Source of the DNA: an uncultured Pelagibacteraceae bacterium
GTDB taxonomy: Bacteria; Pseudomonadota; Alphaproteobacteria; Pelagibacterales; Pelagibacteraceae
Length of the DNA: 46,048 nt
Direction: 5' to 3'
Assembly: GCA_902577625.1 (NCBI GenBank)
Contig: CACGZX010000005.1
Span: 1 to 46,048, forward strand
Part shown: positions 1 through 46,048 of the stretch, in pieces
How positions within the stretch are numbered: the first letter of the stretch is position 1
How the letters are laid out: each line of letters begins with the position of its first letter
Translations under genes and position numbers: made by a program
Notes under the pieces: model-generated
What the model was told of the DNA's origin: nothing
Database searches by the model: none
Seen by the model: the letters and a program-made list of their open reading frames with translations, nothing else

Positions 1-2
1 AA

Positions 3-851
3 GGCGGAGTTCATTCAGAATTTACAATAATGAAAGAAGCTGACAATTGTTTTTATCTTGTATCAGCGGGAGCATTTCAAAGATTAGATCATGACTGGAT
101 ATTAAAATGGATGCCAAAAGATGGAAGTGTTCAATTTGAAAATTTAACTAATAGCATGGGTGTTCTTGTAGTTTCTGGACCAAAGGCTAGAGAATTAATG
201 CAAAGAGTTTCAAAAGATGATTTTTCAAATGAAAATTTTAAGTGGTTGAGCTCTAAAAAAGTTGATATTGGTTATGCCCCATGCACTGCAATGAGAGTAA
301 ATTTTGTTGGAGAACTAGGCTGGGAACTTCACCATCAAATTGAATATCAAAATCATATTTTTGATAAACTTATGGAAGCCGGAAAAGATTTAGGTCTTAA
401 GCCTTACGGAATAAGAGCGATGAACAGTTTGAGAGTTGAAAAATCATACAAACTGGTTGGCACAGAACTTTCCATTGAGTATTCACCGTATGAATCAGGT
501 TTGGATAGATTTATTCATCCAAACAAAGGAAAATTTATAGGTTTAGAAGCATTAAATAAATGGAGAGAAAAAGGTTTCAACAATAAATTAGTAACACTTG
601 AAGTTCACAATGTAACAGATGCTGACGTGCTTGGTAATAATCCCATATATGATAATGATAAAGTTGTTGGTAGAGCAACAGGTGGTGATTTTGGATTTAG
701 ATTAAACAAATCTATTGCTTTGGGAATGGTTAAGCCAGAAGTTGCGACAACAGGACAAAAATTGAAAATTGATATTCTTGGAAAAATGTATGATGCTACT
801 ATTTTAGATGAAAGTCCTTACGATCCAAAAAATGATTTACTGAGAGCATAA
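3..851 (+). CDS. Dimethylglycine/sarcosine dehydrogenase-like protein, C-terminal part (5' truncated by window)
   Basis: The reading frame is open from base 3, before the ATG listed in the track at 30, and reads [10 protein letters not shown] into it, so the gene starts outside the window. The visible ~282 residues match the C-terminal GcvT-like folate-binding half of DMGDH/SARDH-type flavoproteins: a [12 protein letters not shown] motif near residue 100 and a [19 protein letters not shown] stretch typical of the aminomethyltransferase fold. In this family the missing N-terminal FAD domain removes an N-methyl group and the C-terminal domain captures formaldehyde on tetrahydrofolate. The stop overlaps the etfB start as TAATG, so the gene is probably translated together with its own electron acceptor. 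I cannot tell dimethylglycine from sarcosine or a related N-methyl substrate without the N-terminal half. Confidence 0.85.
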
Positions 852-1600
852 TGAAAATATTAGTAGCAGTTAAAAGAGTTATTGATTACAACGTACAAGT
901 AAGAGTTAAAGAAGATGGCACAGGCGTTGTCACAGACAATGTCAAAATGTCAACTAATCCTCCAGATGATAATGCAATTGAAGAAGCTGTAAAAATAAAA
1001 GAGTCAGGTAAAGCAAAAGAGGTTGTTGCAGTTACAATTGGTGAAGATAAAGCACAAGAGACTGTTAGAAAAGCTTTAGCCGTAGGTGCTGATAAAGGAA
1101 TTCATGTTAAAGTAGATGGAACAATTGAACCGTTAGCTGTTTCAAAAATTTTACAGAAGATTGTAGAAAAAGAAAAACCCGATTTAGTATTTATGGGAAA
1201 ACAAGCAATCGACGATGATTGTAATCAAACTGGCCAAATGTTAGCTGCGTTACTTAACTGGCCACAAGCAACGTTTGCATCAAAAATAGAAGTTAAAGAT
1301 AAATCTTTAGAAGTTACAAGAGAAGTTGACGAAGGTTTAGAAACTATTGAGACAAATATACCTTCAATAGTAACATGTGATCTAAGATTAAATGAGCCAA
1401 GATATGCTTCATTACCAAATATAATGAAAGCAAAGAAAAAACCTTTAGAACAAATTAATGCTTCTGATTTAGGAGTTGATACAAAACCAAGAATAGAACA
1501 AATTAAAGTTGAAGAACCACCAAAAAGAAAAGCAGGAATTAAAGTAGCTAGCGTTGAAGAACTTGTTCAAAAATTAAAAAATGAGGCAAAAGTAATATAA
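851..1600 (+). CDS. etfB: Electron transfer flavoprotein beta subunit
   Basis: The 249-residue length is normal for EtfB. The N-terminus [19 protein letters not shown] is the usual family start, and the ETF-beta signature region [16 protein letters not shown] lies around residues 180-195. EtfB binds AMP and pairs with EtfA, which holds the FAD. The heterodimer takes electrons from soluble flavin dehydrogenases in the cytoplasm. The start ATG shares one base with the upstream dehydrogenase stop and the stop shares one base with the etfA start, indicating one translationally coupled operon. The dehydrogenase just upstream suggests that methylated-amine oxidation is one electron source; fatty acyl-CoA dehydrogenases elsewhere could also use this ETF. 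Confidence 0.96.
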
Positions 1601-2553
1601 TGTCAGCACTATTAATAGCAGAACATAATAATAAAGAGGTTAAACCATTTACTTTAAACGCTATAACAGCGGCATCGCAAATTGATCAAGATTTACACGT
1701 TTTAGTAATAGGACATTCTTGTGAAGCAGTAGCAAAATCTATATCTGAGATTCCTAATGTAAAAAAAGTAATTCATGTAGATGATGCAGTCTATGAAAAT
1801 TATTTACCTGAAAATTTTACTCCAGTAGTGATTAAAAATTCAGAAAACTATTCACATATTATTTGTTCAGCTAATACTTTTGGTAAAAATTTAATGCCAA
1901 GAATTTCAGCACTATTAGATATATCTCAAGTGAGTGATATTATAAAAGTAATATCAACTGATACTTTCCTAAGACCAATTTATGCAGGAAATGCATTTGC
2001 AACAGTAAAAAGTACAGATACAAAAAAATGTATAACTATACGACCAACATCTTTTGATCCAGCTCCAACAACTGGAGGAACTGCTGAAATTGTAAAATCT
2101 GAAAAAGCCGAAGCTTCAGATTTAACTAAATTTATAAAAAGGGAAGAAGTAAAATCTGATAGACCTGAACTTGGAACTGCTAGAGTTGTAATTTCTGGTG
2201 GAAGAGGAATGGGTAGTGGAGATAATTTTAAATTAATTACTGCTATTGCAGATAAACTAAATGCTGCAATTGGAGCATCACGAGCAGCTGTTGATGCGGG
2301 ATATATAACTAATGATCATCAAGTAGGTCAAACAGGAAAAGTTGTTGTGCCAGATTTATATATTGCTGTAGGAATTTCAGGAGCTATTCAGCATTTAGCA
2401 GGAATGAAAGAAAGCAAAATTATTGTCGCTATCAACAAAGATGGAGAGGCACCAATTTTTAGTGTTGCTGATTATGGCTTAGAAGCTGATTTGTTCGAAG
2501 CTCTTCCTCAATTTTTAGAAGAATTGAACAAATTAAACACTATACAAAAATAA
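1600..2553 (+). CDS. etfA: Electron transfer flavoprotein alpha subunit
   Basis: The 317-residue protein matches EtfA in length. Its C-terminal FAD domain carries SGGRGMGSGDNF near residue 200 and the conserved GQTGKVVVPDLYIAVGISG stretch near 245-265, which contacts FAD. It forms the FAD-binding half of the ETF dimer with EtfB and delivers electrons to ETF-ubiquinone oxidoreductase, encoded 24 bp downstream. Translation is coupled to etfB through a TAATG overlap. Nothing unusual is visible. Confidence 0.96.
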   Translation: MSALLIAEHNNKEVKPFTLNAITAASQIDQDLHVLVIGHSCEAVAKSISEIPNVKKVIHVDDAVYENYLPENFTPVVIKNSENYSHIICSANTFGKNLMPRISALLDISQVSDIIKVISTDTFLRPIYAGNAFATVKSTDTKKCITIRPTSFDPAPTTGGTAEIVKSEKAEASDLTKFIKREEVKSDRPELGTARVVISGGRGMGSGDNFKLITAIADKLNAAIGASRAAVDAGYITNDHQVGQTGKVVVPDLYIAVGISGAIQHLAGMKESKIIVAINKDGEAPIFSVADYGLEADLFEALPQFLEELNKLNTIQK

Positions 2554-2577
2554 CAAATACTGTAAAAAAATAATATT

Positions 2578-4197
2578 ATGTCCAGAGAAGTGATGGAATA
2601 CGATGTAGTCATCGTAGGTGGCGGACCATCAGGTCTTTCAACTGCTATTAAGCTAAAGCAGTTAAATCCAGATATAAGTGTCTGCCTTTTAGAAAAAGCA
2701 TCCGAAGTAGGTGCACATATTTTGTCAGGCAATGTTTTTGAAACTAAAGCCTTAGATGAATTAATACCTAACTGGAAAGAATTAAATGCTCCAATTAAAA
2801 TTAAAGTTACTAAAGAAAAATTTCTTTTTTTAGGAAAAACAAAATCATTGAGTTGGCCAACATGGTTATTACCAAAGGTTCAACACAATCATAATAATTA
2901 TATTATAAGTTTAGCAAATCTCTGTAGATGGTTAGCTGAACAGGCTGAAGCTTTAGGCGTAGAAATATTTCCAGGTTTTCCTGCAAGTGAAATTTTATAT
3001 AACGAAGATGGCTCAATCAAAGGAGTTGCAACTCAAGATATGGGTCTCGACAAAGAAGGAAATAAGAAAGATAGCTTTGAACCGGGTATGGAATTACACG
3101 CAAAAGTAACTGTGTTTGCAGAAGGATGTAGAGGGCATTTAGGAAAGCAACTTATTAAAAAATTTGAATTAAACAAAGGAAAAGATCCTCAACAATATGG
3201 AATAGGTTTTAAAGAAATATGGGAAATTAATGAAGAAAAACATGAAGAAGGGATGGTAATGCATACGGCTGGATGGCCACTAGATAAGAATACTTACGGA
3301 GGAAGCTTTGTTTATCATGCAGAAAATAAGCAGGTTTTCTTAGGTTATGTAATTGGTTTAGATTATCAAAATCCACATTTATCGCCTTTTGATGAATTTC
3401 AAAGATTCAAAACACATCCAGCAATAAAAAAAATAATTGAAGGAGGAAAAAGAGTTTCTTATGGAGCTCGAGCTCTTATAGAGGGTGGTCTTCAAAGTTT
3501 ACCCCAGATGTATATGCCTGGAGCATTATTAGTTGGTTGTGATGCAGGCACATTAAATATGCCAAAAATTAAAGGGTCTCATACAGCAATGAAAAGTGGA
3601 ATGATAGCAGCTGAAACAATTATTGAAAATTTAAAAGAAAATAAAAGTTTATCTTCTTATGAAGATAAATTTAAAAAAAGCTGGGTCTATAAAGAACTAT
3701 ATGCAGCAAGAAATGTTAAACCAAGTTTTAGTTGGGGTTTAATTTTAGGAATAATTTTTACTGGTATTGATCAAATTTTATTCAGAGGAAAATTACCATT
3801 TACACTTAAACATAAACATGCGGATCACGAGTCCTTGAAACCCGCAAATGAAATGCCCAAGATAGATTACCCTAAACCAGACAATGTAATAACTTTTGAT
3901 AAAACTAGCTCAGTATACCTTACAGGAACCAATCATGCTGACAATCAGCCTGTACATTTAAAACTAAGTGATCATAATCTACCTATAAGTTATACGCTTG
4001 AAAAATTTGATGAGCCTGCGCAAAGATACTGTCCAGTAGGAGTTTATGAAATCCAGGAAGAAAATAATTTAAAAAAATTTGTAATAAATTCTCAGAATTG
4101 CATTCACTGCAAGACTTGTGACATTAAAGAACCTTCCCAAAATATTAATTGGGTTACCCCTGAAGGTGGAGGAGGTCCTAAGTATGGAAATATGTAA
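2578..4197 (+). CDS. Electron transfer flavoprotein-ubiquinone oxidoreductase
   Basis: This 539-residue flavoprotein passes electrons from reduced ETF to ubiquinone at the membrane. The N-terminal FAD-binding Rossmann motif DVVIVGGGPSGLS is at residues ~9-21. The C-terminus holds a single [4Fe-4S] site with the order CPVGVYE, then NCIHCKTCDI, then the family's terminal NWVTPEGGGGPKY. Full length and motif order agree with bacterial and mitochondrial ETF-QO. Position directly after etfBA and a dehydrogenase completes a substrate-ETF-quinone chain in four consecutive genes. MEYD at residue 5 is a possible alternative start, but the upstream ATG reads through as well. It ends one base before the convergent DUF2237 gene, with no terminator between them. 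Confidence 0.95.
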   Translation: MSREVMEYDVVIVGGGPSGLSTAIKLKQLNPDISVCLLEKASEVGAHILSGNVFETKALDELIPNWKELNAPIKIKVTKEKFLFLGKTKSLSWPTWLLPKVQHNHNNYIISLANLCRWLAEQAEALGVEIFPGFPASEILYNEDGSIKGVATQDMGLDKEGNKKDSFEPGMELHAKVTVFAEGCRGHLGKQLIKKFELNKGKDPQQYGIGFKEIWEINEEKHEEGMVMHTAGWPLDKNTYGGSFVYHAENKQVFLGYVIGLDYQNPHLSPFDEFQRFKTHPAIKKIIEGGKRVSYGARALIEGGLQSLPQMYMPGALLVGCDAGTLNMPKIKGSHTAMKSGMIAAETIIENLKENKSLSSYEDKFKKSWVYKELYAARNVKPSFSWGLILGIIFTGIDQILFRGKLPFTLKHKHADHESLKPANEMPKIDYPKPDNVITFDKTSSVYLTGTNHADNQPVHLKLSDHNLPISYTLEKFDEPAQRYCPVGVYEIQEENNLKKFVINSQNCIHCKTCDIKEPSQNINWVTPEGGGGPKYGNM

Positions 4198-4572
4198 TTA
4201 CGAAAGGTCTATCGCTAATTTTTTTAATTTTTCAATAGGAACAACTTTAAGAGTATTTTCGTGAGTTCTTTTTAAATAAACAGAACAGCCTTTTCCTGCT
4301 TCAATCGCTCTAGCAACCCAGCTCGCGCATACACACCAATTATCTCCATCTTTTAATCCAGGAAAACCAAATTCAGGATGAGGAGTAATTAAATCATTAC
4401 CTGCTTGCTTGCACCATTCTAAAAATTCATTATTAACTTTTACACAAACAGTGTGCAATCCATGATCGTTTTCATCTGTATTGCAACATCCATCTCTAAA
4501 CCAACCTGTTAAAGGTTCTTTGGAGCATTCTTCTAAATCTTCACCTAGAACATTTTTTTGTCTATCTGACAT
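4198..4572 (-). CDS. DUF2237 family protein
   Basis: This 124-residue soluble protein fits the DUF2237 family: NVLGEDLEECS near the start, then TGWFRDGCCNT, HTVCVKV, GNDLITPHPEFGFPGLKDGDNWCVCASWW-like spacing (here WVARA), and a final ATH-like RTHENTLK segment. The family has no established function that I know of; the conserved cysteines and histidines suggest metal or redox chemistry, which is inference. Its start codon lies on the last base of the upstream hisI gene, so the two minus-strand genes form a coupled pair. The pairing with a histidine-biosynthesis gene may just reflect genome compaction. Confidence 0.85.
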   Translation of the reverse strand: MSDRQKNVLGEDLEECSKEPLTGWFRDGCCNTDENDHGLHTVCVKVNNEFLEWCKQAGNDLITPHPEFGFPGLKDGDNWCVCASWVARAIEAGKGCSVYLKRTHENTLKVVPIEKLKKLAIDLS

Positions 4573-5060
4573 TAAATCTTTGTTGGATTTGGTTCATCTT
4601 TGTAAACCTTTTTTGGATCAAACTTTTTTTCTTTTTCCTCAAATTTCATTTCTATTTGTCTTGCATTGTCAATTTTTCCCAAAGGTACAGATCTATAAAA
4701 ACAAGAACGATAACCTACATGACAACTTGCACCATCACCTATATCAACAATTAACCATACTGAGTCTTGGTCATCGTCAATTCTTATTTCCTTAACTTTT
4801 TGGACGAATCCACTTGTCCTTCCTTTGTGCCAAATTTGTTTTCTAGACCTACTCCAATAATGAGCTTCTTTAGTTTCAATTGTTAACTTTAAAGCTTCCA
4901 CATTCATATAGCCATGCATAAGAATTTCTTTAGTTTTAGAACAGGTTGTAACAACTGGAATAAGGCCATCATTATCAAATTTAGGTGATAATAAGCTTCC
5001 CTCTTCGATATCAGCGACATTTTCTCTCTTTTTAAACATATAATATTGTTTATCTAACAT
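4572..5060 (-). CDS. hisI: Phosphoribosyl-AMP cyclohydrolase
   Basis: HisI opens the adenine ring of phosphoribosyl-AMP in the third step of histidine biosynthesis. Diagnostic features are EAHYWSRSRKQIWHKG, the acidic metal-binding DDDQDSVW stretch, and the zinc-site region GASCHVGYRSCFYR. At 162 residues it is longer than the minimal ~110-130-residue HisI because of a ~30-residue N-terminal extension; a second in-frame Met at residue 8 is an alternative start, and neither has a convincing ribosome-binding site. No PRA-pyrophosphatase (HisE) domain is fused. The gene is divergent from folE across a 57-bp spacer that should hold both promoters. Confidence 0.93.
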   Translation of the reverse strand: MLDKQYYMFKKRENVADIEEGSLLSPKFDNDGLIPVVTTCSKTKEILMHGYMNVEALKLTIETKEAHYWSRSRKQIWHKGRTSGFVQKVKEIRIDDDQDSVWLIVDIGDGASCHVGYRSCFYRSVPLGKIDNARQIEMKFEEKEKKFDPKKVYKDEPNPTKI

Positions 5061-5117
5061 ATTAGAGAATATATTAAATATTTTAAATTTAAGGAATTAT
5101 ATATATAAAAGCACGTC

Positions 5118-5720
5118 ATGAAATTAGTTAAAAATGAAAATCAGAAGAAGATAGACACTATCTCGGATAAAGAAGCTGAAGAAGCATTTATAAAAATTTT
5201 ACAATGGTTAGGAGAAGACCCATCAAGAGAAGGATTATTAGAAACTCCTAAAAGAGTTACAAAAGCATTTAAAGAATATTTTAAAGGATACAAAGAAGAC
5301 CCTAAGGAAATTTTAAGTAAGACCTTTGGAGATGTAAACGGATATGACGATATGGTTATCCAAAAAAATATCTCAGTCCAAAGTCACTGTGAGCATCATA
5401 TGGCACCGATTATAGGTGTAGCTCATGTAGCTTATATTCCAAAAGATAGAGTTGTTGGCTTAAGTAAATTAGCTAGAGTAGTAGAAGTGTTTTCTAAAAG
5501 ACTTCAAACACAAGAAAGACTTACAATGCAAATTGCAAAAACAATAATGGACTCTCTTGATGCAAAAGGCGTAGCAGTAAGTATAGATTCAACTCACCAG
5601 TGTATGACAATGAGAGGAATTAAAAAAGAACAAGCCACAACTGTTACTAATTATTATTTAGGCAAATTTAAAGAAGATTTAAGCTATCAGAATAGATACT
5701 TGAGATTTATCGCAAAATAA
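5118..5720 (+). CDS. folE: GTP cyclohydrolase I
   Basis: FolE converts GTP to dihydroneopterin triphosphate, the first step of folate synthesis. The protein has 200 residues, the normal size. Zinc ligands are visible as Cys91 and His94 in SHCEHHMAPI and Cys162 in THQCMTMRG. GLSKLARVVEVFSKRLQTQE follows the usual active-site and decamer-interface pattern. Folate made here would supply the tetrahydrofolate used by the window's DMGDH-like enzyme, and the pab genes 20 kb downstream make another folate precursor. The next gene starts 15 bp later on the same strand. Confidence 0.97.
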   Translation: MKLVKNENQKKIDTISDKEAEEAFIKILQWLGEDPSREGLLETPKRVTKAFKEYFKGYKEDPKEILSKTFGDVNGYDDMVIQKNISVQSHCEHHMAPIIGVAHVAYIPKDRVVGLSKLARVVEVFSKRLQTQERLTMQIAKTIMDSLDAKGVAVSIDSTHQCMTMRGIKKEQATTVTNYYLGKFKEDLSYQNRYLRFIAK

Positions 5721-5735
5721 AGTTTATATTATCTT

Positions 5736-6740
5736 ATGTCAGATAGTTTCAAGGCTTTGGTTCTCAACCAAGAAGGTGAAAATTTTAATAGAGAAATAAA
5801 ATCTATTAATAAAACTTTTTTAAAACATGGTGATGTTTTAGTTAAAGTTGAGTATTCAGGATTAAATTTTAAAGACGCTTTAATATTAAAAAATGGCGCA
5901 AGGTTAGTAAAAGAATTTCCTCATATACCCGGAGTAGATTTTTCAGGAACTGTAGAAGAAAGTAAGAATGATAAATTTAAAGCAGGTGATGAAGTAATAT
6001 TAACTGGGTGGAGAGTAGGAGAAATTTTTTTTGGAGGTTATTCTCAATATGCAAAAGTTAATGCTGATTTTTTAGTAAAAAAACCAAAAGAATTAACTTC
6101 AAAGCAAGCAATGATTTTAGGTACTGCTGGACTTACAGCTTTATCATGTTCTTTCACAACAAAAACTGCGAGAGAAGAACTTTTACTTGGTGAAAAAGTT
6201 GAAAATGTAATTGTTACTGGTGCATCAGGTGGTGTTGGAAGTATAGCGGTTATGATTTTAAACAAACTTGGATGCAATGTAACTGCTGTTACTGGAAAAG
6301 AGAGTAATAAAGAATATTTAAAATCAATAGGTGCAAAAAGTACTGTAAATACAAGTGAATTGATGAAAGAACCAAGACCCTTAGATAAAGGCTTATGGGA
6401 TGGAGCTGTCGATACTGTAGGAGGGCAAGTATTAGCGAATGTACTAGCTCAAACAAAAGAAACTGGAATTGTTGCGGCATGCGGAAATGCAGCTGATATA
6501 AAATTAAACACAACTGTAATGCCTTTTATTATTAGAGGAGTTAAACTTTGGGGAATTAACTCTGTGAACACATCTATAAAAAGAAGAGAATTTTTATGGA
6601 ATGAGGCATCTAAATTAATTAATTTTGATTTACTAAGTCAATCAATTAAAGAAATTAGTTTAGAGGGTCTTTTAGATGTCTATCCAAAGATGCTTAAAGG
6701 TGAAACGTCTGGCAGATACATTGTTGACTTAAATAAATAA
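5736..6740 (+). CDS. acuI: Acryloyl-CoA reductase-like MDR oxidoreductase (AcuI/YhdH family)
   Basis: This 334-residue zinc-free medium-chain reductase has the AcuI/YhdH layout: an N-terminal GroES-like domain with SGLNFKDALILKNGARLVKEFP, the nucleotide-binding motif VTGASGGVGSIAV near residue 160, and the family's GMVAACG-like strand (here GIVAACGNA). AcuI reduces acryloyl-CoA to propionyl-CoA with NADPH and protects marine bacteria from acrylate made by DMSP cleavage. That role is inferred from family and habitat; YhdH-type proteins also reduce other enoyl substrates. The stop overlaps the start of a LysR regulator by one base (TAATG), suggesting coexpression. Confidence 0.8.
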   Translation: MSDSFKALVLNQEGENFNREIKSINKTFLKHGDVLVKVEYSGLNFKDALILKNGARLVKEFPHIPGVDFSGTVEESKNDKFKAGDEVILTGWRVGEIFFGGYSQYAKVNADFLVKKPKELTSKQAMILGTAGLTALSCSFTTKTAREELLLGEKVENVIVTGASGGVGSIAVMILNKLGCNVTAVTGKESNKEYLKSIGAKSTVNTSELMKEPRPLDKGLWDGAVDTVGGQVLANVLAQTKETGIVAACGNAADIKLNTTVMPFIIRGVKLWGINSVNTSIKRREFLWNEASKLINFDLLSQSIKEISLEGLLDVYPKMLKGETSGRYIVDLNK

Positions 6741-7630
6741 TGGATTGGGATAAATTAAAAATATTTCATGCTGTTGCAGAGGCCGGAAGTTTTACAAGTG
6801 CAACTGTCACTCTCAATTTAAGTCAGTCTGCTATTAGTAGACAAATACAATCTTTAGAAGATGAATTAAAGGTAAAATTATTCGAAAGACATGCTAGAGG
6901 ATTAACTTTAACTGAAAATGGAGAGTATGTTTATAAAACGGCTCATGAAGTTATAAGCAAACTTAAAGAGGTAGAAACTTCATTAGGAGATCAAAAAAAC
7001 AAACCTTCGGGAAAAATTACAATAACCACTGTTAGAAGCTTTGGAACCCACTGGCTTACTCCTAGAATCCAAGAATTTATGCAACTAAACCCTGAAATAG
7101 AGGTTGAATTAATATTTGATGATAAAGAACTAGATTTAAGTACTAGACAGGCTGATATTGGTATATTCATGAGAAGACCTAAACAATTAAATTATATTCA
7201 AAGAAAGTTGATTGATATTAATTACCATATTTATGGATCCAATAAATATTTGGAAAAATATGGAATGCCAAAGACATTAAATGATTTAAGTAAACATAAA
7301 TTTATATCTTTTGGTAAAGGAGCACCTTCACCAGTATATAATCCAGATTGGGCTTTAAAAGTAGGCATGAAGGATAACGGTAAAAGAAAGCCAATTATGA
7401 AAGCAAACAGTGTTATGGGGCTTCTTTTGGCGGTTGAAAGTGGAGTAGGATTAGCAGCTTTACCTGATTATCTTGTATTTCAATCAAGAAACCTTATTAA
7501 AGTGTTACCTAAAATCGAAGGTCCAATCACAGAAGCTCACTTCGTTTATCCTCAATCTTTAAGAAATGTAGCTAGAGTTCAAGCATTTAGAAACTTCCTT
7601 TATAGCAAAATTTCTGAATGGGAGTTTTAA
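6740..7630 (+). CDS. LysR-family transcriptional regulator
   Basis: The N-terminal winged helix-turn-helix (residues ~1-60) reads LKIFHAVAEAGSFTSA then LNLSQSAISRQIQSLEDEL, the LysR signature. Residues ~90-290 form the periplasmic-binding-protein-like effector domain. Length is normal at 296 residues. It is translationally coupled to the acuI-like gene, so it may respond to acrylate, DMSP or a related CoA metabolite. That is inference: LysR regulators are more often divergent from their targets, and here the pair is co-directional. It precedes the iron transporter by 90 bp, but the Fur-like boxes in that gap make it an unlikely regulator of iron uptake. Confidence 0.93.
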   Translation: MDWDKLKIFHAVAEAGSFTSATVTLNLSQSAISRQIQSLEDELKVKLFERHARGLTLTENGEYVYKTAHEVISKLKEVETSLGDQKNKPSGKITITTVRSFGTHWLTPRIQEFMQLNPEIEVELIFDDKELDLSTRQADIGIFMRRPKQLNYIQRKLIDINYHIYGSNKYLEKYGMPKTLNDLSKHKFISFGKGAPSPVYNPDWALKVGMKDNGKRKPIMKANSVMGLLLAVESGVGLAALPDYLVFQSRNLIKVLPKIEGPITEAHFVYPQSLRNVARVQAFRNFLYSKISEWEF

Positions 7631-7655
7631 TACAACCTGCGACAATCAGTGCGAT

Positions 7656-7686
7656 TGATAACTATTCTCATTGATAATAGTTCTCA
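7656..7686 (+). promoter_or_regulatory. Two tandem Fur-like boxes over the iron transporter promoter
   Basis: Two 15-bp imperfect palindromes occur head to tail with a 16-bp period: TGATAACTATTCTCA and TGATAATAGTTCTCA. Both match the 7-1-7 Fur pattern TGATAATnATTATCA with two or three substitutions each. The second box overlaps a good promoter -35 element, and the gene downstream is a ferric-iron binding protein. Repression by an iron-loaded Fur-type regulator is therefore the likely meaning. Confidence 0.7.
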
Positions 7687-7699
7687 TTTTCAATAATAT
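7671..7699 (+). promoter_or_regulatory. Putative sigma-70 promoter for the iron ABC operon
   Basis: TTGATA (7671-7676) and TAATAT (7694-7699) are separated by exactly 17 bp, close to the TTGACA-N17-TATAAT consensus. The -35 lies inside the second Fur-like box, so a bound regulator would block polymerase directly. The start codon follows about 20 bp after the -10. Confidence 0.55.
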
Positions 7700-7720
7700 A
7701 TAAATAAAAGTGCGGAGAAA

Positions 7721-8758
7721 ATGGTAGATATGAGAAAAATCTCAATTTTAAGTATAATTCTTTCATTGGTTGTATCAACTTTTGCAATAGCAAACGAGGT
7801 GAATATTTTCAATGCAAGACATTATAAAGCTGATGCTGAACTTTACGATAAGTTCACAGCAGCGACTGGAATTAAAGTAAATTTAATTAACGGTAAATCA
7901 GGAGCTTTAGAAAAAAGAATGATTGAAGAAGGTTCTGATTCTTCTGCAGACCTTTACATTACAGCTGACGCTGGAAGATGTGGTGCTTTTCAAGCAAAAG
8001 GTATGACGCAAAGTGGATTAACTTCATCGACAATTAAATCATCTGTTCCAAAAAACTTTAGAACAACACATTGGGTTGGAGTAGCTAAAAGAGCAAGAAT
8101 AATTTACTACTCACCAGAAAGAGTTACTGGTGCTGAATTATCTGGAATGTCTTACGAAGGTTTAGCTGATCCAAAATGGAAAGGTAGATTAGTAATAAGA
8201 AAATCTAGCAACATTTATAATAAATCTCTTGTAGCTTCATTAATCGCAAATAATGGAAAAAAAGCAACTGCAGAATGGGCAAAGGGAGTTGTTGCAAACA
8301 TGGCAAGACCTTCTGAAGGAAACGATAGAGCTCAAATTATGGCTGTAGCTGCTGGAGAAGCTGATATTGCTGTAGCTAATACATATTATTTAGCTCTTAT
8401 GCTTTCTGGAAACAAAGGTGCAGAACAACAAGAAGCTGCTAAAAAAGTTAAAGCATTTTTTCCAAATCAAGACGGTAGAGGAACACATATGAATATTAGT
8501 TGTGCTGCTCTAGTTAAAGGTGCTCCAAACAAAGCGAATGCTATTGCTCTTGTTGACTATTTATTATCACCTTCAGCTCAAGAGCACTTTACTAATAATA
8601 CTTTTGAGTTTCCAATGATTGCTGGTGTTTCCCCAAGTCCATTAGTAGTAAATAATTTGGGATTAGATTTTAAACAAGATCTAAAAACTAAAGTTTCTAC
8701 TTATGGAAAAAATCAAGCTGCTGCATTAGAAGTAATGACGGCTGCAGGTTGGAAGTAA
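7721..8758 (+). CDS. Ferric-iron ABC transporter, periplasmic binding protein (FutA/FbpA/SfuA type)
   Basis: A signal peptide (RKISILSIILSLVVSTFAIA) precedes a mature protein beginning near NEVNIFNARHY, a common start for FutA/FbpA-type ferric-binding proteins. The iron-binding tyrosine region NTYYLALM lies near residue 225, and the GRGTHMNISCAAL block follows. In this family the protein captures Fe(III) in the periplasm and delivers it to an ABC permease. Length, 345 residues, is normal. Two starts are possible: the listed ATG, three bases after GGAG, or ATG 7730, which gives a tighter signal peptide. Tandem Fur-like boxes cover the promoter. The permease and ATPase follow after a 55-aa ORF and a structured spacer. 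Confidence 0.92.
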   Translation: MVDMRKISILSIILSLVVSTFAIANEVNIFNARHYKADAELYDKFTAATGIKVNLINGKSGALEKRMIEEGSDSSADLYITADAGRCGAFQAKGMTQSGLTSSTIKSSVPKNFRTTHWVGVAKRARIIYYSPERVTGAELSGMSYEGLADPKWKGRLVIRKSSNIYNKSLVASLIANNGKKATAEWAKGVVANMARPSEGNDRAQIMAVAAGEADIAVANTYYLALMLSGNKGAEQQEAAKKVKAFFPNQDGRGTHMNISCAALVKGAPNKANAIALVDYLLSPSAQEHFTNNTFEFPMIAGVSPSPLVVNNLGLDFKQDLKTKVSTYGKNQAAALEVMTAAGWK

Positions 8759-8926
8759 ATGGAAGAAAAAAAATTTATTTCTGATTTCGATTATAATAAC
8801 TCAGCCGAGGCATGCCCCGCATGTTCTGAGGAGTGTAAAAAAATCGAAAAAAGAATAAATAAAAGAAACTTATCAGAGATTAATAACCAGGAGGTTCCGC
8901 ACATCTTAAAGTTATTTAATTTTTAA
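8759..8926 (+). CDS. Small cysteine-containing protein in the iron transporter operon (unknown)
   Basis: This 55-codon ORF is too short for the track. Its ATG directly follows the TAA of the iron-binding protein gene, with GGAAG just upstream as a possible ribosome-binding site. The translation is charged and soluble, with AEACPACSEECKKIEKR (residues ~16-32) supplying three cysteines, two of them as CxxC, and no signal peptide or membrane segment. I do not recognise the family. Coupling to a Fur-controlled iron-binding protein makes metal or Fe-S handling a reasonable guess, but nothing in the sequence proves it. It could also be a leader ORF whose translation controls the structured RNA just downstream. 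Confidence 0.5.
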   Translation: MEEKKFISDFDYNNSAEACPACSEECKKIEKRINKRNLSEINNQEVPHILKLFNF

Positions 8927-8940
8927 TAATTTCTTGAATT

Positions 8941-8991
8941 AGTGTCCATGTATTTGGGTCTCATTGCAAAGCCTCCTTTCACGTGGACACT
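8941..8991 (+). other. Long inverted repeat between iron-binding protein and permease genes
   Basis: AGTGTCCATG (8941-8950) pairs with CGTGGACACT (8982-8991), giving a 10-bp stem with one G-U pair around a 31-nt loop, followed by AAAATTTTT. The loop contains CCTCCTTTC, identical to the usual 3' anti-Shine-Dalgarno end of 16S rRNA. It can also pair with AGGAGGTT at 8889-8896. It could be a partial terminator or RNA-stability element that keeps binding protein levels above permease levels. Confidence 0.55.
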
Positions 8992-9039
8992 AAAATTTTT
9001 ATTAGGAAATTACTTTTCTTTTATAAGGCGGATTATAAT

Positions 9040-10659
9040 ATGAAATTTAATTTTTGGTATTTAAGCTCTTTGAGTATTTCACTGATCGTTGCAATTCCAA
9101 TTTTAACTGTTTTTACAAGTTTTTTTCAAGATACATCGAATTATTTTGAAATTCTCAAAGAAACATTTTTTTTCGAATATATATTTAACTCTTTAATTCT
9201 TTTGATTGGAGTTCTATTTTTAACATTTATTTTAGGAGTAGGATCAGCATATATAGTTTCTTTTTATCAGTTTCCTGGTGCTAATTTTTTTAAATGGGCT
9301 TTGATACTGTCCTTTGCTGTTCCTCCTTATATATATGCCTATTCTTTATTCGCTTTTTTTGAAAATTATGGAACTGCTTTTACAATTTTAAAATATTCGT
9401 TTGGCGATGGGGATTATAACAAATATATACCAAAATTTAGTGGCATGTTTGGGTTGATATTATCAATCTCTTTTTCACTTTATGCGTATGTTTATATACT
9501 TGCTAGATCATCATTTTTATACCAATCACAAAATTTAATAGAACTAGGTAAAAATCTTGGTTTTTCAAAATTTAAATCATTTCATTCAATAATATTACCC
9601 GCTGCACGTCCCGCAATTGTTGCTGGTTTATCATTAGTAGCAATGGAAACTTTAGCTGAGTTCGGAGCAGTAGATTTTTTTTCTGTAAACACTTTAACGA
9701 CTGGTATTTATAATGCCTGGATAACTTTTGATGACTTGGCATTTGCAAATAGAATATCTTTTTTTCTATTATTATTTATCTTTATATTATTTTTTACAGA
9801 AAATTTATCCAGAAGAAAAGCTAGGTATCATATTGAAGCAAAAGGTGGATTTAAGAAAAAAGAAAAAATTAAACTTTATGGGGCAAAATCCTTTTTTGCA
9901 TTTATTTTTTGTTTCACTTTATTTTTTTTAAGTTTTTTGTTTCCATTGAGTCAAATGTTATATTGGACAATTAAATTCCCTGAAAATTTAGCCGGGTTCC
10001 AAATAACTGATCTTTTATTAAATACTTTATATTTAGTTTCCTTATCAAGTATAGTTTTATTATTTTTCGCCTTAATATCTAATTATGGAAATAGAGTTTC
10101 AAATAAAAAAATTTTAAATACATTGTCTACTTTTTCAATTTCTGGTTATGCTATACCAGGAGTAATTCTCGCCATTGCATTTATAACTTTTGTTGCATGG
10201 TTTGATGAAAATTTGATTAAAGCATTAGGATTTTTATCAATAAAAAAAATATTTATTGGTTCGATTTTAGGATTAGTAATAGTTTATTTTGTAAGATTTT
10301 ATTCATTGGCCTTTAATGGAATAAAATCTGGATATGAAAAAATGAACATCGCAGTTGACGAAAGTGCTTATCTTCTTGGATATTCTAAAACAAAAACCTT
10401 TTTAAATATTCATATTCCTTATTTAAGAAATTCACTTCTATTTGTTATAATATTAATTTCATTAGAAATAATCAGGGAATTACCAATTACATTAATTTTG
10501 AGACCTTTTAATTTTGAGACTTTCGCAACTACAGCATATATTTCTGCTTCAGAGGATTTATTGGAAGCTGCTGCCGTTCCATCATTATGTTTGATAATTA
10601 TTGCAAGTTTCTTTATTTTACTTACGTCTAAATATATTTTAAGAGATAATGATGAATAA
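9040..10659 (+). CDS. Ferric-iron ABC transporter permease (FbpB/SfuB type)
   Basis: I place the start at ATG 9040, not the GTG at 8983: the GTG lies in the 3' arm of the hairpin above, while AAGGCGG precedes 9040 and the protein then begins MKFNFWYLSS. The resulting 539-residue protein is a fused double permease with about 12 membrane segments. Each half has an EAA loop: NLGFSKFKSFHSIILPAARPA (centre) and YLLGYSKTKTFLNIHIPYLRN (near the C-terminus). Such fused permeases are typical of Fe(III) importers. The stop overlaps the ATPase start by 11 bp, so the two are coupled. Confidence 0.9.
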   Translation: MKFNFWYLSSLSISLIVAIPILTVFTSFFQDTSNYFEILKETFFFEYIFNSLILLIGVLFLTFILGVGSAYIVSFYQFPGANFFKWALILSFAVPPYIYAYSLFAFFENYGTAFTILKYSFGDGDYNKYIPKFSGMFGLILSISFSLYAYVYILARSSFLYQSQNLIELGKNLGFSKFKSFHSIILPAARPAIVAGLSLVAMETLAEFGAVDFFSVNTLTTGIYNAWITFDDLAFANRISFFLLLFIFILFFTENLSRRKARYHIEAKGGFKKKEKIKLYGAKSFFAFIFCFTLFFLSFLFPLSQMLYWTIKFPENLAGFQITDLLLNTLYLVSLSSIVLLFFALISNYGNRVSNKKILNTLSTFSISGYAIPGVILAIAFITFVAWFDENLIKALGFLSIKKIFIGSILGLVIVYFVRFYSLAFNGIKSGYEKMNIAVDESAYLLGYSKTKTFLNIHIPYLRNSLLFVIILISLEIIRELPITLILRPFNFETFATTAYISASEDLLEAAAVPSLCLIIIASFFILLTSKYILRDNDE

Positions 10660-11713
10660 AAATTTTTTAGAAATTAAAAATGTTAGTTTTAGAGCCGGTG
10701 GAAAAACTAAAGTAAAAAATGTTTCTTTTAATATTGAAAACAAAGGAGACATAATTTGTCTATTAGGACCATCTGGTGTTGGTAAAACCACTATCCTTAG
10801 AACAATCGCTGGATTAGAAAAAATTAAATCTGGATCTATTAAACTCAAAGATAAAATTTTATCTTCCTCAAAAGATCATATTGAACCAGAAAATCGAAAT
10901 ATATCTCTATCATTTCAAGAAAATAGCTTATTTCCTCATTACTCTGTTGAAAAAAATATACAGTTAGGTGCTGAAGCAAAAAAGCTAAATGGAAAAAAGA
11001 AAATTAACCCAAAAAAAATAATTAAATTATTAAATATAGAAAAAATATTAAATAAATTTCCTCACCAAATAAGCGCAGGAGAAGCACAAAGAGCAGCTCT
11101 TGCAAGATCATTAGTTACACAACCTGATCTATTGTTGTTAGATGAGCCATTATCTAATGTTGATCAAAGTTTTAAAGAAGAAATACAAGTTCAACTAAAA
11201 AAGCTCTTACACGATTTAAAAATAACTACCATTATAGTTACTCATGACTCTTACGAGGCTTTTTATTTAGGATCAAAATGTGGAGTAATTTTAAATGATC
11301 AACTAAAACAATACGATGATCCTTATAATGTTTATCATTTTCCAAATTCAGTAGAGGTCGTAAATTTTTTGAATAGAGGAATATTAATTCCTGCAAAAGT
11401 AACTGGAGAAAATAGTTTAGAAAATGAAGATCTAGGCACTATAAAAGGTAATTTTATTAAACATTATCCAAAAGGCTCAGATGTAAAATTATTATTACAG
11501 CCAGAAGATCTCGAACATGATGATAAAAGTAATTTAAAGTTAGAGGTTGTTGATAGAAAGTTTAGGGGAACAAATTTTATATATACTCTTAAAACAACAA
11601 CAAATCATCTAATTCCAGTTTTAGTTCATTCTCATCATATTCATCAACATCAAGTTGATGAAAAATTTGGAATTAAAAGACCAATTTACATTGATCATAT
11701 AGTTTGTTTTTAA
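10649..11713 (+). CDS. Ferric-iron ABC transporter ATP-binding protein (FbpC/SfuC type)
   Basis: The ATPase that powers the importer. Walker A is GPSGVGKTT near residue 42, the Q-loop is SFQENSLFPHYSV, the signature is ISAGEAQRAALARS, Walker B is LLLLDEPLSNVD, and the switch histidine is in VTHDSYEAF. The C-terminal ~110 residues form a TOBE-like domain, as in FbpC. The signature SAGEAQ departs slightly from LSGGQQ, a change common in this subfamily. Two adjacent ATGs (10649, 10652) are both possible starts inside the permease 3' end. The operon probably ends near 11713, although azlC follows only 14 bp later. Confidence 0.92.
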   Translation: MMNKNFLEIKNVSFRAGGKTKVKNVSFNIENKGDIICLLGPSGVGKTTILRTIAGLEKIKSGSIKLKDKILSSSKDHIEPENRNISLSFQENSLFPHYSVEKNIQLGAEAKKLNGKKKINPKKIIKLLNIEKILNKFPHQISAGEAQRAALARSLVTQPDLLLLDEPLSNVDQSFKEEIQVQLKKLLHDLKITTIIVTHDSYEAFYLGSKCGVILNDQLKQYDDPYNVYHFPNSVEVVNFLNRGILIPAKVTGENSLENEDLGTIKGNFIKHYPKGSDVKLLLQPEDLEHDDKSNLKLEVVDRKFRGTNFIYTLKTTTNHLIPVLVHSHHIHQHQVDEKFGIKRPIYIDHIVCF

Positions 11714-11727
11714 TAAAACAAAAATAA

Positions 11728-12414
11728 ATGCTCTCAAAAAAAAAATTATTCACTAAAGGTATGCTGGATGTTGCGCCACATATGCTCTCAGTTATTCCAT
11801 TTGGAATTATTTGTGGAGCAATTGGTATTGAACTTGGGTTCAATCCATATTTAGTCTACGGAATGTCCATCATCATATTCGGTGGAGCCTCACAAATTGT
11901 GTTTTTACAATTAATATCAGGCGGTGCTTCTAGTTTGATTGCCGCAACATCTGTTGGTGTTATTAATTCTCGACATTTGTTATATGGAGCAGTTTTATCA
12001 GAATATTTAGAAAAATTATCTTTTATTAAAAAGCTATTAATTTCTTACTTGGTTGTAGACCAAGGTTTTGCTGAATCTAATAAATTTTTTAAGAAAAATA
12101 AAACAGAACAATACTTACATTACCATTTAATTGGCACTGGTAGTACACTCTGGGTTTGTTGGCAAATTTCAACATTAGCAGGAATTATATTAGGTTCGTT
12201 CGTGCCTGAAGAATTAGGTCTAAAATTTGCAATACCTCTTACTTTTATAGCTATTATTGTACAAGACCTAAAAAAAATTGATCATGTAATTGTTATGCTT
12301 GTCTGCGGTATAAGTTCTTTATTATTTTTTGATGCTCCCTTTAAATCTTATATAATTATTTCACCTATTGTTGCTTTGTTTTTCGCTGCATTATTATTGA
12401 GGTTTAAAAAATGA
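11728..12414 (+). CDS. azlC: AzlC-family branched-chain amino acid exporter, large subunit
   Basis: This 228-residue integral membrane protein matches AzlC: early PFGIICGAIGIELGF, then GGASQIVFLQLISGGAS and the NSRHLLYGA block near residue 95. AzlC and AzlD together export branched-chain amino acids and analogues in characterised bacteria; substrate here is inferred. The stop overlaps the azlD start by four bases (ATGA). A 14-bp gap to the iron ATPase could mean readthrough from the Fur-controlled promoter. Confidence 0.9.
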   Translation: MLSKKKLFTKGMLDVAPHMLSVIPFGIICGAIGIELGFNPYLVYGMSIIIFGGASQIVFLQLISGGASSLIAATSVGVINSRHLLYGAVLSEYLEKLSFIKKLLISYLVVDQGFAESNKFFKKNKTEQYLHYHLIGTGSTLWVCWQISTLAGIILGSFVPEELGLKFAIPLTFIAIIVQDLKKIDHVIVMLVCGISSLLFFDAPFKSYIIISPIVALFFAALLLRFKK

Positions 12415-12719
12415 CCTGGTTATCAATTATTATTGCTGGGATATTGACTTATTTCACAAGAATGACCATGATTGCTTTAGTTAGCAGAGATATGCTAGGA
12501 GATAGAATTAAAGCCGTATTAGCCTATGTTCCATCTGCAGTATTTCCCGCAATAATATTTCCAGCAATTTTTATTAATGATTATGGGACCTTTATAGAAA
12601 TGAACGATCCCAAAATATTTGGAGCTATAGTTGCGATCGTTGTGGGTTATTTTTCAAAAAATGTTATTGCAACTATTTTATCTGGATTAATTTCTTATTG
12701 GATAATTCTATTTTTTTAA
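12411..12719 (+). CDS. azlD: AzlD-family branched-chain amino acid exporter, small subunit
   Basis: A 102-residue protein with three or four membrane segments, including LTYFTRMTMIALVSRDML near the start, GDRIKAVLAYVPSAVFPAIIFPAI in the middle (a typical AzlD segment) and a hydrophobic C-terminus. It overlaps azlC by four bases, the usual arrangement for these obligate partners. The TPP riboswitch begins about 22 bp after its stop. Confidence 0.9.
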   Translation: MTWLSIIIAGILTYFTRMTMIALVSRDMLGDRIKAVLAYVPSAVFPAIIFPAIFINDYGTFIEMNDPKIFGAIVAIVVGYFSKNVIATILSGLISYWIILFF

Positions 12720-12737
12720 ATATAGTTAATTTTTATT

Positions 12738-12803
12738 AAAAAAGGGGTGTCGAAAGACTGAGATCAAACCCTAAGAACCTGTCCGGTAATTCAGAAAGGG
12801 AAG
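12738..12803 (+). promoter_or_regulatory. TPP riboswitch (THI element)
   Basis: The conserved thiamin-pyrophosphate aptamer core is present in order: GGGGTGTC, GACTGAGATC, then ACCC, GAACCTG, and a final AAAGGGAA. The P3 arm is tiny (GTC-GAAA-GAC) and the P4/P5 arm is reduced to CTG...CAG around CCGGTAATT, so this is a compact version. The 3' GGGA core lies three bases before the start codon of the next gene and seems to serve as its ribosome-binding site, pointing to control of translation initiation. Confidence 0.93.
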
Positions 12804-14234
12804 ATGATATCGATAAACATTCTAAGTCAAACATCTGCAATTTTATTAACTCTTGCATTAAGTATTATATTTTTAGCAAGCGGAATTTATTATTCAAGGA
12901 AGTACAAAGGATTAAATAATTATTTAATTGCAAACAGAAATATTGGAATATTTCCTTTAACTGCTAGCTTTGTTTCATCAGCACTTGGTGCCTGGATTTT
13001 ATTTGGACCTGCTTCTGCTGCTACATGGGGCGGCATAGGCGCAGTAATAGGATATGCTCTAGGAACGGCCTTTCCATTGCTTATTTTAATTACATTAGGT
13101 TCAAAATTTAGAAAATCATTTCCAAAAGCAAAAACCTTAATTGAAGTGATAAGGTTAAAATTTGGTAAACAGTTATTTAAACTAATCTTATTTCTTACTA
13201 TTTTTTATATGGCAATTTTTTTAATTGCTGAAGTTACCGCTGTATCAATATTAGTAAATTATATATCTGGGACAAGTTTATGGATAATCGCTTTAATAGT
13301 TGTAACTTCATCACTAATTTATACTTTATATGGCGGATTAAGAGCCTCAATATTTACTGATAGTATTCAATTTATTGTACTCATAATATTACTGGTAATT
13401 GTAGTTAGTTTTTTAATATCTTTTAATTCTACTCAATTTAATTTTGAATTTATAAAGTTAAATAAACCGAATTTACTTAGTGTTGAACATTTACCAAATT
13501 TTACTGCGGGATTAACTTTTTTTGTAGCTGTTGCAGCAACAAATCTTTTTCATCAAGGAAATTGGCAAAGAGTTTATGCAGCAAAAAATAATATTATATT
13601 AAAGAAAAGTTTACTAATTTCATTTTTTTTAATTGCCCCTGTAGTTTTTTTTATGGGTTTTAGCGGTTTAGTTGCTGCTTCAATAGACTCAAATGTTATT
13701 TCTGATCTTGCTTTTTTTTCTTTGTTATTTAGAGAGCAAACGACTTTGCTGTCACTGATAGTTGTAATTCTAGGAATATCATTAACTATAAGCAGCATAG
13801 ATACTCTTATTAATGCAATTTCAAGTTTAATTATTGTTGATGGAAACAAAATAATTAATTTTAAGGGAAATTATTTTAAACTTTCAAATTATTTAATTAT
13901 TTTACTTTCAATTATTGTTTTTGTAATTGCATCTAAAGGTTTAAGTATTTTATATCTTTTTTTATTAGCAGATCTCTTTTGTTGTTCAGCTGTATTAACT
14001 GTGTTTTATAGTTTTTTTACTAAATCAATAAGTGAGAAAAATGCATACGTCTCAATTATAATTGGAATTGCTGTAGGTTTATTGTTTTTTCCGAGTCCTG
14101 ATTTTTCAAAATCTATTTTAATTGGTATTTTATTTCCTATTGATTTTTTTCCCAGTTTTATGTCACAATCATTGTTGTTTTTATCATTTTTAATAGCGAC
14201 ATTTGTTCCTGTTTTTACTTGGAAAATTAAATAA
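12804..14234 (+). CDS. thiV: Sodium:solute symporter under TPP riboswitch, ThiV-like pyrimidine (HMP) transporter
   Basis: This 476-residue SSS-family symporter has about 13 membrane segments. SSS-type motifs include TASFVSSALGAWILFGPASA near residue 55 and FHQGNWQRVYAAKN near 255, with a sodium-site-like ISLTISSIDTLINAISS segment near 330-345. The upstream TPP riboswitch ties it to thiamin metabolism. ThiV is a riboswitch-controlled symporter candidate for uptake of the pyrimidine precursor HMP in SAR11, which cannot make HMP itself; assignment here rests on family plus riboswitch, since substrate cannot be read from sequence. Intact thiamin is the main alternative substrate. Confidence 0.8.
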   Translation: MISINILSQTSAILLTLALSIIFLASGIYYSRKYKGLNNYLIANRNIGIFPLTASFVSSALGAWILFGPASAATWGGIGAVIGYALGTAFPLLILITLGSKFRKSFPKAKTLIEVIRLKFGKQLFKLILFLTIFYMAIFLIAEVTAVSILVNYISGTSLWIIALIVVTSSLIYTLYGGLRASIFTDSIQFIVLIILLVIVVSFLISFNSTQFNFEFIKLNKPNLLSVEHLPNFTAGLTFFVAVAATNLFHQGNWQRVYAAKNNIILKKSLLISFFLIAPVVFFMGFSGLVAASIDSNVISDLAFFSLLFREQTTLLSLIVVILGISLTISSIDTLINAISSLIIVDGNKIINFKGNYFKLSNYLIILLSIIVFVIASKGLSILYLFLLADLFCCSAVLTVFYSFFTKSISEKNAYVSIIIGIAVGLLFFPSPDFSKSILIGILFPIDFFPSFMSQSLLFLSFLIATFVPVFTWKIK

Positions 14235-14254
14235 TATTAAATATATTAGTAAAA

Positions 14255-15364
14255 ATGCTAAATTTTATAATTCCATTTATAGTTTTAATTCTAGTAGTTG
14301 TATTTATTCATGAATATGGCCATTACTATTTTGCAAAGAAATATGGTGTTGGCGTTACTGATTTTTCTATTGGATTCGGCAAGGAAATATTTGGTTGGAA
14401 TGATAAATCTGGAACTAGATGGAAAATTTGCTGGATTCCCTTAGGCGGATATGTAAAATTTTTTGGAGACAGGAATGTTTTCAGCCAAGCTGACCAAGAA
14501 AAAATTATAAACAAATACTCAGTCGAAGATCAAAAAAAACTATTTGTATTAAAACCTTTATATCAAAGAGCATTAATTGTAGCCGCCGGTCCATTTGCTA
14601 ATTTTTTATTGGCTATAGTAATTTTTTTGTCAATTTACATGTTTATTGGCAAAGATTTCACACCAGCAATGATAAATGAAGTTCAAGATGAAAGCCCTGC
14701 ACAAATCGCAGGACTTAAAAAAAATGATTTAATTTTAGAAATTGATGGAAATAAAGTCAAAAGCATTTTGGATGTTTCAAAACTAATTACAATGTCTACT
14801 TCTGAATTTATAGATTTTAAAGTTGAAAGACTTGAAAATGAATTAATTTTAAAAGTAAAACCCAATATTGTTGATGCTGAAGACAATATGGGAAATAAAG
14901 TAAAAAAAAGAATTGTTGGAATTAAACTAAGCCCTTTTAATAATGAAATAAATCATGTTAAATTAGGTCCCGCAAAAGCATTATATCACTCAATAAATGA
15001 GGTTTATTTTGTATGCATTTCTTCACTAAAATATTTGGGCTCAATAATTGGTGGATCTGGTGATAGTTCACAATTAGGAGGACCGATTAGAATTGCAAAA
15101 ATTACTGGTCAAGTAGCAGAAATTGGATTTATCCCTTTTTTAAGTATTATGGCTTATATTTCTATAAGTTTAGGATTAATTAATTTATTTCCAATACCTC
15201 TTCTAGACGGTGGTCATTTAATGTTTTATGGATTTGAAAAGATCCTTGGAAGGCCTTTAAGTCAAAAAACTCAAGAAGGTTTTTTTCGAATCGGAATGTT
15301 TTTATTGTTGTTTTTAATGTTTTTTGCAACATTCAACGACCTTAAGGATTTAGGCTTATTTTAA
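14255..15364 (+). CDS. rseP: RseP-type site-2 membrane metalloprotease
   Basis: The intramembrane zinc site HEYGH is at residues 19-23 in the first membrane helix, and the third ligand is the aspartate of NLFPIPLLDGGHL near the C-terminus. A single PDZ-like domain lies around residues 125-200 (DESPAQIAGLKKNDLILEID); E. coli RseP has two, so this is the shorter alphaproteobacterial form at 369 residues. The family cleaves membrane-anchored anti-sigma factors and remnant signal peptides. rseP usually sits with dxr and bamA; here it follows the thiV-like gene by 20 bp, with HU next. Confidence 0.92.
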   Translation: MLNFIIPFIVLILVVVFIHEYGHYYFAKKYGVGVTDFSIGFGKEIFGWNDKSGTRWKICWIPLGGYVKFFGDRNVFSQADQEKIINKYSVEDQKKLFVLKPLYQRALIVAAGPFANFLLAIVIFLSIYMFIGKDFTPAMINEVQDESPAQIAGLKKNDLILEIDGNKVKSILDVSKLITMSTSEFIDFKVERLENELILKVKPNIVDAEDNMGNKVKKRIVGIKLSPFNNEINHVKLGPAKALYHSINEVYFVCISSLKYLGSIIGGSGDSSQLGGPIRIAKITGQVAEIGFIPFLSIMAYISISLGLINLFPIPLLDGGHLMFYGFEKILGRPLSQKTQEGFFRIGMFLLLFLMFFATFNDLKDLGLF

Positions 15365-15411
15365 GCCATTTTTTTAATTAAAAAAAATCAACAAAATCAA
15401 CACTTTTAGAG

Positions 15412-15425
15412 CACAATATATTGTG
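15412..15425 (+). promoter_or_regulatory. 14-bp perfect palindrome upstream of the HU gene
   Basis: CACAATATATTGTG is a perfect 14-bp palindrome about 90 bp before the HU start. A weak promoter candidate lies downstream: TTGAAA at 15457 and TATAAT at 15482, with a long 19-bp spacer. It could be an operator for a dimeric regulator. The rest of the 149-bp gap holds only an A/T-rich stretch around a T7-AATT-A7 inverted repeat just after rseP. Confidence 0.35.
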
Positions 15426-15513
15426 GGTATAAAAAAAATATATACTAAAAAAAAGCTTGAAAAATAAAGGATTATGTTAATTATAATAATAACCTAATAA
15501 CCGGAGCTAAAAA

Positions 15514-15789
15514 ATGAACAAAAAACAATTAGTCGCTAAATTAGCTGGTTCTTTAAACCAAAGCAAAGCTGATGCTGAGCGTACTTTTGATACAATTACC
15601 AACACTATTCTAGATGCATTAAAAAATGATGATTCTGTGAAAATTGCTGGTTTTGGTACATACAAAGTGGCTAAAAGAAAAGCTCGAATTGGACGTAATC
15701 CTAGAACAGGAGAACAAATTCAAATCGCTGCTTCTCAAAAAGTAAAATTTTTACCTGCTAAAGCACTTAAAGAAGTATTCAATAAGTAA
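15514..15789 (+). CDS. hup: HU-family DNA-binding protein
   Basis: At 91 residues this is a standard HU/IHF-family protein. It opens with MNKKQLVAKLAGSLNQSKAD, and the DNA-binding arm carries GFGTYKVAKRKARIGRNPRTGE, the Prosite HU signature with the intercalating proline. It compacts and bends DNA in the nucleoid. CGGAG seven bases before the ATG is a good ribosome-binding site for this AT-rich genome. The gene is alone in its transcript, with a candidate promoter upstream and a hairpin downstream. No second HU/IHF gene is visible in the window. Confidence 0.96.
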   Translation: MNKKQLVAKLAGSLNQSKADAERTFDTITNTILDALKNDDSVKIAGFGTYKVAKRKARIGRNPRTGEQIQIAASQKVKFLPAKALKEVFNK

Positions 15790-15801
15790 TTAAAGTTTTA
15801 A

Positions 15802-15831
15802 CAGCCTTGTTACAAAAATGTAATAAGGCTG
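15802..15831 (+). terminator. Hairpin terminator after HU
   Basis: CAGCCTTGTTACA pairs with TGTAATAAGGCTG around a four-base loop, a 13-bp stem with one mismatch. The following TTACTATAT is only a weak U-tract, so termination may be partial or Rho-assisted. Confidence 0.7.
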
Positions 15832-15837
15832 TTACTA

Positions 15838-15854
15838 TATGCAAAATCTGCATA
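15838..15854 (+). promoter_or_regulatory. Inverted repeat upstream of amt
   Basis: TATGCA and TGCATA flank five bases (AAATC), a 17-bp dyad about 75 bp before the amt start. Its half-sites loosely resemble the TGC-N11-GCA pattern of NtrC sites, although the inner bases differ. A nitrogen-responsive operator is possible given the ammonium transporter gene. Confidence 0.35.
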
Positions 15855-15927
15855 CCTATTTTACCTTATCAACGTTAGTTTTTTAATTTTTTAAAAATAT
15901 AAAAGATTCCTTAACAGAAGGAGTTAA

Positions 15928-17229
15928 ATGTCAAAATTATATAAAAAATTAATTGGTCCTTTAATAAGTTTATTTTTCTTATTAAATATGACCAGTGTAG
16001 GTTACGCAGAGACGACAGTTTCTGCAGAAGTGGGTTTTATTTTTAATACCTTTCTTTTTTTAGTCTGTGGTTTTTTGGTTATGTTTATGGCTGCAGGTTT
16101 TGCTATGCTTGAAGCAGGAAGTGTAACATCAAAAAGTGTATCTGTAATTTGTGCAAAAAATATAGGATTATTTTCAATAGCTGGAATTATGTTCTGGATG
16201 TTTGGATATAACTTAGCTTATGGAATTCCAGAGGGTGGTTATATTGGAAACTTTATTCCATGGTCAGATGCAAGTAAAATAGATACTGGATATTCTGACG
16301 GTTCAGATTGGTATTTCCAAATGGTATTCTGCGCAACAACAGTTTCAATCGTATCAGGAACATTGGCAGAAAGAATTAAATTATGGCCGTTCTTCCTGTT
16401 TGCAGCAATTTTATCAGGAATTATATATCCAATTGTAATGGGTTGGCAGTGGGGTGGTGGCTGGTTGGCTGCTGCAGGGTTCTCAGATTTTGCTGGATCT
16501 ACACTTGTTCACTCAACTGGAGGTGCAGCAGCATTAGCAGGAGCAATTATTTTAGGACCTAGATTAGGAAGATTTACAAAATCAGGTTCTCCAGCTCCGT
16601 TAAAGCCTTTTGCAGCTTCATCAATTCCATTAGTAACTATAGGTATATTTATTTTATGGTTGGGTTGGTTTGGTTTTAATGGTGGTTCGCAACTTGCAAT
16701 GGGAACAGCTGTTGATGCAATTGCAGTATCAACGATATTTATGAATACATTCTTAGCTGGAGCGGGCGGAGTAATGGCTGCTGCTTTTACAACTAGATTA
16801 GGATTTGGTAAAACTGATGTTATCCAAATGCTTAATGGATGTATTGGTGGATTAGTAGCTATAACAGCTGAACCTTTAATGCCATCACCGATTGCAGCAA
16901 TATTAATTGGTGCTGTTGGAGGTGTAATTGTGGTTTTTGGTACTAAGCTTTTATTCTCAATGAAAATCGATGATGTTGTAGGCGCAGTACCAGCACACTT
17001 GTTCGCTGGAATTTGGGGAACACTAGCTGTTCCAATAACAAATCCTGATGTTTCATTTGGTGCACAGCTACTTGGCGTAATTTCAATAAACGCGTTTGTG
17101 TTCATCGTCTCGTACATTGTATGGTCAATAATGAAAGCTACGATTGGTATTAGATTAAGTAAAGAAGGTGAACTTAAAGGTACTGACGTTACTGAAACAG
17201 GTGTAATCGCGTATGCGATAAGAGATTAA
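15928..17229 (+). CDS. amt: Ammonium transporter
   Basis: Amt proteins carry ammonium across the inner membrane. This 433-residue protein has an N-terminal signal-like helix (residues ~10-27), then 11 expected membrane helices. Key blocks are MAAGFAMLEAGSVTSKSV, DFAGSTLVHSTGGAAALAGA with the structural aspartate and pore histidine, and VPAHLFAGIWGTLAV with the second pore histidine. AGAAGG-type sequence (AGAAGGAG) precedes the ATG. No glnK lies beside it, so post-translational control by PII, if present, comes from elsewhere. It is flanked by a possible operator upstream and two terminator-like hairpins downstream, consistent with a single-gene, highly expressed transcript. Confidence 0.97.
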   Translation: MSKLYKKLIGPLISLFFLLNMTSVGYAETTVSAEVGFIFNTFLFLVCGFLVMFMAAGFAMLEAGSVTSKSVSVICAKNIGLFSIAGIMFWMFGYNLAYGIPEGGYIGNFIPWSDASKIDTGYSDGSDWYFQMVFCATTVSIVSGTLAERIKLWPFFLFAAILSGIIYPIVMGWQWGGGWLAAAGFSDFAGSTLVHSTGGAAALAGAIILGPRLGRFTKSGSPAPLKPFAASSIPLVTIGIFILWLGWFGFNGGSQLAMGTAVDAIAVSTIFMNTFLAGAGGVMAAAFTTRLGFGKTDVIQMLNGCIGGLVAITAEPLMPSPIAAILIGAVGGVIVVFGTKLLFSMKIDDVVGAVPAHLFAGIWGTLAVPITNPDVSFGAQLLGVISINAFVFIVSYIVWSIMKATIGIRLSKEGELKGTDVTETGVIAYAIRD

Positions 17230-17231
17230 CG

Positions 17232-17260
17232 AATCAATTAATCAATTGATCAATTGATAT
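17232..17260 (+). repeat. Short tandem 8-bp repeat containing a palindrome
   Basis: AATCAATT, AATCAATT and GATCAATT follow one another, then a partial copy GATAT, directly after the amt stop. Inside it, ATCAATTGATCAATTGAT (17241-17258) is a perfect 18-bp palindrome. It may form a small hairpin just before the terminator. Confidence 0.6.
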
Positions 17261-17303
17261 AGGGGCTTTCTTCTCCATGTTTTCTACTCAAAGAAAGCCC
17301 CTT
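17261..17303 (+). terminator. Intrinsic terminator after amt
   Basis: AGGGGCTTTCTT pairs with AAGAAAGCCCCTT around a ~17-nt loop, giving a 12-13-bp GC-headed stem that is strong for this genome. AAAAATTTTTT follows. It lies about 30 bp after the amt stop. Confidence 0.85.
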
Positions 17304-17331
17304 AAAAATTTTTTCAAGTCCTCTAACTTTT

Positions 17332-17354
17332 CCCCCTTTTTAAACAAAAGGGGG
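17332..17354 (+). terminator. Second hairpin, possibly bidirectional terminator
   Basis: CCCCCTTTT and AAAAGGGGG form a perfect 9-bp stem with loop TAAAC, followed by TTTT on the plus strand. It lies 10 bp from the stop of the convergent glycosyltransferase gene and may insulate amt from it. Minus-strand transcripts would also form the hairpin but lack a U-tract. Confidence 0.65.
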
Positions 17355-17363
17355 TTTTAGAAT

Positions 17364-18353
17364 TTACTCACTTTCTTCCCATAATTTTTTGTAATCAATA
17401 AATGGTGATAAACCATAGCTGGAATTAATATTTGTAAAATGCACAGATAAGCTTTTTAACGGAGATACACAAATTTCCTTATTGTAAATATCGTTTATAT
17501 ATTTCTCAAAAGGATCATTTCTATCAAGACAGGTTTTATAAAAGTTATCCCAATATTTTTCTAATAGTTCTTTGCTAGTCATAAATGTACATAAAGTCTC
17601 ATTAACTGTTCTCCAGTGCCTTTTATTTCCAATTAAAATATTAGTTTTTTGATTATTCATATATAAATAAGGATAATCAGCTGGACACATGAAAATATCA
17701 TTACCTAATTGAGACGATATTCTCTCGTATGAAGCTATCATTTCTTCCATCATTGGTTCAAAATGAAGATAATCATCTTCAACAAAAAAAACTAAATCAT
17801 CAGTATCTTTTTTAGCAATTTCGTAACAACAAAGTAAGCTTGCTAGGTTAGAGTATGTCTGATCATTTTTCTGCTTTTTAATTAATTCTCTATAATTATT
17901 ATGTTCTACTTTAGTAAAAGTTATCTCAAAATTATTATTATTAGTTAGATTTTTAATTTTATTTAAATTAGTTTCATTTGTATTGTCGTCAATTATTACC
18001 AATTGAATCTTAATTTTAGAATATTTTTCTTTACTAAACCTAATTGATTTTAATAGTGAATTTAATGATCTCAAAGTATATTCAATTTTTGGAAGTTCAA
18101 ATAATCTTTTTTTATTTTGATCCCATATTTCAATATTACTGTTTGTTCTAAACAGAATCAGTATAGATTTAACTTTTCTAGAAATTTTAACTTCACCCAA
18201 AGGAAGAACAATTGATTTTTCGTTAATTTTTGAAAGATCTTTATTTAAATCCCTATCAAGAGTCGGTGAAGTAAAACTATTTTGATCAATTATTTCATAG
18301 CCCATTATTTTAGAGAGCTTAATAAATAATTTTTTTATGGTGCTTTTTTTCAT
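17364..18353 (-). CDS. Glycosyltransferase-like protein (GT-A type)
   Basis: A 329-residue cytosolic protein without membrane segments. The strand IQLVIIDDNTNET (~117-128) and the acidic FFVEDDYLHFEP (~189-200) look like the nucleotide-sugar-binding and DxD elements of a GT-A glycosyltransferase. YTLRSLNSLLKSI before them resembles the start of a family-2-like domain. The first ~60 residues are not part of that domain and are not recognised. Acceptor and sugar are unknown. It stands alone, without a cell-surface polysaccharide cluster, and is divergent from the rhodanese gene across only 32 bp. Confidence 0.65.
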   Translation of the reverse strand: MKKSTIKKLFIKLSKIMGYEIIDQNSFTSPTLDRDLNKDLSKINEKSIVLPLGEVKISRKVKSILILFRTNSNIEIWDQNKKRLFELPKIEYTLRSLNSLLKSIRFSKEKYSKIKIQLVIIDDNTNETNLNKIKNLTNNNNFEITFTKVEHNNYRELIKKQKNDQTYSNLASLLCCYEIAKKDTDDLVFFVEDDYLHFEPMMEEMIASYERISSQLGNDIFMCPADYPYLYMNNQKTNILIGNKRHWRTVNETLCTFMTSKELLEKYWDNFYKTCLDRNDPFEKYINDIYNKEICVSPLKSLSVHFTNINSSYGLSPFIDYKKLWEESE

Positions 18354-18385
18354 TATATTGTTTATGATATTTTATTTACAATATT

Positions 18386-18772
18386 ATGAGCATTAAATCA
18401 CCACAAACTCTCGTTTCAGAAGCTTTAAATGAAGTAAAAACCATTACTCCTGAGGAAGCAATGAAATTAAATAGTGAAAATAAATGTAATTTAATTGATA
18501 TTAGAGATGGAGTTGAATTGCAAAAACTTGGAGCCATTGAAAATTCTTTTCATATACCAAGGGGGTTATTGGAATTTTCTATTCATCCCGAAAGTGTATA
18601 TGTTCAAAATAATCAAATGGATTTAAATAAAGAAACAGTATTATTTTGTGCAGCTGGGGGCAGATCTGCACTAGCAGCGAAGACATTAAAAGAAATGGGC
18701 TTTAAAAATGTATCTCATGTAGAAGGTGGTTTTGGTTTAATGGTACAAAAAGGTTTTAAAATTAAAACTTAA
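18386..18772 (+). CDS. Rhodanese-domain protein
   Basis: A single-domain 128-residue rhodanese. NLIDIRDGVELQKLGAIENSFHIPRG is the N-terminal part of the fold, and the active loop is CAAGGRS at residues 88-94, with Cys88 as the likely persulfide carrier. The family moves sulfane sulfur between donors and thiol acceptors. The final arginine-serine of the loop suggests an ordinary sulfurtransferase rather than a phosphatase. The substrate is unknown. Its 3' end overlaps the convergent ABA4-like gene by four bases. Confidence 0.9.
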   Translation: MSIKSPQTLVSEALNEVKTITPEEAMKLNSENKCNLIDIRDGVELQKLGAIENSFHIPRGLLEFSIHPESVYVQNNQMDLNKETVLFCAAGGRSALAAKTLKEMGFKNVSHVEGGFGLMVQKGFKIKT

Positions 18773-19242
18773 TCGTAAAGAGATATTTTTTTTGCGTAGA
18801 AAATTCTTATTAACCAATAAATAAAAACTCCTATAGGACCAGTAAAATAAGTTATTATAAGAGGAATAAAAATAAGAACTTTAGATATAGAAAATTTTCT
18901 ACTATCGCTAACTATCCATGAACCACAAAATAAATTAATTGCAAGAAAGTGTGTCCAAAAAATAATTAGAAAAGCTGTTTCACTGGATAGTTCCCTTAAT
19001 GAATCCAAGCCTAAATACAAACTAAAATTTTGGGTAAAGTCGTATCCAGAAATAAAAAAATAATAAACTAAATATAGATAAATAACACTTAAAGTAAAAA
19101 TTGGAAAAATTGAACTAACAAAAACACCGCAAACTTTTGAATTTGGGAAAAACATCAAAATAAACCAGAATGGAATTACACCAATATTTATCCATAAAAA
19201 AATCATATCAATTGTAAAAAATGTAGAAATTTGTTCGGTCAT
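18769..19242 (-). CDS. ABA4-like (DUF4281) membrane protein
   Basis: A 157-residue protein with four membrane segments. The last two carry the recognisable ABA4-like pattern: FLAINLFCGSWIVSDSRKF, then a hydrophobic helix, then YFTGPIGVFIYWLIRIFY at the C-terminus. The plant homologue ABA4 is needed for neoxanthin formation; bacterial members are uncharacterised as far as I know. A link to carotenoid or retinal chemistry is tempting in a marine bacterium but is inference. It is divergent from recX across 28 bp. Confidence 0.75.
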   Translation of the reverse strand: MTEQISTFFTIDMIFLWINIGVIPFWFILMFFPNSKVCGVFVSSIFPIFTLSVIYLYLVYYFFISGYDFTQNFSLYLGLDSLRELSSETAFLIIFWTHFLAINLFCGSWIVSDSRKFSISKVLIFIPLIITYFTGPIGVFIYWLIRIFYAKKISLYD

Positions 19243-19270
19243 AAGAAAATGTATTATATTACAACAATTA

Positions 19271-19834
19271 ATGATTCCTATTAAAAATAAAAAAAAAAAT
19301 TTAGAAGCTACTGTTGAGGAAATGCGTAATTTTGCTTTTGCTTATATTGAAAAGTACGCTCCATCAAAGCAACAATTAAAGACTTATTTGTTAAAAAAAT
19401 ATCTTAAAACAAAGCTACCAAATGTGAATAAATCAAATATTTCTGATTTAATAAGTGTTGTTTTAGAAGATTTGGAAAAAACCAAATTCATAAATGACAA
19501 ATTTTACTCAAATTCTAAAGCCAAAAGTTTAATCCAAAGGGGTAGTTCAATTAATAAAATAAGAAATTATTTATTTTCAAAAGGTATTAATGAAAAATAT
19601 ATTAAAAATACTTTAGATGAAATTAAAGCAAACAATGAAGATCAAGATTTTTTTTCAGCTATAAAATTATGCAAAAAAAAAAGAATTGGTCCTTCTAGAG
19701 ATGAAAATAATAGACCTCTATTTTATAAGAAAGATGTAGGAATACTAGCAAGGTCTGGATTTGATTTTGATACTACTAAAAGAGTTATGGATTTAAAAAA
19801 AAGTGAATATTTAAAAATAATAAATTTACTTTAA
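19271..19834 (+). CDS. recX: RecX-like regulatory protein
   Basis: This 187-residue protein is mostly helical and basic. It shows the RecX repeat pattern: a first three-helix unit (AFAYIEKYAPSKQQLKTYLL), FINDKFYSNSKAKSLIQRGSSINKIRNYLFSKGI in the middle, and a third unit ending DFDTTKRVMDL. RecX binds RecA and limits filament growth. No recA is nearby, so the assignment rests on the protein pattern alone. The 3' end overlaps the convergent 47-aa ORF by nine bases. Confidence 0.75.
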   Translation: MIPIKNKKKNLEATVEEMRNFAFAYIEKYAPSKQQLKTYLLKKYLKTKLPNVNKSNISDLISVVLEDLEKTKFINDKFYSNSKAKSLIQRGSSINKIRNYLFSKGINEKYIKNTLDEIKANNEDQDFFSAIKLCKKKRIGPSRDENNRPLFYKKDVGILARSGFDFDTTKRVMDLKKSEYLKIINLL

Positions 19835-19969
19835 TTTTTTTTTATTTTTTTCATTAAGATAGTAATTAATTTTATTTTTAATGTAGTTTTTTACAAAAAC
19901 AAAAACTAAAAGGCCAAAAATTGATACGGATACAATAATTATTAGTATTATTCTTAACTGTTCACTCAT
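19826..19969 (-). CDS. Small single-pass membrane protein coupled to cysQ (unknown)
   Basis: A 47-residue ORF below the track cutoff. Its ATG shares one base with the cysQ stop (TAATG on the minus strand). The protein is a short N-terminus, one hydrophobic helix (ILIIIVSVSIFGLLVFVFV, residues ~8-26) and a lysine/asparagine-rich tail. That topology fits a small inner-membrane protein with a basic cytoplasmic tail. I do not recognise a family. The start overlap with an essential-looking gene is the main evidence that it is real; AT-rich sequence can produce such ORFs by chance. Confidence 0.5.
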   Translation of the reverse strand: MSEQLRIILIIIVSVSIFGLLVFVFVKNYIKNKINYYLNEKNKKKLK

Positions 19970-20742
19970 TAAAGTAATGAAGATCTTTTTAAAATTAAAC
20001 TTGGATTTTTAAAATTTTTCTTTCCGTATAAGATTTCTTTGTTATCAAAGTCTGTAATTAAACCTCCGGCATTTTTAAGTATAGCGTGACCAGCCGCTAT
20101 GTCCCATTCGCAAGCTCTTGGTTCGGCTATATATAAATCATATTCACCAGTTGCAATGACACAAAATTTTAAAGAACTTTTCATTTTAACATAGTTTGTA
20201 ACACTAAATTTTTTATGCCAATCTTCAATTAATGGTTTTAATTTATTTGAATATGAGACAGCTTTTACTTCTCCTTTTTTTGTTAATTTTGCGCAGTTTA
20301 ACTTTCTTTCTTTTTTATTAGTTAATTCAAAGCATTTACCTTGATGATACGAGTAAAAAAGCCTTTTTTTTGCTGGCGCATAAATAATACCAACTTCGGG
20401 TCTATTATTTATTATAAGTCCAGCATTTATTGTAAATTCATCTCTACCATTTATGTAGTCATGAGTACCATCAATGGGATCTATTAACCAAAAAGTTTCT
20501 AAATTTTCATTTAATTTATTATCAGATGATTCTTCTGAAACAATTTGAATATTTGGAGTTATTTTTTTAATTTTATTAGTTATTAATTTATTAACTTCAA
20601 TATCGCCATTAGTAACTGGCGTGTTATCTTCTTTTGTTTCTTGCTTTAAACCTTGTTTTCTTAATTTAATAGAAACATTTCCAGCTTCTTCAAATGAGGA
20701 TATTAAATTTTCAGCGATTTTTTTTTTAGCCTCTTCAAGCAT
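19969..20742 (-). CDS. cysQ: 3'(2'),5'-bisphosphate nucleotidase CysQ (inositol monophosphatase superfamily)
   Basis: A 257-residue metal-dependent phosphatase. The first metal site is WLIDPIDGTHDYINGRDEFT near residue 85, preceded by the glutamate of IVSEESSD; the second is CEWDIAAGHAILKNAGG near 210-226. CysQ removes the 3' phosphate from PAP, a by-product of sulfate assimilation and acyl-carrier-protein maturation. The alternative is a general inositol monophosphatase, but the sequence around GTHDYINGRDEFTINAGLI favours CysQ. The start is inside the 3' end of the DUF3553 gene (8-bp overlap), and the stop is shared with the next small ORF. Confidence 0.88.
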   Translation of the reverse strand: MLEEAKKKIAENLISSFEEAGNVSIKLRKQGLKQETKEDNTPVTNGDIEVNKLITNKIKKITPNIQIVSEESSDNKLNENLETFWLIDPIDGTHDYINGRDEFTINAGLIINNRPEVGIIYAPAKKRLFYSYHQGKCFELTNKKERKLNCAKLTKKGEVKAVSYSNKLKPLIEDWHKKFSVTNYVKMKSSLKFCVIATGEYDLYIAEPRACEWDIAAGHAILKNAGGLITDFDNKEILYGKKNFKNPSLILKRSSLL

Positions 20743-20911
20743 TTTTTTTAAACTTTTCTAACCCAATATTTTCTGCATTAATTACTTTTTTCCCTACATT
20801 TTGAAAATTAACAGTAATTTTATTATTAATTATTGATTGTATCTGCCCAATTCCCCAATCTTTATTTAAAGGATTAATTACTTTATCACCTGGTTCAAAT
20901 TCTATAATCAT
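20735..20911 (-). CDS. DUF3553 family small protein
   Basis: A 58-residue ORF missing from the track because of its length. [22 protein letters not shown] followed by [13 protein letters not shown] is a close match to the DUF3553 pattern, a short SH3-like beta-barrel seen as a stand-alone protein in alphaproteobacteria and related to a C-terminal piece of some UvrD-like helicases. It overlaps the cysQ start by eight bases and leads this three-gene minus-strand operon. It is divergent from mnmA across 42 bp. Role unknown; nucleic-acid or protein contact is a guess from the fold. Confidence 0.82.
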
Positions 20912-20953
20912 TTTATATATCTTATAATAGAAATTAGTATAAATACCATCAAT

Positions 20954-22069
20954 ATGAACATAAAAAAAAATTCTATAGGTTTAAAAAAAGATCCAAAAGA
21001 AACAACAGTCGTTGTTGCTATGTCAGGAGGTGTTGATTCATCTGTGGCCGCTGGAATAATGAAAGAACAAGGATATAATGTTATTGGAATTACGTTGAAG
21101 TTATACGATGATACAAAAGAAATTTCTAAGTCTAAACAATGTTGTGCGGGGCAAGATATTTTAGATGCAAAGAGAGTCGCTGATAAATTAAAGATTGAAC
21201 ATAAAATTTTATATTATCAAAGCAAATTTAAATCAGGTGTTATAGATAGTTTTGTAGAAAGTTATCTAAAAGGTGAAACACCAATTCCATGTGTACAATG
21301 TAATCAAACTGTCAAATTTAATGATTTATATAAAGTGTCTAAAAATTTAAATGCAGATGCCTTGATTACTGGACATTATGTAAAAAGTATAACATTAGAT
21401 GATGAAACAAATATGTATAGGGCTATTGATGAAAATAGAGATCAAAGTTATTTCTTATTTAATACAACTAGAGAACAATTAAATTATTTGAGATTTCCAT
21501 TAGGTGGAATGTTAAAGAACGAAACAAGAGATATCGCAAAAAAATTAAATTTAAATGTAGCTGACAAACCAGATAGTCAGGATATTTGTTTTGTTCCAAA
21601 TGGTGACTATTCTTCAGTTATCAAAAAGTACAGACCAGATTCTTATAAAAAGGGGAATATTAAAGATTTGAATGGAAAAGTGCTAGGAGTTCATGAAGGC
21701 ATTATAAATTTTACAATTGGGCAAAGACGTGGAATAAAAGTTTCAAACAAGGAACCTCTTTACGTAATAGAGATAAATGCTGAAAAAAATGAAATTATTG
21801 TTGGTTCAAAAAAAAATTTAATTCAAAAAACAATAAAATTAAGAAATTTAAATATTTTGTGTGACACGGAAGAGCTTAATAAAGAAGTTTTGGTCAAAAT
21901 TAGATCAACAGGAAAATTGGTAAAGGCAAATATAGATCTGGATAATGATGAACCAAGTGTTAACCTTTTAGAAGATGAATACGGTATATCTCCTGGACAG
22001 GCTTGTGTATTCTATTCAAAAAATAAAAATGGTTATAAAGTTTTAGGTGGTGGATGGATAAAAAAATAA
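20954..22069 (+). CDS. mnmA: tRNA-specific 2-thiouridylase MnmA
   Basis: MnmA adds sulfur to U34 of Lys, Glu and Gln tRNAs. The PP-loop SGGVDSS is at residues 24-30, the catalytic cysteine pair is Cys116 (CVQCNQ) and Cys212 (DSQDICFVP), and DQSYFLF and GQRRGIKV are further family blocks. An extra cysteine motif QCCAGQDI near residue 63 is common in alphaproteobacterial MnmA. Length is 371 residues. The N-terminal ~15 residues before the PP-loop are longer than in E. coli, so a later start is possible. It ends one base before the convergent membrane protein gene. Confidence 0.96.
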
Positions 22070-22070
22070 A

Positions 22071-23168
22071 TTAAATTATTTGTTTTCTCCACAAAATAGC
22101 AGACAGTAAATAAAAAACCATTAAGAACAAAAAGTAGTTCCATTCTAAAATATAATCTATTTTAGAATCTAAGTTTGAAAAACTTAAAATAGCCAATATA
22201 ATTACTGAACTTATTATAATTGTTGAAACAAATATAATTTTTAAATTAAGTATATTTGAGTAAATTAAACTATCAATTTTATTTAGAGAAAGATATAGCC
22301 TTCTTGTAAGAAAATATTGAGCTAATATTTCAAAAAGAATAAATAAAATTAAAATTAATCTTCTAATTTTTGTAAAAATTTCATTATCAATTTCAGTTCC
22401 TAAAAAAAATACGTGAAAAAAAAGAAATATACTGGAAAAAATACCAAAAAAAGTAAATTTATTAATTTTTTGACTATCAGTAATTTGTTTAAAAATATTA
22501 TGATAGTTCACCCAATATAAAATCATTAAAAAAGACCCTATAAATAGCAGAGGCTTAAAAACTAAATTTACCGGATATCTTTTGGCAATATTACTAATTG
22601 AGGTTTCTCCATATATAAATGGATTAATAGTTTCCGATGTTCCTGCAACATATTTTTCATTAGATTTAATTTTTTCTAAAAAATAAATAAATTGAGGAAT
22701 ATTTTTGTAAATTCTTTTTAGATTTGAATTCTTGATACAACTATTATCTATTTTGTTGCTTCTAGAATAAAGCTTTCTTATATTAAGTTTTGATAGTTTA
22801 TCTTTCGAATAAATAGCTTCATTTGAATATTTGTTTATATAATCAGGAAAATTAATTTTTTCATTTTCAATTAATACATCAATACTTACAATATATTTTT
22901 CACACTGATTAAACTGAGTTATATTAGCAAAATATTCAGGATGATTTTTAGTAATATTTTTAGGTGTAGTTAAACAAAAATTATTTTCTTTAGTACATTT
23001 AATAATTATAGGCAGCTTATTTTTATAATCTATATTTTGTAAGCTTAAATTAAAACTTACTAATAAATTATGAGCGATTAGCGATATTATTAATGCTAAT
23101 GATGGAAATAAAAATAGATATAAGCTTATCTTCCTTAATCTATTTATCCCTTTGCTTAAAGAAATCAT
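22071..23168 (-). CDS. Membrane protein of unknown function
   Basis: A 365-residue protein not recognised as any family. One N-terminal membrane segment (~15-37) is followed by a ~160-residue lysine/asparagine-rich domain, probably periplasmic, with four cysteines (CTKENNFC, a CEKY and NSCIKN) that could form two disulfides. Five C-terminal membrane helices follow, including FFGIFSSIFLFFHVFFLGTEI and a basic-flanked ILFILFEILAQYFLTRRLY. No signal for transport, catalysis or sensing is visible. A 27-codon basic ORF begins 100 bp upstream and ends 17 bp before it, so the two probably share a transcript. Confidence 0.75.
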   Translation of the reverse strand: MISLSKGINRLRKISLYLFLFPSLALIISLIAHNLLVSFNLSLQNIDYKNKLPIIIKCTKENNFCLTTPKNITKNHPEYFANITQFNQCEKYIVSIDVLIENEKINFPDYINKYSNEAIYSKDKLSKLNIRKLYSRSNKIDNSCIKNSNLKRIYKNIPQFIYFLEKIKSNEKYVAGTSETINPFIYGETSISNIAKRYPVNLVFKPLLFIGSFLMILYWVNYHNIFKQITDSQKINKFTFFGIFSSIFLFFHVFFLGTEIDNEIFTKIRRLILILFILFEILAQYFLTRRLYLSLNKIDSLIYSNILNLKIIFVSTIIISSVIILAILSFSNLDSKIDYILEWNYFLFLMVFYLLSAILWRKQII

Positions 23169-23185
23169 TTAATAGATATAAAAAA

Positions 23186-23269
23186 TTACTTTTTCTTGTT
23201 TTTTTTTCTAGCTCTTCTCTTTTTTGAGCCCATTTTTCTACGGCCTCTGTGTTTTTTTGGGTATCCCAT
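23186..23269 (-). CDS. Tiny highly basic protein (27 aa), ribosomal-protein-like composition
   Basis: A 27-codon ORF hidden antisense to the false N-terminal extension of the metC ORF. AAAGGA lies four bases before the ATG, a good ribosome-binding site here. More than half of the residues are Lys or Arg (for example GRRKMGSKKRRARKKNKKK). Composition and size recall small ribosomal proteins such as bS22/mS38-type or Thx, but the match is by composition only. Codons for Arg (CGT, AGA) and Gly are more GC-rich than chance AT-rich sequence would give. It sits just downstream of the metC divergent spacer and 17 bp before the unknown membrane protein. Confidence 0.6.
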   Translation of the reverse strand: MGYPKKHRGRRKMGSKKRRARKKNKKK

Positions 23270-23342
23270 ATATTCCTTTGTTATTATTTTATTGACTTAT
23301 TTAGCGGATATAGCATTGTCTTTTTATCTTATCAAATTTTTT

Positions 23343-24518
23343 ATGGATAAATCATTTAAAACTTTTTTAAAACATACTGCAAAAGATTATTATAATCAGT
23401 CAGTAAACCCACCAGTAGTAAGAGCTTCCACAATCATTTTTAAGTCAATGAACGAGTTAAGAAAAACTCAGTTCAAGGGTAAAAAAAACCCAATTGGCGG
23501 ACATTTCGAGTATGGAAGGCAGGGCACTTCAACAACATACATTTTACAACAAATGTTAAAGAGAATGGAAGAGTGCTACCATGTATTTTTAACTCCAACC
23601 GGTTTTGGTTCAGTTTTTTTATCAATTTTTAGCATTGTTCGTCCAGGTGATGAAATTTTAGCTGCCGATCCAGTTTATTCTCCAACACGATTACTAACTG
23701 AAGATTTTCTCAAATCATTTAATATTAAAACAGTCTTTTATAACCCCAATGATTTAAATACATTAAAAAAAAAAATTACAAAAAAAACAAAATTAATTTA
23801 TGTAGAAAACCCAGGAAGTAATTCTTTTGAATTTCAAGATCTTTCCAAAATAATTTCAATTGCAAAAAAAAATAAGTTATTTTCAGTAATAGATAATACT
23901 TGGGGTACTCCATATTATTTAAAACCTATTAAATTAGGATTTGACATGTCTATTGTATCAGCTACAAAATATTATTCAGGCCATTCTGATGTTATGGGTG
24001 GAAGTTTAGCTGTTAACAAAAGAGTTTTTAAATATGTTGAAAAAGCAAATAAAATTACTGGCCTAAGATTAGGACCGGACGATGCATATTTAATAATAAG
24101 AGGATTAAGAACATTAGATGTTCGTCTTGATAGGCATGAAGAAAATGCAAAAAAAGTTGCATCTTTTTTATCTAGACACAAAAAAGTCAACCTTTTATAT
24201 CCATATAAAAAAGGCTCATATAATTACAAAATGTGGAAAAAACATTATTCAGGAGCATCAGGATTAATGGGTTTAAAAATAAAAGCAAAAAACAAAAATT
24301 CTATTAATAAATTTGTAAATTCTTTAAAATTATTTGGTTATGGATATAGCTGGGGAGGATTTGAAAGTTTAGCATTACATCAAGAGTTTAGAGAATTAGG
24401 AAAAAGAAATTATTTAAAACTAGAAAAAGATGAACATCTAGTTAGACTTCATATTGGTCTAGAAGATCCTAAAGACTTAATTAACGATTTAAAAAGATCT
24501 TTGAGATTTATTAAATGA
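23343..24518 (+). CDS. metC: Cystathionine beta-lyase (trans-sulfuration PLP enzyme)
   Basis: I place the start at ATG 23343, giving 391 residues beginning MDKSFKTFLKHTAKDYYNQS. The 49-residue track extension is hydrophobic, unlike any MetC, and runs antisense to the 27-aa ORF. PLP-family features include GRQGTSTTYILQQM, FLTPTGFGSV, the cofactor-contacting VENPGSNSFEFQD, IDNTWGTPY, and the PLP lysine in SATKYYSGHSDVMGG (Lys209). MetC splits cystathionine to homocysteine in methionine synthesis. Subfamily members can also act as other sulfur-amino-acid lyases. The stop overlaps the MFS start by four bases. Confidence 0.9.
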   Translation: MDKSFKTFLKHTAKDYYNQSVNPPVVRASTIIFKSMNELRKTQFKGKKNPIGGHFEYGRQGTSTTYILQQMLKRMEECYHVFLTPTGFGSVFLSIFSIVRPGDEILAADPVYSPTRLLTEDFLKSFNIKTVFYNPNDLNTLKKKITKKTKLIYVENPGSNSFEFQDLSKIISIAKKNKLFSVIDNTWGTPYYLKPIKLGFDMSIVSATKYYSGHSDVMGGSLAVNKRVFKYVEKANKITGLRLGPDDAYLIIRGLRTLDVRLDRHEENAKKVASFLSRHKKVNLLYPYKKGSYNYKMWKKHYSGASGLMGLKIKAKNKNSINKFVNSLKLFGYGYSWGGFESLALHQEFRELGKRNYLKLEKDEHLVRLHIGLEDPKDLINDLKRSLRFIK

Positions 24519-25747
24519 CTTCAGAAAAATTTATACCAAACAAAACAGCGCTAATAACATTAATAGCTGCATCTTTAGTGGTTATTATTTCGCTAGGTAT
24601 TAGACAGACCTTTGGTCTTTTCTTTTTTGATTTTGAAATTGATCTCGGTTGTACTCAAACCGAGTTTGGTTTTGCGATGGGTATACAATTATTTTTTTGG
24701 GGACTATTTGGACCTCTTTTTGGATTAATTACAGATAAATTCAGTGGAAGAGTAGCTGTGTTTATAGGTTTTTTATTTTATTTGGCTGGAATTTATTTTT
24801 TAAATTATGGACCAAATACAGGATTTTGGTTTACTTTTGATTTAGGAATTTTAATTGGAATTGGACTTGCGGCAACTGCAATAAGTATCCCTATATCTAT
24901 TGTATCTAAACATTTTCCACTTAATAAAAGGACTATTGCAATAGGTGTCGTTACTGCCGCTGGTTCTTTTGGATATTTTGTATCTCCTATTTACACTAGA
25001 TTTTTCCTTTTAGAATTTGGTTGGAACCCAACTTTACTTATTTTTGGAGCTATGATTTTAGCAGGTTTGGTTATTTCTCTATTTTTAAATACTCCAATGG
25101 TAGAATTAAAACAGGAAAACGAAAATAATCAAACGGCTATGCAAGCTTTAAAGGAAGCATTTTCAAACAAAAGTTATAATTATTTAACTTTAGGATTTTT
25201 TGTATGTGGTTGGCATATAGCTCTTGTTGCAACACATATACCTATGCATATAAGAGATAAAGGACTTGAAGATTGGACAGCAACTGCAATTTTAGCTTTA
25301 ATTGGCTTATTTAATATTTTTGGAACTTTGACTAGTGGATATTTGTCTACAAGAATTAGTAAGAAAAAATTATTAAGTGCAATTTATTTATTAAGAGGAG
25401 TTTCAATTTTATATTTTATACTTATGCCAGCAAGCGTGATTAACGCATTAATTTTTGGCGCTACATTTGGTTATTTGTGGTTATCAACTGTTCCACCTAC
25501 AAGCGGCATAGTAAGTCATATTTTTGGAACTAAATATGTGTCTTTATTATATGGTTTTGTTTTTTTAAGTCACCAAGTTGGATCATTTCTAGGTGCCTAT
25601 CTTGGTGGATTATTCCATGATTTATATGGTTCACTGGATTATGCGTGGTACATTTCTATCGCTTTATCTTTATTTGCAGGCTTGATACATTTACCTATAA
25701 AAGAGATAGCAATTGAAAGAAAACAGCTCGCAACATCTGAAATTTAA
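24515..25747 (+). CDS. Major facilitator superfamily transporter
   Basis: A 410-residue protein with 12 predicted membrane segments. The loop 2-3 motif is FGLITDKFSGRVAVFIG, close to the MFS motif A, and LSTRISKKKLL is the repeat in the second half. SLGIRQTFGLFFFDFEIDLG in the first helix is typical of the monocarboxylate/oxalate-formate-like MFS branch. The four-base overlap with metC suggests a transport role linked to sulfur amino acids or their keto acids, which is inference. Substrate cannot be read from the sequence. Confidence 0.85.
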   Translation: MTSEKFIPNKTALITLIAASLVVIISLGIRQTFGLFFFDFEIDLGCTQTEFGFAMGIQLFFWGLFGPLFGLITDKFSGRVAVFIGFLFYLAGIYFLNYGPNTGFWFTFDLGILIGIGLAATAISIPISIVSKHFPLNKRTIAIGVVTAAGSFGYFVSPIYTRFFLLEFGWNPTLLIFGAMILAGLVISLFLNTPMVELKQENENNQTAMQALKEAFSNKSYNYLTLGFFVCGWHIALVATHIPMHIRDKGLEDWTATAILALIGLFNIFGTLTSGYLSTRISKKKLLSAIYLLRGVSILYFILMPASVINALIFGATFGYLWLSTVPPTSGIVSHIFGTKYVSLLYGFVFLSHQVGSFLGAYLGGLFHDLYGSLDYAWYISIALSLFAGLIHLPIKEIAIERKQLATSEI

Positions 25748-26927
25748 TCCTTATTTAGAAAGGCTATATCATTCTGATAAGCCTTTGATTATTTATAAAG
25801 TAGAAGATGGTTATAATTTATATACAGATTTTTCAAAAAAAATTATATTAACAAAAAAAAATATAAATAATTTTTTTAATTCATTTAAGAGTAAAAAATT
25901 TAAAAAAGAAACAGATCTTCTAGTAGGGTTTTTTGGATATGAAATTCTTTGTAATTTATTAAATATTCAAATTAAAAATCAAAAAAAACTTAATTTCTAT
26001 AAGGGTATTTTTTACAAACCAGAAACATTAATAAAGATAAGAAAAGATATAAAAGTTATATCTACAATCAAAAAACACAAATTCAAAAGTTTCTTCAATA
26101 AAACTCAGATCTTAACTCCCTTTAAAACAAATATTAATTATAAAAAATATAAAACAATATTTGATTTATTTTCAAAAAAAATAAGACAAGGAGAGACGTA
26201 TCAAATTAAAATTTGTACTAAATATAAAAATAAATCAACAATTAACCCAGTCAATTTTTTTTGGAAATTAATGAAAATAAATTCTTCACCTGAATCTTTT
26301 ATGATTAGAGATAAAAACTTTTCCATAGTAAGTTGTTCACCCGAGACTCTTATTGATAAGAAAGGAAATAAGATTATTACCAAACCTATCGCCGGAACTC
26401 TTAAAAAAAGTAAAAAAATTAACAAAATTAAAGCACTAAATTTTTTCAGAAATAATGAAAAAGAAACGAAAGAGCATAATATGATTGTTGATATGGAAAG
26501 AAGTGATTTATCAAGAATATGTAAGTCAGGATCAGTAAAAATATTAAAGAAAAAATATGTAGAAGAATACAAACATCTTTTTCACTACGTAACATCAATA
26601 CAGGGTATATTAAAAAAAAATACTACTCCAAAAAATATAATAAAATCAATGATGCCCGGAGGCTCAGTTATTGGATGCCCAAAAATTAGAACTCTTGAAC
26701 TTTTAAATAAACAAGAAACAGAAGATAGAAATATATTTACAGGTAGCTTTGGATACATCAAATTTAATCAAGATATGAAATTTAATATAATTATAAGATC
26801 AATTTTAAATTATAAAAACATTTCAGAAATTTCAGCAGCTTCTGGCGTTGTTTTAGACAGTTCGTCTAAAAAAGAATTTAATGAAAACTTTATAAAAGCA
26901 AAATCTTTATTGGAGCTTTATAAATGA
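25713..26927 (+). CDS. pabB: Aminodeoxychorismate synthase component I (chorismate-binding enzyme)
   Basis: The protein matches the chorismate-using enzyme fold: GETYQIKICTK near residue 165, SCSPETLIDKKGN, KPIAGTLKKS, EHNMIVDMERSDLSR and GGSVIGCPKIRTLELL, with SAASGVVLDS at the end. The partner amidotransferase and a PabC-like lyase follow, so p-aminobenzoate synthesis is the best assignment. E. coli PabB has PIKGT with a catalytic lysine; here it is PIAGT, as in TrpE and in some PabB proteins, so anthranilate synthase is the main alternative. The only start near the N-terminus is TTG 25713, which overlaps the MFS gene by 35 bp. Confidence 0.82.
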   Translation: MKENSSQHLKFNPYLERLYHSDKPLIIYKVEDGYNLYTDFSKKIILTKKNINNFFNSFKSKKFKKETDLLVGFFGYEILCNLLNIQIKNQKKLNFYKGIFYKPETLIKIRKDIKVISTIKKHKFKSFFNKTQILTPFKTNINYKKYKTIFDLFSKKIRQGETYQIKICTKYKNKSTINPVNFFWKLMKINSSPESFMIRDKNFSIVSCSPETLIDKKGNKIITKPIAGTLKKSKKINKIKALNFFRNNEKETKEHNMIVDMERSDLSRICKSGSVKILKKKYVEEYKHLFHYVTSIQGILKKNTTPKNIIKSMMPGGSVIGCPKIRTLELLNKQETEDRNIFTGSFGYIKFNQDMKFNIIIRSILNYKNISEISAASGVVLDSSSKKEFNENFIKAKSLLELYK

Positions 26928-27481
26928 TTTATATAATTGATCATCAAGACTCTTTTACTTGGAATGTTGTCCATCAATTTTCAAAGTTTGATAAAGTTTA
27001 TTGCTCTAATTATTTTAACATTAATAAAAAAAAATTAGATCAATCTAATACAATTATTTTGTCACCTGGACCAGGGTCACCAAAAGATTATCCATTAACA
27101 TCAAAGATTTATAAAAAATACAAAGGGAGAAAGAAAATTATAGGGATTTGTCTTGGATATCAGCAAATTTTATTCAATGAAAAAGGAAAAATAGTACAGC
27201 AAAAAAATATTTTTCATGGCTATCAGTCAAAAGTAAAAGTAACAAATGAAAGCAAATTATTTAAAAAAAATAAAATATTTAAAGTTGGACGCTATCATTC
27301 TTTAAAATTGTATGAACCGTATAAGTCAAATAATATAAAAATAACGATGAGATGTGCTAAATCAAATATTCCAATGGCTATCGAAAATAAAGAAAATAAT
27401 GTATATGGTTTTCAGTTTCATCCAGAATCTTTTTTAACAGAAAATGGTAACTTTATTATTAAAAAAATCTTATCTTCATAA
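26924..27481 (+). CDS. pabA: Aminodeoxychorismate/anthranilate synthase glutamine amidotransferase
   Basis: A class I glutamine amidotransferase of 185 residues. The nucleophile cysteine is in GICLGYQQILF near residue 77, the oxyanion loop is LSPGPGSPKDYP, and the histidine-glutamate pair is in FQFHPESFLT near the C-terminus. It supplies ammonia to the adjacent PabB. The overlap with pabB is four bases (ATGA). PabA and TrpG cannot be separated by sequence; gene order favours p-aminobenzoate, and one protein may serve both enzymes in a reduced genome. Confidence 0.9.
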   Translation: MIYIIDHQDSFTWNVVHQFSKFDKVYCSNYFNINKKKLDQSNTIILSPGPGSPKDYPLTSKIYKKYKGRKKIIGICLGYQQILFNEKGKIVQQKNIFHGYQSKVKVTNESKLFKKNKIFKVGRYHSLKLYEPYKSNNIKITMRCAKSNIPMAIENKENNVYGFQFHPESFLTENGNFIIKKILSS

Positions 27482-28202
27482 AGATCTTAAAGAAATTAAA
27501 TTTAACGATCTTTGGAATGGATATGGTATCTTTACTACGATGCGTGTCATAGGTAGATCCGCAAAAATTCTATTCTACAAAACTCACATAGATAATTTAA
27601 TCAAATCATTAAATAAATATAACATTAGAAAAAAAAATTTAAGAAAAAATATTTTAAAATTAATTAAATTAAATTTAAAAAAAAATAAAAATTATGACCA
27701 TTTATTAAGAGTTGCTTCAAATAATAAAATTATTTCTATTTCTTTGCGCAAAAGGCCAATACCCAAATCTAATTTCAAACTTAAGCTAGTAAATTATAAA
27801 CGAGTAGATGCTGTTTATAAAAATTTAAAATACAAAAAAATTTTAAAAATACTAAGTAAACTAGACGTTACAAAATTTGATATAGCACTTTATAAAGGAA
27901 CCAGAATATTAGAAACCGGCACATCCAATTTATTGTTTGTTAAAAGCAATAAAATATTTTCTCCCAATTATGATTGCTACAAAGGTACAACAATCAAGTT
28001 TTTCAGTAAAAAGGTTAAGATAAAATTCAAGAATATATTTATAAAAGATATTAACAGTTTTGATGAAATCTTAGTTGTAGGATCCGGAAAAGGAATAGTA
28101 TCTGTTTCATCAATAGATAATAATTTATGGTTAAGAAAAAGTCTTAAAATATATAAAAAACTTGATAAAATTTACAAAAACCAAGTTAATATTAAACAAT
28201 AG
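27444..28202 (+). CDS. pabC: Class IV PLP aminotransferase-like protein, probable aminodeoxychorismate lyase
   Basis: A 252-residue fold-type IV PLP protein: NDLWNGYGIFTTMRV near residue 20 replaces the usual GdGvFeT, the likely PLP lysine is in YKNLKYKKIL near 128, and ILETGTSNLLFV holds the family's E-x-x-x-x-N. PabC releases p-aminobenzoate and pyruvate from aminodeoxychorismate. Identity with other class IV members (D-amino acid or branched-chain aminotransferases) is not excluded by sequence, but the operon supports PabC. The start overlaps pabA by 38 bp in another frame, a long overlap. Very high lysine content and poor motif match suggest rapid divergence. Confidence 0.78.
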   Translation: MVTLLLKKSYLHKDLKEIKFNDLWNGYGIFTTMRVIGRSAKILFYKTHIDNLIKSLNKYNIRKKNLRKNILKLIKLNLKKNKNYDHLLRVASNNKIISISLRKRPIPKSNFKLKLVNYKRVDAVYKNLKYKKILKILSKLDVTKFDIALYKGTRILETGTSNLLFVKSNKIFSPNYDCYKGTTIKFFSKKVKIKFKNIFIKDINSFDEILVVGSGKGIVSVSSIDNNLWLRKSLKIYKKLDKIYKNQVNIKQ

Positions 28203-28304
28203 ATAATGAAATTTTCATTTATTAGCGATACTAAATGACTAGATTCGAAGGTTGATCTATTTTGTTAACTATACTAAATACTTTATTCGAAAGGGAAAAA
28301 TCAT

Positions 28305-29105
28305 ATGCTATCTGTTAATCCATTTGCAATATTAGCCGAAACTGTATCTCCAATATTTATGCAGTCTTTCGTTGTTTTAATGGTTATCTTAATTGTTGTT
28401 GGCACACTTGTAGACATTATTCATAAAAAAAATGTTAAATATTTTTTTGAAAATGCAAAAAAAGCAAAATTATCTGCTACAAAAACCTTAAGCACAGGGG
28501 AAAGAATATCTGTAATTTCAAAAACAATAATAAGCGATATTGCCACTACATCTGAACTTGGAGCTGGCAAAAGAAGAGCCGCTCATCTACTTGGAATGTA
28601 TGGAACAATTTTATTCTGGGCAGGATCAGCAATAATGATTTTTTGTTATTCAAGTCCATCTTCAGATACACCATCTTTCTGGCCTATCATTTGGCATGTT
28701 GGAGCTATTATGACAGTTGTTGGAGGAGGTTGGTTTTGGTTTTTTTTAAGAGTAGATGTTTATTCAGAAGCTCAACCTTGGTATAGAATTATAAAAGCAG
28801 ATTTATTTGTGCTTGCTCTTGTTGCATCATCTTTAACAGGTCTAATTTGGTCTTATTTACAATCATTAGATCTGAATGATAGATGGGATGATAAAGTATT
28901 TTTAGTTTTATTTATTATATCAAATCTTGTTTTATTTGGAGGAGTATATTGGTCTAAATTTGCGCATATGTTTTATAAACCAGGTGCTGCGATACAGAAA
29001 AATTTAGCAGAAGCTGACGGTTCCAGAGACAATTTGCCACCCGAAGCAGATGCCCCAAAACAATTTGGATTAGGTATAAGTAGAGAGAATCCAAAACATT
29101 ATTAA
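28305..29105 (+). CDS. aprM: AprM-like membrane anchor of adenylylsulfate reductase
   Basis: A 266-residue protein with five membrane helices (roughly 10-38, 95-117, 124-150, 160-183, 195-222). Several helix histidines (RAAHLLGMYG, IIWHVGAIM, SKFAHMFYKP) suit heme-b ligation, as in HdrE/NarI-like membrane subunits. It begins the apr operon and precedes aprB by 28 bp. In sulfur oxidisers, AprM is proposed to link AprBA to the quinone pool, the role inferred here. AAAGGGA precedes the ATG. The 102-bp gap before it has no clear promoter; it holds two copies of ATTCGAA (28243 and 28286). Confidence 0.82.
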   Translation: MLSVNPFAILAETVSPIFMQSFVVLMVILIVVGTLVDIIHKKNVKYFFENAKKAKLSATKTLSTGERISVISKTIISDIATTSELGAGKRRAAHLLGMYGTILFWAGSAIMIFCYSSPSSDTPSFWPIIWHVGAIMTVVGGGWFWFFLRVDVYSEAQPWYRIIKADLFVLALVASSLTGLIWSYLQSLDLNDRWDDKVFLVLFIISNLVLFGGVYWSKFAHMFYKPGAAIQKNLAEADGSRDNLPPEADAPKQFGLGISRENPKHY

Positions 29106-29133
29106 AATGATTTTGAAAGGAATAAAATAAATT

Positions 29134-29604
29134 ATGTCAACTTTTGTATATATGACTCGTTGTGATGGTTGTGGTCATTGTGTAGATATTTGTCCTTCAG
29201 ACATTATGCACATAGATGAAACTATAAGACGTGCAAAAAATATTGAACCGAATTTTTGTTGGGAATGTTATTCTTGCGTTAAAGCTTGTCCTAACCATGC
29301 GATAGATGTTCGAGGTTATGCTGACTTTGCTCCTATGGGTCACAGTGTAAGAGTTAGAAGAGAAGAAGAAAAAGGAACAATTTCTTGGAAAATAAAATTT
29401 AGAAATGGAACAGTAAAAGACTTTGTTTCCCCAATAACAACAAAACCATGGGGGAAATTTATTCCAAAACTTGCAGATGGTGATAAGCCAAACCAAGGAG
29501 AAATAAATTCGCAAATTCTTTATTCAGAGCCTGAGGGTTTAAATACAAAAAAGGAATTACCGAAAGTAGAAAAAAGTGCATTTAAAAAAGGTGTTTATTA
29601 TTAA
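29134..29604 (+). CDS. aprB: Adenylylsulfate reductase beta subunit
   Basis: The iron-sulfur subunit of APS reductase. Two [4Fe-4S] motifs are clear: Cys10, 13, 16 and 20 (CDGCGHCVDICP) and Cys42, 45, 48 and 52 (CWECYSCVKACP). The C-terminal ~90 residues, including VSPITTKPWGKFIPKL, form the tail that wraps around AprA. Length is 156 residues, normal for AprB. It carries electrons between the AprA flavin and the membrane anchor. The stop overlaps the aprA start by one base (TAATG). Confidence 0.95.
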   Translation: MSTFVYMTRCDGCGHCVDICPSDIMHIDETIRRAKNIEPNFCWECYSCVKACPNHAIDVRGYADFAPMGHSVRVRREEEKGTISWKIKFRNGTVKDFVSPITTKPWGKFIPKLADGDKPNQGEINSQILYSEPEGLNTKKELPKVEKSAFKKGVYY

Positions 29605-31460
29605 TGGCTAGAAAAACTATAGTTGAAGATTGTGATATTCTTGTAGTAGGTGGCGGTATGGCTGGAACTGGTGCTACTTTTGAAGCTAGACACTGGGGAA
29701 GAGATTTAAAAATAATTTGTGTAGAAAAAGCAAATATCGACAGAAGTGGTGCTGTAGCTCAAGGTCTATATGCAATCAATTGTTATATGGGAATGCAATG
29801 GGGAGAAAACCAGCCAGAAGATCACGTTCGATATGCCCGAAATGATTTAATGGGTCTGGTTAGAGAAGATCTTGGCTATGATATGGCTCGTCACGTAGAT
29901 TCAACAGTACACATGTTTGATGAGTGGGGCTTACCAATGATGAAGAACAAAGAAACTGGCCGTTACCAACGAGAAGGTAAATGGCAAATAATGATTCATG
30001 GAGAAAGTTATAAGCCAATAGTAGCTGAAGCAGCAAAAAAATCTGCAGATAAAATTTATAATAGGATCATGATTACGCATCTTCTTATGGATGAAACAAA
30101 AGAAAATAGAGTAGGTGGAGCTGTAGGATTTAATATGAGAACTGGAGACTATTATGTCTTCAGAGCAAAAACTGTAATAGTTGCTGCAGGTGGAGCATCT
30201 CATATTTTTAAACCAAGAGCCGTTGGAGAAGGAATGGGAAGAACTTGGTACGCACCTTGGAGTAATGGATCAGCATACGCTCTTCCAATTGAAGCCGGAG
30301 CTAAAATGACACAAATGGAAAACAGAATTGTGTTATGCAGATTTAAAGATGGTTATGGTCCAGTAGGAGCTTATTTTTTACACTTAAAAACTTATACTCA
30401 GAATGCCAATGGAGAAAATTATGAGAAGAAATGGTACGATAAAACTAAAGAGTTAGTTGGTGAATATATTGACCATCATCCAACTCCAACTTGTTTACGT
30501 AATCATGCTTTTATACAAGAAGTAATGGCAGGTGGCGGTCCAATTCATATGGTTACTAAAGAGGCTTTCCAAGATCCACATTTAGAAACAGTTGGATGGG
30601 AAAATTTCTTAGGAATGACAGTTGGACAGGCGGTTGTTTGGGCATCACAAAATATTGATCCAAAATATACAAATCCTGAACTAACTACTTCTGAACCTTA
30701 TGTAATGGGTTCACATGCAACTTGTTCAGGTGCATGGGTTAGTGGACCTGAAGATATTGCTCCTCCAGAATATTTTTGGGGATATAATAGAATGACAACT
30801 GTTGAAGGTTTATTTGGTGCAGGAGACACAGTAGGTGGAAGTGCCCATAAATTCTCCTCAGGGTCGTTTACAGAAGGTCGATTGGCCGCTAAGGCAGCTG
30901 TTAAGTATATTGAAGAGGAAAAAGCTAAAGATATAAATATAAGTGACAAACAATGTGAGGATTTTAAAGATATTATATTTAAACCACTGGAAAATTACAC
31001 TGTTGGAAGAAACGAAATTACAGGTGGAACAGTTTCTCCAAGCTATATATCTCCGATTCAAGGTCTTCAACGTCTACAGAAAATTATGGATGAGTACGTT
31101 GGAGGAATATCTTATAACTATATGACTAATGAAAATACTCTTAAAAGAGGACTAGAATTATTAGATTGGTTACAAGAAGACCTTGAAAAAGTAGGCGCTG
31201 AAGATTACCACCAGTTAATGAGAGCTTGGGAGTTAAAACATAGAACTCTTACATCGCAGTGCGTAACTGAACATACTCTTTTTAGACAAGAAACACGTTG
31301 GCCAGGCTATTACTATAGAGGTGACTACATGAAGTTGGATGACGAAAATTGGCATTGCTTAACACTATCGAGAAGAGATCCAAAGACTGGTAAGTTCACC
31401 ATGGAGAAGGCCCCAGTTTATCATATAGTTGATGAAAAAGAGAAGAAGGAAGCTTCATAA
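29604..31460 (+). CDS. aprA: Adenylylsulfate reductase alpha subunit
   Basis: The 618-residue flavoprotein interconverts APS and sulfite plus AMP. The FAD-binding motif is DILVVGGGMAGTGATFEA at residues ~9-26; AVAQGLYAINCYMG, RNDLMGLVREDLGYDMARHVD and GAGDTVGGSAHKFSSGSFTEGR are AprA-type blocks, and the C-terminal RWPGYYYRGDY stretch is characteristic. In an aerobic marine heterotroph lacking sulfite reductase or ATP sulfurylase nearby, the direction is probably sulfite oxidation to APS. It could remove sulfite made by Xsc and SuyAB 2-5 kb downstream; that link is inferred from gene position. Confidence 0.96.
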   Translation: MARKTIVEDCDILVVGGGMAGTGATFEARHWGRDLKIICVEKANIDRSGAVAQGLYAINCYMGMQWGENQPEDHVRYARNDLMGLVREDLGYDMARHVDSTVHMFDEWGLPMMKNKETGRYQREGKWQIMIHGESYKPIVAEAAKKSADKIYNRIMITHLLMDETKENRVGGAVGFNMRTGDYYVFRAKTVIVAAGGASHIFKPRAVGEGMGRTWYAPWSNGSAYALPIEAGAKMTQMENRIVLCRFKDGYGPVGAYFLHLKTYTQNANGENYEKKWYDKTKELVGEYIDHHPTPTCLRNHAFIQEVMAGGGPIHMVTKEAFQDPHLETVGWENFLGMTVGQAVVWASQNIDPKYTNPELTTSEPYVMGSHATCSGAWVSGPEDIAPPEYFWGYNRMTTVEGLFGAGDTVGGSAHKFSSGSFTEGRLAAKAAVKYIEEEKAKDINISDKQCEDFKDIIFKPLENYTVGRNEITGGTVSPSYISPIQGLQRLQKIMDEYVGGISYNYMTNENTLKRGLELLDWLQEDLEKVGAEDYHQLMRAWELKHRTLTSQCVTEHTLFRQETRWPGYYYRGDYMKLDDENWHCLTLSRRDPKTGKFTMEKAPVYHIVDEKEKKEAS

Positions 31461-31468
31461 TTATATTA

Positions 31469-31819
31469 ATGAGTCTTCTAGACAAATCTGAGGAAGAAAT
31501 AATCAAAATCGCTGAGCCAATTTGGGCTAACCTTGTAAAGTCATCAAATATAAAAGATTACGGTGGATTTACTAAAGATTTTTCATCTCAGATGCTCTAC
31601 GGAGCTAATGAAGTGGAACTTGGCAAGCAATGGGCAAGTAATGACCTTATATCTTCTTTGTCAGAGGGCTGTAAAGCGTTTGGCTGCCTTAAGAGAGGCC
31701 AGCATGTTACCATTTTATATAAGCAGACTAGCACAAAGATACCTGGAGAGTTTTTAGGACGTCTTGTCTTAGGAGAAGAAGGAGATCAGATTAAAGTTTT
31801 TGGAGCTACGATCTTTTAA
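31469..31819 (+). CDS. Unknown protein in the apr operon (116 aa)
   Basis: A soluble 116-residue protein beginning eight bases after aprA. It has no signal peptide or membrane helix. The layout is helical at the start (EEIIKIAEPIWANLVKSSNI) and strand-rich at the end (HVTILYKQTSTKIPGEFLGRLVL, then IKVFGATIF), which loosely resembles an NTF2-like cone; this is fold inference only. Two cysteines lie close together in GCKAFGCLKRG. Tight linkage to aprA suggests a role in APS reductase assembly, regulation or sulfite handling. I do not recognise a named family. Confidence 0.8.
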   Translation: MSLLDKSEEEIIKIAEPIWANLVKSSNIKDYGGFTKDFSSQMLYGANEVELGKQWASNDLISSLSEGCKAFGCLKRGQHVTILYKQTSTKIPGEFLGRLVLGEEGDQIKVFGATIF

Positions 31820-31882
31820 AAATTTTTTAAATATTTTTAAAAATTACTTGCAAAATTTTAAAACCGGGTGTAATTCCTAGTT

Positions 31883-32029
31883 ATGCTTAACAACTTTTTT
31901 AAAAATATTAAATCTTCTGTTAAGCAACTTCCAAATCTTCAATCATTTATAAGTGCAAAATCAGCACTTTATTTTGGTTTAGCAGCGTACTGGGGACTAA
32001 TTCTTTTTGGAACTTTTTTTAATATATAA
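31883..32029 (+). CDS. Small membrane protein (48 aa) between apr operon and TauE exporter
   Basis: A 48-residue ORF below the track cutoff, between the 116-aa gene and the TauE/SafE gene on the same strand. The N-terminal half is amphipathic and basic (NNFFKNIKSSVKQLPNL) and the C-terminal half is one membrane helix (ALYFGLAAYWGLILFGTFF). No strong ribosome-binding site is visible. It is not recognised. The glycine/tryptophan-containing helix is richer than random AT-derived hydrophobic sequence, which favours a real gene, perhaps an accessory of the sulfite exporter. Confidence 0.5.
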   Translation: MLNNFFKNIKSSVKQLPNLQSFISAKSALYFGLAAYWGLILFGTFFNI

Positions 32030-32072
32030 TCAAATAGTTGACTTTGATATTTTAGGAGAATAGTTAATAACT

Positions 32073-33158
32073 ATGGAGTATTTTCTTCCAATAGCAGAAG
32101 TTTATGTAAACCTTCCTTTAATATTTATTCTTAGTTTAGTTGTTGGAGTTCTTTCAGGTTTATTTGGTGTTGGTGGAGGTTTTTTAATGACTCCCTTTTT
32201 GATTTTCTTAGGTGTGCCACCAGCTTATGCTGTACCAAATGAAGCAAATAATATTTTAGGTACATCAATATCAGGCTCTACAACTCATTATCTCAAAGGC
32301 ACTTTAGATTATAAAATGGGATTTATGATTGTTATAGGTGGTGCTGCTGGAACAATTTTAGGTATTATAACATTCTCTTATTTTCAAGATATTGGAAAAA
32401 TTAATATAGTTATTTCATTGTCATATATGTACATCCTGGCAATTATTGGAACTATAATGCTTGTTCAGGGAGTTACAGAAATTGATAGAGCAAGAAGAAA
32501 AATTGTTGTTAGAAAAAAACTTCACTCTCATTATTGGATACACGGTTTACCATTTAGAATGAGATTTAAAAAATCTAAATTATATGAAAGTGCCTTTACT
32601 CCAATAATTATTGGTTTGGTTGTTGGATTTATAGCCGCAATAATGGGTGTAGGTGGTGCATTTATTTTGGTGCCCGCAATGATTTACATAATTGGAATGC
32701 CAACAAAACTTATTCCAGGAACATCTTTATTTGTAACAATTTTTGTTAGTGCAATTGTTACAGTCCTTCATGCTTTTAACTATGGTTCAATTGATCTTTT
32801 ACTTGTAATGATATTAATTTGTGGTTCTATTTTAGGTGTTCAGGTAGGTCAAAAAATTGGAGAAAAAGTTGATAGTTCAGAATTTAAAACTATTTTAGCT
32901 ATTCTATTATTATTAGTAGGGATAGCCATAGCTTACGACGCATTTTTTGCAGAAAAAACACTGGAAGTTGTAAATAACAATGGCGCTAAAAATTTAAGTC
33001 CTTTTGCAAAATTTATAAAAGATATATCTATAAATGTTCCTGTGCTTTATGGAATGATGTCAATTCTACTAGCTCTTGTTTTGGGAGTTGGTGCAGCAAT
33101 ATTAAGAAGATTTTTTTCTAACTTAAGAAAAAATAAACAATCTGTTAAAACTAAATAA
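32073..33158 (+). CDS. tauE: TauE/SafE-family sulfite/sulfonate exporter
   Basis: A 361-residue transporter of about nine membrane helices with the internal duplication of the family: LSGLFGVGGGFLMTPFLIFLG near residue 30 and AAIMGVGGAFILVPAMIYIIG near 190. ANNILGTSISGSTTHYLKG follows the first repeat. TauE/SafE proteins export sulfite, sulfoacetate or related anions during sulfonate breakdown. The neighbours (APS reductase upstream, SuyAB and Xsc downstream) support sulfite as cargo. GGAG precedes the ATG by 18 bases, so the start could be slightly later. It ends seven bases before the convergent suyB. Confidence 0.88.
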   Translation: MEYFLPIAEVYVNLPLIFILSLVVGVLSGLFGVGGGFLMTPFLIFLGVPPAYAVPNEANNILGTSISGSTTHYLKGTLDYKMGFMIVIGGAAGTILGIITFSYFQDIGKINIVISLSYMYILAIIGTIMLVQGVTEIDRARRKIVVRKKLHSHYWIHGLPFRMRFKKSKLYESAFTPIIIGLVVGFIAAIMGVGGAFILVPAMIYIIGMPTKLIPGTSLFVTIFVSAIVTVLHAFNYGSIDLLLVMILICGSILGVQVGQKIGEKVDSSEFKTILAILLLLVGIAIAYDAFFAEKTLEVVNNNGAKNLSPFAKFIKDISINVPVLYGMMSILLALVLGVGAAILRRFFSNLRKNKQSVKTK

Positions 33159-33165
33159 TTAATTT

Positions 33166-34332
33166 TTAAGCACTTCTAAATAGTTTAGTCATAATAAACT
33201 CTTTATGGCCCAGAACTTCGGCACAAGTTAAACGACCACTAGCAGCTCTGATAGTTGTTTTAATCAACTCATCACCAGCTTGATCCATGTTCATTTCTCT
33301 TTTTAAGATTTTTGATACATCAAGATCAATATGCTCTTTCATATTTACAGCAGTACTTGGGTTTCCAGTTAATTTAACTACAGGCTCAATTGCATTACCT
33401 ATAATATTACCTTGACCAGTTGGAAAGAGATGAATATTAAAACCAGCTGCAGCTTGTAAAGTTAAACACTCTCCAGCAGCAGAGGAAGTATCCATAAAAT
33501 ACAATCCTGGGCCTTTTTTAGGTTCCTCGGCAGGAGTTAATACATCAATAAATTTTCTTGATCCAATTTTTTGAAAATTACCAAAAGCTTTTTCTTCAAT
33601 CGTAGTTAAGCCTCCAGCTATATTTCCAGCCGTAGGTTGGCTTTCTGAAAGATCGTTTGTAGCTTCTTTCAGAATGAAATCATTATAATCACTCCAAGTT
33701 TTCATGAATTTTTTTTGAGCTTCAGGTGTTGAACCTCTTGTTGCACAAACTTTTTCAGCACCAGTTAACTCTGAGGTTTCACCAAAACAAAGATGAACTC
33801 CTAAAGGCTCTAATTTATCCATTAAATTTCCAACTGCTGGGTTAGCAGCCATTCCTGATGTTGTATCAGACTCTCCACATTTAACTGATATCCATAAATC
33901 ACTTAAAGGACATTCTTCTCTTTGTTTTTCTGATGCCCACTGAGAAAATTCTTGAGCTTTTTTAGAAGCGGTCATTATTGTTTTAATATCTCCAGCTCCT
34001 TCAATACTAAATCCTTCAACAGGTTTTCCAGTAGTAGCTATCGCATCAACAATTCTTTTAGTCCATTTAGGTTCAATACCTATTACAACACAAGCAGCTA
34101 CATTTGGATTTTTTCCAGTACCTATCATTGTATCAAAAAATAATTCTAGATCAGCACCAAACTGTAATCTTCCATAAGCATGAGGTATAGCAAAAGTACC
34201 TTTTATATTATTAGCAACGGCTTCAGCACAAGCATTTGAAATGTCATCAACTGGCAGAATTACAACGTGGTTTCTAGTACCAACTCTCCCATTTTCTCTT
34301 TTATAACCTAAAAAACTTTTTGGAATTTCCAT
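33166..34332 (-). CDS. suyB: (2R)-sulfolactate sulfo-lyase large subunit (UxaA/altronate dehydratase family)
   Basis: A 388-residue enzyme of the UxaA-type dehydratase family. SuyB-like features are the start [68 protein letters not shown] and [19 protein letters not shown]. With SuyA it splits sulfolactate to pyruvate and sulfite. The alternative is an altronate or galactarate dehydratase, but the lone split large/small pair beside xsc and a sulfite exporter supports SuyB. Conserved cysteines in the CGES and GECLT segments may hold an iron centre. It begins four bases after suyA. Confidence 0.87.
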
Positions 34333-34336
34333 ATTG

Positions 34337-34624
34337 TTACCACTTCTTAGTTTTTACATTATGAACATGTACATGTTCGCCCTTTTTAATATCTTTAACA
34401 ACTTTTCCAATATCGTGACCATATTTTAAAATTGTATCTCCTTCTTTAAAATCAATCATTGCAATTTTGTGTCCTAATGGAATTTCATTTTTAGATTGAA
34501 TTTTAACAGATTTATCATTTTCCATAATCCAGCAATTACATTCTTGATTAGGGGTTATTTTTTCAATAACTACAACCCCTACATTGTCTTTTTCATCATG
34601 AATTATTATATCTGTATTAGCCAT
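34337..34624 (-). CDS. suyA: (2R)-sulfolactate sulfo-lyase small subunit (SAF domain)
   Basis: A 95-residue protein made of a single SAF/UxaA-N domain. The C-terminal [20 protein letters not shown], then [13 protein letters not shown], is the hallmark of the small subunit of two-part UxaA-family lyases. [16 protein letters not shown] precedes it. It pairs with SuyB to release sulfite from sulfolactate. The gene is first in a two-gene minus-strand operon and divergent from xsc across 91 bp, so both sulfonate branches may share one control region. Confidence 0.87.
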
Positions 34625-34631
34625 AGCGACG

Positions 34632-34655
34632 ATTTCTTTGTTTGAAATTTCTTTG
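34632..34655. promoter_or_regulatory. Direct repeat in the suyAB-xsc divergent control region
   Basis: ATTTCTTTG occurs at 34632-34640 and again at 34647-34655, a 15-bp period, in the 91-bp spacer between the divergent suyA and xsc starts. It is close to the suyA start. A regulator binding both copies could coordinate the two sulfonate lyases. Repeats of this size in AT-rich DNA are not rare. Confidence 0.3.
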
Positions 34656-34715
34656 ATCTTATATATTAATCATGACCTTAAACAAATAAAAATTTTTTAT
34701 ATAGAAAGAATTTAT

Positions 34716-36500
34716 ATGACCAAAATGAATACAGAAGAGGCATTTGTAAAAGTTCTTCAAATGCATGGAATAGAACATGCCTTTGGAATAATTGGTTCAG
34801 CATTTATGCCTATTTCTGATTTGTTTCCTAAAGCAGGTATTACTTTTTGGGATGTTGCACATGAAACCAATGGTGGTTTGATAGCGGATGGTTACACTAG
34901 AGCCACTGGTAAAATGTCTATGGTTATTGCTCAAAATGGACCAGGTATAACGGGACTTGTTACTCCAATTAAAACAGCTTACTGGAACCATACACCATTA
35001 CTTTTAGTTACACCACAAGCAGCAAACAAGACTATGGGACAAGGTGGATTTCAAGAAGTTGAACAGATGAATTTATTTAAAGACATGGTTTGTTATCAAG
35101 AAGAAGTTAGAGACCCTTCTAGAATGGCAGAAGTATTAAATAGAGTGATTGAAAAAGCAATTAGAGGATCTGCACCAGCGCAAATTAATGTTCCAAGAGA
35201 TTATTGGACTCAAGTTATTGATATTGAGCTTCCACCAATTGTAAGGCTAGAAAGACAAGGTGGGGGATCAGATGCGATAAATAAAGCTGCGAAATTATTA
35301 TCTGAAGCTAAATTTCCCGTAATTTTGTCCGGGGCAGGTGTTGTTATTGGAGGAGCTATAGAAGATTGTAAAAAACTTGCAGAAAAATTAGACTCTCCTG
35401 TTTGTAGTGGATATCAACACAACGATAGTTTTCCTGGAAGTCATCCTTTAGCAGTTGGCCCATTAGGATACAACGGTTCAAAAGCAGCAATGCAATTAAT
35501 TTCAAAGGCAGATGTTGTGCTTGCACTTGGTACAAGACTAAATCCATTTTCTACATTGCCTGGATATGGTTTAGATTACTGGCCTAAAGAAGCAAAAATT
35601 ATTCAAGTAGATATGAATTCAGACAGAATAGGCTTAACAAAAAAAGTCACAGTTGGAATTTGTGGAGATGCCAAGCTTGTTTCTCAACAAATTTTAGAAA
35701 AATTATCTTCAAATGCAGGTGATAAAGGAAGAGAAGAGAGAAAAAATTTAATACACCAAACAAAATCAGCCTGGTTACAAACACTAACAAGTTTAGATCA
35801 TGAAGATGATGATCCAGGAACAGTTTGGAATAAAGAAGCAAGAGAAAGAGATAGTGATAGAATGTCACCAAGACAAGCTTGGAGAGCGATACAAGCTGGA
35901 ATGCCAGAGGATGTTATTATTTCTTCTGACATAGGTAATAACTGCGCAATAGGTAATGCTTATCCTACATTTGAAAAAGGAAGAAAATATTTAGCACCAG
36001 GTTTGTTTGGTCCATGTGGTTATGGTTTTCCTTCAATATTAGGAGCAAAAATTGGATGTCCAGATACACCAGTAATTGGTTTTGCGGGTGATGGAGCTTT
36101 TGGAATAAGTATGAATGAAATGAGTTCATGTGCAAGAAAAGAGTGGCCAAAAATAACAATGGTTATTTTTAGAAACTATCAATGGGGCGCAGAAAAAAGA
36201 AATTCAATACTTTGGTTTGATGATAATTTTGTTGGAACAGAACTAGATCCTGAATTAAGCTATGCAAAAGTTGCGAATGCATGTGGATTAAAAGGAGTTA
36301 CTGTTAAAACAATGGAAGAAACAACAAAAGCTATTAAACAATCATGTGAAGATCAAAAAAAAGGAATAACAACATTTATCGAAGTTATTCTTAATCAAGA
36401 ACTAGGCGAGCCTTTTAGAAGAGATGCTATGAAAAAACCAGTTGAGGTTGCTGGCATAAATAAAAAGGATATGAAGCCACAAAAATCAGCAATAAATTAA
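34716..36500 (+). CDS. xsc: Sulfoacetaldehyde acetyltransferase
   Basis: Xsc is a thiamin-diphosphate enzyme that converts sulfoacetaldehyde and phosphate to acetyl phosphate and sulfite. The start is set at ATG 34716 (MTKMNTEEAFVKVLQMHGIE), the standard Xsc beginning; the 26-residue track extension is not homologous. The protein is 594 residues, normal for Xsc. Diagnostic stretches are FGIIGSAFMPISDLFPKAGI, AYWNHTPLLLVTPQAANKT, FQEVEQMNLFKDMV and the ThDP motif FAGDGAFGISMNEMSSC. It ties C2 sulfonates (taurine, isethionate) into central metabolism and depends on the thiamin supplied by the thiV-like system. Phosphotransacetylase, normally its neighbour, is not in the window. Confidence 0.95.
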   Translation: MTKMNTEEAFVKVLQMHGIEHAFGIIGSAFMPISDLFPKAGITFWDVAHETNGGLIADGYTRATGKMSMVIAQNGPGITGLVTPIKTAYWNHTPLLLVTPQAANKTMGQGGFQEVEQMNLFKDMVCYQEEVRDPSRMAEVLNRVIEKAIRGSAPAQINVPRDYWTQVIDIELPPIVRLERQGGGSDAINKAAKLLSEAKFPVILSGAGVVIGGAIEDCKKLAEKLDSPVCSGYQHNDSFPGSHPLAVGPLGYNGSKAAMQLISKADVVLALGTRLNPFSTLPGYGLDYWPKEAKIIQVDMNSDRIGLTKKVTVGICGDAKLVSQQILEKLSSNAGDKGREERKNLIHQTKSAWLQTLTSLDHEDDDPGTVWNKEARERDSDRMSPRQAWRAIQAGMPEDVIISSDIGNNCAIGNAYPTFEKGRKYLAPGLFGPCGYGFPSILGAKIGCPDTPVIGFAGDGAFGISMNEMSSCARKEWPKITMVIFRNYQWGAEKRNSILWFDDNFVGTELDPELSYAKVANACGLKGVTVKTMEETTKAIKQSCEDQKKGITTFIEVILNQELGEPFRRDAMKKPVEVAGINKKDMKPQKSAIN

Positions 36501-36540
36501 ATTATCTATATTGAATTAGTTTCAGTATAATCTTAATTCA

Positions 36541-37845
36541 ATGAAAATTCTTAATGATAATTCGTGCGGATGGCTAACTAATTTGCAACCACGAAAAAAT
36601 TTTAAAATATTAAATAAAAATCATAAATGTGATTATTTAATCGTTGGAGCAGGTTACACAGGTTTATCAGCAGCAAGAAAACTATCAGAAATAAATTCAA
36701 GTAAAAAAATTATTATTGTTGATGCTCAATTAGCAGGAGAAGGATCAAGCTCTCGTAATTCTGGATATTTAGTTGATACAACTTTAAATGACGGTTTTAC
36801 TTCAAATAAAGATATTAATAATTATAAAACGAAAGTTAAAATATATAATTTAGGAATTATAGCTGTTAAAAATTTTATAAAACAATATCAAGTTGACTGT
36901 GATTGGAATGAATGTGGTAAATATTTTGCATCATCAATCATCAATGATTTATCAACAGCTAATAAATTTAGTGAACTTTTATCAACATTAAATTTTAATA
37001 ACAAAATTTTAAATCAGGAAGATCTAGAAAATAAATTAGGCACAAGTTTTTATAAAATTGCAGTTTTTACAGAAGGTGGAATATTGATTAACCCTGCAAA
37101 ACTAGTTCGTGCAATGCTAGATGTATTACCAAAAAATATTGAATTGTATGAAAATAGTCCATTAATTAAATGGAATAAAAATAATAATTTAATTGATTGT
37201 CAATTTGAAAAAAATTCAATTCAAACAAATAAGATTATTTTTTGTACCAATGGATTTTTAAAATCTCTAAATATAAAAAAAAATTTTAATTTTCCATTAA
37301 CTCTCACTGCTAGCATGACAAGGCCTTTAGATGATGAAGAATTTGAATCTATTGGTAAACCAAAGGAATGGGGAGTTTTACCAATAAGACCCATGGGCGC
37401 TACAATTCGTTTTACTAAGGATAGAAGATTATTAATAAGAAATACTGCTGAAATGAAAAATCCTAATTCAATGTCTAAATATGAACTAGAGAAAAGGAAA
37501 TATGTACATTTAAAAGGTTTAATTAAAAGATTCCCAACTTTAAAAACTAATTTAATAGAAGATAGCTGGTCTGGAATTGTCTCGAGAAGTAGAAATAGTT
37601 CACAAATTTTTGAAATGATTGAAAAAAATATTTATGTTGCTGGTTGCTATAATGGTTCTGGAATAGGTGTTGGAACATTATTTGGTGAACAAATAGCAAT
37701 TTTGGCCTCTGATCAACAATCTAATGAAATTGAAATAATAAATAAAAGAGTTAAACCAAATTGGTTACCACCCAGTCCTATTTTAAATTTTGGTGTTCAA
37801 GCAAGATTATTTTTTGAAAGATTAAGAGCAAAATCAGAAATATAA
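36541..37845 (+). CDS. DAO-family FAD-dependent oxidoreductase
   Basis: A 434-residue flavoprotein of the D-amino-acid-oxidase/glycine-oxidase family. The FAD motif is DYLIVGAGYTGLSAARKLSE near residue 31, with the matching GEGSSSRNSGYL at ~66-78 and the C-terminal VAGCYNGSGIGVGTLFGE dinucleotide segment. Such enzymes oxidise amines or amino acids. The gene follows xsc by 40 bp, so an amine precursor of sulfoacetaldehyde is a natural candidate; the large subunit of taurine dehydrogenase (TauY) belongs to this broad family. No small TauX partner is visible, so a general amine or gamma-glutamylputrescine-type oxidase is equally possible. Confidence 0.82.
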   Translation: MKILNDNSCGWLTNLQPRKNFKILNKNHKCDYLIVGAGYTGLSAARKLSEINSSKKIIIVDAQLAGEGSSSRNSGYLVDTTLNDGFTSNKDINNYKTKVKIYNLGIIAVKNFIKQYQVDCDWNECGKYFASSIINDLSTANKFSELLSTLNFNNKILNQEDLENKLGTSFYKIAVFTEGGILINPAKLVRAMLDVLPKNIELYENSPLIKWNKNNNLIDCQFEKNSIQTNKIIFCTNGFLKSLNIKKNFNFPLTLTASMTRPLDDEEFESIGKPKEWGVLPIRPMGATIRFTKDRRLLIRNTAEMKNPNSMSKYELEKRKYVHLKGLIKRFPTLKTNLIEDSWSGIVSRSRNSSQIFEMIEKNIYVAGCYNGSGIGVGTLFGEQIAILASDQQSNEIEIINKRVKPNWLPPSPILNFGVQARLFFERLRAKSEI

Positions 37846-39021
37846 TTAAATACTTTCAACACACATTGAAATACCCATACCCCCACCTATACAAAGTGTA
37901 GCTAAGCCTTTTTTATATTTTCTTTTTTGCATTTCGTGTACTAGCGTTACTAGTATTCTTGCACCTGATGCTCCTATTGGATGTCCAAGAGCAATTGCAC
38001 CACCATTTACATTTACTATATCTTCTTTAAGTCCAAGTTCTTTTATTACTGCGATAGACTGTGCAGCAAAGGCTTCATTAGATTCAACTAAATCTAAATC
38101 CTTTATATTCCAACCGGCTTTTTTTAATGCTAATTTAGAAGCAGGTATTGGGCCAGTTCCCATTAATTTTGGATCAACTCCACTTTGTGACCATGAAACA
38201 ATTTTAGCAATTGGCTTTAAACCTTTATCTTTTGAGGTTTTATAATTCATTAAAGTTACTGCAGCAGCACCATCATTTAATCCTGATGCATTTCCTGCAG
38301 TTACAGTACCATTTTCTTTAAAAACTGTTTTTAAATTTAATAATTTTTCTAAATTTGTGTCTGATCTTGGATATTCATCTTTATCAAAGATTTTTTGATC
38401 TTTTAATTTTATTGGAATTATTTCTTCTTTAAATTTATTTTCACTAATTGCTTTTATTGCTTTTTTTTGCGAGTTTAATGCAAAATTATCCTGATCATTT
38501 CTAGTTATTTGATATTTTTCTGCAACATTTTCAGCAGTTACTCCCATATGATAATCATTGTATGCATCTATTAATCCATCAATAAGCATTGAATCTTTTA
38601 ATTTTTCCTCACTTAAATTTTTTTCCATTCTATAATTTAAGTAATGTGGAGAATTAGTCATACTTTCTTGACCTCCTGCAATAACAATGTTTGTGTCATT
38701 TAGTTTTAAAGAATTAAAACCTAAGGTTACCGCAGCCAATCCAGAGCCACATACTTGATTAATTGTTGTTGCAGTTTTATCTTTATCTATCCCCGAATTA
38801 ATTGCTGCTTGTCTAGCTGGATTTTGACCACATCCAGTTTGCAATACTTGCCCTAAAATAACTGTATCCACTTCTGATCCATTAAGATTGGAGTGTTCCA
38901 TACATTTTTTAACAACTGCAGTTCCAAGTTCTGTTGCTTTGTGATCTTTTAAACTTCCTTGAAACGAACCAATTGCAGTTCTAAAAGCCGATGTTATTAC
39001 AATATCTTTATCACTGTTCAT
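37846..39021 (-). CDS. Acetyl-CoA acetyltransferase (thiolase)
   Basis: A 391-residue thiolase. The acyl-accepting Cys91 is in TINQVCGSGLAAV, the conserved GGAIALGHPIGASGARIL holds the active histidine, and the last cysteine is in CIGGGMGISMCVE. Length and motifs fit biosynthetic/degradative acetyl-CoA acetyltransferases (AtoB/PhaA type), which join or split acetoacetyl-CoA. No other fatty acid or ketone-body gene is adjacent, so the pathway is unclear. It abuts the convergent FAD oxidoreductase gene with no spacer. Confidence 0.94.
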   Translation of the reverse strand: MNSDKDIVITSAFRTAIGSFQGSLKDHKATELGTAVVKKCMEHSNLNGSEVDTVILGQVLQTGCGQNPARQAAINSGIDKDKTATTINQVCGSGLAAVTLGFNSLKLNDTNIVIAGGQESMTNSPHYLNYRMEKNLSEEKLKDSMLIDGLIDAYNDYHMGVTAENVAEKYQITRNDQDNFALNSQKKAIKAISENKFKEEIIPIKLKDQKIFDKDEYPRSDTNLEKLLNLKTVFKENGTVTAGNASGLNDGAAAVTLMNYKTSKDKGLKPIAKIVSWSQSGVDPKLMGTGPIPASKLALKKAGWNIKDLDLVESNEAFAAQSIAVIKELGLKEDIVNVNGGAIALGHPIGASGARILVTLVHEMQKRKYKKGLATLCIGGGMGISMCVESI

Positions 39022-39071
39022 AATTATTCATTACACAATTATTAGTATATAATATAGTTATTAATTTTAAG

Positions 39072-39275
39072 ATGAATAAAAAAATACTAAATTACATAAT
39101 ATTTATAATTATCGCTTCAATTTTATTATATTTTGCTAGACATAATTATAGAGATTTCAATATTAATAAAGCAATCTCTGCCTGTGTTTTAGCTAAAAAA
39201 CAAAACACAACTAATTTTGATAAAGATTTAGTGAAAAAACAATGTGAAGAAGATATTAGAAAAAGTCTTAATTAA
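39072..39275 (+). CDS. Small membrane-anchored protein (67 aa), unknown
   Basis: One N-terminal membrane helix (ILNYIIFIIIASILLYF, residues ~5-21) is followed by a ~45-residue charged domain with two cysteines (ISACVLAKKQ and VKKQCEEDIRKSL), likely periplasmic and possibly joined by a disulfide. No family recognised. It is divergent from the thiolase across 50 bp and overlaps the convergent M24 gene by four bases. A cysteine pair of this spacing with helical flanks suggests a small structured domain rather than chance ORF. Confidence 0.65.
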   Translation: MNKKILNYIIFIIIASILLYFARHNYRDFNINKAISACVLAKKQNTTNFDKDLVKKQCEEDIRKSLN

Positions 39276-40423
39276 AGAATAACCAAATCTAATTTTTGCT
39301 TACCTAAACGTTCATTTCCATTATCAGTAACAAGATATGTTTCACCTAAGTTCATTGCTAATTGATTTTCAGAGTCCATTAAAATCATATGCATAAAAAA
39401 TATATTACCAGGCTTTATTAAATAAGGATTACCAGTATAAAGCATTGGCCAATCCATCCAATTTGGAGAAAAAGTATTTCCTAAAGAATACCCACAAGCA
39501 TTCATTCTTGATTTATTATACCCAAGATCATCAAAAGTTTTTGCGTGTACGTCAAAAACTTCACCTACATTATTTCCTGGTTTTAATTTATTTTCACAAT
39601 TTTTTAATGCTTCAAGGCATGCATCATGCATTTTATGATGTTTAGAGTCTGCTTTACCAATAGGCATAGTTCTGAACATTGCTGAATGATAATGTCTATA
39701 AGTACCAGCCCATTCAATACTTAATTGATCTGTGTTTTGTAATATTTTTTTCTCTGCTTGATACCTACAAAGTAAAGCATTATCTCCTGAACCAATTATA
39801 AATTCATTTGCAGGATAGTCTCCGCCTCCTTCAAATATAATTCTATTCATTTCAGCTAATATTTTAGACTCACTAACTCCAGCTTTCGCATGTTTCCAAG
39901 CTTCATCCAAAGCTTTGTCTGCAAGCTCAGCAGCTTTTCTCACATAAACGATTTCTTCTTTTGATTTTACTACTCTTAATTTAGTAATTAATTCTGATTG
40001 ATCTTCTATTGAACAGTAATTTTCTAAAGATTTATTTAATCTTAGTGCATTTCTTCCTGTAAGCCCGTAAGCTTCATATTCAATTCCTAGCTTTTTTCCT
40101 TTTAGATTTAATTCGTCTAAAATAATTTTAAGATCATTAGTTGGATTTGATCCATCTTTATCAATCCATATTCTTATATCTTCTATATTGGATGTATTTT
40201 GTGCTTGTCTTAAGTCAGGCGCCCTAGTTAACAATAGAACATTTCCTTTTTGATCTAGGATTAAAGTTTGAAAAAAAACATAACCAAATGTGTCATAACC
40301 AGTTAACCAATACATAGACTCTTGTCTAAACATAAGAAGAGCATCTATATTTTGTTCTTTCATTGATTTTAAAACTTTTGATTTTCTTGATGAAAATTCT
40401 TCTTTTGAAAAATGAAGACCCAT
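39272..40423 (-). CDS. M24-fold (pita-bread) protein, prolidase/creatinase/ectoine-hydrolase-like
   Basis: The start is ATG 40423 (MGLHFSKEEF), sharing one base with the upstream M23 gene stop; the track start adds 16 unrelated residues. The 383-residue protein has the creatinase-type N-domain (MYWLTGYDTFGYVFFQTLIL) and the M24 C-domain (KSKEEIVYVRKAAELADKAL onward). The usual metal aspartates seem to be replaced: IEWAGTYRHYHSAMFRT stands where VDxGxxYxxYxSDxxRT is expected, and CGYSLGNTF replaces the GHGxG histidine motif. Non-peptidase hydrolases such as creatinase and DoeA also deviate here. The DMSP lyase DddP shares the fold but keeps its metal ligands, so it is a poor match. Confidence 0.8.
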   Translation of the reverse strand: MGLHFSKEEFSSRKSKVLKSMKEQNIDALLMFRQESMYWLTGYDTFGYVFFQTLILDQKGNVLLLTRAPDLRQAQNTSNIEDIRIWIDKDGSNPTNDLKIILDELNLKGKKLGIEYEAYGLTGRNALRLNKSLENYCSIEDQSELITKLRVVKSKEEIVYVRKAAELADKALDEAWKHAKAGVSESKILAEMNRIIFEGGGDYPANEFIIGSGDNALLCRYQAEKKILQNTDQLSIEWAGTYRHYHSAMFRTMPIGKADSKHHKMHDACLEALKNCENKLKPGNNVGEVFDVHAKTFDDLGYNKSRMNACGYSLGNTFSPNWMDWPMLYTGNPYLIKPGNIFFMHMILMDSENQLAMNLGETYLVTDNGNERLGKQKLDLVIL

Positions 40424-41229
40424 TAGTTTATATCCAAAACAGTTGCTGGATCTAGTCTTGTTCCAAACCAATTTAATCTTATATCTAAATGTGGACCTGT
40501 TGATCTACCACTTGAACCAACTGTCCCAATAACATCTCCTTGTTTTACGATATCACCTTTTTCAACAAAGATTTCATCCAAATGCATATATAAAGTTGAG
40601 ATTCCATGTCCGTGATCAAAAATTAAAGTTGCACCTGTAAAATATAAATCGTTTTCTGCCAATGTAACAATACCATCAGCCATAGCTTTTATTGGTGTTC
40701 CAAGATCACCAGCAAAATCAATTCCATAATGTGGCCATCGCGGTTTGCCATTTAATATTCTTTGGCTTCCATAGACACCAGTAATTATTGCATTTTCTAG
40801 TGGTAAAATAAACTTATCCTTAAAAAAATCTAAATCAGAATTTATCTCTCTTGCTTTAGCGATAAGTTTATTTTCATTTTTAATTCTTTCATAGACTTCT
40901 TCAGGAGGAGTTACTTTTTTTTCTTCAAGTCCATCAATTCTTTGGATGTTATATTTTCTTTTTTGAACTTTTTTAATAATTTTATTTGTATTTCCATCTT
41001 TTTTAATTTTGATTACAACGTCGTACTTTCTTTCTCTATCCAATCCAAAAGCAAAATATCCATCTTTGGAAACTTTTACTTTTATTTTATCTATGGTGAC
41101 AGTAGAATTTGGATCAGTTTTACCTATAATGTAATGTCCTTGTATAAATTTACCATTAAACTCAACAGCATAAGATTTAAACGAAATAAAAAAAATTAAT
41201 AAAAAAAATTTAATTATTTTGCAGTCCAT
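40423..41229 (-). CDS. M23-family peptidoglycan endopeptidase
   Basis: A 268-residue exported protein: signal peptide ~residues 1-21 (IIKFFLLIFFISFKSYA), a small beta-rich domain, a helical linker (~115-140), and a C-terminal M23/LytM domain. HYGIDFAGDLGTPIKA supplies the first zinc ligands. The second site reads GPHLDIRLNWF rather than the classic HLHF, a change seen in many alphaproteobacterial M23 proteins, so activity is uncertain but possible. It should act on cell-wall crosslinks in the periplasm, or regulate amidases if inactive. It overlaps the SDR gene stop by 16 bp and the M24 start by one base. Confidence 0.88.
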   Translation of the reverse strand: MDCKIIKFFLLIFFISFKSYAVEFNGKFIQGHYIIGKTDPNSTVTIDKIKVKVSKDGYFAFGLDRERKYDVVIKIKKDGNTNKIIKKVQKRKYNIQRIDGLEEKKVTPPEEVYERIKNENKLIAKAREINSDLDFFKDKFILPLENAIITGVYGSQRILNGKPRWPHYGIDFAGDLGTPIKAMADGIVTLAENDLYFTGATLIFDHGHGISTLYMHLDEIFVEKGDIVKQGDVIGTVGSSGRSTGPHLDIRLNWFGTRLDPATVLDIN

Positions 41230-41981
41230 CCGCCATCTACTAATATAGAAGTTCCATGAATCATTGAAGCAGCGTCAGATGCTAAAAAAACAACAGTAGA
41301 TGCTATTTCTGACATTTCTGCAAATCTACCAAGTGGAATGTTATTTAAAGTTTCTTTTTTAAATTTTTTGTTTTTAAGAAATTTTTTTGTCATTGGGGTA
41401 ACAACAAATGTTGGTGCCACTGCATTAACTCTTATATTGTATTTTGCTAGGTCTACAGCCATACCTTTTGTTAGACCTTCTAAGCCCCATTTATTCATAT
41501 TATAGACACTTCTTATTGGCCCTCCTACATGCCCCATTTGAGAAGACATATTAATAATTGACCCCCCAACTTTCTTACGATTTTTTAATTTCATCATTTT
41601 GATTGCACATAATTGGGCAATATTAAATGTAGCTATAGTATTAACCCTAACAAGATATTCCATATTTTTTGTTTTAACTTTCGTAAAGTGTTCAGGGATA
41701 TTATTTCCAGCATTATTAACCAAAACATCAATTCTTGTTTGTTTGTTTATTATAGTTTTGATTTCATTATAATTTGTAACATCACATGCATAAGATTTAC
41801 ATTTTACTTTTAATTTTTTTACAATTTTTGAAACAGCATCAAGGTCTTTTTTTGTTCGACTAACGATAATCAAATTACAGCCTGCTTCTGCAAGAGCAAT
41901 CGCACAAGCTCTACCCAAACCTTTGCCGGCTCCTGTTACAAGAGCATATTTATTTTTTAAATTATATTTTTTTAAATACAT
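41214..41981 (-). CDS. Short-chain dehydrogenase/reductase
   Basis: A classical 255-residue SDR. The cofactor motif is TGAGKGLGRACAIA near residue 17, NNAGNN is present near 89, the catalytic serine is in NMSSQMGHVGG, and the Tyr-x-x-x-Lys is YNMNK in SVYNMNKWGLEGLTKG. The C-terminus SMIHGTSILVDGGWTAK is typical of the gluconate-5-dehydrogenase-like and FabG-like branch. Substrate is unknown. Neighbouring GMC oxidoreductase and TRAP transporter genes hint at sugar-alcohol or hydroxy-acid use, which is inference. It starts two bases after the terC stop. Confidence 0.9.
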   Translation of the reverse strand: MYLKKYNLKNKYALVTGAGKGLGRACAIALAEAGCNLIIVSRTKKDLDAVSKIVKKLKVKCKSYACDVTNYNEIKTIINKQTRIDVLVNNAGNNIPEHFTKVKTKNMEYLVRVNTIATFNIAQLCAIKMMKLKNRKKVGGSIINMSSQMGHVGGPIRSVYNMNKWGLEGLTKGMAVDLAKYNIRVNAVAPTFVVTPMTKKFLKNKKFKKETLNNIPLGRFAEMSEIASTVVFLASDAASMIHGTSILVDGGWTAK

Positions 41982-41983
41982 TT

Positions 41984-42559
41984 TTATAAGAATAGTTTTA
42001 AATCAGTATAGATCAATTCAATTGCCACTGCTAGTATTGCAAATAATCCAATCCAACCTATCCAAGTATATTTTTTAATCCATCCAGATATTAAAGTTGC
42101 AGCAGTTGCCATTAAAGCTATAGATAAAACTAGACCAAAAACAAGAAGCCCATAATGATCTTTTGCAGCACCCGCAACTCCTAATACATTATCAAGACTC
42201 ATTGTAAAATCTGCAATTAAAACTGTCCATATCGCTTTCCAAAAACTAGAATTATCTACTTTTATTTTTTCATTATCTGTCGAGGATTTTTTAATTACAT
42301 CAGTATAAAGTTTGTAGCAGATATATAACAGCGCTAGACCACCAACTAATCTTAATCCTGTTATTTGTAATAAATATGCTGTTAACAGAGTTAGTATAAT
42401 TCTTAAAATTACAGCTGCACCAATTCCCCAAAAAATAATTTTTTTTCTTTGATCAGGAGGGAATTTTGAAGCGACCATTCCAATTATAATGGCATTGTCA
42501 CCAGCTAAAACTAAATCAATAAATACTATTTGGGAAAAGATAATTATTTCTTCATTCAT
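41984..42559 (-). CDS. TerC-family integral membrane protein
   Basis: A 191-residue membrane protein of seven expected helices. The two acidic membrane motifs of TerC are present: FIDLVLAGDNAIIIGMVAS near residue 13 and IADFTMSLDNVLGVAGAAK near 115. TerC-family members export manganese or protect against metal stress in characterised bacteria, so metal efflux is the likely role. It overlaps the GMC gene by four bases, which looks like compaction more than shared function. Confidence 0.92.
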   Translation of the reverse strand: MNEEIIIFSQIVFIDLVLAGDNAIIIGMVASKFPPDQRKKIIFWGIGAAVILRIILTLLTAYLLQITGLRLVGGLALLYICYKLYTDVIKKSSTDNEKIKVDNSSFWKAIWTVLIADFTMSLDNVLGVAGAAKDHYGLLVFGLVLSIALMATAATLISGWIKKYTWIGWIGLFAILAVAIELIYTDLKLFL

Positions 42560-44172
42560 GATTTACTCTCTCCTAATATCATGTCAGAGGCTTTTTCTGC
42601 AATCATTATAGTTGGTGCATTAGTATTTCCAGATGTAATGTTTGGCATTATAGAAGCGTCTACGACTCTAAGATTTTTTATCCCATGAACATGTAATTTG
42701 TCATTAACAACAGAATTTTCATCATTTCCCATTTTACAAGTTCCTACTGGATGAAAAATTGTTTGTGAATGTTCACTGGCAGCTTTCACTAATTCTTCAT
42801 CATCCACAATATTAGCTCCGGGTCTATATTCTTCAGGTTCATATTTTTTAAAAGTTTCAGTATTTAACATTATTTTTCTCACAATTTTTAAAGCCTTAGC
42901 AGCTACATCTCTATCATCATGTGTTGAAAGATAGTTCATTTTAATTTTTGGATTATCTCTACTGTCTTTACTGGTTATGTTAATTTCACCTCTACTAGTT
43001 GGTCTAACATTTGCTATTGTAGGTGTGATCCCTTCAAAATCGTGCATTTTAGTTGCACCCAATATATCAGTGCTAATTGGCTGAACATGAAATTGAAGAT
43101 TAGGTGTGGCTCTAGAAGAATCACTTTTTAAAAAACCACAAACTTGGCTTGCACCCATAGTCATGGGACCACTTTGTTTAAAAATATACTCTAAGCCAAT
43201 TAATAAATTTCCAAATAAACTATTTATCTTTTTGTTTAATGATTTTAAATTTTTTACTTTGTAAACAGGCCTAAACATAAGATGATCTTGTAAATTTTTA
43301 CCAACACCGCCCAATTCATTAACTATATTTATGCCATGTTTTTTTAATTTTTCTTTATCACCAATTCCTGAAACTTGTAGAATATGAGGTGAACCTATCG
43401 ATCCGGCTGACAAAATAACCTCTTTATTTGCAGTTACACTATTTATTTTGTGTCCAACATAATAATTCACACCTACAGCTTTTTTACCTTGAAAATTTAT
43501 TTTTTCTACATGCGCATTTACAATAATTTTTAAATTTGCTCTATTTTTAACTGGGTTAAGATATCCCTTTGCCGCACTACATCTTAATTTTAATAATTTT
43601 TTGTAGCTTGTCGTAAACTGAAAGTATCCAACACCAAAATTATCTCCTGTATTAAAATCATTAGTTCTGGGTATACCTATTTCTTCAGCAGCATTTTGAA
43701 ATTCTTCTAACATTTTTAAGTTAATTCTTTTATTCGAAACTGTTATTGGACCACTATTGTTATGAAATTCACTTTTACCCATCTCGTTATTTTCTGATTT
43801 TAAAAAATATGGAAGTACATCGTCCCAGCCCCAACCAGTATTACCTTGCTGTCTCCAGTTATTATAATCATTACTTTGTCCTCTAATCCAAATCAGTCCA
43901 TTTATTGAAGAACTACCACCTAAAGTTTTACCTCTAGGGTACCTAATAGATCTATTATTCATAGTTTCATCTTTTTCTGTTTTAAAACACCAATCAACTT
44001 TTGGATTATGCATGGTTTTGTAATATCCAACTGGAATATGTATCCAAGGATAACTATCTTTGCCTCCAGCTTCTAAAAGTAGGACCTTGTTTTTAGGATT
44101 GTCAGATAATCTATTAGCCAAAACACAACCTGCAGATCCTGCTCCAATTATTATAAAATCAAAATTATCCAT
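42556..44172 (-). CDS. GMC-family FAD oxidoreductase (choline dehydrogenase-like)
   Basis: A 538-residue GMC enzyme. FAD motif: FIIIGAGSAGCVLANRLSD near residue 5; GMC signature 1: RGKTLGGSSSINGLIWIRG near 80; signature 2: GSIGSPHILQVSGIG near 260; the C-terminal HPVGTCKMG and the catalytic-histidine/asparagine region NTNAPTIMIAEKAS are intact. The family oxidises alcohols; choline dehydrogenase BetA is the best-known relative, but no betB or betaine transporter is nearby. Adjacent TRAP transporter genes on the opposite strand may import the substrate. Divergent spacer to dctP is 147 bp. Confidence 0.92.
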   Translation of the reverse strand: MDNFDFIIIGAGSAGCVLANRLSDNPKNKVLLLEAGGKDSYPWIHIPVGYYKTMHNPKVDWCFKTEKDETMNNRSIRYPRGKTLGGSSSINGLIWIRGQSNDYNNWRQQGNTGWGWDDVLPYFLKSENNEMGKSEFHNNSGPITVSNKRINLKMLEEFQNAAEEIGIPRTNDFNTGDNFGVGYFQFTTSYKKLLKLRCSAAKGYLNPVKNRANLKIIVNAHVEKINFQGKKAVGVNYYVGHKINSVTANKEVILSAGSIGSPHILQVSGIGDKEKLKKHGINIVNELGGVGKNLQDHLMFRPVYKVKNLKSLNKKINSLFGNLLIGLEYIFKQSGPMTMGASQVCGFLKSDSSRATPNLQFHVQPISTDILGATKMHDFEGITPTIANVRPTSRGEINITSKDSRDNPKIKMNYLSTHDDRDVAAKALKIVRKIMLNTETFKKYEPEEYRPGANIVDDEELVKAASEHSQTIFHPVGTCKMGNDENSVVNDKLHVHGIKNLRVVDASIMPNITSGNTNAPTIMIAEKASDMILGESKS

Positions 44173-44319
44173 TAGTTTAGAATGCTTATAAAGGTTAAAA
44201 TCAAAAATTCCAGCATTACCAGCAATAATAGCGACAAGATTTTATATATTTCTACTTGTTTTAAATTTTTATTTTTGAGACACTTCATTTTTAAAAAAAA
44301 CAATAAGAGGGAAATTATA

Positions 44320-45414
44320 ATGAAAAAAATCATTTCAATGATATTTGCTGTTTCTTTAGTTCTTGGTTTTACAACTAGTGCTAATGCAGCAAAAACATTA
44401 AAGTGCCAAACTGTTATCAGTGCTAAAGCTGATGAAGTTGTAATGTTAAAAGACTTCACAGATACTGTTACTGCACTAACAAGTGGGTCACTAAAATTTG
44501 AAATCATGCCTGCTGGAACAGTAGTTGGAGTTAAAGAAACTCTAGATGCTGTAGACAAAGGTTTGATAGACTGCGGTTTCGCTTGGACACACTATTGGTC
44601 AGGCGATCATCCAGCTGCTATGCTATTTGGTTCGCCAGTAGCTGGTGGTGGAGTTGGTATCGACAATATAGCATTCTTATCATGGTTCCAATACGGTGGT
44701 GGTAAAGAGTTATATGATAGATTATGGAAAGAAATGGGAAGAGACATAAAGGGATTTATGCTTCAACCAGTTGGACCAGAAGCTTTAGGTTGGTTTCCAA
44801 AGCCAATTAAAAATATGGCTGACTTTAGAAAATATAAGTTTAGAACTCCTCCGGGAATTCCAGGACAAACTTATAAAGACATCGGTATAGCATCTGTAGC
44901 TATGGGAGGTGGAGATATTCTACCTGCATTACAAGCTGGAACAATTGATGCAGCTGAGTGGTGTTGTCCAAAACCAGATCTAGTATTTGGTTTCCAAAAA
45001 GTTCTTAAGCACTATTACTTACAAGGTTTACACCAAGTTGTAGTAAATGCTGACTTTTACATGACTGGTAAAACTTATAATAGTTTAAGCGCTCATGAGA
45101 AAAAATCATTAGAAGTAGCAGCAAACGCTTCATTAGCTAAATCTTTAAGCTATAGAATTTATGAAAATGGAAAAGCACTTGCTGAATTAACTAATAAGCA
45201 TGGTGTTATATTAGAAGATACTCCTTCTGATTATTTCACAGAATATATGGCAGCCGCAAAAGCAACTTTAAATAAAAATGCAAAAGAAAATGCATTCTTT
45301 AATGAAGTTTACACTTCTATGAAGAACTTTGCAGATATTGCTGTTCCATTCTGGAGTGGTGCTCAAATGTCAAATGCTAAGCTAGGAATGGCTCACGCAG
45401 CGACATTGAAGTAG
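44320..45414 (+). CDS. TRAP transporter substrate-binding protein (DctP family)
   Basis: The start is ATG 44320: AGAGGG lies seven bases upstream and the protein then opens with a signal peptide (KKIISMIFAVSLVLGFTTSANA). The 46-residue track extension would destroy that signal. The 364-residue protein has family-7 binding features: PAGTVVGVKETLDAVDKGLIDCGF, RKYKFRTPPGIPGQTYKDIG with the carboxylate-binding arginine, and ALQAGTIDAAEWCCP near residue 205. The last block resembles TakP-type proteins that bind keto acids, and mannitol/chloroaromatic-type relatives share it. Substrate is therefore an organic acid, not further defined. Strong codon choice and RBS suggest high expression. Confidence 0.92.
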   Translation: MKKIISMIFAVSLVLGFTTSANAAKTLKCQTVISAKADEVVMLKDFTDTVTALTSGSLKFEIMPAGTVVGVKETLDAVDKGLIDCGFAWTHYWSGDHPAAMLFGSPVAGGGVGIDNIAFLSWFQYGGGKELYDRLWKEMGRDIKGFMLQPVGPEALGWFPKPIKNMADFRKYKFRTPPGIPGQTYKDIGIASVAMGGGDILPALQAGTIDAAEWCCPKPDLVFGFQKVLKHYYLQGLHQVVVNADFYMTGKTYNSLSAHEKKSLEVAANASLAKSLSYRIYENGKALAELTNKHGVILEDTPSDYFTEYMAAAKATLNKNAKENAFFNEVYTSMKNFADIAVPFWSGAQMSNAKLGMAHAATLK

Positions 45415-45440
45415 AAGTAATAAGATAAAAAAATATATAA

Positions 45441-45479
45441 AAGCGGACTTAAATTAAATTATAAGTCCGCTTTTTTTTT
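45441..45479 (+). terminator. Intrinsic terminator between dctP and dctQ
   Basis: AAGCGGACTTA pairs with TAAGTCCGCTT, an 11-bp perfect stem with a 10-nt loop, followed by an uninterrupted run of nine T. It is the best intrinsic terminator in the window. It lies between the binding protein and the permease, so it likely lets most transcripts end after dctP, giving an excess of binding protein. Confidence 0.9.
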
Positions 45480-45488
45480 AAGGAAATT

Positions 45489-46048
45489 ATGGCAGAAGAA
45501 CCAGGTAAACTAGATATTTCAGATGAAATGATTGCTGAGAGAAGAGGTGGCTCGGGTAAAATGCCTGATGACATGCCTAAATGGATGGCTAAATCCATTA
45601 CTTCAATTGATAAATTTAGCAAAGTAATTGGTAATATTGTTTGTTGGATTTTAATGCCACTTATTTTAGCAATGACCTACGAAGTTATTGCAAGAAAATT
45701 GTTTTTAGCTCCTACAATTTGGGCATACGATATTAGTAGATTTCTTTATGGAGCTTTATTTATGTTGGGTGCTGGTTATGCACTATCAAAAGGAGTTCAT
45801 ATTAGAGCAGACTTCTTATACAGAAATTTTAAAGTAAAGAATCAAGGCTTAATAGATTTTGTTTTATATATAGTATTTTATTTTCCAGGTTTAATTGTCT
45901 TTCTTTATATGACAACTGGTTTTCTTCAAGAATCAATAATGCGTGGAGAAAGAGGAATGGATACAACATGGATGCCATATATGTGGCCTATTAAATCATG
46001 TTTATGGTTTGGTATTGTTTTCTTATTAGTACAAGGAGTTTCAGAATT
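45489..46048 (+). CDS. TRAP transporter small permease (DctQ), 3' truncated by window
   Basis: The frame opens at ATG 45489 with AGGA five bases upstream and runs off the window; it is absent from the track. About 186 residues are visible. A ~40-residue hydrophilic N-terminus (EEPGKLDISDEMIAERRGG) is unusual for a DctQ and recalls the mannitol/chloroaromatic-type small permeases. Helices follow: NIVCWILMPLILAMTYEVIARKL with the DctQ-type VxxR, FLYGALFMLGAGYALSKGVHIRADFLY (family signature G-x-H-x-R-x-D), and two more. It completes the membrane complex with the large DctM subunit expected beyond the window. Confidence 0.9.
   Translation, partial: MAEEPGKLDISDEMIAERRGGSGKMPDDMPKWMAKSITSIDKFSKVIGNIVCWILMPLILAMTYEVIARKLFLAPTIWAYDISRFLYGALFMLGAGYALSKGVHIRADFLYRNFKVKNQGLIDFVLYIVFYFPGLIVFLYMTTGFLQESIMRGERGMDTTWMPYMWPIKSCLWFGIVFLLVQGVSE

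Follow-up and report, generated by a model that had tools for sequence, protein, structure and literature searches.

Besides bS22, eL41 and mS38 are precedents for short, basic, helical proteins that occupy pockets in the rRNA. Proteins of this type, with bS22 known from Borrelia, Flavobacterium and Actinobacteria, count 25-33 aa (mS38 is longer), are 55-65% basic, stand alone and easily escape annotation. In Borrelia, bS22 consists of 61% K/R, lies in an rRNA pocket and was unannotated until it was seen in a map (PMC10618245), and C. acnes also has bS22 (PMC10085706). A further basic protein of this size is bTHX, found in Thermus and with plastid and mitochondrial relatives. Ribosomal proteins are also encoded by phages: bS21, bL12, bL31, bL33 and others occur as small translation-type genes in unrelated phages, under purifying selection and in host-like versions, and bS21 and bL12 enter host ribosomes (PMC6375957). 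The main text of that study mentions neither bS22 nor bTHX.

The window, i.e. the whole stretch of 46,048 nt that was analysed, from the genome of an uncultured Pelagibacteraceae bacterium, contains a gene that invites comparison with these systems. The gene and its surroundings are as follows:

23186..23269, minus strand: coding sequence of the micro-protein (27 aa, ATG to TAA with the stop counted in; product MGYPKKHRGRRKMGSKKRRARKKNKKK)
23343..24518, plus strand: gene for a metC-like PLP enzyme, divergent from the micro-protein gene; true start ATG at 23343, according to the ORF list and the metC starts of relatives
23196-23342, plus strand: spurious N-terminal extension of metC, an artefact
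22071..23168, minus strand: gene for a 365-aa membrane protein with no function assigned, downstream of the micro-protein gene on the same strand (cluster c5, 16 loci)
20954..22069, plus strand: mnmA (tRNA 2-thiouridylase), convergent; the most constant neighbour of the micro-protein gene in the family (cluster c0, 36 loci)

The product MGYPKKHRGRRKMGSKKRRARKKNKKK has 16 K/R among its 27 residues, or 17 if His is counted. Like bS22, mS38 and eL41 it is a stand-alone protein of a length that annotation easily misses, with a similar size and basic content and a predicted helix. Unlike in these proteins, the invariant part is N-terminal (YPKKHRGRRK-x-GS), and there is no detectable sequence or profile match between them. 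With bTHX it shares the length of 27 aa, the basic character, the MG start and the KKK end, but it lacks the RGxYGKxRP segment and the bTHX profile (PF17070) does not match it. The N-terminal tail of bL35 has K5, H7, R8, G9 and K12 in register and a G-S further on; the resemblance is confined to this tail and does not beat shuffled columns.

The sequence-only reading had proposed a hidden 27-aa gene at this position, more than half basic, preceded by a good ribosome-binding site and antisense to a false extension of metC. All of this was borne out: the position holds a real gene, in all likelihood transcribed independently, which encodes a stand-alone micro-protein and seems to have been overlooked only for its length of 27 codons. 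An intact ORF, nearly always of full length, is present in 164 of 197 genomes of the family (SAR11/Pelagibacteraceae) and in 71 of the 77 that are of high quality. Copies were gathered by IUPAC pattern scans, of which the named matches belonged to Pelagibacteraceae, Fonsibacter, other alphaproteobacterial single-cell genomes and one Gemmatimonadales. About 200 copies were retrieved, and their 155 distinct DNA sequences encode 25 proteins, every one of 27 aa. None of the copies has an internal stop or frameshift, and one is ended by a contig edge. The micro-protein is under purifying selection, with a mean pN of 0.082, a mean pS of 0.606 and a pN/pS of 0.14. Silent changes occur at almost every codon, both at third positions and within six-fold codons, while residues 3-12 (YPKKHRGRRK), G14, S15, R18, R19 and K25 are invariant in all 155 DNAs and 25 proteins; the small non-zero pN at codons 3-12 reflects multi-step paths between Arg codons. 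The choice between the two basic residues is equally strict, as in the 155 sequences R never replaces K5, K6, K12 or K25, nor K any of R8, R10, R11, R18 and R19, whereas K and R exchange freely at positions 21-23.

The gene lies antisense to the first 74 bases of a 440-aa ORF that starts with TTG at 23196. In relatives where metC flanks the micro-protein gene, metC starts about 75 nt upstream of it, the same as here, and at least about half of the relatives have disruptions in the antisense frames that run over the gene. The extension of metC is therefore not a real coding sequence. Seven genomes of the same genus (G051, G069, G143, G252, G256, G258 and G274; 92-99% complete) lack the ORF even when three mismatches are allowed. 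Since metC is absent there too, the locus is missing or unassembled in these genomes, not broken, which suggests that the locus was lost with both genes or that the assemblies have a gap in common; broken copies beside conserved flanking genes, which would speak against a gene, were thus not encountered among them. Where relatives do have a metC-type gene but no ORF, that gene is either another, more distant copy, as in G058 (60% identity, in another setting), or lies at the end of a contig, as in G052. The gene is thus near-universal in Pelagibacteraceae, from which strict essentiality does not follow.

Upstream of the start codon the following expression signals were recognized:

23274..23279, minus strand: Shine-Dalgarno-like AAAGGA, 4 nt before the ATG, read from the sequence
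23307..23312, minus strand: putative -10 element TATATC, preceded by TGC (extended -10 form), conserved in close relatives
23330..23335, minus strand: putative -35 element TTGATA, with a 17-nt spacer to the -10 element

AAAGGA is the ribosome-binding site that had been noticed earlier. Of 83 distinct upstream regions from close relatives, 81 contain a 4-base Shine-Dalgarno core, and of the 163 distinct regions overall 128 do; some other clades are without a strong Shine-Dalgarno sequence in the region checked. TGCTATATC is kept in all 83 regions of close relatives, and TTGATA stands 17 nt upstream of it in 69 of them, with near variants in nearly all others. TTGATA-17-TGCTATATC thus resembles a sigma-70 promoter of the extended -10 type, oriented towards the micro-protein gene, and the 5' leader would be about 30 nt long. 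The site is missing from the output of a generic promoter scan, which accepts only T at the last -10 position. The divergent interval between metC and the micro-protein gene measures 73 nt, and the promoter-like site within 23274-23342 overlaps whatever drives metC in the opposite direction. Rfam detected no RNA element within the window.

The gene stands alone and is no appendage of metC. In the family, mnmA accompanies it in 36 of about 41 loci, though a gene for a variable membrane protein sometimes separates the two; the neighbour on the other side varies (metC, accC and other genes). Outside the family it occurs next to genes for an MFS transporter (G304), a LysR-type regulator (G434) and an RpoH-like sigma factor (G297, G428), names that were assigned by eye from the translations. 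These varied contexts imply that the gene is not tied to metC. The 365-aa membrane protein between the gene and mnmA is strongly variable in length and present in some relatives only. In loci L119 and L120 (G297 and G428, of one alphaproteobacterial family) the micro-protein gene follows the sigma factor gene, and in L120 a gene for a cold-shock protein is also near.

Three other alphaproteobacterial families carry the protein at 70-78% identity. Starting from the one Gemmatimonadales pattern match, five clear carriers were found among 200 genomes of Gemmatimonadota, e.g. MGYPKKHRGRRKIGSKRRRMRRKRRKGLRLRKK. Outside the family the length is 27-36 aa. The occurrence in these three families, in Gemmatimonadota and on viral contigs is new here. 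Among 349 Pseudomonadota genomes that were scanned, the window's genome alone has the motif, so this is no general proteobacterial gene; it is absent from most Alphaproteobacteria, and the sister family of the order yielded no copy among the genomes listed. Weak class-level matches (E above 0.04) were discarded, as they were mostly inside longer frames.

The gene was also detected on 26 IMG/VR viral contigs that represent several unrelated phage types. In group A (12 contigs: L274, L281, L283, L286, L288, L290 and L294-L299) it directly follows a 154-aa gene whose stop overlaps its ATG, and a GroES-like gene comes next, with portal and major head genes close by; the GroES-like co-chaperonin gene lies between a virion-type gene and scaffold/capsid genes. 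The group A copies differ silently in their DNA. Group B (nine contigs) has a RecB-like exonuclease, an HNH-type gene (assigned by eye) and an integrase near the gene. Of the five contigs outside these groups, L292 has it directly after a DNA ligase-like gene and also carries a T4-like baseplate gene, L277 has a terminase near it, and L276, L284 and L289 have dCMP deaminase or phosphoesterase genes. PHROGs confirmed the portal, head, GroES, exonuclease, integrase, baseplate, terminase and dCMP deaminase genes on representative contigs; the portal, major head, terminase, baseplate and integrase genes show that genuine phages carry the gene. Phage proteins have longer basic tails. The whole segment MGYPKKHRGRRKRGSKYRRNKKRQK is common to phages L278, L285 and L287 and the alphaproteobacterial host version in G434, which suggests a recent exchange. 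A tblastn search of INPHARED gave no match, although low-complexity masking probably hides such a query, so that cultured phages may still carry the gene.

Together, these copies form an extremely conserved micro-protein family with members in SAR11, in a small number of further bacteria and in several types of phage, and none of the protein family libraries or literature searched describes it. HMMER scans of Pfam, NCBIfam, PHROGs and PDB sequences gave no match to the protein, to which the HMMER bias filter may contribute; a literature search for the motif string found nothing, and no description of a SAR11 ribosome map was found.

We think it rather probable that the protein binds rRNA as an accessory component of the ribosome, is mobilised by phages and acts in the manner of bS22 or eL41; RNA binding, the location at the ribosome and the use by phages are what we infer from conservation and distribution. 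Fixed K and R in the core beside free exchange at positions 21-23 argue for a specific contact with a structured nucleic acid instead of bulk charge, and would fit hydrogen-bonded docking. The core motif is identical in Gemmatimonadota and in phages with unrelated gene sets; as the same core occurs in two phyla and in unrelated phages, its partner must be nearly invariant, e.g. rRNA. Relaxing the motif brought in only unrelated protein, with YPKKHSGR, on four additional contigs. The invariant N-terminus M-x-YPKKHRGRRK-x-GS may recognise a single, unchanging surface of structured RNA, which would most likely belong to the ribosome, while the variable but always basic C-terminal helix would run along the RNA backbone. 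Its role could be accessory, as for bS22, mS38 and eL41: one short basic helix, buried in a pocket of the rRNA, would modulate the joining of the subunits, the movement of the head or stability. Phage copies could, as with bS21, be placed in host ribosomes during infection. AlphaFold2 predicts for the 35-aa phage version a free tail (residues 1-7) and one helix (residues 8-34) with a mean pLDDT of 84, which is weakly compatible with a role in an rRNA pocket, a single helix being cheap for so basic a peptide. Against a ribosomal role, there are no ribosomal genes among the neighbours and no detectable homology to bS22, Thx, eL41, bL35 or the other ribosomal proteins tried. As neither the sister family nor most Alphaproteobacteria have the gene, the protein is not a core ribosomal component. 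Its likeness to phage-encoded ribosomal proteins extends to small translation-type genes in unrelated phages, purifying selection and host-like versions, but unlike theirs (PMC6375957), its ribosomal role is conjectural.

We regard it as evenly balanced whether this is an undescribed ribosomal protein of 27-36 aa, present in nearly all Pelagibacteraceae and patchily in Gemmatimonadota, of which the copies in unrelated phages alter the ribosomes of infected hosts. Few organisms in the ocean are as abundant as SAR11 bacteria, and a ribosomal role of the protein would mean that their ribosome contains a part missing from the catalogue. Should phages bring in a version of their own, it would offer a testable handle on the phage takeover of translation. 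Thanks to its invariant motif, the gene can readily be recognised in genomes and metagenomes of any kind.

The earlier suggestion of a ribosome- or RNA-associated protein of the bS22/mS38 or Thx type stands in part: the protein is conserved in the manner of a specific RNA (ribosome) ligand, but neither PF08213 nor PF17070 matches. We therefore do not file the protein as bS22 or Thx, though it probably works like them, and for the preferred accessory role the bS22 pocket is a favourite site only. That it is a true but fast-diverged member of the bS22/mS38 (AURKAIP1/COX24) family, in the h27/h44/h45 pocket, is unlikely but deserves serious consideration. The place that defines bS22 is the 16S h2/h27/h44/h45 pocket of the small subunit. 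It is short, more than 55% K/R (16/27) and, judging from the 35-aa phage member, helical, as expected of bS22, so that size, composition and the predicted outline of a tail plus a single basic helix agree. A hand alignment shows K-[MIV]-[AG]-[ST] before the basic run in common with Flavobacterium and Borrelia bS22. The pocket could be vacant, as COX24_C (PF08213) was above cut-off in none of 21 relatives and none of 200 Gemmatimonadota, while a Corynebacterium glutamicum control was positive. On the other hand, no scanned member of the micro-protein family matched COX24_C at E up to 10, although this profile may miss divergent bS22, so that a lack of matches proves little, and the conserved half YPKKHRG has no counterpart in bS22. 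Column-permutation tests were run against a panel of bS22, Thx, eL41, bL35, bL34, bL36, bS21 and bL37, and none was significant; nor were proven bS22 pairs. Against bS22 the alignment equals shuffled columns (p 0.27-0.86), but known Flavobacterium and Borrelia versus actinobacterial bS22 behave likewise (p 0.16-0.47). As bS22 proteins of different phyla fail too, the test has no power for such sequences and leaves room for a distant relation. For eL41 p was 0.67, in a test with little power for such sequences, and the bL35-tail resemblance was rejected as unproven (p 0.14-0.23). Thx was above cut-off in none of 142 Alphaproteobacteria; in the window's genome its profile gave a single match, which stayed below the threshold and fell within a frame of 642 codons on a different contig.

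Two further readings detach the protein from the ribosome. A condensing or nucleoid-associated polycation, acting on the bacterial chromosome and on packaged phage DNA, seems improbable: the charge is very high and group A phages hold the gene within their head-gene cluster, but other phages place it among DNA-metabolism genes or beside a DNA ligase. Moreover, protamine-like proteins vary freely in sequence, unlike the fixed K-versus-R identities and the fixed Y, P, H and G seen here. We also give little credence to a small RNA-binding regulator, antiterminator- or RNA-chaperone-like, that acts on transcription or mRNA and is common to hosts and phages. Arginine-rich peptides of about this size can bind structured RNA and the phage copies occupy several gene settings, but the peptides that phages use for antitermination change fast in sequence and are each matched to RNA sites of their own, whereas this core is identical across phyla. 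Finally, that there is no gene at all, merely an A-rich antisense stretch open by accident, could be entertained because 27 aa is under the usual annotation limits and AT-rich DNA is rich in lysine codons, but it retains practically no probability, excluded by the conservation, the pN/pS, the promoter-like element and the distant homologues.
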